From Microvenator marinus (GTDB lineage: Bacteria; Myxococcota_A; Bradymonadia; Bradymonadales; Bradymonadaceae), in assembly GCF_007993755.1 (NCBI RefSeq), contig NZ_CP042467.1, positions 1 to 64,000 of the forward strand: a stretch of 64,000 bases of DNA, written 5' to 3'. The first letter of the stretch is position 1. The number at the start of each line of letters is the position of its first letter. Below the pieces are notes generated by a model. It was not told the DNA's origin. It did no database searches and worked only from the letters and a program-made list of their open reading frames with translations. The translations under genes and the position numbers were made by a program. Shown here piece after piece: positions 1 to 64,000 of this stretch.

Positions 1-1590
1 CCGCAGATCGTAGAAAGTGAGGCCGCTAGAAAGGCACGCGAGAGACGCGACCAGCTGCAGGATTCGAGGTCGTTTAGGCCCCTTCGCAAAGGGGATTACG
101 AGCTTCCTTCGCCGCAATTCTTGAATTTTGAGCGCTCCGGCGAGCCCGCTGTTGATCCAGAGCAGCTCCGAATGATGGCCGCGCAAATCGAGAAGACGCT
201 GGCCGACTTCAAGGTGGATGGTCAGATCGTGGAGATTTGTCCAGGGCCTGTGATTACGATGTTCGAGTTCAGCCCTGGTCCTGGTCTCAAGATCTCTAAG
301 ATTGCCGGGCTCCAAGACGACCTCGCCATGGCGCTCTCGGCGCATAGCGTGAGGATTCTCGCTCCGATTCCGGGCAAAGGCGTGGTGGGTATTGAAGTGC
401 CTAATCCAACGCGTGACACGGTCTATCTCAAGGAAGTGATTACCGACGAGGTCTTCTCTTCTAACAAGAAGATGGAGCTTCCGCTTGCCCTCGGGTTCGA
501 CACCGAAGGTGGGCCAATCGTGGCTGACCTGGCCAAGATGCCGCACCTTTTGGTTGCCGGCGCTACCGGCGCGGGTAAATCGGTCGCTGTAAACACGATG
601 ATCGTGAGTTTGCTCTACAAGCATACGCCGGATGATGTGCGCTTCTTGATGGTGGACCCAAAGATGTTGGAATTCAGCATCTATGCCGATATTCCTCATC
701 TTCTTCTCCCGGTGGTTACCGACCCCAAACAGGCGACTGTTGCGCTCAACTGGGCGGTTCAAGAGATGGAGCGGCGTTATCAGAAACTCTCGGAAATGGG
801 CGTCCGAAATATCAAAGGCTACAACGATAAAGTCGAGAGGATGACCAAGCAGGCTGAGATCGACCAGCTCGACGGAAAGGACGACTCCGAAGCGCTCCGA
901 CTGCTCGCACCTGATGCCACTGGGAAGCCTGCGCACGTCCGACTTCCGTATATCGTGGTCATTATCGACGAGTTTGCCGACTTGATGATGACGGCAGCCA
1001 AGGATGTGGAAACCGCTGTTGCTCGCTTGGCCCAGAAGGCGAGGGCGGCTGGTATTCACCTGATTTTGGCCACGCAGCGACCTTCAACGGACGTCATCAC
1101 GGGTTTGATTAAGGCGAACTTCCCGACTCGTATCGCGCTTCGCGTGACCTCGAAGACCGATAGTCGCGTGATTTTGGATAGCAACGGTGCTGAAAATCTC
1201 CTTGGTAACGGTGATATGCTCTTTGTTCCTCCTGGGTCGAGCAATCTGACCCGCGTTCACGGCGCGTTCGTCTCGGAGAATGAGATCGACCAAATCGTGA
1301 AGTTCCTCAAAGACCAGGGTAAGCCGGTCTACGACGAGTCGATTTTGGTTAGTGACGAGGACGAGAATCAGTCGATCTTGGATAATATGCAGCGCGATGA
1401 GTACTACGAGGAAGCCGTTCGGCTCGTAGTGGAGTCGCGGCAAGCCTCGATTTCCATGATTCAGCGCCGTCTTCAGGTTGGCTACAATCGCGCTGCGCGC
1501 ATGGTTGAAATGATGGAGCTCGAGGGGCTGGTTAGCGCGCCCAACGGCGCTAAGCCACGAGAAGTCATCGTGGACACCTGTCCGTACTGA
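1..1590 (+). CDS. ftsK: DNA translocase FtsK/SpoIIIE, C-terminal part (5' end outside window)
   Basis: The reading frame is open from base 1, so the gene begins upstream of the window; a TTG at 121 is internal, not the start. The residues just before it (Y-E-L-P-S-P) match the linker that precedes the FtsK motor domain. The Walker A motif (GATGAGKS) lies at 559-582 and Walker B (IVVIIDEFADLMM) near 950-990. The C-terminus, about 1405-1570, is a winged-helix gamma domain (EEAVRLVVESRQAS, then MIQRRLQVGYNRAARM), which in this family reads KOPS/SRS polarity sequences. The protein is expected to pump DNA at the division septum during chromosome dimer resolution. The N-terminal membrane domain cannot be seen. 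Identification is very secure. Confidence 0.95.
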   Translation, partial: PQIVESEAARKARERRDQLQDSRSFRPLRKGDYELPSPQFLNFERSGEPAVDPEQLRMMAAQIEKTLADFKVDGQIVEICPGPVITMFEFSPGPGLKISKIAGLQDDLAMALSAHSVRILAPIPGKGVVGIEVPNPTRDTVYLKEVITDEVFSSNKKMELPLALGFDTEGGPIVADLAKMPHLLVAGATGAGKSVAVNTMIVSLLYKHTPDDVRFLMVDPKMLEFSIYADIPHLLLPVVTDPKQATVALNWAVQEMERRYQKLSEMGVRNIKGYNDKVERMTKQAEIDQLDGKDDSEALRLLAPDATGKPAHVRLPYIVVIIDEFADLMMTAAKDVETAVARLAQKARAAGIHLILATQRPSTDVITGLIKANFPTRIALRVTSKTDSRVILDSNGAENLLGNGDMLFVPPGSSNLTRVHGAFVSENEIDQIVKFLKDQGKPVYDESILVSDEDENQSILDNMQRDEYYEEAVRLVVESRQASISMIQRRLQVGYNRAARMVEMMELEGLVSAPNGAKPREVIVDTCPY

Positions 1591-1607
1591 GATGTAGGTC
1601 TAGGGTC

Positions 1608-1636
1608 TTCCGACCTTGTTTATGCGGTGCTATAAG
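1608..1636 (+). promoter_or_regulatory. Possible sigma-70 type promoter upstream of the VWA gene
   Basis: TTCCGA at 1608-1613 and TATAAG at 1631-1636 are separated by 17 bases. The predicted transcript start is about 30 bases before the ATG at 1676. The -35 match is weak (3 of 6) and the -10 is good (5 of 6). It lies between ftsK and a gene with a different role, so an independent promoter makes sense. Read by eye only. Confidence 0.33.
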
Positions 1637-1675
1637 GGCGCCTGTAATAGACAAACTTTGGTATGTGAGGACACG

Positions 1676-2986
1676 ATGGCTGAAGAAATCTTGCTCGATT
1701 ATGAACTCGACCGACCCAATGTCTCGGTAAGTCAGTCCGAAACAGACCTTAAGATTCTTTTGCGGGTAAATGCCTCGAACGCACTTCGCGCGACGGAAAC
1801 CCCTGCAACACTCAACACCAATATGGCGCTCGTGCTCGACGTTTCTTCTTCGATGAAAACGCGGGAACTCGACGCCCTAAAAGAGGCCGCGCGCCACGCA
1901 GTGCAGGGGCTTAGCCCGGGCGATTACATCACCGTGGTGGCCTTCCAGTCTGTGGCTTACGATATTGTGACACCCACGCTGATCGTGGATGAGTCGACGA
2001 TCGTCGACGTCATGAAGAAGATCGACGTCATCGACCAGTTCCAGGGCGGTGGGACCGATATGGAATACGCCCTGGAGAAGGCGGCGGGGCACCTCTCGGT
2101 TGTGCCGGAGCACGACCAGGTCAAGAAGATTGTGATCTTCACAGACGGTATGGTCACTGGCATCCCCGAGAATTGTCTGAAGACGGCGCGAGAGATTTCG
2201 GAGCGCGGTATTGTCATCGATGCGCTCGGCTTCGGGACTGAGTTTGACTACAAGTTTATGCAGCGTTTGGTCTCGTATTCGAACGGTGTGACAGAGTTGG
2301 TTGAGCGTCCTGAGGAGATTTCGCTGGTGCTTGAGCGGCGCGTTCAGAGCGCTACGTCTGCGGTGGCTACTAACGTTCGGCTGGAGCTCCATTTTACGCC
2401 GCAAATTCGTGCGAATCGGGGGTATCGCTATTCGCCTGAGATCGCGTACCTGGGAAAAATGCGACTTCCAGGAGATACTAGAAGCATCTCGATTCCCATC
2501 GGTTCTTTGGAGAAAGACAAGGAGTACGCGTATCTGATTACGGTGGCAATTCCTTCGAGGCCAGCGGGTAAAGTTCGCGTGGTCAAAGCGGACCTCTATT
2601 ACGATGTCCCAGCGCTTGGTGTGAAGGGTGGTAGCAGTACGCAGTCGGTGATTGTCAACTATACAGATGATCCGCAAGCGGTCGCGCAGATTAGTGGCGC
2701 TGTTGAGCGGGCATTTGATGAAGTTGAGATTGGCCGACTGGTCGAAGAGCTCGACGCCTCGATGAAGAAAAACGAACACCAGAATGCGGCGATGCTCTTT
2801 GATATCCTAGCGGAGCGCTATCGTGAGCTGGGCGACACGGACATGTCAGAACACTACGATTCTCTCAAGTCGAAGTACGCCCGCGACGGCCAGCTTTCTC
2901 AAGAAGAGATGAACTATACGCGCCATAAATCTACCCAGAAGCGTGAAAGTGGGGTTCAGCTCGTGGACGCTTCGAGCTTGATTTAG
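1676..2986 (+). CDS. von Willebrand factor A domain protein (TerY/YfbK-like), 436 aa
   Basis: A VWA domain fills the N-terminal half. It has a complete MIDAS metal site: D55-V-S-S-S at the first strand, T127 in GGGTD, and D157 in FTDG. No signal peptide or membrane segment is visible, so the protein is probably cytoplasmic. The C-terminal third is beta-rich and then helical (about 370-420), with no family I can name. An earlier ATG at 1616 is in frame, but the one at 1676 has GAGG six bases ahead and opens directly into the conserved region, so it is preferred. The next genes encode a lipoprotein, a zinc-ribbon/FHA protein and a Ser/Thr kinase, suggesting a phosphorylation-linked role in which the VWA domain binds a partner. 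The exact partner is unknown. Confidence 0.85.
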   Translation: MAEEILLDYELDRPNVSVSQSETDLKILLRVNASNALRATETPATLNTNMALVLDVSSSMKTRELDALKEAARHAVQGLSPGDYITVVAFQSVAYDIVTPTLIVDESTIVDVMKKIDVIDQFQGGGTDMEYALEKAAGHLSVVPEHDQVKKIVIFTDGMVTGIPENCLKTAREISERGIVIDALGFGTEFDYKFMQRLVSYSNGVTELVERPEEISLVLERRVQSATSAVATNVRLELHFTPQIRANRGYRYSPEIAYLGKMRLPGDTRSISIPIGSLEKDKEYAYLITVAIPSRPAGKVRVVKADLYYDVPALGVKGGSSTQSVIVNYTDDPQAVAQISGAVERAFDEVEIGRLVEELDASMKKNEHQNAAMLFDILAERYRELGDTDMSEHYDSLKSKYARDGQLSQEEMNYTRHKSTQKRESGVQLVDASSLI

Positions 2987-3002
2987 TCGAGTTTAATCGA
3001 GG

Positions 3003-3031
3003 TTGGCGAGTTCGGTTGGCTGCGATATGGT
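3003..3031 (+). promoter_or_regulatory. Weak promoter candidate before the lipoprotein gene
   Basis: TTGGCG at 3003-3008 and TATGGT at 3026-3031 are 17 bases apart in the 88-base gap between the VWA gene and the lipoprotein gene. Matches are 3 of 6 and 4 of 6, so this is only suggestive. The gene may equally be read from upstream. Confidence 0.22.
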
Positions 3032-3074
3032 CCGCCAAATTACGTTTAGATTTGTAAATTGAGGAGTTAGTCAA

Positions 3075-4391
3075 ATGAAAGGGATCTGGATTGGAGTGGC
3101 ACTCGGAATCGTCGCAAGCGCTTGTGGTGTGAACCCAGACCGCATGGCTGTCATCGAGCAACGCAAAGCAGAACTCGCCGCAAAGGCGTCGGGTAAGATT
3201 GAGCTTGAATACAGCGATAGCGACCCGCAGCCCATTCGTGACGCTGTACAATCGGTCAATGAAAGCGAAACGAAGCTCGAAGAGTCGGATTTCGACGGTT
3301 ATATGACGCGCCGCTACGCAGCATTGGCTGCTGTGGGACCTTTGGCCTCGGAAGAGGTTTTGGCTCATCCTAAAGTGCCAATCATTCTCACGAAGATTGC
3401 AAACCTTGATCAAAAGTTCGCTGAGGCTGGTAACGCGCGGTCCATCGAAGTCGTTGCGAACCCCGAAAGGAGTGGAGCAGCCAGTGCCGATGCGCTTTAT
3501 GCGGTACAAGATGGTCTCGATACATGCGCTAGAGCGTACGCCTCGACAAGCAGAACTGAGACCGACGAGCTCTACCGACGCTACGAGACAAATCTCGAGC
3601 GAGCCAACGCAACCGACTCTCAGGTGATGGCGTACGTGGGTAAGAAGCCGAGCGGTGCAGGCCTCATCGACGTTCCCGCTGAGATTGCTTTTTGTGAGGC
3701 GCGAATCTCTTACAAGCGCGCTGTTTGGGCTGATGAGCCAGCTGAGGCGGCGGACTTGAGCACCGACTACAACGGATGCGGCTACTTCGAGGTTAATATC
3801 GAAGCCGCACAAACCTCACCGAACGTGTTCGCTGACTACACGATCGTGGGCTCTTCTTCGCAGCCTCAAACGGGCATCGCGGTGGCATGCGAGAAGATGC
3901 CACCGGCATCAGACGCACCAACCAACGTGCAGCGTCCACTCCGTGACCAACTCCTCTGGCTCGCCCCTGGAGATTTGGTCTCTATGGCAGGGCCGTTTGA
4001 GTACGAACAGCGTGATGTTCTGTATAAGAAGGGCACCGTCCGTGTATTCAGGAGCGATGCTCCTCTGAAGACTTCCAAGTGTGGAAGTGAGGACCCGACC
4101 ATCACCTGTGAGGCCGAAGGATCGGAATTGGCAAAGGCGTTCAATCACGCTCAGCACTACCTGAACCGAGCCGAACATCACCGCGCCGTTCCTGCACCTG
4201 AAAAGTGTACTGAGATGGCTCAAAAGGCGTTTGACGCTGCCAATGTCTCTACCCAAGGTGCCGGAGATAAGCAGATTTTGACTGTGGATAAGGAAGTGCT
4301 GGCACAGGCCCAAATCGTTGCACGCGTTGAGGCGATGAAGAGTCAGGCCAGCCAAATCTTGAGCTCCGACTGGTGCTCAAAGCCTCAATGA
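3075..4391 (+). CDS. Putative lipoprotein, unrecognised family, 438 aa
   Basis: The N-terminus is a short lipoprotein signal: Met-Lys, a hydrophobic stretch, then A-S-A-C with the acceptor cysteine near residue 17. It should therefore be anchored in the inner or outer membrane and face the periplasm. GAGGAG about ten bases upstream supports the ATG at 3075. The body is about half helical, with several spaced cysteines (for example around 3535, 3690, 3780, 3890, 4080 and 4110) that could form disulfides. I recognise no catalytic motif or named domain. Weak resemblance in layout to LemA-type lipoproteins was considered but not supported. It sits between a VWA protein and an FHA/kinase pair and is probably co-transcribed with them (27 bases to the next gene). 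Confidence 0.8.
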   Translation: MKGIWIGVALGIVASACGVNPDRMAVIEQRKAELAAKASGKIELEYSDSDPQPIRDAVQSVNESETKLEESDFDGYMTRRYAALAAVGPLASEEVLAHPKVPIILTKIANLDQKFAEAGNARSIEVVANPERSGAASADALYAVQDGLDTCARAYASTSRTETDELYRRYETNLERANATDSQVMAYVGKKPSGAGLIDVPAEIAFCEARISYKRAVWADEPAEAADLSTDYNGCGYFEVNIEAAQTSPNVFADYTIVGSSSQPQTGIAVACEKMPPASDAPTNVQRPLRDQLLWLAPGDLVSMAGPFEYEQRDVLYKKGTVRVFRSDAPLKTSKCGSEDPTITCEAEGSELAKAFNHAQHYLNRAEHHRAVPAPEKCTEMAQKAFDAANVSTQGAGDKQILTVDKEVLAQAQIVARVEAMKSQASQILSSDWCSKPQ

Positions 4392-4418
4392 ACGAAGTCG
4401 TTTTTTACAGGGAGTACC

Positions 4419-5315
4419 ATGTCTGATTTTGTCCTTTGTCCTGTTTGTGAAACTGAAAATGCACTTGACGCCACCCATTGCGAAGTCTGTGGCGAGCGGT
4501 TGGTAGCCGCGGCCGAAGGTGAAGAGGTCGCTCCCGAAGAGAGTGTCTCTTCAATGATTTCGGAAGAGGCCACGAGTGCCGATACTGAGTTTGTTGCGGA
4601 GGAGGTTGAAGAGGGCGGCTTTGGATTAATGGGCGGTTCAGATATTCTCTACTCACCCCTGACGGGCGAGGCCTACCATCCTGGTTCTCCGGAATTTGAA
4701 GAAGGGTTTGGTCCGATGGGAGAGGAGTTGGTACCCACGCCACCCGAATCGCTTCCTGAGGCGGATTTAAGCGCACCGGAAGAAAGTGAGGCGACTGGCT
4801 CTGGCTTTGACCACGAGTACGCTGATGACTTTGCGACAGACAACGACGAAGGAACTGGGGCGGCGAGTGAGTCGGAATCGGATGTTCCTCTTGTTTCTAG
4901 GGCTTCCGCAGCGTTCCAAGCAGCGTTTCCTATCAAGGAAAAGGCGAAGCCTTCGCTTGAGCCACTGCCTGTTCCGGGGACGTCTTCGGCAACGTTGACA
5001 CTTTACGTCAACAAAGCCCCCGTTCACACGTACTCCATCGATACCGATGAAACCCTGATTGGGCGACGAGACCCGCGGGCAGATGCTTTTCCTGAGTTTG
5101 ATTTGAGCGAGTGGGATGCGGACGCGCATGTGTCACGCAAGCACGCTTATCTTTACCGACAGAATAAGAATTACACGCTTTATGTCGTTTCCAACTCAGG
5201 GACTCAGGTCAACTCGGACCTCTTGAACCTTGGCGATAGACGCGCTCTTAAATCTGGCGATGTCATCATCCTCGCCGGTCGCTTCGCGATGAAGTTCGAA
5301 ATCCCTGACGCTTGA
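4419..5315 (+). CDS. Zinc-ribbon and FHA domain protein, 298 aa
   Basis: The N-terminus carries a zinc ribbon: CPVC at residues 7-10 and CEVC about 12 residues later. A long acidic, Ser/Glu-rich and probably disordered linker follows (about 35-190). The C-terminus is a forkhead-associated domain with the phosphothreonine-binding residues present: G215-R216, S239-R-K-H242, and an SNSGT loop followed by V-N. FHA domains bind phosphothreonine peptides. The kinase gene starts only seven bases downstream, so this protein is probably its substrate or adaptor. GGGAG lies about nine bases before the ATG. There is no membrane segment. The acidic linker contains several Ser/Thr that could be phosphorylated. 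Confidence 0.88.
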   Translation: MSDFVLCPVCETENALDATHCEVCGERLVAAAEGEEVAPEESVSSMISEEATSADTEFVAEEVEEGGFGLMGGSDILYSPLTGEAYHPGSPEFEEGFGPMGEELVPTPPESLPEADLSAPEESEATGSGFDHEYADDFATDNDEGTGAASESESDVPLVSRASAAFQAAFPIKEKAKPSLEPLPVPGTSSATLTLYVNKAPVHTYSIDTDETLIGRRDPRADAFPEFDLSEWDADAHVSRKHAYLYRQNKNYTLYVVSNSGTQVNSDLLNLGDRRALKSGDVIILAGRFAMKFEIPDA

Positions 5316-5322
5316 GAACTTT

Positions 5323-6291
5323 GTGAAGTTTCCATTCCTGCTCGACGACCGATATCAGGTCGAACGTGTTTTCGCGGATAGTGGTGGTATGGGGATTATC
5401 TATTTCGCACGAGATACTCGTTGCGCCGATAATCCTGTTTTGGTCAAAACCACCCGCTACGACTCAGGCCCACGGGCCCGAAATCTGCGCTACACCCTTC
5501 AGGAAGGGGTGGACTTCATTACTAAGACCCGAAAGATTCTGGAATGGGAGAGGAAGGTCCTTGTACGCTTTCGCAATGAAGGCATTCCGAACATTCCCAG
5601 CGCGAATCATTGGGTCTTGGCCAAGTCTACAACCCTAGATGCCTCGTACGAGGGTCGTGTAGGGGCCTGGAGCGTTCCAGAAGAGGTTTTGAACACAGAA
5701 CCCTACCTTGTGATGGAAATGATATCTGGGGCGCCGCTAGAGAGTCGTATGGTGCAGCCTGATTTCCGAGCGAACTTGGAAGAGAACCTTCTAACCCTGT
5801 CTCGCGAAATCCTGACTATTTTGATTCGGATGCACCGCCCAACCCAAATTGGCTCGAGCAAAGGCATCTTCCTTTATCAGGACCTCAAACCCGCGAACGT
5901 GATTGTGAGCGGGGACGACTACTTCTCGTTGATTGATTTTGGGGCCACCACCCTAAAGCTCGGCGAAAAGACGACCGAGCCTACAGCCGGATGCATCACG
6001 CCTGGATACTCGGCACCGGAAGCTGGAAACGGACGGGAAGCGTATATCGATGAGAGATTCGATATCTACACGCTGGGAGCCACACTCTGGCATGCTATTA
6101 CCCTGGAAGACCCCCGGATGAAGGGCGAATTCCCGGTCTTGGACCCCGACATTTGCTTGAAGCACGGTTGCTCGGTTAATTTTGCCGCCATCTTGAGAAG
6201 AGCTCTCGCACGTCGCCCAGATGACCGTTACGCGAGCGCCGCAGCAATGCGCAAAGATGTGATGGAAGAGCTCAGGCGCCTAAGAGCCTAG
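5323..6291 (+). CDS. Soluble Ser/Thr protein kinase, 322 aa
   Basis: A Hanks-type kinase domain occupies the whole protein. It has a glycine-rich loop (ADSGGMGIIY, about 18-27), ATP lysine K42, catalytic D187 in the loop YQDLKPAN, and D205 of DFG. The usual HRD is YQD here, so the arginine before the catalytic Asp is missing. In other kinases that residue couples activity to activation-loop phosphorylation. The N-lobe has a long insertion (about 50-130). There is no transmembrane segment or sensor domain, unlike the two kinases at 44034 and 45696. The start is GTG at 5323, seven bases after the FHA gene stop, implying translational coupling. The stop overlaps the convergent nuoN stop by four bases. 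Confidence 0.88.
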   Translation: MKFPFLLDDRYQVERVFADSGGMGIIYFARDTRCADNPVLVKTTRYDSGPRARNLRYTLQEGVDFITKTRKILEWERKVLVRFRNEGIPNIPSANHWVLAKSTTLDASYEGRVGAWSVPEEVLNTEPYLVMEMISGAPLESRMVQPDFRANLEENLLTLSREILTILIRMHRPTQIGSSKGIFLYQDLKPANVIVSGDDYFSLIDFGATTLKLGEKTTEPTAGCITPGYSAPEAGNGREAYIDERFDIYTLGATLWHAITLEDPRMKGEFPVLDPDICLKHGCSVNFAAILRRALARRPDDRYASAAAMRKDVMEELRRLRA

Positions 6292-7958
6292 TTATCTGTA
6301 CGTGAAATCTTCTGGGGGGGCTCAGGGTATTCCTGAGAGAGCTTGAGCTTTCCTGCCTCGATATGAGGTTGGATTTGGGCAGGTGCGCCTTTCATGTCCA
6401 CAATCGCTTCACGTGCCATCTTGATAGCGCCGTCGGGAAGGATGCCGAGATAGAGCGACAAGAACGCTGCTACCCCGAGGCTGAGAAGGGCACCTCGGTG
6501 CTCCAGTGCTTCCACACGTGGGTTCAGCGGCTTCATGTAGAGGTGCACGATGACTTTGAGGTAGTAATAGACACCAGCAACACTCGTCAGAATCGCGAGG
6601 ATCGCGAGGCCAATGAACGCCATCTCCCCTGTTTGTGCGCCCGCACTCACAGCGGCACGGAAGACGTACAATTTTCCGAGGAATCCAGCCGTTGGGGGGA
6701 TGCCCGCACTCGAAAGCATGCAAATCGTTAGAACTAGTCCAACGATAGGGTACTTGAACCCAACGCCGGAAAGGTCTTCGTAAGTCTCAGCACTTTTGCC
6801 GTTTCGAGTCAGGTAGGCGAGGGCGCCAAAGGCTCCAAGAGTACCGACCGTGTAGGTCAAAATGTAGAAGAGCACTGCATCATTGTAGAGGAAGAATGCT
6901 GAACGGCTATTGGCCGCAACAATTCCTACGAGAATGTAGCCAGCGTGTGCAATCGAGGAGTAGGCCAACATGCGCTTGACGTTGGTTTGCGCGATCGCAA
7001 CCAGGTTCCCCAGAATGACGGATCCGGCTGCCATGGCGAACAAGAGGTCCATCCAGCCTAGGCCGAAGAATCCGCCTCGAACTTCGTCGGCGTAGAGAGC
7101 TACGATGAGTACGCGCAGGAGCGCAGCGATGGCTGCTGCCTTGACGCCCGTTGCCATGAATCCAACTGCCGTTGATGGGCTTCCGGTGTACACATCTGGG
7201 GTCCAAATATGGAACGGGAACGACGCAAGTTTGAACGCCAAACCTGACACGACGAGCAAGATACCAAACGTTAGAAGTCGGTCGGAGGAGGCTGCGGCCT
7301 CGGGAGAAGCCATAATGGTGGCAATACCCTCAGCGATCATTTCGAGGTTCGTCGCTCCAGTCAGGCCGTAGATGATCGCGATCCCGTAGAGCATCAAGCC
7401 TGTGGAGAAGGCACCTAGGATGAAGTACTTAAGTCCGGCTTCTGCACTGCGCCCGTCCTTCCTCAGGAAGGCAGCGAGGCAGTAGATTGGAATCGACATG
7501 ACTTCCAGTGCGATGAACATGCTCAACAAATCGGCACTATTGGCCATAAAGACCATGCCCAAGACCCCGAAGAGGGTGAGCATGTAGTATTCGCCACGGT
7601 CCATGCTGTTCGCTGCAAGATAGCGAGGTGCAGCAATCATAGACAGAATGCCGGCCAGACACGCGAGTCCCGCAAAGAAAAGGCCAAATCGGTCTGCGTA
7701 GAGCATGCCGAAAAAGACAGGAGTAGAGTGGCTCGTATCCCAAAGCGCCCAGCATGAAAGCAGGGCGACTCCGAGGCCGATGGCACTGAAGTAGCCGATA
7801 TAATCGCGAGACGTCTCTTGTCGGTGGAAAACGTCAAGAAGGATGACCACAAGTGCGGTCAGCGCCACGATCGCGCCCGGAATGATGGCCACATATTCAG
7901 ATGCGGCTGGGGGCGTCAAAACGGCCAGGGTGCTCATTTGTGTGAGTAGGCTCAACAT
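6288..7958 (-). CDS. nuoN: NADH-quinone oxidoreductase subunit N
   Basis: About 556 residues with 13-14 predicted membrane helices of the antiporter-like (Proton_antipo_M) family; it is one of the three proton-pumping subunits of complex I. Diagnostic segments include the MSIPIY/CLAAF helix after a buried Glu (ALEVMSIP) and a conserved Lys region (GLAFKLASFPFHIWTPDVY). A longer frame reaches 8006, but it would overlap the nuoM stop; the ATG at 7958 is preceded by GAGAAAGAG and leaves a 20-base gap, so it is preferred. It is the last gene of the nuo cluster. Its stop overlaps that of the convergent kinase gene. Confidence 0.95.
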   Translation of the reverse strand: MLSLLTQMSTLAVLTPPAASEYVAIIPGAIVALTALVVILLDVFHRQETSRDYIGYFSAIGLGVALLSCWALWDTSHSTPVFFGMLYADRFGLFFAGLACLAGILSMIAAPRYLAANSMDRGEYYMLTLFGVLGMVFMANSADLLSMFIALEVMSIPIYCLAAFLRKDGRSAEAGLKYFILGAFSTGLMLYGIAIIYGLTGATNLEMIAEGIATIMASPEAAASSDRLLTFGILLVVSGLAFKLASFPFHIWTPDVYTGSPSTAVGFMATGVKAAAIAALLRVLIVALYADEVRGGFFGLGWMDLLFAMAAGSVILGNLVAIAQTNVKRMLAYSSIAHAGYILVGIVAANSRSAFFLYNDAVLFYILTYTVGTLGAFGALAYLTRNGKSAETYEDLSGVGFKYPIVGLVLTICMLSSAGIPPTAGFLGKLYVFRAAVSAGAQTGEMAFIGLAILAILTSVAGVYYYLKVIVHLYMKPLNPRVEALEHRGALLSLGVAAFLSLYLGILPDGAIKMAREAIVDMKGAPAQIQPHIEAGKLKLSQEYPEPPQKISRTDN

Positions 7959-7978
7959 GATCTGCTCTTTCTCAACGA

Positions 7979-9748
7979 TTAATCTTGTTCTGGCTTTGCC
8001 ATCCAAGAGGGATTGACGGTCTCGACTACGACGGTTCCTTTCACCGAAACATTACGTTCCATGTGTTGGAGGAACTGATGGACCGAGGGCTCCATTGGAC
8101 GCAGGAAGTATTTTGGGAAAACGCCCATCCAAATTGCCATCAAGACGATTGGGACGAGGTAAAGAATCTCACGGGTGTTCAAGTCGTGGAGCTTCTCGTT
8201 CTCGGGGTTTGTCAGAGGCCCGAACATCACGCGTCGGAACATCCAAAGGAGATATCCCGCCGCAAAGATGACACCTGAAGCAGCAATGCCCGCAAACATG
8301 TAAGCCGTCATCTCGCCGCCAGCCATCTGGTTATCCGGCATTGGCCAGTATGTGGCATCCATGTTGTCCCAGATGTTTACGCCGTTTGGACCTTCAACGA
8401 TGGTGTAGACATGAGCCGCATCGAACCAGAGGAACTTGCTCTGCGACGTGCCAATGATAGCAAGGAACTCACCGACGAAGCCGTTGAGACCTGGAAGTCC
8501 AACCGACGCGAAGACTATAATCATGAAGAGGGTCGCAAAGATTGGCATTTTTGCCGCGACGCCACCAAAGTCTTTGATCTTCTTGGTGTGCCGTCGCTCA
8601 TAGAGAATGCCAACACAGAGGAAGAGTCCGCCGGTAGCAATACCGTGGGCAAGCATGATGAACATGCCGCCTTGCAGCCCCTGTGGCGTCATCGCAACCA
8701 GGCCGAGCACGCAGAAGCCAAGGTGGCTCACGGAGCTGTAGGCCACGAGCTTCTTAACGTCGTCCTGAACCAAGGACACGAGGGCTCCGTAGACAATACC
8801 AATCACCGCAAGGATTGCGATGTAAGGCGCAAATGTCTTCAGCGCATCAGGGAACATCGGGAATGCATAGCGAAGCATGCCGTACGTTCCCATCTTCAAG
8901 AGCACCGCCGCCAGAATCACTGAGCCTGCGGTTGGAGCTTGAACGTGTGCCAGCGGAAGCCATGTGTGGAACGGGAATAGAGGTACCTTGATGGCGAAAG
9001 CCAGGAAGAAGGCCGCAAAGAGGACCATTTGTTCTTTGTAACTAACCTGCACGCTGAGCATGTCGGTCAGCAGGAAGCTGTGCTGCCCACCGCCGATATC
9101 GGTTTGGAAGTAGATGTAGAGGATAGCGATGAGCATCAAAAGGCTGCCAACCATCGTGTAGATGAAGAACTTCACGGCGGCGTTGATGCGGTCTTCGCCC
9201 CCCCAAACACCGATGATGAGATACATCGGGATGAGCATCATTTCCCAGAATACGTAGAACAGGAAGACATCGAGGGCGACGAGGGCACCAAGCATGCCGG
9301 TCTCAAGGAGCAGCAAGCAAATCATGTACTCTTTGACGTTCTTGTCGACCGCGCTGAATGTGGACCAAACGGCAATCGGCATGATGAAGGTCGTGAGCAG
9401 AATCAGCCAGAGGCTAAAGCCATCAACCCCGAGGGCATAAGAGATGCCAAGAGACGGAATCCACTCAATCGGACCTTCGATCATTTGGAAGGTGAATGCA
9501 CCTTGTGCAACCGGAAAGTCCGTTTGAAATTTAAAGAGAATCGGCAAGCTGAGTGCGAATATCCCGAGGGTCGCGATGAACGCGCCATTCCTGAGGATGC
9601 TGACCTGCTGTTTTGGAACAAACATCAGTGCGATTGCAGCCAGCAGCGGCGCAAACGTCACCAAGGTCAACCAAGGGATAGACCCGGTTGCCGAGAGTGG
9701 GGTCGCAATGAGCGGTAAAGTAATCATATTTATCAACGAGGACATCAT
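7979..9748 (-). CDS. nuoM: NADH-quinone oxidoreductase subunit M
   Basis: 589 residues, rather longer than the usual 500-510. The antiporter-like core is intact: the Glu helix (WEMMLIPMYLIIGVWGG), the KFFIYT segment, and the Lys/His helix (IKVPLFPFHTWLPLAH). Extra length comes from a polar loop near residues 455-490 (WDNMDATYWPMPDNQ region) and a soluble C-terminal tail of about 40 residues. Two Met codons (9748 and 9745) are adjacent; either may be used. It lies 21 bases downstream of nuoL. Function: proton-pumping membrane subunit of complex I in the inner membrane. Confidence 0.95.
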   Translation of the reverse strand: MMSSLINMITLPLIATPLSATGSIPWLTLVTFAPLLAAIALMFVPKQQVSILRNGAFIATLGIFALSLPILFKFQTDFPVAQGAFTFQMIEGPIEWIPSLGISYALGVDGFSLWLILLTTFIMPIAVWSTFSAVDKNVKEYMICLLLLETGMLGALVALDVFLFYVFWEMMLIPMYLIIGVWGGEDRINAAVKFFIYTMVGSLLMLIAILYIYFQTDIGGGQHSFLLTDMLSVQVSYKEQMVLFAAFFLAFAIKVPLFPFHTWLPLAHVQAPTAGSVILAAVLLKMGTYGMLRYAFPMFPDALKTFAPYIAILAVIGIVYGALVSLVQDDVKKLVAYSSVSHLGFCVLGLVAMTPQGLQGGMFIMLAHGIATGGLFLCVGILYERRHTKKIKDFGGVAAKMPIFATLFMIIVFASVGLPGLNGFVGEFLAIIGTSQSKFLWFDAAHVYTIVEGPNGVNIWDNMDATYWPMPDNQMAGGEMTAYMFAGIAASGVIFAAGYLLWMFRRVMFGPLTNPENEKLHDLNTREILYLVPIVLMAIWMGVFPKYFLRPMEPSVHQFLQHMERNVSVKGTVVVETVNPSWMAKPEQD

Positions 9749-9769
9749 GGTCTGATCCCTACTTAAACA

Positions 9770-11866
9770 CTAAGTCAGCGCAAAGAACGCCATCACAATG
9801 GCGAGCACGATATAGGTAGCGTACTTTTGCACGTCACCGCCTTGCAGATACCTCAGGATTTGCCCGAATGCGTTCGCAAAGAATCCGACGCCATTGACAA
9901 GAACTCCGTCGAGGATGTTTCGGTCAAAGCCATACGAGACTTTTCCCGCATCAACGGTGCGGTTAACGAAGGCAATGTCGTAGATTTCGTCAATCTTGTA
10001 CTTGTCTTCGAGCACCTTGTAGAGGGCACCTACGCTCTCCACAATCCGTCCTGGAAGGTCTGGGCGCTTGATGTAGAAAATGAAGGCCAATGAGATTCCA
10101 AGGATGGCAGCTGTGGTTCCAAAGCCCATGGAGGCCCACTCGTACGGCTTGTAGTGCTCACCAAATCGGTTGACGATTCGGTAGGTCATCGAGGTTTCGA
10201 AAACTGGCGCGAGCCAATGTTCAAAGGCAAGCATTCCATCAGCGACCTTCTGATTATCTTTGAACCAGTAGCTCACCACGTGAGGCCAACCCGTCCATCC
10301 GCCAACGACCGAGAGCACAGCGAGCACGGAAAGTGGAATGGTGATGGCGACAGGTGACTCATGAAGGTGTGCTTTCGTGTCTTCATCGGCGCGGCACTCT
10401 CCTTCGAACGTCAGGAAGTAGAGGCGGAACATGTAGAATGCCGTCATGAGTGCCGTGAGCAATCCGAGCACGAAGACCAGGTGATGAATGATGAAGGTTG
10501 GGGTTGCGACCTCTAGCATCGCCTGGGATTCAACAGCTGGCAGTACCGTGTTGGTCAACGACTCGATGGTCGGTAGTCCCTCAAACGCACCTTGGATTTG
10601 GAACACATGGGTGTTGCTCCAGGCGTTCCAGAGGATAAGGTCTTTTGAGAAGAAGCCCGAGAAGAAAGGCACACCCGCGATTGCTATACAGCCGATCAGG
10701 AAGGTCTTGCTTGTGACAGGCATCCACTTCTTAAGTCCGCCCATTTTGCGGATATCTTGCTCGCCGCCCATGGCGTGAATCACCGAGCCGGATCCGAGGA
10801 AGAGCAGTGCTTTGAAGAACGCGTGTGTCATGAGGTGGAAGACAGCGCCAGTAAAGGAGCCCACACCAATTGCCAGGAACATGTACCCCAACTGGGAAAC
10901 CGTGGAGTAGGCGAGCACTTTCTTGATATCGTTTTGAACGAGGGCAATGGTGGCCGCAAAGAACGCAGTGAGCGCTCCGATGATGGCGATGACCCACATA
11001 GCTTCAAAAGTCAGCGTCACGAGGCCGTTGAGGCGGCTCAGCAAGAACACGCCAGATGTCACCATGGTGGCTGCGTGAATAAGTGCAGAAACTGGGGTCG
11101 GGCCAGCCATCGCGTCCGGAAGCCAAGTGTAGAGAGGAATCTGAGCACTCTTACCGGTACATCCCACAAAGATGAGAAGGACGACCGGCAGGGCAATCGG
11201 AGCGAGCTTAGCTGCCGTGGCTGCATTGGTAGCCATTTGGTGGAGTTCGACATAATCGAATGTTCCGGTCTCTGTGTAGAGAAGGATGATTCCGAGAATG
11301 AATGCAAAATCGCCGACGCGATTGACGATGAAGGCCTTCTGACCCGCTGCTGCTTTTTCATCGTCGGAGTACCAAAAGCCGATCAAGAGATAGGAACATG
11401 CGCCCACGCCTTCCCAACCGATGAAGGTCACGAGGAGGTTTTTGCCCAGCACAAGCAGGAGCATCGCGAAGACGAAGAGGTTCAGGTAGGTGAAGTACTT
11501 CCACTTACCAGGATCTTCCGACATGTAGCTCGTCGAGTAGAGGTGGATCAGGAATCCCACGCCGGTAATGATCAGAATCATCACGCTCGAGAGAGGGTCT
11601 AAGAGAAACGCGATATCCGCGTTGAACGACCCGGTGTAGATCCATTGGTAGGCCGTGTACGTCAGCATGGGCTCTTGACTTCGCGAGAAGATCAAGACGC
11701 TTAGGATGGACGTCATGAAGGCCAAGAGCATGGCTCCACACGCCACGAAATCCACGAGCTTGGAAGGCAACTTCGAGCCAAACAATCCGTTGATCAGTGC
11801 CCCGATCAAAGGAAAGAGGACGATTAGCCCGAGGTAGTAGAAGTCGTTGGTAAAAATAGCATCCAT
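9770..11866 (-). CDS. nuoL: NADH-quinone oxidoreductase subunit L
   Basis: 698 residues. The antiporter core shows GWEGVGACSYLLIGFW, the KAFIVNRVGDF segment, and CTGKSAQIPLYTWLPDAMAGP with its conserved Lys. The C-terminus has the expected extra helices, including the region that forms the long lateral helix HL of complex I, and ends in a final membrane helix (YIVLAIVMAFFAL). It is the most distal proton-pumping subunit. Order and spacing (32 bases after nuoK, 21 before nuoM) fit one transcript. Confidence 0.95.
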   Translation of the reverse strand: MDAIFTNDFYYLGLIVLFPLIGALINGLFGSKLPSKLVDFVACGAMLLAFMTSILSVLIFSRSQEPMLTYTAYQWIYTGSFNADIAFLLDPLSSVMILIITGVGFLIHLYSTSYMSEDPGKWKYFTYLNLFVFAMLLLVLGKNLLVTFIGWEGVGACSYLLIGFWYSDDEKAAAGQKAFIVNRVGDFAFILGIILLYTETGTFDYVELHQMATNAATAAKLAPIALPVVLLIFVGCTGKSAQIPLYTWLPDAMAGPTPVSALIHAATMVTSGVFLLSRLNGLVTLTFEAMWVIAIIGALTAFFAATIALVQNDIKKVLAYSTVSQLGYMFLAIGVGSFTGAVFHLMTHAFFKALLFLGSGSVIHAMGGEQDIRKMGGLKKWMPVTSKTFLIGCIAIAGVPFFSGFFSKDLILWNAWSNTHVFQIQGAFEGLPTIESLTNTVLPAVESQAMLEVATPTFIIHHLVFVLGLLTALMTAFYMFRLYFLTFEGECRADEDTKAHLHESPVAITIPLSVLAVLSVVGGWTGWPHVVSYWFKDNQKVADGMLAFEHWLAPVFETSMTYRIVNRFGEHYKPYEWASMGFGTTAAILGISLAFIFYIKRPDLPGRIVESVGALYKVLEDKYKIDEIYDIAFVNRTVDAGKVSYGFDRNILDGVLVNGVGFFANAFGQILRYLQGGDVQKYATYIVLAIVMAFFALT

Positions 11867-11898
11867 ATCAACTCAATTGGCTGAGAGCGTGCAGAGTT

Positions 11899-12204
11899 TC
11901 AAAGTCGGAGTTCGCTTGCGCGGTCAACGTCCAGGCTTCGATAATGACGGAAAATATGAAGAATAAGGGCAAGTCCCACCGCAGCTTCAGCCGCGGCGAC
12001 GGCCATAATAAAGAACGCAAAAACGTGGCCATCAAGGTCAACGCGGTACTTAGAAAACGCGATAAACGTCAGGTTTACCGAGTTCAACATCAACTCCACA
12101 CACATGAAGAGTGTGATGGCGTTTCGTTTGACCAGAACGCCGTAAACGCCGATGCAAAATGTGATGGCGCCAACGAGCAGATAATGGGTGAGCGTGATTT
12201 CCAT
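11899..12204 (-). CDS. nuoK: NADH-quinone oxidoreductase subunit K
   Basis: 101 residues, three membrane helices, exactly the family length. The two buried glutamates used for proton transfer are visible: E37 in CVELMLNSVNL and E73 in AVAAAEAAVGLAL. GAGGT precedes the ATG. It follows nuoJ after nine bases. The C-terminal tail (SLDVDRASELRL) is a little longer than in Escherichia coli. Confidence 0.95.
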   Translation of the reverse strand: MEITLTHYLLVGAITFCIGVYGVLVKRNAITLFMCVELMLNSVNLTFIAFSKYRVDLDGHVFAFFIMAVAAAEAAVGLALILHIFRHYRSLDVDRASELRL

Positions 12205-12213
12205 GATTCGACC

Positions 12214-12945
12214 TCAGAGACGCTTCTTGGCGATGATGACTGCACCAATGATGGCGCCCAAAAGGAGAAGAGCGGTGAGCTCGAATGGGACGACAAAACG
12301 ATTCACGAGCAGAAGGCTCATCGGCTCAACGGTTCCGAAATCAGCTGACTCCACCGGGCGCCCGTTGACTTCTCCACCTTTCATCATAGGTGGGATATCA
12401 AACTTTGCGCCGGGGAATGGTCGATACTTTCCGTCGGCTGGGGTCGCACTTCCGTCGGCGAACGACTGAATCTTGGCATCGAATTTCGATTGGAGACCTT
12501 CCTCGTTCAAGTCAGCGTAGAGCCCGGGAATGCGTGAAGGCGTCGCAATTTGAGTGGCATCACCCATATTTGCGCGAACTTCTTTGATTCCAGCTTGGTC
12601 ACTCAAGGCCATGATGCCTGTCGCCATGAACGCGAAGATCGAGAGGCTAACGAGCGCGGCTAGACCGTGATGGACTCGGAATTCGATCGAAGAGGTTTCT
12701 TCACGCAGGTTCAACAACATGATGATGAACATGAAGAGAACCATGATCGCACCGCCGTAGACCAGGACTTGGATGATTGCCATGAAGTGCGCCGAGAGGA
12801 GCACGTATAGTCCGGCAAAAAAGAAGAAGTCCAAGATCAGAGCGATGGCGCTATAGAGTGGCGTTCGTAACCAAATGACGAGCGCACTCGCGACCACGGC
12901 ACCGAGTGAAAATAACCAGAAAAATATGGTTTCCCAAATAACCAT
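12214..12945 (-). CDS. nuoJ: NADH-quinone oxidoreductase subunit J
   Basis: 243 residues with five membrane helices. The conserved third helix, with the FMAIIQVLVYGGAIMVLFMFIIM pattern that includes the pi-bulge region, is clear. Between helices four and five lies a soluble insertion of about 80 residues (roughly 125-205), longer than in many NuoJ proteins. GGAG lies just upstream of the ATG. A 97-base spacer separates it from nuoF; in the usual order nuoG, nuoH and nuoI would be found here, and they are missing. Confidence 0.94.
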   Translation of the reverse strand: MVIWETIFFWLFSLGAVVASALVIWLRTPLYSAIALILDFFFFAGLYVLLSAHFMAIIQVLVYGGAIMVLFMFIIMLLNLREETSSIEFRVHHGLAALVSLSIFAFMATGIMALSDQAGIKEVRANMGDATQIATPSRIPGLYADLNEEGLQSKFDAKIQSFADGSATPADGKYRPFPGAKFDIPPMMKGGEVNGRPVESADFGTVEPMSLLLVNRFVVPFELTALLLLGAIIGAVIIAKKRL

Positions 12946-13042
12946 GGAAACTCCGTGTTTCCGAGGATGAGCGCATACTGCGCGGTTCAGCTAAAGGCTG
13001 CCGTCAGATAGCGCATTTCAGTTTGGAGGTAAAGGCACAACT

Positions 13043-14368
13043 CTAGGGGTGAGCTGTTCCTGCGGACTTAGTTTTGGGAGCAGACTTCTTGGCCGAAAGG
13101 GACCATGCCGGGTAAGGGCAACCTTTGCCTTTGATGTGTGCTTCAAATTCCTCACGGAATAACTGCACATAACTGCGAACAGGGATGGAAATGGAGTCTC
13201 CCAGGGCGCAGATCGTATTCCCTTCGATGTTGTCGCAGACGTCGAGTAAGAGATCGAGATCTTCCATCCGCGCGGTTCCAGCTTCGATCGAATCAAGGAC
13301 TTTAGCTGCCCACCCACTGCCTTCTCGGCAAGGTGTACATTGGCCGCAGGATTCGTGGTGGTAGAAGTGAGCGAGTCTCGCGGCGAGTCGAACCATGCAG
13401 ACGGACTGATCCATGAATGTGATGCACGCAGTGCCCATGCTACTGCCGGCCTCTCTCATGGTTTCGAAGCCCATTTGAGCGTCGAGCTGGTCTGGCAACA
13501 TGACGCGGCAGGACGATCCACCCGGGATGAAGGCTTTGAGTTCTGAGCCTTCGAGCATGCCACCGCCGTAGTTTTCCAAAAGCTCCCGCACCGTGATTCC
13601 ACTCGGTGCCTCGTAGACGCCTGGCTTCTTGATGCTGCCCGAAAGTCCGTAGAGCTTGGGCCCGCCGTTCTTTTCGATTCCGAGCGATGCCCAGAATTCG
13701 CCGCCTCTTTCGATGATGAATGGGATCGCTGCGATCGTTTCGACGTTATTGACCAAAGTCGGAGCCGAGAACGCGCCTACAACGGCAGGGAAGGGTGGCT
13801 TCATTCGAGGCTGGCCGGGTTTGCCCTCAAGGCCTTCGATCATGCCAGTTTCTTCGCCGCAAATATACGCGCCGGCCCCGGGGTGGACGTAAAGGTCGAA
13901 GTCGAAGTTTTTGCCGAGGATTTTCTCTCCGAGGTAGCCCTTCTTGTAGGCCTCTTTGAGAGCGGACTCGAGCCTGCGAATCGCGAGTTGAAGCTCACCG
14001 CGGACGTAGATGTAGCCGTATCTTAGGCCGAGCGTCCATGCGGTGATGATGCACCCTTCGATCAGACGATGAGGGTCTAGCTCCATGATGTAGCGGTCTT
14101 TGAATGTTCCCGGTTCGCCCTCATCGCCGTTAATCGCGAGATATTTTGGGAGTTCCGACTCTTTGGGCATGAAGCCCCATTTCACACCGGTTGGGAACCC
14201 GGCGCCGCCACGACCGCGGAGGTTGGACTTTTTGACTTCATCAATGATGGTCTGTGAGTCGTAACCGATGGCTTTACGCAACGCCTGGTATCCTCCACCT
14301 GCCTCGTAGACAGGGAGCGTGAAAGCGTCTTTGACGGTGAAATTACGGCTTAGAAAACGTTCCTCCAT
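13043..14368 (-). CDS. nuoF: NADH-quinone oxidoreductase subunit F (NADH/FMN-binding)
   Basis: 441 residues. The FMN-binding glycine loop RGRGGAGFPTG is at residues 51-61, the NADH region follows (CGEETGMIEGLEGKPG), and the N3 [4Fe-4S] ligands are in ESCGQCTPCREGSGW plus the later cysteine in GNTICALGD. The protein oxidises NADH and passes electrons to FMN and the iron-sulfur chain. A TTG at 14383 is in frame, but the ATG at 14368 has AAGGAAGG six bases upstream and is the better start. It is 23 bases downstream of nuoE. Confidence 0.96.
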   Translation of the reverse strand: MEERFLSRNFTVKDAFTLPVYEAGGGYQALRKAIGYDSQTIIDEVKKSNLRGRGGAGFPTGVKWGFMPKESELPKYLAINGDEGEPGTFKDRYIMELDPHRLIEGCIITAWTLGLRYGYIYVRGELQLAIRRLESALKEAYKKGYLGEKILGKNFDFDLYVHPGAGAYICGEETGMIEGLEGKPGQPRMKPPFPAVVGAFSAPTLVNNVETIAAIPFIIERGGEFWASLGIEKNGGPKLYGLSGSIKKPGVYEAPSGITVRELLENYGGGMLEGSELKAFIPGGSSCRVMLPDQLDAQMGFETMREAGSSMGTACITFMDQSVCMVRLAARLAHFYHHESCGQCTPCREGSGWAAKVLDSIEAGTARMEDLDLLLDVCDNIEGNTICALGDSISIPVRSYVQLFREEFEAHIKGKGCPYPAWSLSAKKSAPKTKSAGTAHP

Positions 14369-14391
14369 GGGACCTTCCTTCAAGTGATAGC

Positions 14392-14922
14392 TCAGTGCAT
14401 TTCGCGTGGGTCTGGTAGTTCCTTGAGTTTAGCGTTGAGCTTCTCAAGGACGGCATCAAGCTTGGCGTCAGTCGTCAAGCTCTCGAAGTACTCCATTTCT
14501 CCCTTAGAGTCCGTAACCTGAAACATCGGTGCGGTGCCGCATGATGCGAGGCATTCAACTTCGCTTAAGGTGAAGTTTCCATCCGTCGTGGTTTCACCAC
14601 GGCGAACGCCAAGCTTCGCTTCTAGCTTTTCAAGCAATTCATACCCCCCGCGGAATGCGCATGAGAGCGTGGTACACACCTGAATGTGACACTTACCGAC
14701 GGGTTGTTTGTTGTACATTGAGTAGAAGGTCGCTGTGGTCAGCACCTTTGCTGGTGGCAGGTCGAGCCGGCCGGCGATAAAGTCCATCACTTCAACTGAG
14801 ACCCAACCGAATTCAGCCTGAGCCAAAAGCAATGCGGGAAGCATCGCTGCTTGCTTGGTTGGATATCGGGTCAGAAGCTCTTGAAATTCTTGTTCTGCTT
14901 TTTCAGAGAATTGCAGCGCCAT
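14392..14922 (-). CDS. nuoE: NADH-quinone oxidoreductase subunit E ([2Fe-2S])
   Basis: 176 residues of the thioredoxin-like [2Fe-2S] family. All four cluster ligands are present with family spacing: C83 and C88 (CTTLSC), C124 and C128 (CLASC). It pairs with NuoF in the NADH dehydrogenase arm of complex I. GAGGT lies before the ATG. It is the first gene of this nuo cluster, and no nuoA-nuoD genes lie upstream; the next gene upstream is unrelated. A promoter candidate lies about 30 bases upstream. Confidence 0.95.
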   Translation of the reverse strand: MALQFSEKAEQEFQELLTRYPTKQAAMLPALLLAQAEFGWVSVEVMDFIAGRLDLPPAKVLTTATFYSMYNKQPVGKCHIQVCTTLSCAFRGGYELLEKLEAKLGVRRGETTTDGNFTLSEVECLASCGTAPMFQVTDSKGEMEYFESLTTDAKLDAVLEKLNAKLKELPDPREMH

Positions 14923-14958
14923 TGGTACCTCAGTGGAATGCGCTCATAAAACGCCGGC

Positions 14959-14987
14959 AAGCTAAGTGACGGTCAACTGATTGTCAA
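14959..14987 (-). promoter_or_regulatory. Candidate sigma-70 promoter for nuoEFJKLMN
   Basis: On the minus strand, a perfect TTGACA (14982-14987) and TAGCTT (14959-14964) are 17 bases apart. The expected start of transcription is about 30 bases before the nuoE ATG. The -35 is a full match and the -10 weak (3 of 6). Its position in the 85-base gap before the first nuo gene supports it. Confidence 0.42.
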
Positions 14988-15007
14988 GGTCAGCCGCACG
15001 CTGCACC

Positions 15008-16711
15008 TTATGATTCATCTTCGCCGTAAGAAGGTGCACGCACGAGCCGACTTGAGTCGAGTTCGGCATGGAGGAGGGACTCAGAGTGGTAGCTCAACCG
15101 CGCTAATACTCTGGCGAGCGCATCCTCGCAGACGTCGATCGTGATTTCTCCCGGTGGCACCTTCAGGTGTGCGGCCTTAAGCTCAACGTAGACCCCTCGT
15201 CCGTCATCGTCGCGAATGGTGTGCGAACGCATCGTTTTGAGGTGCTGTGTGAATGCGACTTCGCGCGCTTGGTCGAGTGGATTCGCAATGATCATGAATC
15301 TTCCAAGAGGCGCCCTGTACGTGGTTGAGCGTCCGAAAAAGTTCCACAAATGGTCCACGACTTGTCGCAGTATCACACGTTGAAGCTGACTCGGGCGCGC
15401 CGAAAAGCTCTCCCAGCCAATGATCTCCACGGCAACGATGGATGTTCCACGCTCTCGATTTCGGCGCAGGTGCGACGCGAGGTTTGGGCGAAACGAGAGC
15501 CAATGATTGGAGCCGGTTTGTTGATCTTGGTGCGCGATATGGGTTCTTAACTGAGTAGAAACCACCTCACTCTCAAGCTGGTACGAGAGTTCTTCGAGAG
15601 ACGAATAATGGAGCGAGCGATCAAAGGTGTTTTTTGGAAAAGCGGTGTGTTTCGGGCCAAGCGCGTAGAACGGAACCGATTCTTCGGTGGCTCGTGCCCT
15701 CACATTCTCCAATTCGAGATCGTCAGCCGCATCATCGAGTACAACGATTGTGTCTGGATTCTGCAAGAGGCACTCGCGGGGCGGCCCGATTGTCCAATCC
15801 GCCCAAGTCTGTTCCGTGAGCGACGAAATGACTTCAGAAGACGGAGAATTTGTGACCACAAAAATCTTCTTTCGCTTCGATGCAGCATGCCGAGCGGCAA
15901 ACACGACCTGCTCTAGCACGAATTTCCACGGAGTGTTTTGATGGAATATGAGCGTTTGAGCCTGGGATATCTCCGGTTGATAGCCATCAGCGGGCGCGTG
16001 AATCGCGACGCATGTATGGGCTTCGCAGAGGCGGAAACGAAGGAGTTCTAGGAGCGCCTGATAGTCGGTGTGGTCTCCGGCGAGCAACACGGCATGAGGC
16101 CGAGACGCGTTGATATGGCTCCTGACATCGTCGAGTGTTGCTGCATGTAGGATCGTCGCGAAATACGGGTCGAGCCCTTCCCGGAGTGGAAACGCGCCAA
16201 TAACCAGAGCTGTAAGTGCTCTTTGATGAGGCAGATCCAAAATCGAAGAAGTTGTAGGACCAAGCGAGTTCTTTGCCTGTTCTTCGGTAGTCGGCACTCC
16301 GAAAGCGACCGAAGATTCCGTGTGGCGAGTATAAGTCCCCGCTAATTTTGAGGAGAGTTGGTTGATCCAATCGCTGGATTGCTGACTGAACTTGGCCCAA
16401 AAAACACTCGGATTGTCTCTCTCCGCAAAATCGGCTTCGTCGGTCAGTATGAGTGTTGGTGTTGCCGTGCGAGACGCCCATTCACGAAACCGGACGATCT
16501 CCTGACGCGCATCATTTCGTTCGCGTCGTCGCCCAACACTGAGGTCGAATACACAGCCTACGATGTGGCGCTCGGCGCGCAATTCAAGGAAGTGTGACCA
16601 CGAGCGCGCGTGTAGAGGGGTTAGCCCTATCTCTTCCTTGATGGCCAGCCTTAGGTCTTCTGCGTGGGTCTCTTCAAGGGTGTAGAAGACGACGTGCTCT
16701 CGGACTGCCAT
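15008..16711 (-). CDS. Pseudo-receiver and degenerate GGDEF domain protein, 567 aa
   Basis: The C-terminal domain, about residues 395-545, has the shape of a diguanylate cyclase. It opens with a QQTGSNHWLSF helix like the usual DxLTGLxNR, followed by a helix and the strand VAVEIIGWESF. Where the GGDEF loop should be it reads APLGRFMIIAN, so catalytic residues are absent. The preceding ~390 residues look like two or three alpha/beta units with receiver-like strands (VIGAFPL, HAVLLAGD, IFVVTNS, TIVVLDDA), without the full set of acidic phosphorylation residues. No membrane segment is seen. It is probably a signalling scaffold or nucleotide sensor rather than an enzyme. The ATG at 16711 is five bases after the GNAT stop; a TTG at 16720 is less likely. 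Domain calls are by eye. Confidence 0.7.
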   Translation of the reverse strand: MAVREHVVFYTLEETHAEDLRLAIKEEIGLTPLHARSWSHFLELRAERHIVGCVFDLSVGRRRERNDARQEIVRFREWASRTATPTLILTDEADFAERDNPSVFWAKFSQQSSDWINQLSSKLAGTYTRHTESSVAFGVPTTEEQAKNSLGPTTSSILDLPHQRALTALVIGAFPLREGLDPYFATILHAATLDDVRSHINASRPHAVLLAGDHTDYQALLELLRFRLCEAHTCVAIHAPADGYQPEISQAQTLIFHQNTPWKFVLEQVVFAARHAASKRKKIFVVTNSPSSEVISSLTEQTWADWTIGPPRECLLQNPDTIVVLDDAADDLELENVRARATEESVPFYALGPKHTAFPKNTFDRSLHYSSLEELSYQLESEVVSTQLRTHIAHQDQQTGSNHWLSFRPNLASHLRRNRERGTSIVAVEIIGWESFSARPSQLQRVILRQVVDHLWNFFGRSTTYRAPLGRFMIIANPLDQAREVAFTQHLKTMRSHTIRDDDGRGVYVELKAAHLKVPPGEITIDVCEDALARVLARLSYHSESLLHAELDSSRLVRAPSYGEDES

Positions 16712-16716
16712 AGCTC

Positions 16717-17187
16717 TCAATCACGGATACGGTAATAGAATCGTTCTCGTCCGAGGCGTTGAAAACCCAACGAACGATAAAGAATCGATGCAGGAGTGTT
16801 GCCGTGATAGGCCTCAAGGTCAATGCCAAAAATGTCGTTTTTTGTCTCTGCAAAGTCCAGGAGGTGTTCCACGAGGGCACGTCCGACGCCGTGCCGGCGC
16901 GCACTTGGCGTGACATAGAGCTCTTCGATCCAAAGTGCTTTCCCTCCGAATTTTAGTGAATTAAAATAGTGAGCAACAATCAGACCAACCACTTGGTCGG
17001 TTTCGTCCATACGGGCCACCCATGTCACAATTGGTGAGGCATCGTCTTGGACAGCGTGTGTAATGGTTTGAGCGACCTGGAGAAGTCTATCTTCGCTGAC
17101 CGATACCCCGAGCTGCTTCATGTCCTCTTGGAAAAGTACAGCCATCCGGTCGGAATCAGAAATCGTCGGGACTTCAATCTTGAACAT
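16717..17187 (-). CDS. GNAT family N-acetyltransferase, 156 aa
   Basis: This is a single GNAT domain. The acetyl-CoA pyrophosphate loop ARRHGVGRAL (about 109-118) is preceded by the typical strand ALWIEELYV. The C-terminal part (GNTPASILYRSLGFQ) is the usual helix and strand near the acceptor site. The substrate cannot be told from sequence. It is the first gene of a two-gene unit with the degenerate GGDEF protein (five-base gap), and a good promoter candidate lies just upstream. Confidence 0.88.
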   Translation of the reverse strand: MFKIEVPTISDSDRMAVLFQEDMKQLGVSVSEDRLLQVAQTITHAVQDDASPIVTWVARMDETDQVVGLIVAHYFNSLKFGGKALWIEELYVTPSARRHGVGRALVEHLLDFAETKNDIFGIDLEAYHGNTPASILYRSLGFQRLGRERFYYRIRD

Positions 17188-17212
17188 GTATGCACCGTCA
17201 GGGTCTTCATAG

Positions 17213-17242
17213 AGTGTAATTGAAATGAACGCACCCCGTCAA
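17213..17242 (-). promoter_or_regulatory. Candidate promoter for the GNAT/pseudo-GGDEF unit
   Basis: On the minus strand, TTGACG (17237-17242) and TACACT (17213-17218) are separated by 18 bases, with matches of 5 and 4 out of 6. The predicted start is about 20 bases before the ATG at 17187. It lies in the short gap after the RNase J gene. Confidence 0.45.
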
Positions 17243-17255
17243 AACCTAGCGACTA

Positions 17256-18923
17256 CTAAAGCTCGTGAACGATGGGAATCACCACCGGTTTACGCTCGAG
17301 CTTGCGCTTGAAGTATCGCCGGACCGCGACTCGCATCGCCTCGGCGACTTCGGAGAGATCGGTTCGCACTTTTTCATTGAGGCTCAGGATATGCTCTCGC
17401 GCGAACTCTTCCGCCTCGAGCATCAATTCTTCTGAGGCCTCAACGTCGGCCAAAAAGCCGTGCTGCATCAAAGAGGGGCCGTTGGAGATCGAACCATCGA
17501 ATCGGTTCATTACGATGAATGCCACGACCACGCCGGTAGCGGCTAGCTTCTTGCGGTCACGAATCTGGACGTCGTCTTCGTCGCCCATAAGCTTGCCGTC
17601 GACTGCCACTCGGCCCGCGGGAATTCTTCCCACGACCTGAGGTGGGGCCTCGGCTTTGAACTCCAGAATATCTCCGTCGTTGATGACCAGCGGAAACGCT
17701 TTCACAACTTCTTTGGCTAGCGCTGCATGGGCAACTCTCATCCTGAAATCACCGTGGATCGGTACGATGTACCGAGGACGTGTCAGGGCCAGGAGGAGCT
17801 TCATCTCCTCGCGTTGGGCGTGGCCCGACGTGTGCACGAGGCGCTGTCTTTGAGTGATGACCTCAACACCTTTTCGACACAGTGCATCGATCATGGTGTT
17901 GATTGCCGTTTCGTTTCCGGGGATGACACGCGCGCTCAAAATGACGGTATCAGTGCTCTTCAAGGAGAGGAGATTGTGGTCGTCGTATGCGAGTCTCGCG
18001 AGCGAGGAACGTGGTTCTGCCTGGCTTCCCGTGGTGAGAATCAGGAGTTCGTGATCTTCATTTCGCTCGATGGCACTTGCGTCGATCAACGTTCCCGTGG
18101 GTGGGGGGGCGATTGCTCCGCATTCAAGCGCGAGATCGAAGTTTCTCTCGAGGCTTCGGCCCATTAGGACCACGCGTCTACCGCAGTGGTTCGCGGCTGA
18201 AAGTAGGGCCCTGACACGGTGAACATTGCTCGAGAACATGGCGATGATGACACGGCCCGAGCGTTCATTCATGATTTGAGTGATCTCGCGATTCACGACT
18301 CGTTCTGAAACCGAAAACCCTTCCACGTTAGAATTTGTACTATCCCCGCAGAGCGCCAGGACGCCTTCTTCGCCGAGTCTTGCAAGCGTGTGAAGGTCAG
18401 TGGTCTCTTCACCGAGCGGCGTGAGGTCGATCTTCCAATCGGCTGTAAAGATAATATTCCCGGCCGTTGTTTGGATAGCCACAGCCAGAGTTTGTGGAAT
18501 TGAGTGGTTCATGTGAATGAACTCAAACCGAGTGGCACCGATGTGTACCTGATCTCGGCCTTGCACTTCGTGATAGGCGACGTCAGCGACATCGTGCTCC
18601 TCGAGCTTGCGCTTGATCATGGCTAGCGCCAGGGCGGAACCGTAGATTGGGATATCGTGGTGTTCCAAGAGGAAAGGGATAGCGCCAATATGGTCTTCGT
18701 GGCCGTGCGTTACGATGATCGCTCGCACGCGGTCGATGTTCTCGCTTAAATATGTGAAGTCTGGGATGATGATGTCGATCCCATATCCGGGAGGAGGGGG
18801 AAACGTCAGTCCACAATCGATGAGATAGAGTTCGCCTCGGTTTTCTAAGAGGCAAGCATTCATTCCGAACTGATCTAGGCCACCAAGCGGCATAATGCGC
18901 ACGGCCTCGTCGGGCAGTTTCAT
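17256..18923 (-). CDS. rnj: Ribonuclease J (metallo-beta-lactamase/beta-CASP)
   Basis: 555 residues, the normal RNase J length. The metal motif HGHEDH is at residues 73-78. The NHSIPQT segment, FTADWKIDLTP (aligning with the usual GDFK-D region), GDSTNS and the beta-CASP histidine in HTSGHAQREE all fit the family. The C-terminal domain ends in RRYFKRKLERKP, typical of RNase J. The enzyme degrades and processes RNA with 5'-exonuclease and endonuclease activity and is cytoplasmic. The start at 18923 lacks a clear Shine-Dalgarno but fits the family N-terminus (RIMPLGGLDQFGMN). Confidence 0.94.
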   Translation of the reverse strand: MKLPDEAVRIMPLGGLDQFGMNACLLENRGELYLIDCGLTFPPPPGYGIDIIIPDFTYLSENIDRVRAIIVTHGHEDHIGAIPFLLEHHDIPIYGSALALAMIKRKLEEHDVADVAYHEVQGRDQVHIGATRFEFIHMNHSIPQTLAVAIQTTAGNIIFTADWKIDLTPLGEETTDLHTLARLGEEGVLALCGDSTNSNVEGFSVSERVVNREITQIMNERSGRVIIAMFSSNVHRVRALLSAANHCGRRVVLMGRSLERNFDLALECGAIAPPPTGTLIDASAIERNEDHELLILTTGSQAEPRSSLARLAYDDHNLLSLKSTDTVILSARVIPGNETAINTMIDALCRKGVEVITQRQRLVHTSGHAQREEMKLLLALTRPRYIVPIHGDFRMRVAHAALAKEVVKAFPLVINDGDILEFKAEAPPQVVGRIPAGRVAVDGKLMGDEDDVQIRDRKKLAATGVVVAFIVMNRFDGSISNGPSLMQHGFLADVEASEELMLEAEEFAREHILSLNEKVRTDLSEVAEAMRVAVRRYFKRKLERKPVVIPIVHEL

Positions 18924-18949
18924 TGATAATCCGTTTTTTCAAAAAGGAG

Positions 18950-19195
18950 TTAGGATGCAGGTCGTTTTGCATCTTGAGATGTACAGTCAACAGACTTGTG
19001 AACTTCATCAGGATTAAGCCACATTCTGGATTCCCGCGATTCTTCTTTGCAAGTCTCTTGGTTTAGAGCTTCGATTCGAATCTCTTGGGGAGCTTCTTCT
19101 TCAACCCACGCCCGTGGCGTCATGATGAGCGCAACTGAAAAGGCTAAGCCTCCGATTGTGCGGCTGATCATGAGATGTTGTGAGCGAAGAAGCAT
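18950..19195 (-). CDS. Possible small exported protein, about 81 aa
   Basis: The frame starts with LLRSQHLMISRT and a hydrophobic run (IGGLAFSVALIM) that could be a signal peptide, followed by a Glu-rich polar tail. ATG codons are at 19195 and 19171, neither with a convincing ribosome site. It resembles nothing I know. It may be a chance frame in the leader region of rnj. Its 3' end covers the inverted repeat at 18954-18973. Confidence 0.25.
   Translation of the reverse strand: MLLRSQHLMISRTIGGLAFSVALIMTPRAWVEEEAPQEIRIEALNQETCKEESRESRMWLNPDEVHKSVDCTSQDAKRPAS
18954..18973. repeat. Short inverted repeat upstream of rnj
   Basis: GATGCA and TGCATC form a perfect 6-base stem around an 8-base loop. 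On the minus strand it is followed after several bases by a T-run (CCTTTTTG). It ends about 30 bases before the rnj start, so it could be an operator or a leader hairpin. Such short repeats also occur by chance. Confidence 0.3.
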
Positions 19196-19379
19196 GGGCA
19201 ATATCTAAAATTTCGAGTCGAACGTCATTGTGCCTGAATTTTGACGCTATGAAAAGTAGCCTGTGTATATAGAGACGACCAAAGTCCGAAAAAGTTTCGT
19301 AAAAAGACTGTGCGAAGGGAATATTATTTCGATCTGATTTGCGTTATGGTCCGTTCACTTCAGTCAAGAGAGGAGAGTG

Positions 19380-19766
19380 ATGACGCCTGCAGAACGAATG
19401 AATGTCATGCACTACTTGTTTGCCGCTGCATGGGCAGACGGCGAACTCGCCGAGGAAGAGGGTGAGATTCTCGCTACGATTCTCTCAGGCATAGACCTGA
19501 GCGATGATGAACTGGTTTTGGTTCGTGCGTGGTTTTACGCGCGTCCGAGTGAACCGGATTGGGAGATGTTGAAGTCAAACGCTGAGTTGCAAGAGATTGT
19601 GGTGCGTCAGGCCATGGTTTTGGCCGGATCCGACCTGAGCTACGCTGTTGAGGAAGTCAAGTTCCTGGAAAAACTGCGTGACCTCACTGGAATGAAGAAC
19701 GAGGATTTTCAGGGGATTTGGCAAGATGTTGAGCGTCTGCTCGCACACGGAAGAGGGAGTCAGTAA
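19380..19766 (+). CDS. TerB-like helical protein, 128 aa
   Basis: The fold signature is that of the TerB/tellurite-resistance-like helical family: an N-terminal helix, then AWADGELAEEEGEIL with the acidic DGxLxxxE pattern, and a second similar helix pair (AGSDLSYAVEEVKFLEKL). Family members bind metal ions or act as membrane-associated stress adaptors. AGGAG sits five bases before the ATG at 19380; a GTG at 19377 is too close to it. The stop directly abuts the GTG of the NfeD-like gene, so the two are coupled. It is the first gene of an operon leading to two flotillins, implying a membrane-domain or envelope-stress role. Confidence 0.72.
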   Translation: MTPAERMNVMHYLFAAAWADGELAEEEGEILATILSGIDLSDDELVLVRAWFYARPSEPDWEMLKSNAELQEIVVRQAMVLAGSDLSYAVEEVKFLEKLRDLTGMKNEDFQGIWQDVERLLAHGRGSQ

Positions 19767-20468
19767 GTGCTAAGCGTCTATGTCGTGAGCATGATTGTTG
19801 GGGGTGTGTTTGTTGCGCTCTCCGTTGCGTCAGGTTTGGGCGGCGATGCGGATGTCGATAAGGAGTTCGATAAAGATTTCGACAAGGACTTCGATAAAGA
19901 TTTCGACAAGGACTTCGATAAAGATTTCGACAAGGACTTCGATAAAGATTTCGACAAAGATTTCGACAAGGACGCTGGGAGTACTTCTCTGGTGTCTGCC
20001 GGAGATGGTGAAGTTGAGAAGGACTTGGAAGTTGCCCGGTATCGGCGATACAACCCATTTCTCAGTTTTAAGTTTTACACCTTCACGATGGCGTTCGGAG
20101 GCCTGACGGGCACGGTCCTCACCTTCCTTTGGGCAAGTGTGATCGGCGTGGCGCTGACTTCGCTCACAATGGGGCTTATAGCGGGCGTTGGCATGACTTA
20201 TACCCTTCACCTGGCGAATCGAAGTGTGGGAGGACGGATGCTCACCGAAAGAGATTACGCGGGGATCGAAGGGAAAGTGACACTCGATATTCCCGGCGAC
20301 GGATCTATGGGAAAAGTTAGGTTTCGCATGCGAGGACAGGTGGTGGAGATGCCTGCCATTTCTGAGGACGGCTCTCAACTCACGAGAAATACAGTCGTTT
20401 ATGTGGTTACGATGCAGGATGGCGTTGCGCGCGTCGTCACGTTAGACGAGTTAAGTAAACCGGTTTAG
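19767..20468 (+). CDS. NfeD-like membrane protein with DKDF repeats, 233 aa
   Basis: It starts at GTG immediately after the TerB-like stop. Residues 3-22 form a membrane helix. Residues 31-69 are a DKEF/DKDF tandem repeat. Two or three further helices lie at about 100-150. The C-terminal ~75 residues are beta-rich (GIEGKVTLDIPGDGSMGKVRF, VYVVTMQDGVARVV), like the OB-fold of NfeD proteins, which are usually encoded beside flotillins. Its place directly before two SPFH genes supports this. It is expected in the inner membrane, with the OB domain on the side where the flotillin core sits. The repeat is not part of any NfeD protein I know. Confidence 0.72.
   Translation: MLSVYVVSMIVGGVFVALSVASGLGGDADVDKEFDKDFDKDFDKDFDKDFDKDFDKDFDKDFDKDFDKDAGSTSLVSAGDGEVEKDLEVARYRRYNPFLSFKFYTFTMAFGGLTGTVLTFLWASVIGVALTSLTMGLIAGVGMTYTLHLANRSVGGRMLTERDYAGIEGKVTLDIPGDGSMGKVRFRMRGQVVEMPAISEDGSQLTRNTVVYVVTMQDGVARVVTLDELSKPV
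19857..19973 (+). repeat. 12-bp in-frame tandem repeat encoding DKDF units
   Basis: Nine full 12-base units and a partial tenth encode one DKEF, eight DKDF and a final DKD. GATAAAGATTTC and GACAAGGACTTC alternate through most of the array, giving a 24-base higher-order period. The third-position alternation suggests recent expansion of a two-unit block. Copy-number change would keep the frame. Confidence 0.95.
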
Positions 20469-20498
20469 TCAACGAGCTTTTTTGGAGGTGACCATATT

Positions 20499-21869
20499 AT
20501 GGGTCCGGCAATTGTTGCAGCTATAGTTATCGTGGGCTTTTTGCTTCTGTTTTTTGCAGCAGCCAAGAGTTTCCTTTTTGTAGGCCGTCCAAACGAAGTC
20601 CTGATCTTTTCTGGTCGAGACCATAAATTGAAGGATGGGTCGGTGGTAGGTTATCGCTTGATTCGCGGAGGCTGGACATTTCGATGGCCAGTTGTAGAAA
20701 CCGTAGAGCGTATGGACCTCCGGGTGTTTCCTGTCAGGATCGACACTCGAGGTGCGTATTCCAAGGGTGGTATTCCGCTGAACGTCCAGGCCATCGCGAA
20801 CGTCAAGATTTCGAGCGATGATGAAATCATCCACAGTGCGATTGAGCGATTCCTCGGTCGAAATCGTGATGAAATTGTTCGAGTGGCTCAGGAAACCCTC
20901 GAGGGTAATCTTCGTGGCGTGCTCGCGACCCTCACGCCAGAAGAGGTCAACGAGAACCGACTTCGATTCTCTGAACAATTGCTCGATGACGTTGAGCCAG
21001 ACCTTGAAAAGCTCGGCCTTAATCTCGATACCTTGAAGATTCAGAATGTGAGCGATGACCGCGATTACCTCGACTCTCTGGGGCGTCGTCGAATTGCAGA
21101 GATTCTGAAGGTGGCAGAGATTGCCGAGTCAGATTCGATGAAGATCGCAGAGGAAGTCGAGGCCGAGGCGCAAGGACGAGGCGAGGTTGCGCGTCGAAAT
21201 GCTCAAGCTCAGATTCAAAAGGCACAGAACGAACTTCGCCAGTATATGGCGGATCTGGAACTTCAGGCGAAGTCTGAGGAAGAGCGAGCGGAAGCGCGTG
21301 CGCTGGCCGCAAGAGCCGAGGCAGAGCAGGAACTTCAACAGGTTCGTACCGAACTTGAGAAGTTACGTCTCCAGGCCGATGTGGTTATTCCAGCTGAGGC
21401 AAATAAGGTCGCGCGAGAGTTGATCGCGGCTGGTGAGGCGGCGGAAATCGCGGAGAAAGGTCGTGCGATGGCCGAAGTTCTCAGGATGATGGCGGACGCT
21501 TGGAAGGACGCCGGTGATGCTGCGGCAGACGTCTTTGTGCTGCACCGCTTGGAGTCCATTATGAAGCATGTCTCCCGAGCCGCACAACAGGTGCAGGTCA
21601 TGGAGGTTGCGCTCATCGATTCTGGAACGGGTACGGCATTGCCAAACTACGTAAGCTCGTTCCCGAAAATCGTGGCAAATCTCTTTACAGAGATGAGAGA
21701 TACTCTCGGCCTCGATATTCAAGGTGCACTTACAGGGAAGCACGGAGACGGCGAGCCTCGTCAGTTGGCGAGTGAACAGCCAGCAAATCTTGGCGCGTTG
21801 GGCGCAGACAAGCGGCAGAATCTCGCCAGGGCTCTCGCTCAGAAAAAATCAGATACGGAACAAGGATAA
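20499..21869 (+). CDS. Flotillin-like SPFH domain protein 1, 456 aa
   Basis: A membrane hairpin or helix at residues 3-22 is followed by the SPFH domain (about 30-200), including the AYSKGGIPLNVQAIANVKI stretch and GVLATLTPEEVN. A long Glu/Ala-rich coiled coil (about 210-330) with flotillin-like EAEAQGRGE segments and a C-terminal helical region follow. Flotillins oligomerise to organise membrane microdomains. GGAGGT lies eight bases before the ATG. It is followed after nine bases by a paralogue. The hydrophobic N-terminus is a true helix here, whereas many flotillins only insert a hairpin. Confidence 0.9.
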   Translation: MGPAIVAAIVIVGFLLLFFAAAKSFLFVGRPNEVLIFSGRDHKLKDGSVVGYRLIRGGWTFRWPVVETVERMDLRVFPVRIDTRGAYSKGGIPLNVQAIANVKISSDDEIIHSAIERFLGRNRDEIVRVAQETLEGNLRGVLATLTPEEVNENRLRFSEQLLDDVEPDLEKLGLNLDTLKIQNVSDDRDYLDSLGRRRIAEILKVAEIAESDSMKIAEEVEAEAQGRGEVARRNAQAQIQKAQNELRQYMADLELQAKSEEERAEARALAARAEAEQELQQVRTELEKLRLQADVVIPAEANKVARELIAAGEAAEIAEKGRAMAEVLRMMADAWKDAGDAAADVFVLHRLESIMKHVSRAAQQVQVMEVALIDSGTGTALPNYVSSFPKIVANLFTEMRDTLGLDIQGALTGKHGDGEPRQLASEQPANLGALGADKRQNLARALAQKKSDTEQG

Positions 21870-21878
21870 GGAGGTCAT

Positions 21879-23132
21879 ATGGAATTCATCGTTTTAGGAG
21901 GCGCAGGCTTCATCCTTCTTGTGTTGGTTCTTATCGGGATCGCTGCATTCATTGTGGCGAACAATCTGGTCGAAATCTGCCAACCCAATGAAGTGTTGGT
22001 ATTCAGCGGAGCAGGTGGAGAGAAAGGTTATAAATTGATCCACTCAGGTAGGAAGGTCCGGGTGCCACTCTTTCAGAAGGTGGACCGTATTGACGTGACC
22101 AACATGGTTATCGACCTCACGGTCACGAATGCTTACTCCAAGGGCGGTATTCCGCTCTCCATCAAAGGTATGGCAAACGTCAAGATTGGCAGTCAGGAGC
22201 CCTTTGTGTCGAACGCAGTTGAGCGTTTCCTTGGAATGGGGCGTGAGCATGTCAAGGGCATTGCGAAAGAGACTCTGGAAGGAAATATGCGCGGCGTTTT
22301 GGCCACCCTGACTCCAGAGGAGGTCAACAACGACCGAATGAAGTTTGCCCGTTCGTTGCTCGAGGAGGCCGAGACCGACCTCCGAAGGCTCGGACTCGTG
22401 CTCGACAACTTGAATATTCAAAGCGTGACCGACGAGAAGGGCTACATGGACTCGATTGGTCGTAAGCAGTCGGCCGAATTGATCAAGGATTCGCGCGTGT
22501 CCGAGGCTCAGAACAGGGCCGAGGCTACGGTTCAGGACGCAGAGAACCAACTTAAGAAAGCCATCGCCAAGATTCAGGCACAGAAGCAGATTACCACTGC
22601 CGACGCTGAACGACGTATTATCGACGCGAAGACACGTGGCGAGGCCATGGTGGCGGAGGAGAGGTCAAAGACAGGTGCCGCCATTGCTCGAGCTCGTGCG
22701 AGCCTCGATGTTCAGCGCGCGCGACTTGAGCAGGTCAAGCGTCAGCTTGCGGCTGACGTCATTCAGCCCGCGCAAGCACGAAAGGCTGAGCTTGAAGCTG
22801 AGGCGAAGGCCAATTCTGCTAAGATTGTGGAAGATGGTCGCGCGACAGCTGAGGCGCTCAGGAGCCTCATCAAGATGTGGAACGATGCGGGAGACGCTGC
22901 TCGCCCAATCTTCTTGGTGCAGCAGTTTGATGCGCTCATGGACGGTATGATGTCCACCATCCAGGACATCAAGATCGACAAAATCACCGTGATTGATTCT
23001 AGTGTTCAGTCCGATGATGCGAATCGAAACCTGGCGATGAAGGCTGCAAGTGGTTCTGAGCAGATCAAACAGACGCTTGGGCTTGATTTGCCAAAGGTTC
23101 TTCAAGGGCTCTCGGCACTTCAAGACAAATAG
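21879..23132 (+). CDS. Flotillin-like SPFH domain protein 2, 417 aa
   Basis: It is a paralogue of the preceding gene. It shares AYSKGGIPL, VERFLGMGRE, GVLATLTPEEVNNDR and the ends of the coiled coil and C-terminus (TLGLDLPK against TLGLDIQG). It has an N-terminal membrane helix (about 5-27), the SPFH domain and a coiled coil with repeated Ala/Glu heptads. AAGGAGG before the ATG is a very strong ribosome site. The two probably form a hetero-oligomer with the NfeD-like protein. Its stop is 15 bases from the stop of the convergent batDE gene. Confidence 0.9.
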   Translation: MEFIVLGGAGFILLVLVLIGIAAFIVANNLVEICQPNEVLVFSGAGGEKGYKLIHSGRKVRVPLFQKVDRIDVTNMVIDLTVTNAYSKGGIPLSIKGMANVKIGSQEPFVSNAVERFLGMGREHVKGIAKETLEGNMRGVLATLTPEEVNNDRMKFARSLLEEAETDLRRLGLVLDNLNIQSVTDEKGYMDSIGRKQSAELIKDSRVSEAQNRAEATVQDAENQLKKAIAKIQAQKQITTADAERRIIDAKTRGEAMVAEERSKTGAAIARARASLDVQRARLEQVKRQLAADVIQPAQARKAELEAEAKANSAKIVEDGRATAEALRSLIKMWNDAGDAARPIFLVQQFDALMDGMMSTIQDIKIDKITVIDSSVQSDDANRNLAMKAASGSEQIKQTLGLDLPKVLQGLSALQDK

Positions 23133-23147
23133 GCCGCGTCCTGATGC

Positions 23148-25517
23148 CTATTCGGTGACGAACTCAACGTTTGATTTGAGCGTCCACGCCGAATCTTCCC
23201 CAATAGAAATCTTCACCCAATCACCTCGCTCCTCCATTGAACGGAGCATGGTTCCTGCGGAGTATCCCTTAACATCTCCTCGCACACTCGCGTGAGGTGT
23301 GGGGCCCGACCTAAACTCCACTTTGTCTTTTGTGATGATGACAGGCGCCACCGAGGTTTCGACCCATGACTTGGCCGTCCAGAGAGCGACAATCGCCAAA
23401 ATCATGAGGATAGGTGCCAGAATGAACGGCCTGAATGCTGGGCGCTTGCGTGCGAGCAAAAGAAGCGCGACGAGCATGCCCAAGGCCCCAAGTAGGGCGG
23501 CAGGCAGCGAGTTTTCGCCGAAACTCATGAAGGCGCGCCACCAGAATAGTTGGTCGTCGTGGCCTTCCAAAACTCTTCCAACCCGCGTGGATTGTATGGT
23601 GTTCAGGCGCACGATCTTGGCGATCGTTTCTTGGTTTGACCGAGTTGATGAGTCCCACGGGTCTTGCACCCAGGCGCGCTCTATCTCGAGCCTAGCCTTG
23701 CCCCAGTCACGGTCTTCTGCCGAGGCTATGGCCATTTGATGGTGTCCACTTGGTGCTTCTGCACGTGCTTCTTGGGGCACGAGCCCGAAGGCCAGCGCGG
23801 CAATTGCGAACTTTGCGAAAATGGATTTGGCTTCTGAATGAAGTCGCTGGAACGTGGAATCCGTGCTCTTGTCAGGGGCGAATCTCTTTTCCTCACAAAC
23901 TTTCAACACTTCAGCGATTATCTGGGCATCGTTGGAGTCGAAACTCGCGGAAGTTTCCAGGGTCTTGATGATACGATGGGTCGAAAGTGCGGCTCTATTG
24001 GTTTCGAGAATCTCGACGAGGAGTTCACCCACTGTATGAGAGAGATCATCCCAGCTCGTAGCCGTTTGAAGGGCCGCAATGAGCTCCTTTTGGCGAGCCT
24101 TCTTTCGGCGCAAAGGTTCCCCTTTTTCCCACCAACGTCTGGCGAAAGGTTCGAAGAGCAAGAGAAGAGAGATTAGGGAGAGAAGGGTGAGAGCGAGTCG
24201 CCAAACTAAGTTGTCTGCCAAACTTACTTGGCTTGAAGCAGCTTCGTCAGCTGGCTTTAGTTGCCCTAGAAGTTCATTGACCATCTCTTCGGCCTTATTC
24301 GAAGTTGAAGAAAGTGTGGATTCGCGAACCTCTTGCGGCGCTTTCGCGGAAGGAGGAAGGGTTCCCGGAGCGACCGAGAGCAAAATGGGTTGGGTCTCAA
24401 GAGTCTCATAAGTAGCCTTTTCGGGATTGAAGAAGGACCATGTCATACTTGGGATTTCAACTCTTCCTTCTTCAAGTAGGAGAAGGGGAATCTCAACTCT
24501 CTTTTCGCCGTAAATCTTTAAGTTTCGGACCTCTTTTTTGTGAGATTCGTTGGAGTCTAATGCCCTTAGTTTCGGGATTTGTGGGAAATCCGGCAGTCGG
24601 AGTTTTGTGGGGAGACCGTTGCCACGAGCGGTGATCCGAAGCCGAATGGTGTCTCCGACTTTAGCCGTTCTGGTATCGACGCTGACATCGAGGTTCCATT
24701 CCCCTACATTTCCCTCGTAGAACGAGGTCGGGGCGCCCGGTGGCAGCGGTAGAACATCAATCTCGAGAGGTTCAGACTTGATGCGAACTTCTTCGCGCCT
24801 GAAGAACGAACTTTGCACGAGTGGAAGTTCTAGGGGCTCAATCGTGGTGCGACCCGCGCGCAGCGGAAACAACGCATAGGATCGCAGGGCAATCTTGTTG
24901 ACTCTTCGACTGCCTGCGGAAACCACCTGACGTGAGTTTAGCTGGCTTGAGAGGTCTTCGACCCAAAACTCATCGAGTGGTGGTTCATCCGGAGGCATGG
25001 GTTGTACGTCTCGGAGACGAACGTCCAAGTAAAGGTGGTAGTGCAAGGATAGTTGCTCTCCAACGTAGACTTGGCGAGGAGGGTCTATTTCGCTCTCAAC
25101 CCATGCTTGTTCGTTGCGAGTCGTCTTCGGAGAATTGCCGGGGTCCACGACTTGGTAAGATACGGAAGGAGCTCTTAATATCTCGTCGCCTACTTTTCCT
25201 TCAACTCCAGCAATCTCAAAACGACCTTTGGTTTGAGGTTGAATCGCCCATATGTAGGAAATCGAACGGGTAGAGATCCCATTGATGTTCACAAATCTCG
25301 GGGATTGTGTGCGTTGAAGTACTCTCGCCTCACCAAAATCCGGCAGCGTTGTCAAAGCCATATCTCCATTGCTCTTCGTGGCAATGGTGACTTCGTACCT
25401 GAGGGTTTGGCCCACCTCTACGATATTCGGGTCGATGGAGGCGGTCATCGAAGATTGCGCAATCACAAGGCCTGGAAGGGCCCAGAACATGAGGATAAAA
25501 AAGAGTCGCAAACGCAT
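23148..25517 (-). CDS. BatD-BatE fusion protein, 789 aa
   Basis: Residues 1-20 are a signal peptide (LRLFFILMFWALPGLVIAQS). Up to about 430 it matches BatD: repeated Ig-like beta domains with GQTLRYEVTI, RPIxx-like sections and VYVGEQLSLHYHLYLDV. A membrane helix (WRLALTLLSLISLLLLF) and a cytoplasmic helical part follow. At about 565-588 there is a second signal-like stretch (FAKFAIAALAFGLV, then ARAEA). After it come a TPR-like segment (HHQMAIASAEDRDWGKARLEIERAW), two more membrane helices and a C-terminal SH3-like domain (VEFRSGPTPHASVRG), as in BatE. The ATG at 25517 overlaps the batBC stop by one base (TGATG). The frame is continuous. Confidence 0.85.
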   Translation of the reverse strand: MRLRLFFILMFWALPGLVIAQSSMTASIDPNIVEVGQTLRYEVTIATKSNGDMALTTLPDFGEARVLQRTQSPRFVNINGISTRSISYIWAIQPQTKGRFEIAGVEGKVGDEILRAPSVSYQVVDPGNSPKTTRNEQAWVESEIDPPRQVYVGEQLSLHYHLYLDVRLRDVQPMPPDEPPLDEFWVEDLSSQLNSRQVVSAGSRRVNKIALRSYALFPLRAGRTTIEPLELPLVQSSFFRREEVRIKSEPLEIDVLPLPPGAPTSFYEGNVGEWNLDVSVDTRTAKVGDTIRLRITARGNGLPTKLRLPDFPQIPKLRALDSNESHKKEVRNLKIYGEKRVEIPLLLLEEGRVEIPSMTWSFFNPEKATYETLETQPILLSVAPGTLPPSAKAPQEVRESTLSSTSNKAEEMVNELLGQLKPADEAASSQVSLADNLVWRLALTLLSLISLLLLFEPFARRWWEKGEPLRRKKARQKELIAALQTATSWDDLSHTVGELLVEILETNRAALSTHRIIKTLETSASFDSNDAQIIAEVLKVCEEKRFAPDKSTDSTFQRLHSEAKSIFAKFAIAALAFGLVPQEARAEAPSGHHQMAIASAEDRDWGKARLEIERAWVQDPWDSSTRSNQETIAKIVRLNTIQSTRVGRVLEGHDDQLFWWRAFMSFGENSLPAALLGALGMLVALLLLARKRPAFRPFILAPILMILAIVALWTAKSWVETSVAPVIITKDKVEFRSGPTPHASVRGDVKGYSAGTMLRSMEERGDWVKISIGEDSAWTLKSNVEFVTE

Positions 25518-28500
25518 CACCAATCTCTCTCGATATAAAGATTAGGCATGTTTTCGAGGGCTTTTTTCATCTGGAAGTTGTGGTCGGTCTCTTCGAGCGA
25601 CTTTAGAATGTCTTCGACACGATCCATCTCTGGGTTTTCAGAGGTATCCGTCGGTTGCGGGTTCATTTGCGCCTCTTCCCTGGGCTCTTCTTCTCCTTCT
25701 TCGGGCTGAGCAGATTCTGATTCTGCCTCTTCGTCTTCTTTGTCTCCATCCTCTTGGTCTTGTTTGTCTTGCTGGTCTTGCTGGTCTTCGTTGTTCTCCT
25801 GTTCCTCTTGTTCTTGCTGCTCCTCAGATTCAGATTTGTCCTGATTCTCCTGAGGCGGCTGGGAAGGATTCAATTGAACCAAATGGTAGAAGTCTTGTTC
25901 GCCCCGAACGCGCAGGAGCGCTGACTTTTCGTCGAGCTTCTCGGTCAAAAGAAGGGATCTCAGCGGAAGTGCATCTGGAGTTTGTTCTTCCGGTCGCACA
26001 CCGGCGTGAAGAATCTGGTCACCACCTGCTGACAGGTGGTCGATTTGGATGTCGGAAAGGTAAGGGTCTTCTTGGTCCGCTGGAAACGCAGTGAGAGCGA
26101 CTCCAACGTGAAGTTTGGGGTCGTCTTCCTTGAGGCCTAGCGAGAAATAGTCGTCGTCGGATTCACACAATCTTAGATATCGATGAACCGGCAATTGCCC
26201 GTCGAGCTCGGCGGCAGATTCAGGCAGGTCATTTTCTTCATAACGGTCGTCTCCAACGTCGCAGGGTAGAAAGTGGTAGGTGTCCAATTTGTATGGACCT
26301 TGCTCATCATCGGATACACCTCCAACGCGAACCAGAAGGGTCGTGGCCGACGAGATGTCCCGAATGCCTGCCGTCAGGTATCCAGAATCCTCAACGCCCT
26401 CTGAAAGCACCTGCATGGTCTCGGCGTCCATAATCTGAAGAGTTGGAGCAGGAGGAGTTCCTCGTTCTTTGTCCTCAGAAACGCTTACATCAGCGAAGAA
26501 CGAGTCGCCGGGGCCGACCTCGATCTTGAACCAATCTTCATCGCCCGGGCAAAGATGAGCTGGACCGGTCTCCGGCGTGATGACGCTTGCATTTTGGGGT
26601 GAATCATTCGGTTCTGTGGCCTCTTGAAGTGCCTGACAAGGCGGTATGGTCTCTATCTCAAGGGAGTAGCGAAAGTCCCGTCCTGGAGAAGAGGAAACCT
26701 TCAGTAGGACTTGGCTTTGAGCACCCACAGTGGTCTGGTCGACCAAGACTCGGTCGAGTGAGCGCGCCGTCTTTTTGGAAGCTATGTCGTTGGCAAGTGT
26801 CTCTTCGGAGCCTTGGTCCACGGCGACCACGTTTTGTCCGTTAGATGAAAAGAGTGAAATCTGTGCGTCTTCCGGTTTTGTGAGAAAGGGCTCTTCTTCC
26901 GTAAACAACTCTCGAAGTGGCTCAAAGTTCGCCCGTACAGAAACCCGCGTTCCGGCCATGGCTTGGATGCGGAACCAATCATCGTCTTCTGCGCAAATCA
27001 CCGCTTTGGGTACTTTGAGTTCTTCCAGCGCCGTAGCAGATAGCGGCTCATCGTTCTCTTCAAACTCATCGTCGATCTCGCTGCAGGGCGGATACATCTT
27101 GAGAAAGGCCGCTTCGAGGTTCTTGCGTGCGATCGCGCGTTCTTCGTCGGTTGCCGCAGCAGGGTTAGCGTCAGCAACAACCAAGGCGTCTTGGAAGAGT
27201 TTGTAGGCATCGGACCATTCCTGGCGCGCACCCAAGACAAGTCCGAGATTGATCGACGCATCAAAGACCAAGGAAGGATTGTCGCTTTCTAGTGCTCGGG
27301 CGAGCTTTTCGCGCGCTTCATCCTGGGCTTCGGTCAGATGCTGAAGCGTGCCAATATTGTAGTCTAGTTCAGGAGATGAGAGCACTTTGGTCTCGATACC
27401 GTCGAGCTCTGCTAGTGCTTCGGTAGGATTGCCTTGAGCGAGTAGCTCCTTGGCGTTTTCTACTTCTGAGACCTTCGAGCGTAAGGCGTCTTCACAGCCC
27501 GTCAGAATGATGAGGACTGACGCAACACCTGCGAGTCCAAGCTTTCGCCGACGCTCACTGAGTAAGATCCCGAAACATAGAAAGAGCAAAGCTGGCAAGA
27601 GGAAGAAGTAGTAGCGCTCGCGGTAGCGCTCTTTAAGAAGCGTCTCTAACTCGGTTTCCTCGAGCTTCTCGATTTCTTCAAGAATAGCGTTCGCAGCTGA
27701 GTTCTCGCCGTCAAAGTAGATATAAGCTCCGCCCGTGATCGTGGCGATTTCCTTGAGCATGTCCTCGTCAAGTTTGGACCTGACGATCTCTCCCTTTCGG
27801 TCGCGCTGAAAGCCAGACCTAGTGCCATCGGAGCGAATCGAAGGGATTCGCTCTCCACTGCGGGTTCCGATGCCTAGGGTGAGAATTCTAATACCGTGCT
27901 CCTTGGCAAGTTGCGCGGCGGCAATAGGGTCCGACTCGTGGTCTTCACCGTCGGAAATGAGAACAATCACTTGGTTCTTGGCTCTCTTCATGCTTAGAGA
28001 GTCATCCCCATCTCTTGACTTTCCGGTCAGAAGTTCAACTGAATCAGAAATGGCGCGGCCAAGCGACGTGCCACCCACCGGCATATGGTTCGGGTTCATC
28101 TTGTCGAGATAGAAGCGAATCGCAGAATAGTCGGCGGTGAGAGGCGATTGTGCGAATGAGATGGCGGTAAAGAGGACCAGAGCCACGCGGTCACCGCCCA
28201 GTTGGGTGAGGATGGTCTTGATTTCGCGTCGTGCCGCCTCGAGTCGGCTCGGGACAACGTCCTGAGCCAGCATACTTTTGGAGATATCGATGGCAAAAAC
28301 GAGGTCAACACCGGTTCGTTTAACCGGCTTGTTCGTCTGTCCCCACTGAGGTTGAGCTGCAGCTATGGCAATGAAGATAGCGGCAAGTACGAAGGAGATC
28401 TGCTTTAGCCTTCGTCGCTGAGGGCTGAACGTTGCGTACATCGACTCGAGGGCGCTGCCAGATTGGATTCTCAATCGGACCCGCTGCGTCCAACGCGAGT

Positions 28501-28576
28501 GAAAGACGAGTGCTCCCAACATGATAAACAGTGAGACCGGCACTAAGAGGAGTGTTTCAAGATGTTCAAATTGCAT
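25517..28576 (-). CDS. BatB-BatC fusion protein, 1019 aa
   Basis: Residues 1-335 are BatB: two membrane helices, a VWA domain with MIDAS D97-I-S-K-S101 and a matching GGTS and SDGED, then a third helix. At 345-361 the sequence is RRRKLGLAGVASVLIILTGC, a lipoprotein signal with C361. TPR units follow (about 370-490). Three PPC-like beta repeats then carry the FEEND/DDWF, EPND/DEDWF and YEEND/DDDYF signatures. A Gln/Glu/Asp-rich tail (about 880-960) ends in a short helix and a final D-W, the usual BatC ending. The ATG at 28576 has an AGG upstream and lies seven bases after the batA stop. A longer upstream frame overlaps batA and is rejected. Confidence 0.87.
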   Translation of the reverse strand: MQFEHLETLLLVPVSLFIMLGALVFHSRWTQRVRLRIQSGSALESMYATFSPQRRRLKQISFVLAAIFIAIAAAQPQWGQTNKPVKRTGVDLVFAIDISKSMLAQDVVPSRLEAARREIKTILTQLGGDRVALVLFTAISFAQSPLTADYSAIRFYLDKMNPNHMPVGGTSLGRAISDSVELLTGKSRDGDDSLSMKRAKNQVIVLISDGEDHESDPIAAAQLAKEHGIRILTLGIGTRSGERIPSIRSDGTRSGFQRDRKGEIVRSKLDEDMLKEIATITGGAYIYFDGENSAANAILEEIEKLEETELETLLKERYRERYYFFLLPALLFLCFGILLSERRRKLGLAGVASVLIILTGCEDALRSKVSEVENAKELLAQGNPTEALAELDGIETKVLSSPELDYNIGTLQHLTEAQDEAREKLARALESDNPSLVFDASINLGLVLGARQEWSDAYKLFQDALVVADANPAAATDEERAIARKNLEAAFLKMYPPCSEIDDEFEENDEPLSATALEELKVPKAVICAEDDDWFRIQAMAGTRVSVRANFEPLRELFTEEEPFLTKPEDAQISLFSSNGQNVVAVDQGSEETLANDIASKKTARSLDRVLVDQTTVGAQSQVLLKVSSSPGRDFRYSLEIETIPPCQALQEATEPNDSPQNASVITPETGPAHLCPGDEDWFKIEVGPGDSFFADVSVSEDKERGTPPAPTLQIMDAETMQVLSEGVEDSGYLTAGIRDISSATTLLVRVGGVSDDEQGPYKLDTYHFLPCDVGDDRYEENDLPESAAELDGQLPVHRYLRLCESDDDYFSLGLKEDDPKLHVGVALTAFPADQEDPYLSDIQIDHLSAGGDQILHAGVRPEEQTPDALPLRSLLLTEKLDEKSALLRVRGEQDFYHLVQLNPSQPPQENQDKSESEEQQEQEEQENNEDQQDQQDKQDQEDGDKEDEEAESESAQPEEGEEEPREEAQMNPQPTDTSENPEMDRVEDILKSLEETDHNFQMKKALENMPNLYIERDW

Positions 28577-28583
28577 CACAACC

Positions 28584-29633
28584 TCACGGAAACCGTCGTA
28601 AAAAGGTGTGGCGAAGTAAGAACGCCAGAACAAGCGCGGCCAAGGCCCAGAGCAGTAGAGGACGAAAGAGTTCTTCCGGGTCCACACTCGTCGTATCTCT
28701 GATACGGGTACGTTCGAACTCGTTGAGGATCTCGTGCAAATCCCGTTTGAGTGTTTCGGCGTCGGCCGCATGGAAGTAGCGACCTGAAGTGCCTTCGGCG
28801 ATCTCTTTGAGCAGCTCCGGATTCACCGGGAATTCCGTCTCCCTGTAAACGATTGTCCCGGTAAAAGGATCGCGACCTGCTGGAACTAGAGTTGGACCCT
28901 TTCGTCCAACCAAAATGGGGTAGACCTTGATGCCGAGAGATTTGGCCATTGTGGTGGCCTGCTTAGGAGAAATGTTCCCCCCGCGTCGGTCACCATCTGT
29001 GATTAGAATGAGAATCTTGGTTCGTGCGTCGGAGTCTTTTAAGCCCGAGATGCCCCGTCCCATCGCATTTCCAATCGCTGTACCACCTTCGTCGATATCA
29101 CCGAGCTTGAGTGAATCGAGCATGGAGATAATCGTTCGTCGATCGAGCGTAAGTGGGAATTGAAGGAACGCATCTTTGGCGAAAACAACCATGCCGATGC
29201 GGTCGTAATCTCGCGTCGAGACGAACTCTTGGAGAGTATTAACGGCCGCTTCGAACCTTGTGAGCGGGTCTTTGCCCATACGATTGAGGGAACGAACCTC
29301 GTCTTGGGTCTGGTCGATTGCGCGCATAGAGCCCGACATGTCGAGGGCTAGAAAGATGTCGATTCCTTCGACTTCTACTTCTTCTGGCTCCACGAGCTGT
29401 GGTCTCGCAAGCGCAAGAATACAGAGCGTCAGACTCAAAATAGTCAGGATTTCCGGAAGTGGGTCCAAATATCTCTTCCATCCGCGGGTTTGGGCACTGA
29501 GCTGACTCACACCCGTGAATCGCACTGATTGAGTGCGTTTCCGAGCCAGCTTTGGCACCAAGAGGAGTGCCACCATCACTGGGACCAGCACCAAGAGGAG
29601 TAGGGCGGGCCAGAACTCAAATTGGAAGTTCAT
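28584..29633 (-). CDS. batA: BatA, membrane VWA protein, 349 aa
   Basis: The N-terminal membrane helix pair (about 8-26 and 60-77) is followed by a VWA domain with MIDAS D98-M-S-G-S102, GGTAIGNAMG and ITDGD, then a third helix near the C-terminus (LLLWALAALVLAFLL). This is the classical BatA layout: the VWA domain lies on the periplasmic side of the inner membrane. The start overlaps the previous stop by ATGA, and batBC follows after seven bases. BatA-E proteins have been tied to aerotolerance and stress in Bacteroides and Leptospira, but the molecular role is not settled. Confidence 0.9.
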   Translation of the reverse strand: MNFQFEFWPALLLLVLVPVMVALLLVPKLARKRTQSVRFTGVSQLSAQTRGWKRYLDPLPEILTILSLTLCILALARPQLVEPEEVEVEGIDIFLALDMSGSMRAIDQTQDEVRSLNRMGKDPLTRFEAAVNTLQEFVSTRDYDRIGMVVFAKDAFLQFPLTLDRRTIISMLDSLKLGDIDEGGTAIGNAMGRGISGLKDSDARTKILILITDGDRRGGNISPKQATTMAKSLGIKVYPILVGRKGPTLVPAGRDPFTGTIVYRETEFPVNPELLKEIAEGTSGRYFHAADAETLKRDLHEILNEFERTRIRDTTSVDPEELFRPLLLWALAALVLAFLLRHTFLRRFP

Positions 29634-30556
29634 GCCGCCTCCTCGGTCGCTGCAGTTTCAATGGGCTTCGTAAGCTCTACCACGGTGAAACATCGCGTGA
29701 GCGTTTCGTTCGCCTGAGTATCCGTGGGCAGATAGCCGCCAAACTTCACGAGGTCGCAGTGCTCAAGGATGCGTTTGATGTCAAGAAGCTCAAGTCCTCT
29801 TGGCCACTCGACGGACTCAAGCCTCTCGAGAATCTCTGTCGTTGTAAGCTCAGTACCCGGAAAACCGAATCGTCGGCCGAGGTATTCGCGCAGAGCCTCG
29901 GACATTCGGACGTAGAAAAGCATGTGCAGGCCATCGCTCAAGAGCGTGTCGGACTGCAGCGCGGACAGCTTTTCTAACGCGACTTCGTGCGCGGGGCGGG
30001 CAGGCACGTAGATTTCTTCATCAAGACGCTGGCGCCGACGCGAATAAAAACCGATCAACCCCCCGAGAAGTGCAACCAGAGTACCTCCTGCGACCCAAAG
30101 CAAGGTGTAATCATCTTGCCAGACGCTTGCCAGAGGTTGTGGGGGTGAAAAGGTGGGTTCTTCGTTCTCGAAGTTAGAGAGGACCTTGGCCTTGAACTCC
30201 GGCGTTGAGAGCTCTTCTATCTGATCGCTCTGATCGACGACTTTAAAGGTCAGTGGTCCGAGCGTTCCAATTCCAGGCCGAAAGAGTCCGTACTTCAGCT
30301 TGATTTCGGTGCGTAAGCCCGACTCGCTCGGTACGGTCGTCTGTGTCTGGTCAATGGGAACAAATCTCGAGGAGCCCAGTTCTTCGGGCATTACAAGAGT
30401 TGTGTCCAATGGATGTTGAATCTCCACAACCAGGTCTACAATTTCTCCCGCGCGCCAGGAGTCCTTTTCGGGCCATTGGGCTTGAATCTTAGAGGTCTGA
30501 CCAAGCGCCATTGCCGGCAAAAGCAGGAGCAACACTATCATTGCTTTAATGGACAC
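29630..30556 (-). CDS. Bat-operon membrane protein with N-terminal signal peptide, 308 aa
   Basis: The start is GTG at 30556, which has AAGGAGG six bases upstream; an upstream in-frame ATG at 30595 is less likely. A signal peptide (IVLLLLLPAMALGQ) leads into a periplasmic Ig-like domain with conserved W and Y positions (SWRAGEIVDLVVEIQHP). One membrane helix lies at about 151-171, followed by an Arg-rich cytoplasmic helical domain (RMSEALREYLGRRF, ELTTTEIL). It fills the position of the DUF4381/BatX-like protein found between DUF58 and batA in other operons. It overlaps both neighbours (11 bases upstream, 4 downstream). Confidence 0.78.
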   Translation of the reverse strand: MSIKAMIVLLLLLPAMALGQTSKIQAQWPEKDSWRAGEIVDLVVEIQHPLDTTLVMPEELGSSRFVPIDQTQTTVPSESGLRTEIKLKYGLFRPGIGTLGPLTFKVVDQSDQIEELSTPEFKAKVLSNFENEEPTFSPPQPLASVWQDDYTLLWVAGGTLVALLGGLIGFYSRRRQRLDEEIYVPARPAHEVALEKLSALQSDTLLSDGLHMLFYVRMSEALREYLGRRFGFPGTELTTTEILERLESVEWPRGLELLDIKRILEHCDLVKFGGYLPTDTQANETLTRCFTVVELTKPIETAATEEAA

Positions 30557-31424
30557 GTTTCGACCTCCTTCTGAAATAGGCCACCAATGGCTCAACGTAG
30601 TTGGAGCCCGTGGTTATTCGAATTGGGTCAATTCGGAGTTTGCGAAACATCTGGTCGCGCGCAAAATTGCGGTCCAGGACTGCACGGTCGTAAATCTCGC
30701 GCACTCTCACGTTGGACGTATCTACCAGGACGATCTCGCCGGACTCGGGGTCTTCGAAGGGCACGAGTCCGAGGTCCGGAAGAGATTCTTCCATCGGGTC
30801 TGAAATCACGACCGGAATGACTTCGTGTTTCTGGTTAACCAGATTGAGAGTCTTTTCGAACCCTGAGTCTAGAAAGTCGGAGACCAGAAAAACCACTGCT
30901 TTTTTACGATGAACCTTGAGCAAGAACTCAAGAGCGCTCTGGGTATGGGTCAGGTGCCCCTGAGGACTCGTGTTCAGGATCTCAGTAATGACTCGGAGTA
31001 CGTGTTTTCGTCCCTTTTTAGGTGGGATAAACGTCTCAATCTGGTCAGTATAGGTGGCGAGTCCAACGCGGTCGTTGTTCTTAACCGCCGTGAACGCCAG
31101 AAGGGCTGCTATCTCGGCGGCGGTCGCAAGTTTAAGCTTTTCTCGGCTGCCAAAAGCCTGGGAGCCTGAGGCATCAACCAGCAAAAAAACCGTCAGTTCC
31201 CGTTCCTCTACAAATTGTTTGACGAACATTCCGTTCATACGCGCAGAAACGTTCCAGTCGATGACGCGGATGTCGTCTCCGGGCTGATATTCTCGGACCT
31301 CAGAAAAGTCCATACCTCGCCCTTTGAACACGGAGTGATACTCACCCGCGAGCTGGTCGTTCACCGCTCTCTTCGTAGCGATTTCTAGCCGTTTAACAGC
31401 TTCGATCAGGTCTGGAGGTAGCAT
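30546..31424 (-). CDS. DUF58 protein of the Bat operon, 292 aa
   Basis: It carries the DUF58 signature VREYQPGDDIRVIDWNVSARMNG (about 42-64). A degenerate VWA-like fold follows (FLLVDASGSQAFG, then VVFLVSDFLDSGF) in which D-A-S-G-S is retained. No membrane segment is present, so it is a cytoplasmic partner, usually acting with the MoxR ATPase encoded immediately before it (three-base gap). A paralogue lies at 36804. Confidence 0.9.
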   Translation of the reverse strand: MLPPDLIEAVKRLEIATKRAVNDQLAGEYHSVFKGRGMDFSEVREYQPGDDIRVIDWNVSARMNGMFVKQFVEERELTVFLLVDASGSQAFGSREKLKLATAAEIAALLAFTAVKNNDRVGLATYTDQIETFIPPKKGRKHVLRVITEILNTSPQGHLTHTQSALEFLLKVHRKKAVVFLVSDFLDSGFEKTLNLVNQKHEVIPVVISDPMEESLPDLGLVPFEDPESGEIVLVDTSNVRVREIYDRAVLDRNFARDQMFRKLRIDPIRITTGSNYVEPLVAYFRRRSKRVH

Positions 31425-31427
31425 GGT

Positions 31428-32435
31428 TTAGGGTACTTCAATGGTCTCAAGCATTTCGTGAACAATATCTTCGGAAGTCACCTCTTCGGCCTCAGCCTGG
31501 AAGCTGAGGACGACACGGTGTCTGAGAATGTCCGGCGCGACAGACTTGATGTCCTCGGGCGTGACGTAACCACGGTGGTTGATGAACGCGTGAGCACGCG
31601 CTGCCAAGTTGAGGAAGATCGTCGCACGAGGGCTTGCGCCATACTCCAGATAATTCTCGATGCGATTGAGTCCGTACTCTTTGGGCTCACGCGTGGAAAC
31701 GATCAAATCGACGATGTAGTCCCTGAGTTTCTCATCGACAAAGATTTTACGAATGAGCGATTGCGCCGAGAGCACTTCCTCTGGACCAGCCACTGGTGTC
31801 ACAGAGGGCATCTCGATTTGGTCGGCTATGCGGTCCATAATTTGACGCTCTTCGCTTCGAGTGGGGTATCCCACCTTGAGCATCAACATGAAACGGTCTA
31901 CCTGGGCCTCAGGAAGGGGATAAGTGCCCTCCTGCTCAATCGGATTTTGAGTAGCTAAAACCAGGAACGGGGAGGGCAGCTTATACGTCCGGTCCCCAAG
32001 GGTTACCTGCCTCTCCTGCATGGACTCGAGCAAAGCTGATTGCACTTTAGCGGGCGCGCGGTTGATCTCGTCGGCGAGCAGGAAGTTTGTGAACACTGGC
32101 CCTTGTCGGGGCACAAAAGTCCGCTCAACTTGGTCGTAGATCATGGTGCCGACCAAGTCGGCAGGGAGCAGGTCAGGTGTGAACTGAATCCTGCTAAAAT
32201 CCATGTGGAAGCAATCAGATAACGATTTAACTGTGAGCGTTTTAGCGAGTCCGGGTACGCCCTCTAGCAACACGTGGCCGCCGGTCAAGAGTCCAATCAT
32301 GAGCCTTTGGACCATATAGTCCTGACCGACAATGACCTTTGAGAGTTCTTGTTGAACCCGTCCGACAAACTCCGACTTTTCTTTAATTTCAGCGTTAAAT
32401 TCTTCGGTTTGCGACATTTCAAAAAGCTCCGACAT
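31428..32435 (-). CDS. MoxR-family AAA+ ATPase 1, 335 aa
   Basis: Walker A is EGVPGLAKT, Walker B with sensor is LLADEINRAPAKVQSALLESM, and ATQNPIEQEGTYPLPEAQVDRF is the MoxR hallmark. The C-terminal lid (GASPRATIFLNLAARAHAF, HRVVLSFQAEAEEV) is complete. MoxR ATPases work with VWA/DUF58 proteins as chaperones that mature or assemble other proteins. The rnhA stop is only 13 bases before its start, so the operon may be read from the rnhA promoter. Confidence 0.93.
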   Translation of the reverse strand: MSELFEMSQTEEFNAEIKEKSEFVGRVQQELSKVIVGQDYMVQRLMIGLLTGGHVLLEGVPGLAKTLTVKSLSDCFHMDFSRIQFTPDLLPADLVGTMIYDQVERTFVPRQGPVFTNFLLADEINRAPAKVQSALLESMQERQVTLGDRTYKLPSPFLVLATQNPIEQEGTYPLPEAQVDRFMLMLKVGYPTRSEERQIMDRIADQIEMPSVTPVAGPEEVLSAQSLIRKIFVDEKLRDYIVDLIVSTREPKEYGLNRIENYLEYGASPRATIFLNLAARAHAFINHRGYVTPEDIKSVAPDILRHRVVLSFQAEAEEVTSEDIVHEMLETIEVP

Positions 32436-32448
32436 CGGTTCTGAAAAC

Positions 32449-33141
32449 TTAATCTTTGATGGATTGTGTGGCTTGGAAGTCAGCCCGTTCGTTGAGTAGG
32501 TGGCCCGCGTGCCCCTTGATCTTGATGAGCTCAGGCTTCTTCTTGAAACGTTTGTAGGCCTGCTTTACGGCATCGACCAACTCCACATTTTCTTTGGCTT
32601 TCCAATTCTGAGTGAAGATGCCAATTGCAAGCTGTGAGTCTGTATAGATTCGCACTTTCGCGGCGTCGTCTTTAACGTGATCGAGCGCAGCCTTAATGGC
32701 CAAAAATTCGGCGATGTTGTTGGTTCCGTGGCCGATAAACTGCCTGGCCTCAAGATACTCACCTTGATGCCTTAGGACCCAACCCCAACCGCACGGTCCT
32801 GGATTCTTCGCGCAAGCCCCATCGGTGTGAAACTCCCAGAGCTCAGCCGGAATTGACGCCTGATTTTCGAGGCCCTCAGGTTTCTCGGTGTTGAAAAGAA
32901 CCTCACCTTTGGGTGTCTGCCATACTAGTCGATCGACACCACGTTTACTGGAGTTCGACGGCTTTGGTTTGCTCGGTGCGCCCGATGGTTGAACATTTGC
33001 GAGGGCAGCGCGGTAGATTTTGGCGTCTTCGGAGTTGGAGTATTTCATGAAGACCTTTCCGTTTTCTTCAACCGGAGTTCCGTTCTCGGTTTGAATCCAA
33101 ACGCGATCTTTTCCTTTGAATCGTCTTTCTTCCCACGTCAT
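32449..33141 (-). CDS. rnhA: Ribonuclease HI with N-terminal extension, 230 aa
   Basis: The catalytic carboxylates are all present: D107 (HTDGACAKNPGP), E145 (NNIAEFLA), D168 (YTDSQLAI) and D221 (ERADFQA), with the loop histidine H211 (KGHAGH). About 100 residues precede the RNase H domain, including a repeated small motif (DRVWIQTENGTPV and DRLVWQTPKGEVLF) that I do not recognise. The protein removes RNA from RNA-DNA hybrids. GAGGAAG precedes the ATG. It is divergent from the hemerythrin-like gene with a gap of about 212 bases. Confidence 0.92.
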   Translation of the reverse strand: MTWEERRFKGKDRVWIQTENGTPVEENGKVFMKYSNSEDAKIYRAALANVQPSGAPSKPKPSNSSKRGVDRLVWQTPKGEVLFNTEKPEGLENQASIPAELWEFHTDGACAKNPGPCGWGWVLRHQGEYLEARQFIGHGTNNIAEFLAIKAALDHVKDDAAKVRIYTDSQLAIGIFTQNWKAKENVELVDAVKQAYKRFKKKPELIKIKGHAGHLLNERADFQATQSIKD

Positions 33142-33353
33142 GGCTTCCTCAGTGTCCAGTCAGGGCGCGGACCCTAACTTGACATGCGCGTATCGTAAAG
33201 GTCGCGCGTCGCAAACCTTGGCACGTATCGAAAAAATTCCAGCCGAAAATTTTTTGTCTTAGCTCTTGGACTTCAAAGGGTGTGAGTGTTGCCAAAAGGT
33301 CAGAGGCTACGTAGTCTCCGAGTGGGCCCGGAGCGCGAATTTAAGGAGTGAGG

Positions 33354-33842
33354 ATGTCGGACGACGTACTGAAGCATATACTGCACGAGCATCGCCACTT
33401 GGTGCGTCTTTTTGACGACGCCTATGAGTCGTTCAGCAAGATTAGTCGCTCGGAGCTCGACGATTCTGAGTTGAACGAAGCCCTTCAAAATGCAGCTGAC
33501 GACTTGGAGGTTGCGCTCGAGGATATGATTACGCACTTCAATCAAGAGGAGGAAGTCCTCTTTGTAGAGATTGAGAACCGTTTTCCTTCCATGGCCGAGG
33601 CGATTGAGTCGCTCGTTCAAAACCACGAGGCGATTGCGGCCGATACACGTTGGCTCCTCGCGTTCTCTGGACGTCGAAACCACAAGTCCGCTGAGTTTGA
33701 GGAAGCATTGAGCGTGGTGTCTCGAGTCCGGGACGCTATTTCGGCACATACCCGAGATGAAGCTCGAATTTATGGAGAAGCTTTGAGTCTAATGGATGAA
33801 GCCTCACGAGCAAAAATGCTCGATGAAATGAAGGAACTCTAA
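33354..33842 (+). CDS. Hemerythrin-like protein, 162 aa
   Basis: A four-helix hemerythrin-like domain is suggested by HEHRHLVRLFDD, HFNQEEEVLF, QNHEAI and HTRDEARIY. These provide histidines and acidic ligands in the order expected for a di-iron site. The family senses or buffers oxygen, nitric oxide or iron. AAGGAG lies five bases before the ATG at 33354; an earlier GTG at 33348 overlaps that site and is rejected. It sits between two divergent MoxR/VWA operons, 63 bases ahead of the second. Confidence 0.82.
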   Translation: MSDDVLKHILHEHRHLVRLFDDAYESFSKISRSELDDSELNEALQNAADDLEVALEDMITHFNQEEEVLFVEIENRFPSMAEAIESLVQNHEAIAADTRWLLAFSGRRNHKSAEFEEALSVVSRVRDAISAHTRDEARIYGEALSLMDEASRAKMLDEMKEL

Positions 33843-33905
33843 ATCTTTTTGGAATGAAGTTCGTTCTTTTTCACTTAAATCAGGGAAGAACAACGTGAGA
33901 GGTCC

Positions 33906-35789
33906 ATGTCGGTAGAATCTGAACATTTGAGGAAAATTGAGGCGGCGGTCAAGCGGCTTGAGCTTCGTGTGAAAACTCAGCGTATGCTCGAGTCTTTGAC
34001 CACAGGCCTGGCTCTTTATTTGCTGCTCTCTGCACTTTCGCTCGTGATGTTCAAGACTGGATGGATGACACCGAATGAGTTGTGGACGCTCCTCGTCGCT
34101 TGTGTGGTGGTGCCGTTCGTCATGGTTCTACGGGCGTGGCTAAGCCCTGTGGATATGATCGATTTGGCGCGCCGAATCGACCTGAGTCATCACCTTCATG
34201 ACCGACTTTCAACCGCGCTGAGCCTTGCCAAAGGTGATTTGGACGCGTTTGGGCGCGCTCAGATTAAGGACGCTGCTAGGTTTGTGGATAGCGTGGACTT
34301 AAAAGTGTCGGCGCCGTTTCGTTCACCTCAAGATGCTGTTCTTCTAGGCGTCATCTTTGGCGTGTGTGTGTTTCTCTTCCTTCTCAATCCTCCTTCTCAT
34401 CAGCACGAGCTGCCTCCTCCGTTTGAGGTAGTACACGAAGAGGTGTTGGACCAAGCCACCGTCACCGTTGAGCGAGAACGCATAGAGGCGCTTAAAGAAG
34501 AGCTCAAGGACATCGACGACCCAGCCACTCAAGAGGCTCTGAAGGAACTCGAAGATTTGCTGACTGAGGTGGAGAACCGAAGCATCTCTCGACGTGAGTT
34601 TCTGGAGCGTTTGAGCGAGATTGAAGAGCGTCTTTTTGAGAAGCAAGACGAGAAGATGAATGAGCTGGCTGAGGCCCTAAAGGAGGCCGCTGAAAAGCTT
34701 GAAGAAACTGCGAAGGAAGACTTGGAGAAGTCTCCTGAGGTCAAGAAGCTCGTCGATGCGCTCAAAAAGAAGGACCTTGCGAAGGCGGCAGAAGCGGCTG
34801 AAGAACTGGCAAAGAAGCTCAACAATGACGAGATGTCCCAGAAAGACTTGGAGCGACTCGCCAGTGTTTTAGAGAAGTTTTCTGACCTCATTGATCCCGA
34901 AGATCCTCGGCTGCAAGAGTTGATGAAAGAGAATGAGGAACTCATCCGAAAGTTGGAAGATCTCTTCGACCAGGGAAAGCTCTCGGACAAAGAGAAGGAG
35001 CGTCTCAAGAAGCTCAAGCAGGATCGGGACGAAATGGAGCGAGGTAACGCCCAGAAAGGGAAGATGACGTCTCGCGAGCTCAAACAGCTTAAGCGCAAGA
35101 CCGAGGAGATGGCCGAGACTGCAAAGAAGGCGGCCGAAGAGAAGAAAGAGAACGGCAAAAAGGGGGAGAAAGAAGGGGAGGAGAAGTCTTCTGACTTTCG
35201 AAATGAGGCAAGCCGTAAGGCCGAAGAGGTGAAACGGACTCTTGAGGAAGGCGCAGAAGAACAGGAAAAGGCTGAAGCCAGAAAGATGGCACAAAAGCAG
35301 CTCGAAGAACTCCGCGAGGCGATGCAAAGACAACAGTCTCAGGGCGAGAGCGATGAGAAGTCCGAAGAACGCGCCGAGCAGATGAAGGACTTTCTCGAAA
35401 GAGCCAAGGGGGAGGGCGGCAATGCTACGAAGAAAGAGAAAACTGGCGAAGGCGGGGAGGATGGTTCGGACCAGGAGGGATCCAAAGATACTGAAGCAAA
35501 GGCCTCAGATTCGTTCAATCTCGGGGAAGGTGACCGCGAACTCGGGGAAGAGACTAAGGTCGACTCAAAGGCGAAAGATGAGAATCTAAGCGGTCGGGAC
35601 GCCAAGGGCGCATCGAAGTCGGAGATTATCAAGGCAGCGAGCGAAGAAGGTTTCGCCACGACCGAATACAAAGATGTGTTTGTAGACTACGAGTCTGTTG
35701 TAGAAGAAGTGATGGAAAAAGAGAAAGTACCGCCCGGGTACAGATACTATGTGAAGCGATATTTTCAATTGATACGTCCTCAAGAGTGA
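33906..35789 (+). CDS. Membrane protein with long coiled-coil domain, 627 aa
   Basis: Two or three membrane helices lie at about 25-70 and 140-160. They are followed by roughly 400 residues of Lys/Glu-rich coiled coil with low-complexity stretches, and a short conserved C-terminal region (VPPGYRYYVKRYFQLI). Such proteins stand before moxR in MoxR/DUF58/VWA operons of several phyla, and this C-terminal pattern is common among them as I recall; I cannot run a search. The coil would lie in the cytoplasm or periplasm as a scaffold. GAGAGG precedes the ATG. The coding region ends eight bases before moxR 2. Confidence 0.75.
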   Translation: MSVESEHLRKIEAAVKRLELRVKTQRMLESLTTGLALYLLLSALSLVMFKTGWMTPNELWTLLVACVVVPFVMVLRAWLSPVDMIDLARRIDLSHHLHDRLSTALSLAKGDLDAFGRAQIKDAARFVDSVDLKVSAPFRSPQDAVLLGVIFGVCVFLFLLNPPSHQHELPPPFEVVHEEVLDQATVTVERERIEALKEELKDIDDPATQEALKELEDLLTEVENRSISRREFLERLSEIEERLFEKQDEKMNELAEALKEAAEKLEETAKEDLEKSPEVKKLVDALKKKDLAKAAEAAEELAKKLNNDEMSQKDLERLASVLEKFSDLIDPEDPRLQELMKENEELIRKLEDLFDQGKLSDKEKERLKKLKQDRDEMERGNAQKGKMTSRELKQLKRKTEEMAETAKKAAEEKKENGKKGEKEGEEKSSDFRNEASRKAEEVKRTLEEGAEEQEKAEARKMAQKQLEELREAMQRQQSQGESDEKSEERAEQMKDFLERAKGEGGNATKKEKTGEGGEDGSDQEGSKDTEAKASDSFNLGEGDRELGEETKVDSKAKDENLSGRDAKGASKSEIIKAASEEGFATTEYKDVFVDYESVVEEVMEKEKVPPGYRYYVKRYFQLIRPQE

Positions 35790-35797
35790 GAGTTTAG

Positions 35798-36799
35798 ATG
35801 TCTGAAGCGGCTGTGGAGAAGGAAGTCGAAGCGTACAAAGCTGATTGCACCAAGATGCTCGACGAGGTCGGCAAGATGATCGTGGGTCACCGCGAGATCA
35901 TCCAGGGGGTGATCATCGCGATGCTCTCGGGTGGCAACGTACTCCTCGAGGGGGTGCCGGGCCTTGGTAAGACCATGCTCGTCAAAACCTTGTCGGACAC
36001 GATGGGGCTCAAATTCTCGAGGATTCAGTTCACTCCCGACCTTATGCCCAGCGATATCTTGGGAACGATGATTCTGGCGGAATCGGCTGATGGCGCCCGC
36101 GAATTTAGGCTCGAGAAGGGCCCGATCTTCTCAAATATCGTACTTGCCGACGAGATCAATCGCGCCACTCCGAAGACCCAATCGGCGATGCTCGAGTCCA
36201 TGCAGGAGCGCAGCGTAACGATTGGTAAGGAGACGATGAAGCTTGAGGATCCGTTCTTTGTGTTGGCCACACAGAACCCTTTGGAGATGGAAGGCACCTA
36301 TCCTCTTCCCGAGGCGCAGCTTGACCGATTCCTTTTTAAACTCCGTGTGGAATTCCCGAATTTGGAAGAACTACACACGATTATGGATCGCACGACCGCA
36401 CGCGAGCAGCCTACGGTATCGGAGGTTATGGGTAGAGAAAGGCTTCTTCAGATGAAGATGTTTGCTCGTGATGTTCCGGTGGCGAGGCACGTGCAGGACT
36501 ATGCGCTTCGAATCCTCCAGGGAACGCATCCGGACAACGCGTTGGCATCGCCCAAGACGAAAAGATTTGTCAGGTTTGGGTCGTCTCCGCGCGGCGCGCA
36601 AGCGATTCTAGTGGCGTCCAAAGTAAGAGCACTGATGGATGGACGGTTCAACGTCTCAGCTGAGGACGTGCGTGCTTCGGCGCTCCCCGCCTTGCGACAT
36701 CGTGTAATCATGAACTTCGAGGGTGAAGCGGAAGGGGTGTCAACTGACGAAGTGATTCATGAAATCATCAAGAATACTTCCGAAAAAGCGAAGGCCTGA
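35798..36799 (+). CDS. MoxR-family AAA+ ATPase 2, 333 aa
   Basis: Walker A is EGVPGLGKT, Walker B LADEINRATPKTQSAMLESM, and ATQNPLEMEGTYPLPEAQLDRFLF is diagnostic. It is a close paralogue of the ATPase at 31428 and leads a second, plus-strand operon. It is followed after four bases by its DUF58 partner. Likely role: ATP-driven chaperone for VWA-domain membrane proteins encoded downstream. Confidence 0.93.
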   Translation: MSEAAVEKEVEAYKADCTKMLDEVGKMIVGHREIIQGVIIAMLSGGNVLLEGVPGLGKTMLVKTLSDTMGLKFSRIQFTPDLMPSDILGTMILAESADGAREFRLEKGPIFSNIVLADEINRATPKTQSAMLESMQERSVTIGKETMKLEDPFFVLATQNPLEMEGTYPLPEAQLDRFLFKLRVEFPNLEELHTIMDRTTAREQPTVSEVMGRERLLQMKMFARDVPVARHVQDYALRILQGTHPDNALASPKTKRFVRFGSSPRGAQAILVASKVRALMDGRFNVSAEDVRASALPALRHRVIMNFEGEAEGVSTDEVIHEIIKNTSEKAKA

Positions 36800-36803
36800 G
36801 ACG

Positions 36804-37688
36804 ATGGGGGACCAAGAGAAGTTCGATGAAGAGTTCCTCAAACGGCTCGAATATCTTTACATCATGTCAAAGAAGATCGTGGCCGGTGCGAACTGGGCCG
36901 AGCGTAAGACCCGAATTGTGGGAAGTGGGCTCGAGTTTGCGGACTTCCGCAATTATTCTGCGGGAGACGACCTTCGGAATATCGACTGGAAACTCTTTGC
37001 TCGTACGGAAAAGCTCTTCCTCAAACTCTACGAAGAAGAGGAGGACCTCTTCATCTATTTCTTGGTCGATACAAGTCGATCCATGTTCATCGGGAATCCG
37101 ACCAAGTTTTCGTATGTGCGCCGGGTCGTGGCGGCACTCTCCTATATCGGCCTCTCGAACTTCGACCGCGTAAGTATCATCCCGTTTTCAGACGCATTGA
37201 CCGGGAGACTTCCTCCCGCGCGTGGAAAAGGCCAGATATTTAAGGTTTTTGAATTCTTGAACGGTGTCGAAGCAGCCAAAGCAACCAACCTTAAGGATGC
37301 GTTCAAGACTTTTGTCGCTCAGAACAAACGACGCGGAATTGTGGTGGTATTGAGTGATTTCTACGACCCGTCTGGGTTTGAAGAAGGTCTCAACATGCTT
37401 CGGTATCACAAGTTTGAGCCCATGGTGGTTCACGTGTTTGATCAGCGTGAGCTCGACCCGAATATTTTGGGTGATGTCCAGCTTGTGGATTGTGAATCCG
37501 GAGCTGTGACGGATGTGACGGTAACGCCGGCGCTGAAAAAGGCGTACGCAAAGGCGTTTGAGGCGATGTCGGAGTCGCTTCAAGAGTATTGCACTAAGAG
37601 ACAAATTTTATACTTTCGCGCCCCGATACAATTGCCCTACGACGAGCTCATCATGGGTGTCTTCAGGGCCGGTGGCTTTCTCAAATAG
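36804..37688 (+). CDS. DUF58 protein of the second VWA operon, 294 aa
   Basis: The DUF58 signature FRNYSAGDDLRNIDWKLFART is near residues 50-70. A VWA-like fold follows with FLVDTSRSMF (D-T-S-R-S) and VVLSDFYDPSG. The start is the ATG at 36804, five bases after the moxR stop; the long upstream extension overlaps moxR and is rejected. It is soluble. It pairs with MoxR 2 and is the counterpart of the minus-strand gene at 30546. Confidence 0.9.
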   Translation: MGDQEKFDEEFLKRLEYLYIMSKKIVAGANWAERKTRIVGSGLEFADFRNYSAGDDLRNIDWKLFARTEKLFLKLYEEEEDLFIYFLVDTSRSMFIGNPTKFSYVRRVVAALSYIGLSNFDRVSIIPFSDALTGRLPPARGKGQIFKVFEFLNGVEAAKATNLKDAFKTFVAQNKRRGIVVVLSDFYDPSGFEEGLNMLRYHKFEPMVVHVFDQRELDPNILGDVQLVDCESGAVTDVTVTPALKKAYAKAFEAMSESLQEYCTKRQILYFRAPIQLPYDELIMGVFRAGGFLK

Positions 37689-37694
37689 GTCGTG

Positions 37695-39548
37695 ATGCAG
37701 TTTACAGGAATGGACATCAATAGTGTCGTAACGCTTGCAGCCCTCGTTGGCCTTGCAATTACGATACTTTACGTCCTCAAGCTGAGGAAACGGCGTGTCG
37801 AGGTTCCGTTTTCGCCGCTCTGGCAAATGGTTCTGACCGAGCAGAAGAAGTCCAACGACCTCTGGCAGCGCCTGCGGCGCATCCTCTCATGGCTCCTATA
37901 TTTATTGATCGCCGGTCTTCTGGCGTTTTCCTTGCTCGACCCGCATTGGGGCACCGAGAGCTTGGACGGCAGGCATTTGGTGCTCCTCGTGGATAACTCA
38001 GCGAGCATGGGAGCCACGGATGTTTCAGGGGCGGTGGATCGCCTCGATTTGGCGAAGCGAAAGGCGCGTGAGGTAGTGAGTGGGCTTGGTCCGCAAGACC
38101 GAGCGATGCTTGTGACTTTCAATGACCAGGTGCGCCCGTTGAGTCCTTTCGTGGCTGAGACATCCATCTTGGAACCTTTGATATCCGGGATCCAAGTCTC
38201 AGCGACGGGAACCTCTTACGACGAGGCGCTTCGTTTTGCACAGAATGCTGTGGAGGGACGAGAGAATGCCGAAATCTTGTTGTTCAGCGATGGAGCGGGC
38301 CCTGATTTGACCCAGGAGTTCGAGGGGAATCTGAGGCATGTGAAGATCGGAGAGACCGTCGGAAACCTTGCCGTCACTGCGTTTAATGTCCGCCGCTACA
38401 TCTCGAACAAGTTGGATTTCGAGCTCTTTGTCGGTGTTAGAAATTACTTCGAAAGACCTATCGAAGCCGAGATTGAGATTTGGGCAGACGGTGCACTTGT
38501 GGACACGAAACCGGTCGAGATTCCTGCACAAGATGTCTATCAGGGTTACTATCCTAGTCAGGCAGTTTCTGGAGAGAAGTTGGAGGCGAGGGTGAGGCTA
38601 AAGTCTCGAGATGCCCGTGACATCCTCCCCCTCGATGACCGGGCGTATGCGCTTTTGCCGCCTATTCGTAAAACGAGCGTGTTGTTGGTCACGGAAGGAA
38701 ACTTGTACCTCGAAGGGCCGCTTCTCTTGAATCCGAATCTCGATGTAACTCAGGTAACCCCTGAAGCCTACAATCCTGAGGCTCGATACGACGTGGTGGT
38801 CTTCGACCGCGTGGCGCCTCCCCAGGGTGTGAGCCGAAACTACTTCTATCTGAGCCCAACCGGTGAGAATTCTCCGTGGCAAATCACGAGAACGGTCAAT
38901 GACCCGATCATAGAGAGGATAAGCAAGGGCAATCCGCTTTTACGTTGGATCACGCTGACAGACGTGAACATTGGGCAGGCGGATCAGTGGCGAACCACCA
39001 ATGAAGACACCATCATCGCGGCGTCTGAGTCTGGCGTTCCAATCCTTGTGAGCCGAGTTAGTGAAGGGAAGCAGCTCTTGGGGCTCTCGTTCGATGTCCG
39101 AAACTCAGATTTGCCTCTACGTGTGGCATTCCCAGTTCTTCTGATCAACGCGATAGATTGGTTCATGGGCGACGATGGTACGCTGGTGGAAGGCTACAAG
39201 ACCGGAGAGACTTGGGCAGTTGAAACAAGTGCCGAGGGAACTGTAGTGGTGCTCGGTCCACAAGGCGTCCAGATTGACGCCCCAGTGTTTGAGCGTCGCG
39301 CCACATTCTATGGTGAAGTGCCGGGATTCTACGAGCTTCAAGACCCGGCCAAACAGACCATTGCGGCAAACCTCGCGAATTTTGAGGAATCGGCGATTGC
39401 TCCTAAGGAGCTGACTCCTGAGCGTCAAGACGGCTTGGACAATCTAAGCCGCGAGAAGTCGATGGACCCCTGGATTTGGCTCGTTCTAGCGGCGCTCGCG
39501 CTCCTCTTGGTGGAGTGGTTCACCTACAACCGGAGGATGACGGTATGA
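37695..39548 (+). CDS. BatA-like membrane VWA protein, 617 aa
   Basis: Helices near residues 10-25 and 60-78 frame the usual BatA N-terminus (PFSPLWQMV). A VWA domain with D100-N-S-A-S104 and FSDGAG follows. Then comes a long region of beta-rich domains (DFELFVGVRNY, RTSVLLVTEGN) and a C-terminal helix (WIWLVLAALALLLVEWF). The second half appears to be an amidotransferase-like or PPC-type fold that I cannot name. ATG 37695 and GTG 37692 are adjacent; AGGT lies before them. The stop overlaps the next start (ATGA). Confidence 0.8.
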   Translation: MQFTGMDINSVVTLAALVGLAITILYVLKLRKRRVEVPFSPLWQMVLTEQKKSNDLWQRLRRILSWLLYLLIAGLLAFSLLDPHWGTESLDGRHLVLLVDNSASMGATDVSGAVDRLDLAKRKAREVVSGLGPQDRAMLVTFNDQVRPLSPFVAETSILEPLISGIQVSATGTSYDEALRFAQNAVEGRENAEILLFSDGAGPDLTQEFEGNLRHVKIGETVGNLAVTAFNVRRYISNKLDFELFVGVRNYFERPIEAEIEIWADGALVDTKPVEIPAQDVYQGYYPSQAVSGEKLEARVRLKSRDARDILPLDDRAYALLPPIRKTSVLLVTEGNLYLEGPLLLNPNLDVTQVTPEAYNPEARYDVVVFDRVAPPQGVSRNYFYLSPTGENSPWQITRTVNDPIIERISKGNPLLRWITLTDVNIGQADQWRTTNEDTIIAASESGVPILVSRVSEGKQLLGLSFDVRNSDLPLRVAFPVLLINAIDWFMGDDGTLVEGYKTGETWAVETSAEGTVVVLGPQGVQIDAPVFERRATFYGEVPGFYELQDPAKQTIAANLANFEESAIAPKELTPERQDGLDNLSREKSMDPWIWLVLAALALLLVEWFTYNRRMTV

Positions 39549-42253
39549 AACCGATACTGCGTGAGTCCGCGTTTTGGGGAATTCTAGCCGCTCTCTGGCT
39601 TGGTCTTGGGTACGCATATTACGAATGGGTGCTTTCGACGTCCGGGGAGATCATTGCGTTTGAGTGGGCCGGCAGAAATATCGAGATTATCGCGCCGTAT
39701 TTTTTCGGTGTCTGGCTCCTTGCCCCTCTGGTGATTCTACTTCAGCGCCGCACTCTAAGTGACCTTCCTTCCTATCAACGTTGGTTGAATGCTGGTTTTC
39801 GCATCTTCATCATCTTTGTTATCGGACTGGGTCTTGCCCGTCCGGTGGTGACGAGTTTTGAGTCGAAGGTCAGCACGATTTTTGTGGTGGATACGTCTGC
39901 TTCAATCCCGGATTCGGTGCTCTTGCAATACCAGGCGTTTATTGCAGAAGCAATTAAGTCCAAAGGTGAACGGGACTTCTTGAGTGTGATTGCAGTCGCT
40001 GAGAAACCTTACGTGGTTGAACTGGTGGATGGTGAACTCAGAGAGATTCCTCGCCCGCCGGAGGCCGAACGACTGGCCTCCGACATCGCGAGCGCGATTC
40101 GAATGTCCTATGGAGTGTTCCCTCAGGATCATGTCAAGAAGCTCGTTCTGCTTGGTGATGGAAATGAAACTCGAGGTGATGTGCTGGGAGAGGTGCACAA
40201 AGCTCGCGCGTTCGGCATTCGCGTCTACCATAAGGAGATCGAGTTCGAGGCTCCGAAGGAGATATTGATCCGTTCGCTAGATTTTCCTGATGAAATCAAA
40301 GTGGGCGAGCCCTTTACAATGGTGGCTCGAATCTTCTCGAACTACGAAACCAATGTCGATCTTCAACTCTGGCAGAACGATTTCAAAGACGGAAACCAAA
40401 GTGTTGATTTGAAGCCCGGCATCACCGAGGTCACGTTCAAGACAGAAGCCTACGAGCCCGGTTTGCGCCGTTTTCGGCTCGATATGGCTGTCAAAGGTGA
40501 AGACACCTTCAAAGAGAACAACACGTATGTTTGGGACGCTACCGTCTCCGGAAAGCCTCGCGTTCTCTACATCGAAGGCGAGCTGAGGTCGCGCCTCTAC
40601 CTCGAGCGGGCGTTGAGGAATGAAACGTTTGAGCTTGAGACAAGAGGCCCTCAAGGTGTGCCGACCACTCTGGAAGAGTTCGCAAGTTACGACTTAGTGA
40701 TTCTCTCCGACGTGGCCGCAATGTACGTGTCTCAAGCACAAATGCAGCTCATCGATCGCTATACCCGTGAATTGGGTGGCGGTTTTATCATGGTGGGTGG
40801 CGAGTCTTCGTTTGGCCCGGGAGGATATTACGGCTCGTACTTGGAAAAAGTCTTGCCGGTTGGGTTTGAGCCTGAGAAGAAGCGCAACACGCCTACGCTT
40901 GCGCTCATGCTACTCATCGATAAGTCGGGTTCGATGCAGGGGGACCGGCTCGATCTGGCCAAGGAGGCGGCAAAGGCGACCGTTGAGATTCTCAAGGGAG
41001 AGGACCGTGTTTCGGTCGCTGGCTTTGATGATGGTGTCTTCCCAGTCGTGACCATGCAATCGGCTTCGAATAGGGTGCGAATCGCAAGCGATATCAGCAG
41101 GATGAGTCCGAGTGGCGGAACCAACATCGCAAAGGCCCTCGAACACGGGTTCGAGCAGTTGGTGATGGTGAATGCGCGGAGAAAGCACGCGATTCTCCTG
41201 ACTGACGGTCACGCCGACACCGCAAATATCTTCACGGAACTCATGCCGGCGTTTCGCATCGAAAACATCACGGTATCGACAGTGGCTGTAGGGTCGGGGT
41301 CCGACACCACCATGCTTCGGCGTATCGCCGAAGGCGGAGGAGGACGTTATTACTACACGAACGACCCCTACAGCGTTCCGCGAATCTTCATGAAAGAGAC
41401 GAGCATGGTGTCGCGGACATCTATGGTCGAGGAGCCGTTTAGGCCGAGAATCGTGAAGCGTGCGCAGGTGCTCGAAGGTATCAACTGGGCAAGTGCACCG
41501 TATCTTCTTGGGTACGTATCGACACAAGCTAAACCTCAGGCTGAGCTCTTGATGGTCTCGGACCACGGCGAGCCGGTACTCGCGCGTTGGAGAAATGGTC
41601 TTGGTAAGGTTGTCGCATTTACTTCCGACCTTAAGAACAGATGGGCTGTGGAGTGGGTTCGTTGGCCTGGATACGCAAAGTTTTGGACACAATTGATCCG
41701 CGATACCATGCGTGCCAACGAGGAAGATAGCCTCGCGATGGTGGCTGAGGTTGTGCAAGAGGAAGCGCGGATCGTGGTGGATGCTGTCGGCGACGACGAT
41801 CGCTACATCAACGATTTGAAGTCGACCGTAAACGTCACAAAGCCAGGTGGTGAAACGATGACGGTGGCGCTCGAGCAAACAGCTGCCGGGCGGTACGAGG
41901 CGAGGTTTAAGCTCGAAGAATTTGGTTCGTACGGCCTTAAAGCCGTGCACGAGAAAGACGGAGCGACGATGGCTGTAAGCCTCGCGACTCTGACACATCC
42001 GTATCCTCGGGAGTTTCAGTTTGTCGAGGCGAACCACGAGTTGCTTCGGCGTGCGGCTGAAGTTGGCGGAGGACAGACCAATCCAGAAATTTCGGTATTA
42101 TTCGACTCGATGGGCGAAGAATCGAAACATCGCCGGGAACTTTGGCCGCTCCTGATTGTTCTAGCAGTGGTTCTTACGGTATTCGACCTCGCGTTGCGTC
42201 GAATCCGTTTGAGCGGTGCGACAGAACTTTCATGGGAGCGAGTAATATCATGA
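39545..42253 (+). CDS. Large membrane protein with two VWA domains and an amidotransferase-like domain, 902 aa
   Basis: Membrane helices lie near residues 8-27, 45-65 and 80-100. A first VWA-like domain has D116-T-S-A-S120. An amidotransferase-like (GATase-1 fold) segment covers about 335-445 (RVLYIEGE, LVILSDVAA, GGGFIMVGGESSFGPGGY) without a clear catalytic cysteine. A second VWA domain has D459-K-S-G-S463 and SPSGGTNI. A final helix (LLIVLAVVLTVFDLAL) ends the protein. The start overlaps the previous stop. Such proteins are common in MoxR operons; their cargo is unknown. Confidence 0.82.
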   Translation: MKPILRESAFWGILAALWLGLGYAYYEWVLSTSGEIIAFEWAGRNIEIIAPYFFGVWLLAPLVILLQRRTLSDLPSYQRWLNAGFRIFIIFVIGLGLARPVVTSFESKVSTIFVVDTSASIPDSVLLQYQAFIAEAIKSKGERDFLSVIAVAEKPYVVELVDGELREIPRPPEAERLASDIASAIRMSYGVFPQDHVKKLVLLGDGNETRGDVLGEVHKARAFGIRVYHKEIEFEAPKEILIRSLDFPDEIKVGEPFTMVARIFSNYETNVDLQLWQNDFKDGNQSVDLKPGITEVTFKTEAYEPGLRRFRLDMAVKGEDTFKENNTYVWDATVSGKPRVLYIEGELRSRLYLERALRNETFELETRGPQGVPTTLEEFASYDLVILSDVAAMYVSQAQMQLIDRYTRELGGGFIMVGGESSFGPGGYYGSYLEKVLPVGFEPEKKRNTPTLALMLLIDKSGSMQGDRLDLAKEAAKATVEILKGEDRVSVAGFDDGVFPVVTMQSASNRVRIASDISRMSPSGGTNIAKALEHGFEQLVMVNARRKHAILLTDGHADTANIFTELMPAFRIENITVSTVAVGSGSDTTMLRRIAEGGGGRYYYTNDPYSVPRIFMKETSMVSRTSMVEEPFRPRIVKRAQVLEGINWASAPYLLGYVSTQAKPQAELLMVSDHGEPVLARWRNGLGKVVAFTSDLKNRWAVEWVRWPGYAKFWTQLIRDTMRANEEDSLAMVAEVVQEEARIVVDAVGDDDRYINDLKSTVNVTKPGGETMTVALEQTAAGRYEARFKLEEFGSYGLKAVHEKDGATMAVSLATLTHPYPREFQFVEANHELLRRAAEVGGGQTNPEISVLFDSMGEESKHRRELWPLLIVLAVVLTVFDLALRRIRLSGATELSWERVIS

Positions 42254-43215
42254 AAAGGGTCAGTGGTTTTGTGGGGGCTGCCTGGGGTTTCGTTGTTTAT
42301 CTCCTGGGCGTCATTCTTTTCGGGGCATGGGTTCGGATTACACATTCTGGCGCGGGCTGCGGCGACCATTGGCCGACGTGTCATGGCGAGATCATTCCAT
42401 TCGAGCCTTCGACCGAAACCATTATCGAGTTCACGCACCGTGTGACATCGGGAATGTGCGGGATTTTCGGGTTCATCATCATCTTTTGGGCTTGGAAGAA
42501 GTACGGGCGAAATCGGGTGTTCTGGGCCGCCGTTCTGACTCAGGTCTTTATCATCATTGAAGGGTTGATAGGCGCGGGTCTTGTGCTCAAAGAGTTGGTG
42601 GCTGACAACGACTCCGTAGCCAGAGCCGTGGTGATATCGCTGCATCTCGTTAACACGCTGGTTCTGATGGGGGCGGCGACAATGACAGCGTGGTGGGCGC
42701 AAGGAGGAGCAACCCCGAGATGGTTCGCGGGACGCGACCGACAGGCTATCCTTTTGCGTATCGGCGCTCTCCTACTGATTGCGACGAGCATGAGCGGTGC
42801 AATCACGGCTTTGGGTGACACGCTTTTTCCCGTGGATGCTTTGATCGGAGAGGGCCTTTGGGCGCGTGTCCGAGGGGATTTGGGTCCGGCCAATCACTTC
42901 CTCGTACGACTTAGAATTGTGCACCCGATTGTAGCAGTACTTTCTAGCGTGTGGTTTCTCGGCGTTGCCGCATGGACGCGCTACAACTATGGGGCAAGGG
43001 CCCGCTTAGTGGCTAACCTTCTAGGTGGAGTAGTGTTCAGTCAGATCATCATCGGGTTCGTCAACATTGGTCTTGGAGCCCCGGGATGGTTGCAGCTCGT
43101 CCATCTTACGATGGCTCAAGCTGTGTGGGTCCTCTGGCTCTTATTGTGGAGCGAGACCGCGAATTCTGGTGGACTAGACGATGCAGTCGTGTCGGGCTAT
43201 GATGACGGGAAATAG
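42250..43215 (+). CDS. ctaA: Heme A synthase (CtaA/COX15 family)
   Basis: 321 residues with about eight membrane helices. Family signs are the GAGCGDHWPTCHGEIIP cysteine-containing loop after the first helix, EFTHRVTSGMCG with a heme-ligand His, LHLVNTL, the HFLVRLRIVHP helix and VHLTMAQ near the C-terminus. CtaA oxidises heme O to heme A for aa3-type oxidases. The ATG overlaps the stop of the VWA gene by four bases (ATGA). It is therefore translationally tied to the MoxR/VWA operon, an odd place for this gene. No ctaB or cox gene is in the window. Confidence 0.92.
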   Translation: MKRVSGFVGAAWGFVVYLLGVILFGAWVRITHSGAGCGDHWPTCHGEIIPFEPSTETIIEFTHRVTSGMCGIFGFIIIFWAWKKYGRNRVFWAAVLTQVFIIIEGLIGAGLVLKELVADNDSVARAVVISLHLVNTLVLMGAATMTAWWAQGGATPRWFAGRDRQAILLRIGALLLIATSMSGAITALGDTLFPVDALIGEGLWARVRGDLGPANHFLVRLRIVHPIVAVLSSVWFLGVAAWTRYNYGARARLVANLLGGVVFSQIIIGFVNIGLGAPGWLQLVHLTMAQAVWVLWLLLWSETANSGGLDDAVVSGYDDGK

Positions 43216-43233
43216 AAGCTTTTGAGCAAAATT

Positions 43234-43995
43234 ATGAAAAAACTCATTGCGGTGTTGATGTGCGGAGCCATTGGTTTCGGGACGCCCGGACTGGGATTCG
43301 CTCAGTCGTCTAGCGCCGAAAAGGTCGAGCAACTCTCTAAAGACGCCACGGCAAAATACCGAGAAGGCGATTTCAATGCGGCGATTGAGCTCTTTCAAAA
43401 AGCCTACGACATTGAGCCTGTTCCTAATCTCTTGTTTAACATCGCGAGATGCCACGAGAAGCTCGAGGAGTGGGACAAGGCGATAGGTTTCTACCAGAAG
43501 TTCGTGGTGGAGCCTGATGTCGAAAAGGATGCTCGACAAGCTGCTGTAGATCGTATCGACGCCCTGAATGAGGTTAAACAAGCCTTAGCTGCGCAAGATC
43601 GCGATACAACGACGCCCGATGATGGGGGTGATAAGCAGGTCGAGGCTCCTCCAGCAGAGGTATCAAACTCGCCCGATAACACTTGGTCTTACATCATGCT
43701 TGGAAGTGGGGCAGGTTTGATCGGTGGAGGCGTATTGTTTGGAGTGCTGGCTTCTTCGAAACAAAGCGATTTTGAGCAATCTACTGATGTTGGGGAAAAG
43801 CAGGATCTTCGGTCATCGGGCCAGACCTTTGCGATGGTAGCCGACGGGCTTTATATCACGGGGGCTGTTGTGGGACTGATCGGTGTCTACATGCTCCTAA
43901 CCGCAGATGAACCCGAGCAGAACGCAACTTTCGTTCGACCAAATGCGTGGATTGAATCTACAGGCGGTGGTTTCGTTTTAGAGGGTTCATTCTGA
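43234..43995 (+). CDS. TPR envelope protein with C-terminal membrane helices, 253 aa
   Basis: A signal peptide (MKKLIAVLMCGAIGFG, then FAQSS) is followed by two TPR units (AKYREGDFNAAIELFQKAYDIEP, NIARCHEKLEEWDKAIGFYQK). A short linker and two helices (IMLGSGAGLIGGGVLFGVLA, LYITGAVVGLIGVYML) follow. This type is common next to Ser/Thr kinases in myxobacteria-like genomes. The start could also be TTG at 43222; ATG at 43234 gives a standard signal peptide. The family function is unknown. Confidence 0.8.
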   Translation: MKKLIAVLMCGAIGFGTPGLGFAQSSSAEKVEQLSKDATAKYREGDFNAAIELFQKAYDIEPVPNLLFNIARCHEKLEEWDKAIGFYQKFVVEPDVEKDARQAAVDRIDALNEVKQALAAQDRDTTTPDDGGDKQVEAPPAEVSNSPDNTWSYIMLGSGAGLIGGGVLFGVLASSKQSDFEQSTDVGEKQDLRSSGQTFAMVADGLYITGAVVGLIGVYMLLTADEPEQNATFVRPNAWIESTGGGFVLEGSF

Positions 43996-44018
43996 TAGAA
44001 TGGGCCGGTGCGTATAAT
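43990..44018 (+). promoter_or_regulatory. Possible promoter before the first transmembrane kinase
   Basis: A perfect TATAAT is at 44013-44018, with TTCTGA 17 bases upstream at 43990-43995. The expected transcript start is about nine bases before the ATG at 44034, which would leave little leader and could clip the ribosome site, so this may be coincidental. Confidence 0.28.
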
Positions 44019-44033
44019 TCCGAGTGAGAGTGC

Positions 44034-45692
44034 ATGTCATCGACGCGAGACCAACGGCGAAATCTCTACGAGAAAATGGTGGGTTCTGCCATTGCAGGGA
44101 ATCGCTTTGTGATCACGAACCTCCTTGGATTTGGTGGAATGGGAGCGGTCTACGAAGCAACACAGACCGCCATGAACCGAAGCGTCGCGCTGAAATTGAT
44201 CCCTACGCACGACGAAACGACGGTTAGGCGCTTTGAGCGTGAAGCGCTGACGATCTCGCAACTTCGGCATCCAAACACAGTGACCGTTTTTGATTATGGA
44301 CAGGCCGAAAACGGATTTCTCTTTTTGGCCATGGAACTCTTAGATGGCAAAACGCTCAGCGACGTTATCAAAGAGACCGGTCCGCTGAGTCCTAAGCGCG
44401 CCGTTCACATCGCAACTCAGATTTGCAAGTCATTGAACGAAGCGCATCGTGCGGGAATTGTTCACCGAGACATCAAGCCAGACAATATCATCTTGATCCG
44501 TGTGGATTCCGACGCAGACTTTGTAAAAGTTCTGGATTTTGGGATCGCAAAGGCTGTGATGGGGGAAGACGATGTCAACCTTACGGGGGATGGCCGCATT
44601 ATCGGGACTCCACGATATATGTCACCGGAGCAGATTCTGGGCGAGCCGGTGGACCACCGAAGTGATGTCTACAGTCTTGGTTGTATCCTCTTTGAGATGT
44701 TGTGTGGCGCGCCACCGTTCCAGCAGTCCACAACCACCGCATTGATGTTGGCTCATGCCCAGGAAACGCCTCCATCGTTCTCTCAGCGGCTTGCTGCCGC
44801 TAACTTGGAGAGGATTCCTCACTATCTTGAGAACGTCGTACGAAAAGCGCTTGAGAAAACAGCGATTGGGCGCCAGCAGTCCGTCGAGGACCTTCGACTA
44901 GAGCTTGAAGAAGCGCTCGCCTCGGCTCCTAATGCGTCGGTCTCCCAATCGGGGATTTCGCATTCATCGGTGAGTTCGCAATCACTTTCGAGTCTATCGT
45001 CTCAGAGTGATATGTTTCAGAGGGCACCATCCACGCAATCAGCTCCAATTCCGGTGCAACCATTTTTGACCAGTACAGGTACCCATTCTCCACCGAAGCT
45101 GGCAGAACCTGTAGATGAGCAGTTAAGCGGCAACAAAAAAGCGCTGATCGCGATCTCACTGATTCTGCTCGTGATGGCGGGACTCTTAATCATGGGGTTG
45201 AATCGAGAAAAGTCCGCAAATTTTGAGGTCGAGCCCGTGGTGGTGGGTGAGAGTGAGCCAGTTAAGCAAGATACGAATGGCTATGTGTCAGTGAAGATTC
45301 GGTCTACACCCAGTGGTGCTCGAATCTTTAGAGATGGCAAGGATTTTCATCGAACGACTCCGACAACGCTCGCGTTCAAGGAAGGCGAGAAGGTGGACTT
45401 TCGTTTTGAGCTCGAAGGCTTCAAACCCTATCAGGCTCAGGTTGTTGTTGATGCAGATACTCAAGTGGAAGTGAATCTTGAGCGTCTTGCTGCGTCCAAC
45501 CCGGCCGAAGTGGTCGAAAAGAAAGTGCCCGTTCAGCGGCCCGTTGTTCGCACCAAGCGGCCGGAGCCGGAGACAGTACGCAAGGAGCCTGAGGTTGAAG
45601 AAGTTGAACCTGAGAAGAAGCCTGAAACAAAGCCAGGCGTGGATCTACTCCTTGAGGAGCCGTCCAAACCTTCGGTCGATATCCTGGATTAG
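44034..45692 (+). CDS. Transmembrane Ser/Thr kinase with PEGA domain, 552 aa
   Basis: A complete kinase domain (about 20-285) has GFGGMGAVY, VALKLIP, IVHRDIKPDN and VLDFGIAK. A Ser/Gln-rich linker precedes a membrane helix (ALIAISLILLVMAGLLIMG, about 363-381). A PEGA-type beta domain (VKIRSTPSGARIFRDGK) and a Pro/Glu/Lys-rich tail follow outside the membrane. The layout is a receptor-type Hanks kinase. The next gene encodes another kinase starting three bases after this stop, so they are co-translated. Confidence 0.93.
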   Translation: MSSTRDQRRNLYEKMVGSAIAGNRFVITNLLGFGGMGAVYEATQTAMNRSVALKLIPTHDETTVRRFEREALTISQLRHPNTVTVFDYGQAENGFLFLAMELLDGKTLSDVIKETGPLSPKRAVHIATQICKSLNEAHRAGIVHRDIKPDNIILIRVDSDADFVKVLDFGIAKAVMGEDDVNLTGDGRIIGTPRYMSPEQILGEPVDHRSDVYSLGCILFEMLCGAPPFQQSTTTALMLAHAQETPPSFSQRLAAANLERIPHYLENVVRKALEKTAIGRQQSVEDLRLELEEALASAPNASVSQSGISHSSVSSQSLSSLSSQSDMFQRAPSTQSAPIPVQPFLTSTGTHSPPKLAEPVDEQLSGNKKALIAISLILLVMAGLLIMGLNREKSANFEVEPVVVGESEPVKQDTNGYVSVKIRSTPSGARIFRDGKDFHRTTPTTLAFKEGEKVDFRFELEGFKPYQAQVVVDADTQVEVNLERLAASNPAEVVEKKVPVQRPVVRTKRPEPETVRKEPEVEEVEPEKKPETKPGVDLLLEEPSKPSVDILD

Positions 45693-45695
45693 ACG

Positions 45696-47153
45696 ATGAG
45701 CGAGTCCGACCAGAACCTTCTCGAAGGGCAGGTCATCGACGGCCGTTGGCGCATTGAGAAAAAGATTGGCGAGGGAGGCATGGGGTCGGTGTTTCTCGGT
45801 CGTCAGGTGAATATTGACCGCCCGGTGGCCATCAAGACGCTTCGTCGTGAGATTGGTTCGAGCGAAGAGTTCGTCAAGCGCTTTGAACTAGAGGCGAGGG
45901 CTGCCGGTCGGATTTCGAACCCTCATTGCGTCACGATCTTCGAAAGCGGGAAAAGTGAAGAATTGGGTGGTTTACTCTATCTCGTGATGGAGTACTTGAA
46001 TGGCGAGTCCCTCGGGTCCCGAATCGAGCGGGGCAGGATGAATCCACGGGATGCCATCAAGGTCGGCATTGAGATTGCTGCTGGCCTCGCTGCAGCGCAC
46101 GACGAGGGTATCGTTCACCGTGACCTTAAGCCCGACAACGTGTTTCTGGTGAGCACGCCAGGTGGGGAGTTTCACGCGAAAGTTTTGGATTTTGGTATCG
46201 CAAAGGCCATGGGAGAGGACGCCAAACTCACCCAAAGTGGCGTCATTATTGGGACTCCGTACTATATGAGTCCGGAACAGTGTACTGCACAGGAAGTGGA
46301 TGAGCGGACTGACCTCTACGCTCTCGGCACCATCCTCTATGAAATGCTGAGCGGCCGCACACCGTTTATCTCGCCAACTCCGATTGCTGTACTGGTTGAG
46401 GTCGTGAACAAAACGCCGCCAACGCTTATTGAGTTAGGTGTCCCGATTTCGCCGGCCTTAAATGACTTTGTGATGCGGCTCCTTTCTAAGGATCCTGACG
46501 ATAGGCCTTCGAGCGCGATGGAGGTCAAGAGGACTTTGGAGTCGCTGAACGAGAGGTCGGGCGTCGCGGCCGAAGCACTCGCAGAAACCTTGGTTGGGTC
46601 GACCCCCAACGCGAATCTACCTACCCGAGTGGAGCGTAAACCGAAGAAGAATCATTGGCTGGTTGCGGCATTGGTGGGTGTGATTTCGATGGGATTGCTT
46701 GTGGCGGTGGTGTGGTCGCAAATGTCTTCCGATCCTCAGCCTGACTCAACTGAGCCAGCTCCAGAATTGGTGGTTCGGGAAGACGCGCAAACCATTGACC
46801 CGGCGAGTTTTTTTGAGGCCAGCGCGTCGGTTGGGAATGCGATGGTTGTGGCTCAAGCGGAACACCTGGAATTGGCAAGGGAAACCCTGGAGCGTTCCAA
46901 GAGTCGTCCGAAGAGGGCAGTGGCTCCGAAGAAGTCCAAAGCTGAGCCGAAGCCAGCGGTTGAAAGCCCGAAGAGTGAGCCACCGGCGCGAGTCGAAAAG
47001 GTTGAACCGGCCGAAAAGCCGATTTCCAAGATCGAGAAGTATCGTCGCGAACAAGCAGAGCGACTCAAACGTGAAGGAGAAAAGGCCAAAGAGACTATCC
47101 AGAAAGACGTGCGCGATAAGATTCGGGAGCGCATGAGAGACTTCAAGTATTGA
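45696..47153 (+). CDS. Transmembrane Ser/Thr kinase, 485 aa
   Basis: The kinase domain at about 16-285 is intact: GEGGMGSVFLGR, VAIKTLRR, IVHRDLKPDN, VLDFGIAKAM and GTPYYMSPEQ. A membrane helix lies at about 326-346 (WLVAALVGVISMGLLVAVVW). The outer part is short, Lys/Pro/Glu-rich and coiled at its end, without PEGA. The start at 45696 comes right after the first kinase's stop. It is the last gene before an intrinsic terminator at 47170-47196. Confidence 0.93.
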   Translation: MSESDQNLLEGQVIDGRWRIEKKIGEGGMGSVFLGRQVNIDRPVAIKTLRREIGSSEEFVKRFELEARAAGRISNPHCVTIFESGKSEELGGLLYLVMEYLNGESLGSRIERGRMNPRDAIKVGIEIAAGLAAAHDEGIVHRDLKPDNVFLVSTPGGEFHAKVLDFGIAKAMGEDAKLTQSGVIIGTPYYMSPEQCTAQEVDERTDLYALGTILYEMLSGRTPFISPTPIAVLVEVVNKTPPTLIELGVPISPALNDFVMRLLSKDPDDRPSSAMEVKRTLESLNERSGVAAEALAETLVGSTPNANLPTRVERKPKKNHWLVAALVGVISMGLLVAVVWSQMSSDPQPDSTEPAPELVVREDAQTIDPASFFEASASVGNAMVVAQAEHLELARETLERSKSRPKRAVAPKKSKAEPKPAVESPKSEPPARVEKVEPAEKPISKIEKYRREQAERLKREGEKAKETIQKDVRDKIRERMRDFKY

Positions 47154-47169
47154 CCGGGTGCAAGAAATG

Positions 47170-47196
47170 AAAAAGCCGCCCGGAGGCGGCTCTTTC
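47170..47196. terminator. Intrinsic terminator shared by convergent genes
   Basis: AGCCGCC (47174-47180) and GGCGGCT (47185-47191) form a strong stem with a four-base loop. On the plus strand it is followed by CTTTC; on the minus strand it is followed by TTTTTC. It stands between the kinase stop (47153) and the rhodanese-like stop (47217), so it can end transcripts from both sides. The minus-strand side has the better T-run. Confidence 0.85.
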
Positions 47197-47216
47197 AATT
47201 AGATATGCCGACGGAC

Positions 47217-47540
47217 TTAGTTAGTAACCGTCAGGTATCCAGCTTGTTTCCAAGCGTGAACACCACCATCAAAATCGGCAACTTTGCGGAAACCCAAGGT
47301 TTCAAGGAGTGCGGCAGCTTTGTTGGATGCCTCGTCCGTATGGGTTTCGCCGTAAACAACGATACGCTGATTCTTCCTGAAGTCGCGAACTCTGTCTGGG
47401 AGTTGATCCAAAGGAATGTTGATCGCACCGGGGATATGTTCTTCTTTGAACTTATCTTCCGGAAGGACACCGATTACAACGATATCCTGATCCTCTTCCA
47501 TCTTTTGAAACAATTCCGTGCTTGACATGTATCGTGCCAT
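47217..47540 (-). CDS. Rhodanese-fold protein lacking the catalytic cysteine, 107 aa
   Basis: It is a single rhodanese domain: FKEEHIPGAINIPLDQLPD near residue 30, and FRKVADFDGGVHAWKQAGY near the C-terminus. The active-site loop, normally C-R-x-G-x-R-S after a V-V-Y strand, reads IVVYGETHTDEAS, so the sulfur-carrying cysteine is replaced by glycine. It should not be an active sulfurtransferase and may bind a partner instead. ATG 47540 has GAGG upstream; the longer frame to 47636 is not supported. Confidence 0.8.
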   Translation of the reverse strand: MARYMSSTELFQKMEEDQDIVVIGVLPEDKFKEEHIPGAINIPLDQLPDRVRDFRKNQRIVVYGETHTDEASNKAAALLETLGFRKVADFDGGVHAWKQAGYLTVTN

Positions 47541-47819
47541 TTTTACCTCACATAGACCGGATATACTCGATTGATGTTGCCCATCCACCTGCAGTCTCCA
47601 CCAATCACAACTGTATTTCCGGTATTTAGGCAGCACGGCAAAATTACCGTGATACTGCAGGCTGTACTCGGCCGGGAATATACTCAGGATTCGATTAAAA
47701 ACAAGCAGAACCTCAGAAATTGCGCCAAGATTGCAAAATTCAGGAAAATTTGAAGACTTAAGAGGTGGTGAAATGTGGTAAATTCAGAAGTGGATGGAAA
47801 CTCGTGTTTTGAGCTTCAG

Positions 47820-48704
47820 ATGAGAAGATGGAAATTGTCAGTATGGGTCGTCGGTCTTCTGCTGACTTTGATGGCTTTGAACGCGAGCGCACAAGACTCC
47901 CGGGAAGCCAACCGGTGGGTGCAAACAGGAAACCAGTCACTTGCACAGGGCGAGTTTGAAGACGCATTGGTTGCCTATACGAAGGCACTTGAGCTGAGCG
48001 AGGACCCGGAGTTGGTCTATCAGGTTGGCGACGTGCAGGAGAAACTTGGGAACTGGGAAAGTGCAAGGTTTCACTTCCAGCTCTACCTCAACTTGGTGCC
48101 TAACTCGCGGCATTCGGAGAAGATTGGTGCTCGAATCGAAGTGCTTAGGACTCTAGAGTCGACTCAGAGCCGTTTAGAAGTCGTTTCAGATCCAGAAGGA
48201 GCCAGTGTCTACTGGCTCGGTGAAAGGGCAGTAGGCCGCACTCCAGCGCGCATCCCGGTGCATCCTGGCCAACATCGTCTGCGGTTTGAGAAGCAGGGCT
48301 TCAAGAGTGCATTCGTTGAGGTCGAGGTTTTTGCCGGTCAAGAACGGACGGTGGAGGTTGAGCTTTCGCAGCTACCGGAGGTCAAAGTGCCGGAGAAGAT
48401 GAAGTCCGTGCTGCCAGAGAAAGAGCTAGAGAAAGAGAAGACGAAGGTGGACGACTCCGAGGTTCTAATGAGCGACGTGGACTTGTCCCCGCCCGCAGCG
48501 GTCAAAACCTTCGGTTGGATGGGGCTTGTAGGAGGATTCTGGGCCCTCGCTCTCGGGTGGGCGGCAGACGTTCCCTCAGTATGGATAAGTGGAACCCTAA
48601 TGATGGGCGGCAGTGGGTACTTGCTCTTCATTCATGAGTGGGACGAGTTGCCCACCCATGAAACTGGGGCCATGCCGATCGGAGGGTTTAGTTTTGAGTG
48701 GTAA
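47820..48704 (+). CDS. TPR and PEGA envelope protein, 294 aa
   Basis: The N-terminus is a signal peptide (MRRWKLSVWVVGLLL, cut after ASA). A TPR segment (SLAQGEFEDALVAYTKALELSEDPELVYQ) is followed by a PEGA domain (SRLEVVSDPEGASVYWLGE), a charged linker and two membrane helices. It resembles the protein at 43234 and closes the kinase region. An in-frame GTG at 47775 has AGGTGG upstream and would add 15 residues, so the true start is uncertain. The stop abuts that of the convergent gene at 48705. Confidence 0.78.
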   Translation: MRRWKLSVWVVGLLLTLMALNASAQDSREANRWVQTGNQSLAQGEFEDALVAYTKALELSEDPELVYQVGDVQEKLGNWESARFHFQLYLNLVPNSRHSEKIGARIEVLRTLESTQSRLEVVSDPEGASVYWLGERAVGRTPARIPVHPGQHRLRFEKQGFKSAFVEVEVFAGQERTVEVELSQLPEVKVPEKMKSVLPEKELEKEKTKVDDSEVLMSDVDLSPPAAVKTFGWMGLVGGFWALALGWAADVPSVWISGTLMMGGSGYLLFIHEWDELPTHETGAMPIGGFSFEW

Positions 48705-49292
48705 TCAGTCTTCGACAGACGCTTCAATTCGGTAGAGCAGGATATCGCCTTCCGAATGCGCGAGGGCCGCTGTGTACTCACTTCCTGGGGTTTCCTCGAC
48801 CTTCGACCAGTCGGTGCTGATGGTGTCGGCCTTTTCTTTGGTTCGGAAAACACCCACAGCTGAGACTTCGGACTCCCGGTCGAATCTCAAAACGACATGT
48901 ACGGACTCGTCGAAGACCTCTGAGGCCTGAAGGTAGGAGCCGCCTTCGATGGGCTCGAGCTCATCGAGGTCAACGATTTCCTCGCGGCCATCGTTGAGGT
49001 GGCGGACGACCACGCCATCATCTGCTTTTGCGACGATGACCACTTCGTTTGCGGGAACATTTTCGAGGTTAACTCGTCCACGTTTGTCCTCATCGATAGC
49101 CAAAAGGTAGATTCGGTGAGGCGCGACGCCACGTGCATCGAGAAGTCGATGCAGGCGATCGATTTCTTCAATCAATTCGAGATAATGTTCAGCGTCCCGT
49201 AGATTCGTGGTTCGGAAGAGGACTTCACCTTCCTTGTCCAGAATCTTGCAGTGACGGGCGCCTTTTTCAATTTCTAGTCCTTGTCGATTCAT
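48705..49292 (-). CDS. Conserved-looking hypothetical protein, 195 aa
   Basis: I do not recognise this protein. It has no signal peptide or membrane helix. The first ~60 residues are mixed helix and strand (HCKILDKEGEVLF, DAEHYLELIEEIDRLHRLLD). The middle is beta-rich and acidic (NEVVIVAKADDGVVVRHL, EIVDLDELEP), and the C-terminal part looks like a small alpha/beta domain. Codon pattern and length support a real gene. It faces the TPR/PEGA gene with no spacer. Confidence 0.65.
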   Translation of the reverse strand: MNRQGLEIEKGARHCKILDKEGEVLFRTTNLRDAEHYLELIEEIDRLHRLLDARGVAPHRIYLLAIDEDKRGRVNLENVPANEVVIVAKADDGVVVRHLNDGREEIVDLDELEPIEGGSYLQASEVFDESVHVVLRFDRESEVSAVGVFRTKEKADTISTDWSKVEETPGSEYTAALAHSEGDILLYRIEASVED

Positions 49293-49491
49293 CTGTATCC
49301 GCTTAGAACGAGTAGTTCGAAAGGGCGATTCGCCCGGAAAAACGAGCCGTAAGCCTTTAGCATAGTGGGAATGGAAGTAAAGGCGTTCGGGCGGTTTTTT
49401 GTGTTATTGGATTAGTTAATCGCGCAAACGATGTTTGGAATAGAGGTTGAAGGGCGACGGTTGCCCTTGGGTCCTCGATGTACGGAGAAAG

Positions 49492-52400
49492 ATGAGATAC
49501 TTCATTTCCTTGATGATACTCGCCCTTAGCGTGGGCTGCCACAATTCGTATGAAAGTGGAATGGAGTCTTTGGCGCGCGGTGAGTACTCGAATGCAATTG
49601 CTCATGCCGAGTCGGGGCTGGCAGACGACCCCAATGATCCCGAGCTAAACCTGCTCATGGCGGAGAGTTTGATTGGGCAAGAGAAATGGGCTGCCGCAGA
49701 ACCTTACGCGCGCAAGGCCGCCAGGGCTCAAGGTACTCGTGGGTTGGGGCATCGGGCACTCGGCAAGCTACTCTGGGAGTTGGGAGACCCTGTCCGGGCG
49801 GTGGATACGTGGCGAGAATCACGGCGCATCGATATCTCCTTGGTGAGCGACTCCGACTATCAAAGGGCTCTTGAAACCGCGATTTCTCTGGCAATGTCTA
49901 CTCACGATTACGCGAAGGCTCTTGAGCTGAGGGTTGAGCTCGCGGAGATGGTTCCGGGTCATGAAGCCGTAAGCGAAGAGTGGATGAAGCGGACTCGGGC
50001 GTTGCTCGCCGAGGACTACGTTCGCGAAGGGAAATTTCAGCTCGCCGCTGAGGCTTATGGGGCGCTCGCAACCGACTTTAAGGACCCTAGTTTTTGGTTC
50101 GACCAGGGACGCGTGTTCACGACCTTTGGTCAAGATTCGGAGGCGATTCTGGCCTTCCAAAAATATGTAGACGCGGGAGATAGCGGGGTCGACCGTAATC
50201 TGGAAGTGGCCCGGCGCTCAGAGCGACTCAAGAATCCTTCGATCGCGATCAGGTTCTACGACCAGGCACTCGAGCTCATGACGGTGCCGAGCAACCAACG
50301 CGCTCAGACTCATCTGGCGCTCGCTGAGCTCCTCTTGACATCTCGAGCTACCGATCAGGCGAACGTCCATTTGAAGGCCTATATTCAGGATATGAGGGAC
50401 GTGAAGGGCCTCCCCGTTCTCGCAGACCCGTATATCGAGGCGGCTCAACTTGCGACTCAAGGTCGCGCGCCGCAACTCGCCATCGAGTATCTGGAAGAGG
50501 CAGTAGAACAGGCTACCGTGAGTTGGCGCGCCACTCGGATGCTGGCCGAGCTTTACTCCCGTCGTGCACGTCTTTTGGACGTTGAACGCGTGACCAAGCG
50601 GTATGTTGAGCGGTCCGATTCGAGTGTGAACTCGTTGACCACGGCAGGGAGATGGGCCTCATCGCAGCGACACTCCGATTTGGCGATTTACTTTTTGGAA
50701 GCGGCGTTGGCCAAGGACGATTCGAGCGCAACTTTGTGGATGGAACTGTCCAAGGCATATTCGGGGGCGAATCGTCTCAGTGATACGAGGCGCGCTTTGG
50801 ATGGCTATGTGAAGCGCGCAAGTGACCCGGTTCGGGCAAATCTGGATGCTTCGAGCGTGCTCCGACGTATGCGGTCCTACCAAGATGCTGAGAAGTTCCT
50901 TCTGGCCGCGTTCAAGCTCGAGCCAGCCAATGAAAGCGTGGTTTACGACCTCGAGACACTCTATCGAGAATCGAACCGGCCCCAAGAGATTCACAAGGTT
51001 TTTGAGCGACACATCAAAGCAAGGGGGGGCTCGGCAGACGTTTATGCTGAAGTGGCTTCCCGCTTTTTGCGCCAGAATGAACTCGATGATGCATTGAAGT
51101 ACCTTCTTAAGGCAGCGTCTTTAGGGCGAACTTCAGCGTGGTTAAATATTGCAGACGTCTACAAGAGGCGCCGTCAAGAGCGCGACATGCGAGACGCACT
51201 TCAGAAGTATATCGACGGCTCGAATGACCGCGGTGCAGCACTCGATGATGCGTGGCAGAGACTTAGGACCAGCTCGTGGGCTCAAGAGGGTGTGGGCATC
51301 CTCGAAGAGTTGATATCGCTCAGGCCCGAAAATGTCCTCTACTACGAAGAGTTGAGTGAGTTGTATTTCTCGCAGCGCCGCGATGTGGAGGCATTTGAAC
51401 TCTGGAAGAAGTACCTGCAGGTTTCGCCTGATTATTTCGGGGCTCTCGAGTCGATGAGTCGTAGGTTCGAGCGCCACGGTCACGAAGAGTGGGTGCTCTC
51501 ACTACTGCAAGAGTTGGTGAAACGAGACGGTGAGAGACTGCCCGAGCTCTATCGCTTGATTGGAGACGCTTACGCTTCGGCAGCACAGAAGCGTATGCGG
51601 ATGACTGGAGCGTTACTTTCCAACGGAATCTTCTCTTCGGAGGACAAGGCTCGCGAGAACTATCGAATCTATTTGGACAAAGCGAAAGCCAGTGGACGGG
51701 AGCTCGAGAGATTTGCGGACGCGATGAGAAGCCGTCGCATGTGGGATATTGCTGCGCTTGCCTATGAAAAGCTCGGCATTGAAAAGTCCCGCGCTGACAC
51801 CAAATTGAATTACGGTACGGCACTTCTCAATTTGGGGCGGCACGAAGAAGCAAAGGCCATTCTTTCGAGCTACCTCGAGGACCGAGGCTCTAGCCTCGAT
51901 GCGCTCCGACAAGTCTCGGATCAGCTTATGGCTGCTGGGCAATACGATGTTCTGGAACCCTATCTTCAGGAGTTGATGACGTCCGGGGACGAAAACCTCC
52001 TGAGAAATGCGTTCTTGAAACTCTCCGAGGTGTATCGGCAGACCGACCAGCCACAAAAGATTGGGCCGCTGATCGCCGTCTACTTGGAGAGAACGCAGAA
52101 TCCGGGCGAGGGACGACGAACTTCGATCTCGGTGATTGAAGCCGCCGGCTTGTGGGAAGAGGGCGTCAGACAGCTCACTCGGATGGCAGAATTGCATGGT
52201 GATGAGTATCGATTTGATCTCGGCATCATGATGTATCGTGCGGGAGACATCGAAGGGGCGTGGCGAACTTTGGAGGAATTTGCTTCTAGCAGCGTGACTC
52301 CTGCCGAGTCCTGGTACCGTGTGGGCCAGTTTTACGAGCGTCGCGCTGAGGTCGAGAAGGCCCAAACGGCCTACAACTCAGCGGTCAATGCGGCTCCTCA

Positions 52401-55275
52401 GAACTCTTTACTCTTGGCGGAACGTGGCCGATTTCGAATCATGCGGGGCCAGGTTGAAGCGGGCCGAGAAGATTTCAAACTCGCTCGCCAGATGCTTGAG
52501 TCGCCCCAACGAACTCCCGTCGCAAGAGTAGAGATCGAGGCGTTGACGTCTGTGGGGCGTTTTGAGGAAGCACGTGAGCTGGCGCGAGAGATGATGCCTT
52601 TGGCGTTCGCAGTGGATAAGGACTACTTTGTTCGCATCGTAGCTTCGCATGAGCTGCGACAGGGCGACCAAATCCGTGCCCAACGCTTTATGGATGAATT
52701 GCGTTCTGGCGGCGTGGCGCCGGATCTATTTGTCGAACTCTTGGTTCAATATGGGTTCCTGGAAGAGGCGGCAAAGGCCATCGAGTCTGAGATCCAAAAC
52801 GGGGACCAGGTCATGGGCGGGGATCTGGCCGTGGCTTATGCAAACGTGTTTACGACACTCGGTGGAATGGAGCGACTTCTGCGAGTCATGCAACCGGTCC
52901 TCGAGCGTAGCCGTGACGGCCGAGTGCAGGAGCAATTGGGCGAATACTTGGTCAGGGAAGGGCGCCTCGAGTTGGGGAGCATGTATCTGCGCGCTGCGAC
53001 TGAGCAGGGGCGCACGGACTATGTTGTCTTACTCGGTCAGGTCTACCTGACGCTTGGACATACCAATGAGGCATTGGCTCAATTTCAGGTGTTTCTGGAC
53101 CAACCAAACCTTCGACGTGCTGATGCATTGCGGTTGGTTGGCGGGGCTTTCGAGTCTACGGGCCGCACAGATTTGTGGGTTCCCTTCTTGATTCAGTTGG
53201 CGCAAGACGAGCGATATGCTGATGCGGCGACGTCACTATTGATCGCGCACGACATTCAGACCGGAGGACTTAGCGAAGGGCTCGGGCGGATGCAGCGCCT
53301 GGTTGGAGAAGTGACAATGGAAGGTGACGCCCCGCAGGTAGGCGACTCGGGCGAGGATGTGCGTGTTGAAACCCTTGCGGGAGCCATCGAGAGCCTCGCA
53401 GGCGAGGGCTATCTTGCGGAGGCCAGAGCCTTCCATGATTCACTGCCGGACTCAATTCGGCAAGAAGAACGAATGCGAGAGCTCGAGCTACGCTTGGTGT
53501 TTAGTGATGACGATGTCAGCGTTGATCCATACGTGGATTTAGTCCTGAAAGAGTTTGGAGATTCGAGCCGCGATCGGCAAAGAACTTTGAAATTGGGGAC
53601 ACTGCTTTTGGCCTATGGCAGGTTTGATAAGGCGCGCCAGATTGCAGAGCCGCTCATCAAAGATGGAGACCTAGAGGTTGCAAGGGGAGCCTTAAATCTG
53701 GCTTCGAAGCTCGCAGTCGCGCAGTCGGACAACGCACGGATTCGTGGACTGGTAGAAGAGTTTGTCGCAAGTCGTCCAGATAGGTCAGGCGCAAGGCAAG
53801 TAGCGCTCGACGTGGTGCGAGCTCTCGGCGAGGACCAACTGGTTTCTGAGTTGAGCCGAGAAAGTCTGAGATTAATGCCGACACAGACCCAAATTTTCAA
53901 TGCGTTCAACAACGGTATGGTCACCAATGATCTTCCACTGGCCTCTGAAGCGAGCAACTTGATCTGGCGTGTCACCGAGAACCCTGTTGAGACGGTCTCT
54001 GAGGTCGCGAGCAACTATGCGGACCGTCAGGACCCTGAATTCGTGCGGACGTTGATGGCCCCGGTCTTAAACGGTTATCCACAGCTAGTTCGAACGCGCT
54101 TGATTTGGGCGCGAATGAATTATCGCGTCGGGGATACGGTCGAGGCACGAGAAGAGCTTCTGGCCATGCTGGAAGATACGGAGTTTGATCCGGATGCAGT
54201 CGAGCAGGTTGGAGACTTTCTGAAGAGTTGGAGACTCTGGGGTGAGCTTGCAAAGTACATCGCCCCTAGGGTCAACCTGGAGGAGACATCTCCAGATTTT
54301 CGCCGTGCGCTGGGCCTTGCTCATCTGCACCTCGGAGAAAGAGATGCGGCCCTAAGCCTCTTCGATCAAGTCATTTCTGAAAGTCCCGACGCGTCCGAAG
54401 CTTCACGAAGACTCGCGGACGAATTGCGCACCCATGGATTTATCGCGGAAGGTTTGAGATTTGCGGAGAAGGCCATCGACCTAAGGCCCAATCGAAGCGG
54501 AAACTATGTCACACGTGGATTGGTCCGCTTGGCGATGGGCGAAGACGCTGAAGATGATATTCGTCGTGGACTCAACGACGGGAACCAAGCACTTCTGACT
54601 CTCTTCAACGCCTCGGAAATTACACTTAAGCGAGGTGATATCGAGCGTGCGAAGCCGTTCTTGGATGAGCTCGCGAAGGCTCCGATTGCCGACCAGGGTG
54701 GCATGCTTGCGATTGACCTCGCCCTGCGCGCGTTCCGAGACGCCGGGTTGGCATCTGAGGGTGTGGCATTCGTGGAGGACCGTTGGCCTACCGTAGCCGC
54801 AGGACGCGGGATTTCGGCGAAGGTTCTCATGATGTCATTGGCCGGGCTTTACGAAGAAGCCGGCAATGTAGAGCGCGGATTCACCCTCTACGAGGACGCG
54901 ATTTCGCGCACAATGATTAGCGATCCTTTTGATCGCGACCTCGCGACCTATCGCAACAATCTGGCCTATATGTTCTCTACGTCAAACACACGAGTCGATG
55001 AGGGACTAGCCCTGATTCGACTCGCGATCGCTCAAGACGTGCAGCGAAACGCGAGCTTCATCGATACATTGGGATGGCTACTTTATCGCAAGGGAGATCT
55101 CGAGGCTGCAGAGATTGAGATTCGAAAAGCGTTGGCCACCACAACCGTAGCTCGTGGCTCGGTTGCGGAGTTGGTGGAACTCTATAGCCATCTTGCTGAA
55201 TTGAGGTCGCTTCGAGGGTTCGATCAGGAAGGCTCGTGGGGCCGAGTCTTCATCGAGATGATCGAGCCGAAGTGA
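49492..55275 (+). CDS. Giant TPR lipoprotein, 1927 aa
   Basis: The lipoprotein signal is short (FISLMILALSVGC, acceptor C16). Almost the entire remainder is helical repeats of TPR type, for example ESLARGEYSNAIAHAESGLADDP near the start and GLRFAEKAIDLRPNRSGNYVTRG near the end. The final part (YRNNLAYMFSTSNTR, LGWLLYRKGDLEAAE) is a canonical TPR block. It should face the periplasm as a long scaffold. GGAG precedes the ATG at 49492; the upstream extension to 49447 is rejected. Similar long TPR lipoproteins appear in exopolysaccharide systems (PrsT-like), but no such genes are nearby. Confidence 0.88.
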   Translation: MRYFISLMILALSVGCHNSYESGMESLARGEYSNAIAHAESGLADDPNDPELNLLMAESLIGQEKWAAAEPYARKAARAQGTRGLGHRALGKLLWELGDPVRAVDTWRESRRIDISLVSDSDYQRALETAISLAMSTHDYAKALELRVELAEMVPGHEAVSEEWMKRTRALLAEDYVREGKFQLAAEAYGALATDFKDPSFWFDQGRVFTTFGQDSEAILAFQKYVDAGDSGVDRNLEVARRSERLKNPSIAIRFYDQALELMTVPSNQRAQTHLALAELLLTSRATDQANVHLKAYIQDMRDVKGLPVLADPYIEAAQLATQGRAPQLAIEYLEEAVEQATVSWRATRMLAELYSRRARLLDVERVTKRYVERSDSSVNSLTTAGRWASSQRHSDLAIYFLEAALAKDDSSATLWMELSKAYSGANRLSDTRRALDGYVKRASDPVRANLDASSVLRRMRSYQDAEKFLLAAFKLEPANESVVYDLETLYRESNRPQEIHKVFERHIKARGGSADVYAEVASRFLRQNELDDALKYLLKAASLGRTSAWLNIADVYKRRRQERDMRDALQKYIDGSNDRGAALDDAWQRLRTSSWAQEGVGILEELISLRPENVLYYEELSELYFSQRRDVEAFELWKKYLQVSPDYFGALESMSRRFERHGHEEWVLSLLQELVKRDGERLPELYRLIGDAYASAAQKRMRMTGALLSNGIFSSEDKARENYRIYLDKAKASGRELERFADAMRSRRMWDIAALAYEKLGIEKSRADTKLNYGTALLNLGRHEEAKAILSSYLEDRGSSLDALRQVSDQLMAAGQYDVLEPYLQELMTSGDENLLRNAFLKLSEVYRQTDQPQKIGPLIAVYLERTQNPGEGRRTSISVIEAAGLWEEGVRQLTRMAELHGDEYRFDLGIMMYRAGDIEGAWRTLEEFASSSVTPAESWYRVGQFYERRAEVEKAQTAYNSAVNAAPQNSLLLAERGRFRIMRGQVEAGREDFKLARQMLESPQRTPVARVEIEALTSVGRFEEARELAREMMPLAFAVDKDYFVRIVASHELRQGDQIRAQRFMDELRSGGVAPDLFVELLVQYGFLEEAAKAIESEIQNGDQVMGGDLAVAYANVFTTLGGMERLLRVMQPVLERSRDGRVQEQLGEYLVREGRLELGSMYLRAATEQGRTDYVVLLGQVYLTLGHTNEALAQFQVFLDQPNLRRADALRLVGGAFESTGRTDLWVPFLIQLAQDERYADAATSLLIAHDIQTGGLSEGLGRMQRLVGEVTMEGDAPQVGDSGEDVRVETLAGAIESLAGEGYLAEARAFHDSLPDSIRQEERMRELELRLVFSDDDVSVDPYVDLVLKEFGDSSRDRQRTLKLGTLLLAYGRFDKARQIAEPLIKDGDLEVARGALNLASKLAVAQSDNARIRGLVEEFVASRPDRSGARQVALDVVRALGEDQLVSELSRESLRLMPTQTQIFNAFNNGMVTNDLPLASEASNLIWRVTENPVETVSEVASNYADRQDPEFVRTLMAPVLNGYPQLVRTRLIWARMNYRVGDTVEAREELLAMLEDTEFDPDAVEQVGDFLKSWRLWGELAKYIAPRVNLEETSPDFRRALGLAHLHLGERDAALSLFDQVISESPDASEASRRLADELRTHGFIAEGLRFAEKAIDLRPNRSGNYVTRGLVRLAMGEDAEDDIRRGLNDGNQALLTLFNASEITLKRGDIERAKPFLDELAKAPIADQGGMLAIDLALRAFRDAGLASEGVAFVEDRWPTVAAGRGISAKVLMMSLAGLYEEAGNVERGFTLYEDAISRTMISDPFDRDLATYRNNLAYMFSTSNTRVDEGLALIRLAIAQDVQRNASFIDTLGWLLYRKGDLEAAEIEIRKALATTTVARGSVAELVELYSHLAELRSLRGFDQEGSWGRVFIEMIEPK

Positions 55276-55277
55276 GT

Positions 55278-55967
55278 CTATTCTGGGTCTTCAGTATCAT
55301 ACGGAATCTGAACTGGCGGAGTAGCGGGCGGGCGATGCGCCTCAAGCTGGTCCATGATGTGGCGGATGAACTTGCGCCGGTACGAGCTGATCGCGTTGTT
55401 AACCACTAGTTTTAACTCGGAGATTCCGAGTTGCTCCAAGGCTCTAAAGTCGTTGTTTAGTAGTGGGTTCGGGTCATGCAAGAGAGACACGAGGCCATCT
55501 GCAAGCCCCATTTGTACGGCGCGCAGATGGTCATCGTGCACATGTACTATTTCAACATTAAAGCCGCGTGTACTAAACCACTCACGAGTGAATCGTGGGA
55601 TTGCCGTTGCGAGGCGCAAATGTGGAAGTGAGTGGAGGCGGGCAAGGGTTTGGTCGCGCCTCGCAGCGAGAATAATTGGGGCGGCCCCGCACGCAAAGGT
55701 GTAGGGGCGCCAAACGTCCACATTCAGTTCATGGATGGCGTCGGTGCTCATCACTCCAACTTGGACGGCACCTCGCTCCACATAGGTGCCCATATCAGCT
55801 GATGCGATGCGGATGATATCCACGGTCCAAGACTCATCCTCAAAGGTTGCTTCGAGTCGATGTTGGTCCCTTCCCTCGGGAATGGGGAAGCCCGCAGCAC
55901 CAAATTGTTCTCGGAGTTGTGGCTCGTAAGGACCTTTAGGTATGGCGATTTTTAGGTGTCTATTCAT
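55278..55967 (-). CDS. hisG: ATP phosphoribosyltransferase catalytic subunit, short form
   Basis: 229 residues, without the C-terminal regulatory domain of long HisG, so it is a short-form enzyme needing HisZ. LKIAIPKG at the N-terminus, DIIRIASADMGTYVERGAVQVGV and the PRPP-loop-like segment GLADGLVSL fit the family, although the loop is unusual. It catalyses the first step of histidine synthesis. It overlaps hisZ by four bases (ATGA). Its stop is three bases from the giant TPR gene's stop. Confidence 0.85.
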   Translation of the reverse strand: MNRHLKIAIPKGPYEPQLREQFGAAGFPIPEGRDQHRLEATFEDESWTVDIIRIASADMGTYVERGAVQVGVMSTDAIHELNVDVWRPYTFACGAAPIILAARRDQTLARLHSLPHLRLATAIPRFTREWFSTRGFNVEIVHVHDDHLRAVQMGLADGLVSLLHDPNPLLNNDFRALEQLGISELKLVVNNAISSYRRKFIRHIMDQLEAHRPPATPPVQIPYDTEDPE

Positions 55968-57121
55968 CTGTCCGCGCCTCGCACAATTCGGGCAGATTGG
56001 CCATCTTGTCGCCTTGAGATGGCCTTCTGGAAGCCACCAATCATGTCTTCTTCGCTGATGATTACCGCCTCTTCGGCCCCTTTAACCTGCTGCGCATGGA
56101 GCATCGCAACCGGAACCGAATCCACAACGGCCTCTGAGGTCAAGGAGAAGCCTGCTGCAGGCAATCTTGGGCCGAACACGCCCACAAGGTCGTCGTAGCG
56201 TCCTCCGCGCCCGAGAGAGCGTCCTGCGGACTCACTCACAATATTGAACGCGATCCCCGTGTAATAGGAAGCTCCCGCGAGCTCAGCCATGTCGAGCCGA
56301 ATATGCTTGCGATAGCCAAGAGCGGAGAGTGTGGCCAAGAGGTGTCGGAGATTATCCAACCGTTTGTGCAGGTTTTGGTCTTCGGGAATCAGCTCTTGAA
56401 TTTCGGCCAGCTGGTGCAATCCGCCTTCAAAATCCGCAAGTTTCGCCACCGCATCAACAAAGCGCTCTCTGGTGCCGAGCCGTTTCAAAATACGCCTGAC
56501 GCCTGATGGATCTCTTGCGACGATGGCTTCGTGCACCGATTCGCGAATGCGATTGGGCGCGCCAGTGGCCGTGATGAGGTGCCTTGCGATCCCATGGTCG
56601 GTGACGTTGAACTGGAAATCAGGAACCCCGAGCTTTTCAAGGCTCTCGAGCGCGATCAAAAAGACCTCAATCTCGCCGAGTAGTCCCGGAACTCCGATAA
56701 GTTCGACCCCGAGCTGGTAGTTTTCGAGTGCCGAGCGCTGAGCGCTTCGGTCAAGCCGCACAATCTTGCTTGCATAGCTGATTCGCAATGGCGGGTGAGT
56801 GTGTCCGCTCGAAAGCTGATACGCAGCCATTTTCGCAATAGCCGGTGTGACGTCGGTACGAATCATCATCACGTTGCCCGACCGGTCGACAAATCGAAAA
56901 CTTCGTTCAACCGCGTCCTGATCTAGGCCTCTCTTGATCGTGTCGAAGTAGTCGATGAGTGGAACCTGAGCCTCTTTATAACCCCAACCGGCGAAAACCC
57001 TCATGGCTTGTCCGGTGATGATTCGGCGTGCGCTGACGGACTGGTCAAGCGCAGGGGCTAGAAAAGGTATCTCTGCCATGGCGGTGTCACTCAACTCGAA
57101 ATGTGGAGCCTTTAGGCTCAT
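55964..57121 (-). CDS. hisZ: ATP phosphoribosyltransferase regulatory subunit
   Basis: 385 residues resembling class II histidyl-tRNA synthetase without aminoacylation residues. The N-terminal motif (FAGWGYKEAQVPLIDYFDTI), VMMIRTDVTPAIAKMAA and a C-terminal GGRYDDLVGVFG are typical. Its place directly before hisG and the short form of that enzyme settle the call. The ATG at 57121 or at 57079 (MAEIPFLAP) could be the start; neither has a clear ribosome site. It follows the GT51 fusion gene by 12 bases. Confidence 0.88.
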   Translation of the reverse strand: MSLKAPHFELSDTAMAEIPFLAPALDQSVSARRIITGQAMRVFAGWGYKEAQVPLIDYFDTIKRGLDQDAVERSFRFVDRSGNVMMIRTDVTPAIAKMAAYQLSSGHTHPPLRISYASKIVRLDRSAQRSALENYQLGVELIGVPGLLGEIEVFLIALESLEKLGVPDFQFNVTDHGIARHLITATGAPNRIRESVHEAIVARDPSGVRRILKRLGTRERFVDAVAKLADFEGGLHQLAEIQELIPEDQNLHKRLDNLRHLLATLSALGYRKHIRLDMAELAGASYYTGIAFNIVSESAGRSLGRGGRYDDLVGVFGPRLPAAGFSLTSEAVVDSVPVAMLHAQQVKGAEEAVIISEEDMIGGFQKAISRRQDGQSARIVRGADR

Positions 57122-57133
57122 TCCCCACCAGTG

Positions 57134-60100
57134 TCAAGGATCGAGAGGGCGAGGAATCATCGGTTCGATAGTAGGCGGAGGCGTGTTCTCTTGAGGGTTC
57201 TGATAGAGCGCTGGGTCAAAGGGCGCGAAGATCGGAAACTCCGGTTCCTTCGGTTTGAGCACCGGCTCTTCGTCCGTGGGCTTGTAGAACTCCGGTGGCG
57301 CCTGAATCGCGGCTTCGAGCTCTTCGGGCGTGATTCTTTCGCGGTTGAGCATGACCTGCATGTAGCGTTTCATTCGATTGAAATAATGGGGCGTTATCTC
57401 TCCGCGTTCCCAATAGAAATGCCACTTCTTTGGGCCCGGGATGATGCTCACGAACCACGCCACTTCGCCCAGGGTCAATTCGTCCGGACGTTTTCCGAAA
57501 TAGTGAAGCGATGCTTCGTGGATTCCGAATATCCCTGGCCCAAACTCGATGACGTTCAAGTAGATCTCCATGATCCGCTCTTTCGGAACGTCCACCACCG
57601 ACTCCATCAAAAAGACGATGAAGGCTTCTCTCAATTTGCGGACGATTAGCTTCTTGCGGTCCAAAAAGACATTCTTGACCATCTGCATCGCGATGGTGCT
57701 CGCACCTCGTTTGAAGCCGCCGTGAGAGAGGTTCTGCTCAACGGAAGCCTTGAGGGCATGTGTGTTGAACCCGTCATTAGTGAAGAAGGACGAGTCCTCA
57801 GTGGTCATGACGGCCTTTGGAAGATAGGGCGAGATATGAATCAGTGGCACGTAGACGTATCTGCCATAGGGGCGCTCAGGGGTACGTTCGATGATATCGT
57901 CATCCGACCAGGGTTTTGGCGCCTTCTTGCTTAAAGCGTAGGGCGTCAACCAATATTGTGGGGATTCGAGGATGTCTCGTCGCATTCCAGCGCGTTCGGG
58001 CGTTGGTACTTCCGGCCAACCTCGCCGCCTGGCCCTCTCGTCGATCTGCTCCAAGGTAAGTTGGGCATGTTCCATGAGCCAGTCTGCAGGGGTTGGGTAG
58101 AGTGGCCCCGTTCTGATGGTTCGAGTGAAGTCGTCTTCTTCCTTGATGGAGTCTACGATCGTGAGTGTCATGGGTTCTAAGAGCCGTCTTGGGTCCACAG
58201 CCTCTGGAACGCTCAAGAGTTGGACGTCGGTCAGCACGGGGTCTGTGTTCCAAACCATGTCGCTGGCGCGGTACATCGGCACTTCGAGGTCGAATTTCCA
58301 TTTGAAAGTTCCCGCGAGCTTTGTGCCCCAGACCGGTCCCTGTATCGACTTTGGTACGGCGTCGATCAGGCTTTGAAGTTTGGTTTCGGGCAGCTCAACA
58401 GCGAGGTCGAAGCGCGCAGGCCAACGGCCGGGAGCGTTGAACCCGTAAAGGGCTGGGCGAAACGTGCCTGAAACACCATTGAAGGTGAATTTACCCGACC
58501 GAAAGACGAGTCCGCCGATGGGCGTCGGATTGGGAGATGGTTTCAGCGTTCCGTCGGGAAGGGTTTCCTCGCGATATACCGGAACTTGAGCGAGTTTGGG
58601 CGCGGGTAGCGCGCTCCCTGCGTCAAACACCGCGTCGAACGAATACGAGGCGTCCACATCTTCTACGATTTCTTCTGCAATCATCGCGTGATGAAACGCA
58701 AAATCTTCCACGGAAACGAGTCCTTGGATGCCAAACGATTGCGGCTTATCTAGCGGTTTGAACTCGATCTTGGATCGAAGCACGCCCCCTCGGACATGTT
58801 TTGCGAGTTTAGGGCCTAGAATCTGCCCCACCCAGGACAAATCAAGTGCATCGACTTCGATTTCGCCCTGAACACTTCTTTGAAGAATTTTGGCAACGAT
58901 ATTGATGTCGACGGCTCCACGAGGCGCCATGCCAGATTGTGCCTTGAACCCGCCACGAACCTCGAAGTCTCCGTCTTCTATCTTGTTCAGGAGTTCGAAA
59001 TTTCCTTGCGCGAGACTAAACTCGGTCTCAGCCTTTTCCAGAGGTAGCTCGCGAAGGTCCGTGCCTTTGATGGCCGCGTTCGTGATTCGGATGAATTTAG
59101 GTACCTTTTCAATCCAATCAGGAAGCGTAGCCTCGGCCTCTACTTCTTCTTCAGGCGGGGCGTGCTCTTCTTCCTCAGGCTCGGCTTCAGGGTTCTTCTT
59201 CTTCTTTGCCAGTTGATTTGCGAATGCGCGGGCACTGCTCACGATCGATCGCGCTTTTGGCTGTCGGACGACTTCATCGAGGAGCACGAGTGGTCCGCTT
59301 CCGGTCTTGTCGAAGTCCAAAAAGAGGACCGGAGCGTCGAGAATCAGCTCTGCGATGCTGAGCGACCGGATGTCCGCGATTGAGTTCACTCGAACTTCGG
59401 CGCTTTCCACACTCGCGATGTCACGTTCTTCTAGTTTCAGGCTAGGACGCATCAACTTGATGCCACCCTCGGGTGTGAACTCAACTCCAGAGAGGCCAAC
59501 CTCTAAGAAGGGGAGGGGGCCGATTCCACTGACTCGCAGCGCTTGGTCCAGCGTTACACCTCCACCCGTAGGGACAAGATCCGAATTCAATGTGAGTGCG
59601 ATGTCGACGACGCGAGGAAGGCTCAGGTTCTTTGGGTCCTTGGATTCGTCCAGCTCCAATTTCGCGGTGGCTTCGAGCGACTCTCCATCCCACGACCACC
59701 CAGACTTCGGAATGCTGAGCCTTTGGATGGGAAAATCGGGATCTGGACTGATGAACGTGACTTCAACGTCCAGTGCTTCAAGGTTCGGCACCTGTTCTAG
59801 GCGGCGGACAATCGGATTCGTGGAGGGGCTTTCCGACTCAGCAGGTGGCTCCGAGCCCTTGGACTTTAAGCGCTGAAGTAAGACCGGTGAGCCAGATTCA
59901 TCGAGTTCGAGATTTAGTTTAACGCCTGAAACCGTAAGTGAACTCAGTGATTTTTGGCCCTTGGCGAGATCAAACACGCTGGCTTCGGCCTCGATGGTCT
60001 CCACTCTGAGTACGCTGGTTTCCTCGTCGAAGACCTCGAGTCCCAGCATTCTCACACCCCTTAGCCCCATCGGCTCTACGCCTTCGGTAGTGATGGTGAG

Positions 60101-60244
60101 TCCGGTTCTTTGGGCGAGCGAAGTGAGTCGCTCCTCGACCGCGTCTTGCGCAAACCTGGGCGCGAACACAAAGATACCGAGCGCAAAGGCGAGGCCCAAC
60201 GCGAGTACAAGTGCAACTAAGATTAGGACCGACTTTTTACCCAT
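57134..60244 (-). CDS. AsmA-like/GT51 peptidoglycan glycosyltransferase fusion, 1036 aa
   Basis: An N-terminal membrane helix (about 6-28) leads to about 550 residues of AsmA-like beta-rich domains (LTITTEGVEPMGLRGVRMLGLEV, ELILDAPVLFLDF), with a Glu-rich insert near 360. The C-terminal 803-970 is a GT51 glycosyltransferase: catalytic E816 in TTEDSSFF, GASTIAMQ, KNVFLD, the second Glu in RKLREAF, and KERIMEIYLNVIEFGPGIFGI. The motif usually written EDxxFxxHxG has N instead of H here (EDSSFFTNDG). The tail is Pro-rich. There is no transpeptidase domain. It polymerises lipid II glycan strands if active. Confidence 0.85.
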   Translation of the reverse strand: MGKKSVLILVALVLALGLAFALGIFVFAPRFAQDAVEERLTSLAQRTGLTITTEGVEPMGLRGVRMLGLEVFDEETSVLRVETIEAEASVFDLAKGQKSLSSLTVSGVKLNLELDESGSPVLLQRLKSKGSEPPAESESPSTNPIVRRLEQVPNLEALDVEVTFISPDPDFPIQRLSIPKSGWSWDGESLEATAKLELDESKDPKNLSLPRVVDIALTLNSDLVPTGGGVTLDQALRVSGIGPLPFLEVGLSGVEFTPEGGIKLMRPSLKLEERDIASVESAEVRVNSIADIRSLSIAELILDAPVLFLDFDKTGSGPLVLLDEVVRQPKARSIVSSARAFANQLAKKKKNPEAEPEEEEHAPPEEEVEAEATLPDWIEKVPKFIRITNAAIKGTDLRELPLEKAETEFSLAQGNFELLNKIEDGDFEVRGGFKAQSGMAPRGAVDINIVAKILQRSVQGEIEVDALDLSWVGQILGPKLAKHVRGGVLRSKIEFKPLDKPQSFGIQGLVSVEDFAFHHAMIAEEIVEDVDASYSFDAVFDAGSALPAPKLAQVPVYREETLPDGTLKPSPNPTPIGGLVFRSGKFTFNGVSGTFRPALYGFNAPGRWPARFDLAVELPETKLQSLIDAVPKSIQGPVWGTKLAGTFKWKFDLEVPMYRASDMVWNTDPVLTDVQLLSVPEAVDPRRLLEPMTLTIVDSIKEEDDFTRTIRTGPLYPTPADWLMEHAQLTLEQIDERARRRGWPEVPTPERAGMRRDILESPQYWLTPYALSKKAPKPWSDDDIIERTPERPYGRYVYVPLIHISPYLPKAVMTTEDSSFFTNDGFNTHALKASVEQNLSHGGFKRGASTIAMQMVKNVFLDRKKLIVRKLREAFIVFLMESVVDVPKERIMEIYLNVIEFGPGIFGIHEASLHYFGKRPDELTLGEVAWFVSIIPGPKKWHFYWERGEITPHYFNRMKRYMQVMLNRERITPEELEAAIQAPPEFYKPTDEEPVLKPKEPEFPIFAPFDPALYQNPQENTPPPTIEPMIPRPLDP

Positions 60245-60383
60245 AAATACTTCGACTTCTCGAAACCCGGGGGATTGCTATCAAGTAGTACCTCATCCGT
60301 CAAAGCGTTCGGCTTGACTTTTCTCGTCGGGGAAACAATCGTTGGAGCGTGATTTAGTTCCCGTCACTTTGAAGAGGTGTGCC

Positions 60384-60668
60384 ATGACGGAGTGGAAAGA
60401 TGAGATGTTCAAGGCAGCGATGAAGGTCATGCAGAATCCGACTGCTCAAAAAGTCATGAACAGTGACAAGTTTCAGAAGGCAGTAGCGGGAGCATTCAAG
60501 GCTTCGTTCACCTTGAAGTCCGAGCTTGATGAGAAAAAGGCTGACGTCGCCCGGAAGCTCAATCTCGCGACCAGCGACGATTTGAGAACGATGAAGCGCG
60601 AACTTGACCGACTGCAGCGCCAAGTCGCAAAGATGAAAAAAGAAGCCCAGGACGAGTCGGACTCGTGA
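60384..60668 (+). CDS. Small coiled-coil protein, 94 aa
   Basis: No signal peptide. The second half is a charged coiled coil (LRTMKRELDRLQRQVAKMKKE), and the first half is an amphipathic helix with KVMQNPTAQKVMNSDKFQK. The shape recalls accessory-factor or phasin-like small proteins, but I cannot assign a family. GAAGAGG is placed well before the ATG at 60384; the 60342 extension is not needed. Its stop overlaps the next start (GTGA). Confidence 0.7.
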   Translation: MTEWKDEMFKAAMKVMQNPTAQKVMNSDKFQKAVAGAFKASFTLKSELDEKKADVARKLNLATSDDLRTMKRELDRLQRQVAKMKKEAQDESDS

Positions 60669-61264
60669 AGTATCTTCTGGCGCTAGTCCTGGCATTCGCG
60701 AGTTTCGGTACGCCGCGAGATGCCGACGCACACCTTGCAACGTTTGGAAGCTGGGAGATTACTCGAGAGTATTTGGGAGAACTCTTCCCAGAAGCAACGG
60801 ATTTTCTGTCGCGCGACGTCACGTACACGGATGCCCAGGTGGCTGCGATCGAAAAAGAGTTGGGATTTTCGCTCTACCCAGAGGATAAGACCCCCACATT
60901 CTACATCGCGGTGCAAAACGTTGGAGGAAAACGAAAACTCCTCGGCGTGGCGATTTTTATCGATCCCAGGCTCCAACCCAAAGTGATTGGTGGAAGCGTG
61001 CTTCGACTTGAGGTGGGGATTGCGGTCAATTCAAAGGGGCAAATCCACAAGATTCGGGTTTTCGACTATCGAGGAAACCTCGCTCTCACTCGCCCGGCCT
61101 TTCTCGACCAGTTTAACGGCATGAAGCTAGACGACAAGTTCGTCATCGGCCCGAAGATAAAGGCAGTTGATGGTGAAGCAGAAGAGAGTCAACTCGTGGC
61201 AAACGCTGCCAGAGAAGCTCTCTATCTGATGAAGGTTTCGCTTGGAAAAGGCGCTCAGAAATGA
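60665..61264 (+). CDS. Exported protein with FMN-binding-like domain, 199 aa
   Basis: A signal peptide (KYLLALVLAFASFGT, then DADA) starts at GTG 60665 inside the previous stop. The body has a strand-helix pattern like FMN_bind domains of RnfG/NqrC (RLEVGIAVNSKGQIHKIRVFDYRGN, FLDQFNGMKLDD), ending with a helix (LVANAAREALYLM). The flavin-attachment SGAT-like motif is not present; the corresponding place reads VDGEAEES, so covalent FMN is unlikely. The last ten bases overlap the convergent apt stop. Confidence 0.65.
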   Translation: MKYLLALVLAFASFGTPRDADAHLATFGSWEITREYLGELFPEATDFLSRDVTYTDAQVAAIEKELGFSLYPEDKTPTFYIAVQNVGGKRKLLGVAIFIDPRLQPKVIGGSVLRLEVGIAVNSKGQIHKIRVFDYRGNLALTRPAFLDQFNGMKLDDKFVIGPKIKAVDGEAEESQLVANAAREALYLMKVSLGKGAQK

Positions 61265-61785
61265 ATGAGCGAATGGGTGGGAACGCCGTGCAGGTTCTTT
61301 ACGCCGTCAAGGAAATCAAGCTGGATGAGGAATCCGGCTTCGACCACATTTGCTCCCGCTTTTTTGCATAGTTCGATGCCGGCCCCCATGGTTCCACCGG
61401 TTGCCAGAAGGTCGTCTACGATGACGATTCGCTCGTTCTTCTGAACGGCGTCTACGTGCATTTCAACACGGTCGGTTCCGTACTCAAGAGAGTAGTCCAC
61501 ACCGATAGTTTGATATGGGAGTTTGCCTGGTTTGCGAATCAGCACCAGTCCGGTGCTCAGTTCGTGGGCAATTGCCGAGGCGAAGATGAAGCCCCTCGAC
61601 TCGATTCCCACAACTTTGGTGATATTTAGCGACTCATATCGCTCACAAAAGTAGTGGATCACTGTGTTGAAGAGGTCGCCGTCTTGAAGCACAGGTGTGA
61701 TGTCTTTGAAGAGGATTCCTGGCTTCGGAAAGTCCGGTACGTCTCTTATGGCGGCACTGACTCTATCTGCTAATTCATTCTTCAT
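61255..61785 (-). CDS. apt: Adenine phosphoribosyltransferase
   Basis: 176 residues, the standard length. The PRPP-binding motif IVIVDDLLATGGTM is near residues 120-133. DFPKPGILFKDITPVL and GIESRGFIFASAIA are diagnostic. It makes AMP from adenine and PRPP in the cytoplasm. The start overlaps the surE stop (ATGA), so both share a transcript, possibly with the tRNA gene. Confidence 0.97.
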   Translation of the reverse strand: MKNELADRVSAAIRDVPDFPKPGILFKDITPVLQDGDLFNTVIHYFCERYESLNITKVVGIESRGFIFASAIAHELSTGLVLIRKPGKLPYQTIGVDYSLEYGTDRVEMHVDAVQKNERIVIVDDLLATGGTMGAGIELCKKAGANVVEAGFLIQLDFLDGVKNLHGVPTHSLIHF

Positions 61786-62543
61786 TCGGCTGCCTCGTTA
61801 AGTTCGGTCCATTTTCCAAGCTCGTCTAAGAACTTGTAGTGGGTCAGGTCCATCTGCACAGGAGAGACCGAGATGCAATGGTCGGCCACGGCGTTACAAT
61901 CAGTGCCTGGGATGTCATCGAAGCCAAGTTCAGCGCCCCCGATCCAGTAGTAGGGCTTGTTTCTTGGGTCGTTATTCTCTGTCACGATCTGTCCATAGTA
62001 CCTGCGCCCAAGTTTGGTGAACTTGAATGGGGCATCGACCCCGACGTCTTTGGGTACATTGACATTGAGCAAGACTCCGCGCGGAAGGCCACGCTTGAGC
62101 ACTGATGCCGCGACTTTGGCCGCTGCTGCTGCTGCTGTATCGAAGTTCTGACTTTTGTAGGATGCGAGGCTCACGGCCACCGAAGGGATGTCTTGGAGTG
62201 TTGCTTCAGAGGCACCCGCGACGGTGCCGCTATAGATGACATCATCTCCCATATTTGCACCATGATTGACCCCTGAGACGCAGATGTCAGGCCGCCTTGG
62301 GAGAATCTTGGAGAGGGCGATATAGACGCAATCTGTGGGGGTTCCTGTGACAGCGAAACGCTGCTCAGCCCGCTGATGAATTCTCAGGGGATTCCAGAGT
62401 GTGATCGCATGAGACACGGCGCTTTGTTCGGAGGCAGGTGCCACGGTCCAGACGTCCCCAAGAGCGGACATCGCTTTTTCCAGCGCCTTAATACCAGGCG
62501 CGTCGATGCCATCATCGTTGGTGATCAAGATCAAAGGTCGCAT
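61782..62543 (-). CDS. surE: 5'/3'-nucleotidase SurE
   Basis: 253 residues. The N-terminal ILITNDDGIDAPGI is the metal site; ASEQSAVSHAITL and SGVNHGANMGDDVIYSGTVAGASEA are the family core. The enzyme dephosphorylates nucleotides and is linked to stress survival. The gene begins 17 bases after the 3' end of the tRNA-Arg, on the same strand, and overlaps apt at its end. Confidence 0.97.
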   Translation of the reverse strand: MRPLILITNDDGIDAPGIKALEKAMSALGDVWTVAPASEQSAVSHAITLWNPLRIHQRAEQRFAVTGTPTDCVYIALSKILPRRPDICVSGVNHGANMGDDVIYSGTVAGASEATLQDIPSVAVSLASYKSQNFDTAAAAAAKVAASVLKRGLPRGVLLNVNVPKDVGVDAPFKFTKLGRRYYGQIVTENNDPRNKPYYWIGGAELGFDDIPGTDCNAVADHCISVSPVQMDLTHYKFLDELGKWTELNEAAE

Positions 62544-62560
62544 GCATTTGCCTCTTAGAA

Positions 62561-62634
62561 TGCGCCCGATAGGGATCGAACCTATGGCCTCAGGATTAGG
62601 AATCCTGCGCTCTATCCAACTGAGCTACGGGCGC
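62561..62634 (-). tRNA. tRNA-Arg (anticodon CCT)
   Basis: A full cloverleaf can be drawn on the minus strand. The acceptor stem GCGCCCG pairs with CGGGCGC and the discriminator is A. The D-arm is GCTC/GAGC. The anticodon stem CAGGA/TCCTG encloses the loop TTCCTAA, giving anticodon CCT (reads AGG), and the T-arm is ATAGG-TTCGATC-CCTAT. The CCA end is not encoded. Length is 74. Confidence 0.97.
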
Positions 62635-62723
62635 CCGCGCGGATTGTTAACAAAGAGTCGTCGCTTCGTCTAGCATCACGTGCCGTCCAACGATATAGAT
62701 CGGCGTCTTCGGTCGGAGTTCAA

Positions 62724-63896
62724 ATGCGTCGCGTTGTGTTCGTCATCTTGTTCATGGTGGGTTTGGACGTTTCGGCCCAATCCGTGCCGTGCGCGGGCAC
62801 CGACGTGTTCTCCGAGTCCAGAAAGGCCCGTCGCATCGTATCGGACTACGACGGTTTACGGGCTATTCATCAACGAGACCTCTCGCGATTGGATTTGCTC
62901 TGGGAGCGACAAACAGGGCGAGAGAAGCGAGGTTCCGGCTCGGTGGCTGGATTCGTCGCGTGGACCAAGGAGCTTGGATACGAAACGTGCACGACGCGAG
63001 GCGCTCAACTCGCTTCGTTGAATCCGTGGACCCTTGGTGCCTTAGGTCACGCTCGCCTTCCTTTCGGTTTGAGTATCGAAGCGGCCAGTGTGGTGGTGTT
63101 CGAACGACTTGAGCTTCAGACTGCGGCACAAAACGCTAGTGTAAGAGCGGACGAGAGCATGCTCTCACTTCGCTTAAGTCTGCATGATTGGGCAGATGTT
63201 CAAGGTGCATGGATTGAATCCGAGGCGGTACAGAGCTTCCCCGGGCCTGACGGCGAAGAGATTCTCGTGGGGGCTCAAACTCCTGAGAGTGAGACGGGTA
63301 GGCTCTTTTTTGCCATGGGGGTCCCCGCTCTAAGCCTCCGAACGTACGTGATCTGGGACCCTTCGGATGTCTCTCCTGCCACAATTTCTCTCGGTGTTCG
63401 GGACTTTCCGATCCTTTATAAAGGGCTCGAAGCCACGGCTCTCGTTGAATATCGAGGCGATGAGGAACAGGGTATTCTGCGTTTAGGAGTTGGAAATGTG
63501 CTCGACGTTTTTTCGGCTGAGCTCGGAGCAGAGCATCGTTCAGTGAAACTCAGACACGCCGTCTTGCGGGCGGAGCTCGGGAAGTCTTGGGGATGGGAGC
63601 CTGAAGATTTGGCAGAGTACGCTCCCGACCAAGAGGCCAGTCCGCGATTCGCGTTTGATGCTGGAGTATGGGGGCAGGCCACTTATTTCAATTCCGAATA
63701 CATGCAGCTATCCCAAGGCGAGAGCCACCTCTGGGGGTTCCAGGCAGGATTTTGGGCCTCGCCAGATATTACGATATGGGTCAACCGAATAGATTTTTCG
63801 TTTGGGCTGAACCAGCCTGAGAGGCTCGAAGATTTGAGTGAGTCAGCCGGTCACTGGAGCATAAACGTGCAATTGTACAGTCGATTTGGACTCTAG
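62724..63896 (+). CDS. Probable outer-membrane beta-barrel protein, 390 aa
   Basis: A signal peptide (VVFVILFMVGLDVSAQS) is followed by alternating hydrophobic strands typical of a porin-like barrel (GLEATALVEYRG, ILRLGVGNVLDVFSAELGAEH, HAVLRAELGKSWGW, WSINVQLYSRFGL). The chain ends R-F-G-L with an aromatic close to the C-terminus, as in many barrels. I recognise no named family. It is divergent from the tRNA gene, with about 89 bases between. Confidence 0.65.
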   Translation: MRRVVFVILFMVGLDVSAQSVPCAGTDVFSESRKARRIVSDYDGLRAIHQRDLSRLDLLWERQTGREKRGSGSVAGFVAWTKELGYETCTTRGAQLASLNPWTLGALGHARLPFGLSIEAASVVVFERLELQTAAQNASVRADESMLSLRLSLHDWADVQGAWIESEAVQSFPGPDGEEILVGAQTPESETGRLFFAMGVPALSLRTYVIWDPSDVSPATISLGVRDFPILYKGLEATALVEYRGDEEQGILRLGVGNVLDVFSAELGAEHRSVKLRHAVLRAELGKSWGWEPEDLAEYAPDQEASPRFAFDAGVWGQATYFNSEYMQLSQGESHLWGFQAGFWASPDITIWVNRIDFSFGLNQPERLEDLSESAGHWSINVQLYSRFGL

Positions 63897-63958
63897 CTTT
63901 GACATCCTAAAGTCACTTCGATTAACTCCCCGCCGAGACACGTTGTTCGCGAGTAGTC

Positions 63959-64000
63959 ATGAAGAGATTCACCTTCTTTGTTTTTTTGCTATTGTTGTGC
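63959..64000 (+). CDS. Start of an exported protein, cut by window end
   Basis: ATG at 63959 begins MKRFTFFVFLLLLC, which looks like a lipoprotein or secretory signal. Only 14 codons are in the window and the ribosome site is weak, so this is a tentative call. It follows the barrel gene by 62 bases. Confidence 0.45.
   Translation, partial: MKRFTFFVFLLLLC

Follow-up and report, generated by a model that had tools for sequence, protein, structure and literature searches.

In Microvenator marinus, BatB and BatC are encoded by one gene whose product carries a lipoprotein signal peptide in its interior, at the junction of the two parts. Judged from the sequence, the product would be a precursor that is lipidated and then cut by LspA at Gly360|Cys361 into a four-helix BatB and a lipoprotein BatC, a reading to which we give a probability of about 0.77. 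The gene lies on the minus strand at 25517-28576 of the window (the whole 64,000-nucleotide stretch of DNA analysed) and comprises 1019 codons plus a stop, with an ATG start and zero internal stops. The fusion that a preliminary description had proposed is therefore a single stop-free frame, which is also found in 16 members of the family and in 27 genomes of the class, this genome included, distributed over four families (f1, f2, f3, and f5). Since the open fused frame recurs without stops in these 16 and 27 members, a sequencing error or missed stop is ruled out.

The gene sits in a Bat operon with the order MoxR, DUF58, a 321-aa membrane protein, BatA, BatB-BatC, and BatD, all on the minus strand. 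The DUF58 and MoxR genes (PF01882 and PF07726) occupy 30546-32435, and batA (28584-29633; PF07584 BatA plus a VWA domain; NF047508, E 5.2e-51) ends 7 bases upstream of batB-batC. On the other side, batD (23148-25523; PF13584) overlaps the stop of the fusion in the sequence TGATG, and its product has an ordinary signal peptide at the N-terminus. The same type of gene order, MoxR-DUF58-BatA-BatB-BatC-BatD, is known from Bacteroides, where BatB and BatC are encoded by separate genes, whereas here they form a single chain with an internal lipobox. Two further loci of the window lie on the opposite strand: a second MoxR gene nearby, beside a coiled-coil membrane protein (33906-36799), and a membrane protein with a run of FDKD tetrapeptide repeats (19767-20468) adjoining two flotillin-like genes, these names being given by eye.

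The BatB part (residues 1-341) shares with the Bacteroides Bat proteins (BatA-BatE) the VWA fold and its flanking helices. Its top Foldseek matches are the solved BatB structures 3ibs and 4jdu (36-37% identity, target TM-score 0.93-0.94), and its best NCBIfam model is NF047506 BatB, with an E of 2.7e-37 that is below that model's exception-type cut-off. The VWA domain (residues 91-252, 27821-28306; PF00092, E 1.9e-15) lies between N- and C-terminal helices, which the AlphaFold model places at residues 6-36, 52-73, and 323-338, the third of them corresponding to 27563-27610. Its MIDAS motif reads DISKS, and in an alignment of the fused class members the DxSxS residues (D97, S99, and S101) and T170 are invariant. 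With the internal signal peptide retained as a fourth helix, the predicted BatB product would span residues 1-360 (27497-28576).

The predicted mature BatC lipoprotein (residues 361-1019, 25520-27496) is homologous to the free BatC proteins of relatives with split genes (E 4e-30 against L108 and 2e-28 against L127). It begins with a TPR region at about residues 370-494 (27095-27469), where each of the 23 members scanned has matches to TPR families at E values of up to 0.1, and where the model shows helical repeats. This is followed by a region of tandem beta-sandwiches (26057-27094) resembling PPC and collagen-binding domains: Foldseek matches it to ColG s3a/s3b and the ColH CBD, and PF04151 matches weakly in 2 of the 23 members. 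The repeats contain cysteines in the pattern C..ED..END..C.DDDW, and a large open frame elsewhere in the genome (G000, 1.727 Mb) has stretches weakly similar to them. The chain ends in an acidic, E/Q/D-rich tail (25520-26056) with a BatC-type C-terminus (MDRVEDILKSL...ERDW). Many complete free BatCs likewise have an acidic, Q-rich tail closing in KDW, KNW, or, as here, RDW, with MEDY taking this place in f6 and f7.

At the junction, the third BatB helix is followed by four basic residues (R342, R343, R344, and K345), a hydrophobic stretch of 13 residues, LGLAGVASVLIIL, and the lipobox LTGC at residues 358-361 (27494-27505), the predicted site of Lgt and LspA. The internal signal peptide, RRRK + LGLAGVASVLIIL + TG, thus covers residues 342-360 (27497-27553), and its pattern is found in 27/27 class fusions. 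The codons and the AlphaFold model bear out the anatomy given in the preliminary description, with separate helices at 323-338 and 344-359 and a pLDDT below 50 at 360-367, so that the break falls exactly at the lipobox. With ordinary Lgt/LspA substrates the segment shares an n-region, an h-region, and a [GAS]C lipobox at the end of the hydrophobic core; it differs in that ordinary lipoproteins carry their signal at the N-terminus, whereas here it is internal, behind three membrane helices. Since the signal lies at residues 342-361, away from the N-terminus, we file the protein as an internal-signal variant, apart from ordinary lipoproteins.

Conservation of the lipobox is strict and exceeds what chance would give. 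Cys361 is invariant in all 27 class fusions, and the residue before it is always small (G in 24, A in 2, and S in 1), which supports the earlier suggestion that an export signal was retained inside one chain. Across 23 diverse aligned sequences, no column between G283 and A387 other than C361 is invariant, and the fused clade has a summed tree length of 13 substitutions per site. The stretch around it drifts in both length and sequence, the spacer from the third helix to the signal ranging from a few to about 35 residues. The -3 residues of some fusions (A, S, T, N, and P) are looser than the consensus, which is that of E. coli, and this genome's own candidate lipoproteins are also variable at that position. 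Given this strict conservation, the word relic, which the preliminary description had used of the lipobox, is not supported. The box would be such an inherited relic if the fourth hydrophobic segment were an uncleaved transmembrane helix that simply takes BatC to the periplasm. A helix by itself would settle the topology, but the cysteine and the small residue before it are kept while the helix sequence and the spacer drift, and we consider this explanation unlikely. Conservation of Cys361 for a disulfide, a palmitoyl-type modification, or a similar role, and not as part of a lipobox, appears very improbable. Several further cysteines are indeed conserved in the BatC part; these, however, sit within folded beta domains, whereas C361 ends a hydrophobic core, is preceded by G, A, or S in 27/27 sequences, and matches the N-terminal cysteine of free lipoproteins.

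The background frequency of such sites was estimated in a 464-kb sample of the same genome (372 crude gene calls), which holds only six internal lipobox-like matches. The batB-batC site alone among these six combines a basic n-region with a polar mature part; the others, inspected by eye, resemble helix interiors or an Fe-S motif. This genome encodes both LspA (PF01252) and Lgt (PF01790). Three separate Lgt-like loci were recorded (G000:C1:348629, 1202015, and 3686041), of which the one at 3.686 Mb adjoins lspA and is matched in two pieces. An internal and usable lipoprotein signal in BatB-BatC is well supported by its conservation.

Beyond the class, the survey took in a total of 70 fused genes spread over many families of the phylum; many come from fragmented assemblies, and the gene calls are our own. 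All 70 have a signal-peptide-like segment at the junction. A lipobox ends this fourth segment in 31 of them, namely the 27 class members and four genes from family f14, so that lipobox fusions fall in at least two separate lineages; in f14, fused and split genes share the same lipobox. Nearly all of the remaining 39 resemble signal peptidase I sites, as in LALPMQAHA|LPSW and IPPPPAWA|QSAD, where the cut was chosen by a matrix for which 58 N-terminal signal peptides of BatD served as the training set. A plain A-x-A expression had been tried and was dropped in favour of this matrix, as the second transmembrane helix also matches it often. In the 39 fusions the median matrix score is 7.0 for the segment versus 0.8 for the second helix and -0.4 for the third (p of about 1e-10 and 6e-13, respectively, with kinship ignored), and in the lipobox fusions it is 0.4. 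The comparison is not circular, since the signal peptidase I label was assigned solely by the absence of a lipobox. Five of the 39 score below the cut-off, and each has an A-x-A-like site by eye. Since the fusions without a lipobox have a signal peptidase I site in its place, the shared property is a cleavable site and no particular cysteine; that these fusions replace the box and do not lose it also speaks against an uncleaved helix. The fused BatB-BatC proteins of the phylum are probably a true polyprotein family, processed at the same internal position by housekeeping signal peptidase I or II according to lineage.

Relatives with separate genes offer a second comparison. Fusion and separation have interchanged about 11 times along the BatB tree, and at least 7 of these changes fall on well-supported branches. 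The preliminary description had likened the junction exactly to the signal of a free BatC, and this holds in part. Homologous split arrangements were found; lipoboxes occur in the free BatCs L108, L111, L125, L127, L139, and L141, with canonical ones in L108, L111, L127, L139, and L141, and in BLAST alignments the BatC part matches L127 and L080 from the cysteine exactly onward, cysteine to cysteine in L127. Other free BatCs have a signal peptidase I site (in f4, f18, f42, and others), and some have neither. The likeness fails for families f6 and f7 of the same class, in which 16 split batB/batC pairs mostly overlap by ATGA: there the residue before the cysteine is T, M, Q, I, L, V, or K, a non-canonical lipobox, and these relatives were rejected as a lipobox match. 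The starts of these free BatCs (L071-L086) read ...GFGPFTC, GPMMC, or NPMLC, and most keep the cysteine, which is lost in two genomes (G041 and G042). Either their lipobox is atypical or the segment is an anchor that stays uncut; that these relatives seem to manage with a non-canonical box is a point in favour of an uncleaved helix. A canonical cleavage site is found in 65/70 fused versus 18/43 split genes, a contrast that falls short of significance when relatedness is allowed for (7 independent pairs) and that was dropped as a statistical test.

The ATGA overlap of split relatives, which couples batB to batC, might suggest that BatC is also made alone from an internal translation start before the signal peptide, the fused frame being incidental. 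This is scarcely credible, as in-frame ATG, GTG, and TTG codons are absent between codons 330 and 398 here, the spacer lacks a start altogether in 27 of the 70 fusions, and few Shine-Dalgarno-like sites occur; an internal start was rejected as a general route on these grounds.

In BB0173, a related VWA protein from the same type of locus, the VWA domain is periplasmic and the helices number three (PMC5700661). By analogy, BatB would insert three helices and keep its VWA domain periplasmic; its C-terminus, marked by RRRK, would then lie in the cytoplasm. A further crossing would then be needed for a periplasmic BatC, and the internal signal may supply it: the lipoprotein signal peptide would re-enter the translocon and export the BatC part, after which Lgt would add diacylglycerol to Cys361 and LspA would cleave between Gly360 and Cys361. 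This would place a BatB of four helices next to a periplasmic BatC held by its lipid anchor, the two in equal amounts. It is in this sense that we infer the topology of the fusion protein, its lipidation, cleavage, and stoichiometry, and the benefit of equal dosage. Counted against this polyprotein reading are the looser -3 residues, the non-significant contrast of fused and split genes, and the need for Lgt and LspA to accommodate a lipobox behind three helices, for which we know of no precedent. An aspartate or glutamate directly follows Cys361 (+2) in 20/27 fusions, versus 6/39 candidate lipoproteins in the sample of this genome. In E. coli, an aspartate after the lipidated cysteine favours retention in the inner membrane; by this rule, BatC may remain at the inner membrane beside BatB.

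Fusion of the two genes has been reported before. In Leptospira biflexa, as here, the VWA part of BatB and the TPR part of BatC are joined in a single gene, and the main text of that report mentions neither a lipoprotein nor a signal peptide for the fusion (PMC3557215). Searches of the open-access literature turned up neither a Bat fusion described as having a cleavable signal inside it nor a polyprotein described as being cut at a lipobox; one related paper concerns N-terminal lipoboxes (PMC12636315). What appears to be new is the presence of a cleavable signal inside the fusion and its alternation between signal peptidases I and II, and the interpretation first put forward for this gene is, overall, partly supported. 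The FbcH precursor of Bradyrhizobium yields two proteins, cytochrome b and c1, from one gene, by a signal peptidase cut at an internal signal. FbcH uses signal peptidase I, whereas here signal peptidase II and a lipid are predicted, though many of the related Bat fusions resemble substrates of signal peptidase I.

If the proposed processing is true, this would be, to our knowledge, the first case of Lgt and LspA acting inside a multi-pass membrane protein to yield two proteins. It would mean that both enzymes can act on signals preceded by several membrane helices, and hence that standard predictors, which look only at the N-terminus, would miss such lipoproteins. Since one homologous position appears to serve signal peptidase I in some lineages and II in others, the claim can be tested in many species. 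For the Bat system itself, BatC would work beside BatB as a periplasmic protein in its own right, anchored to the membrane, and the fusion would be a simple route to equal numbers of a membrane protein and its lipoprotein partner.
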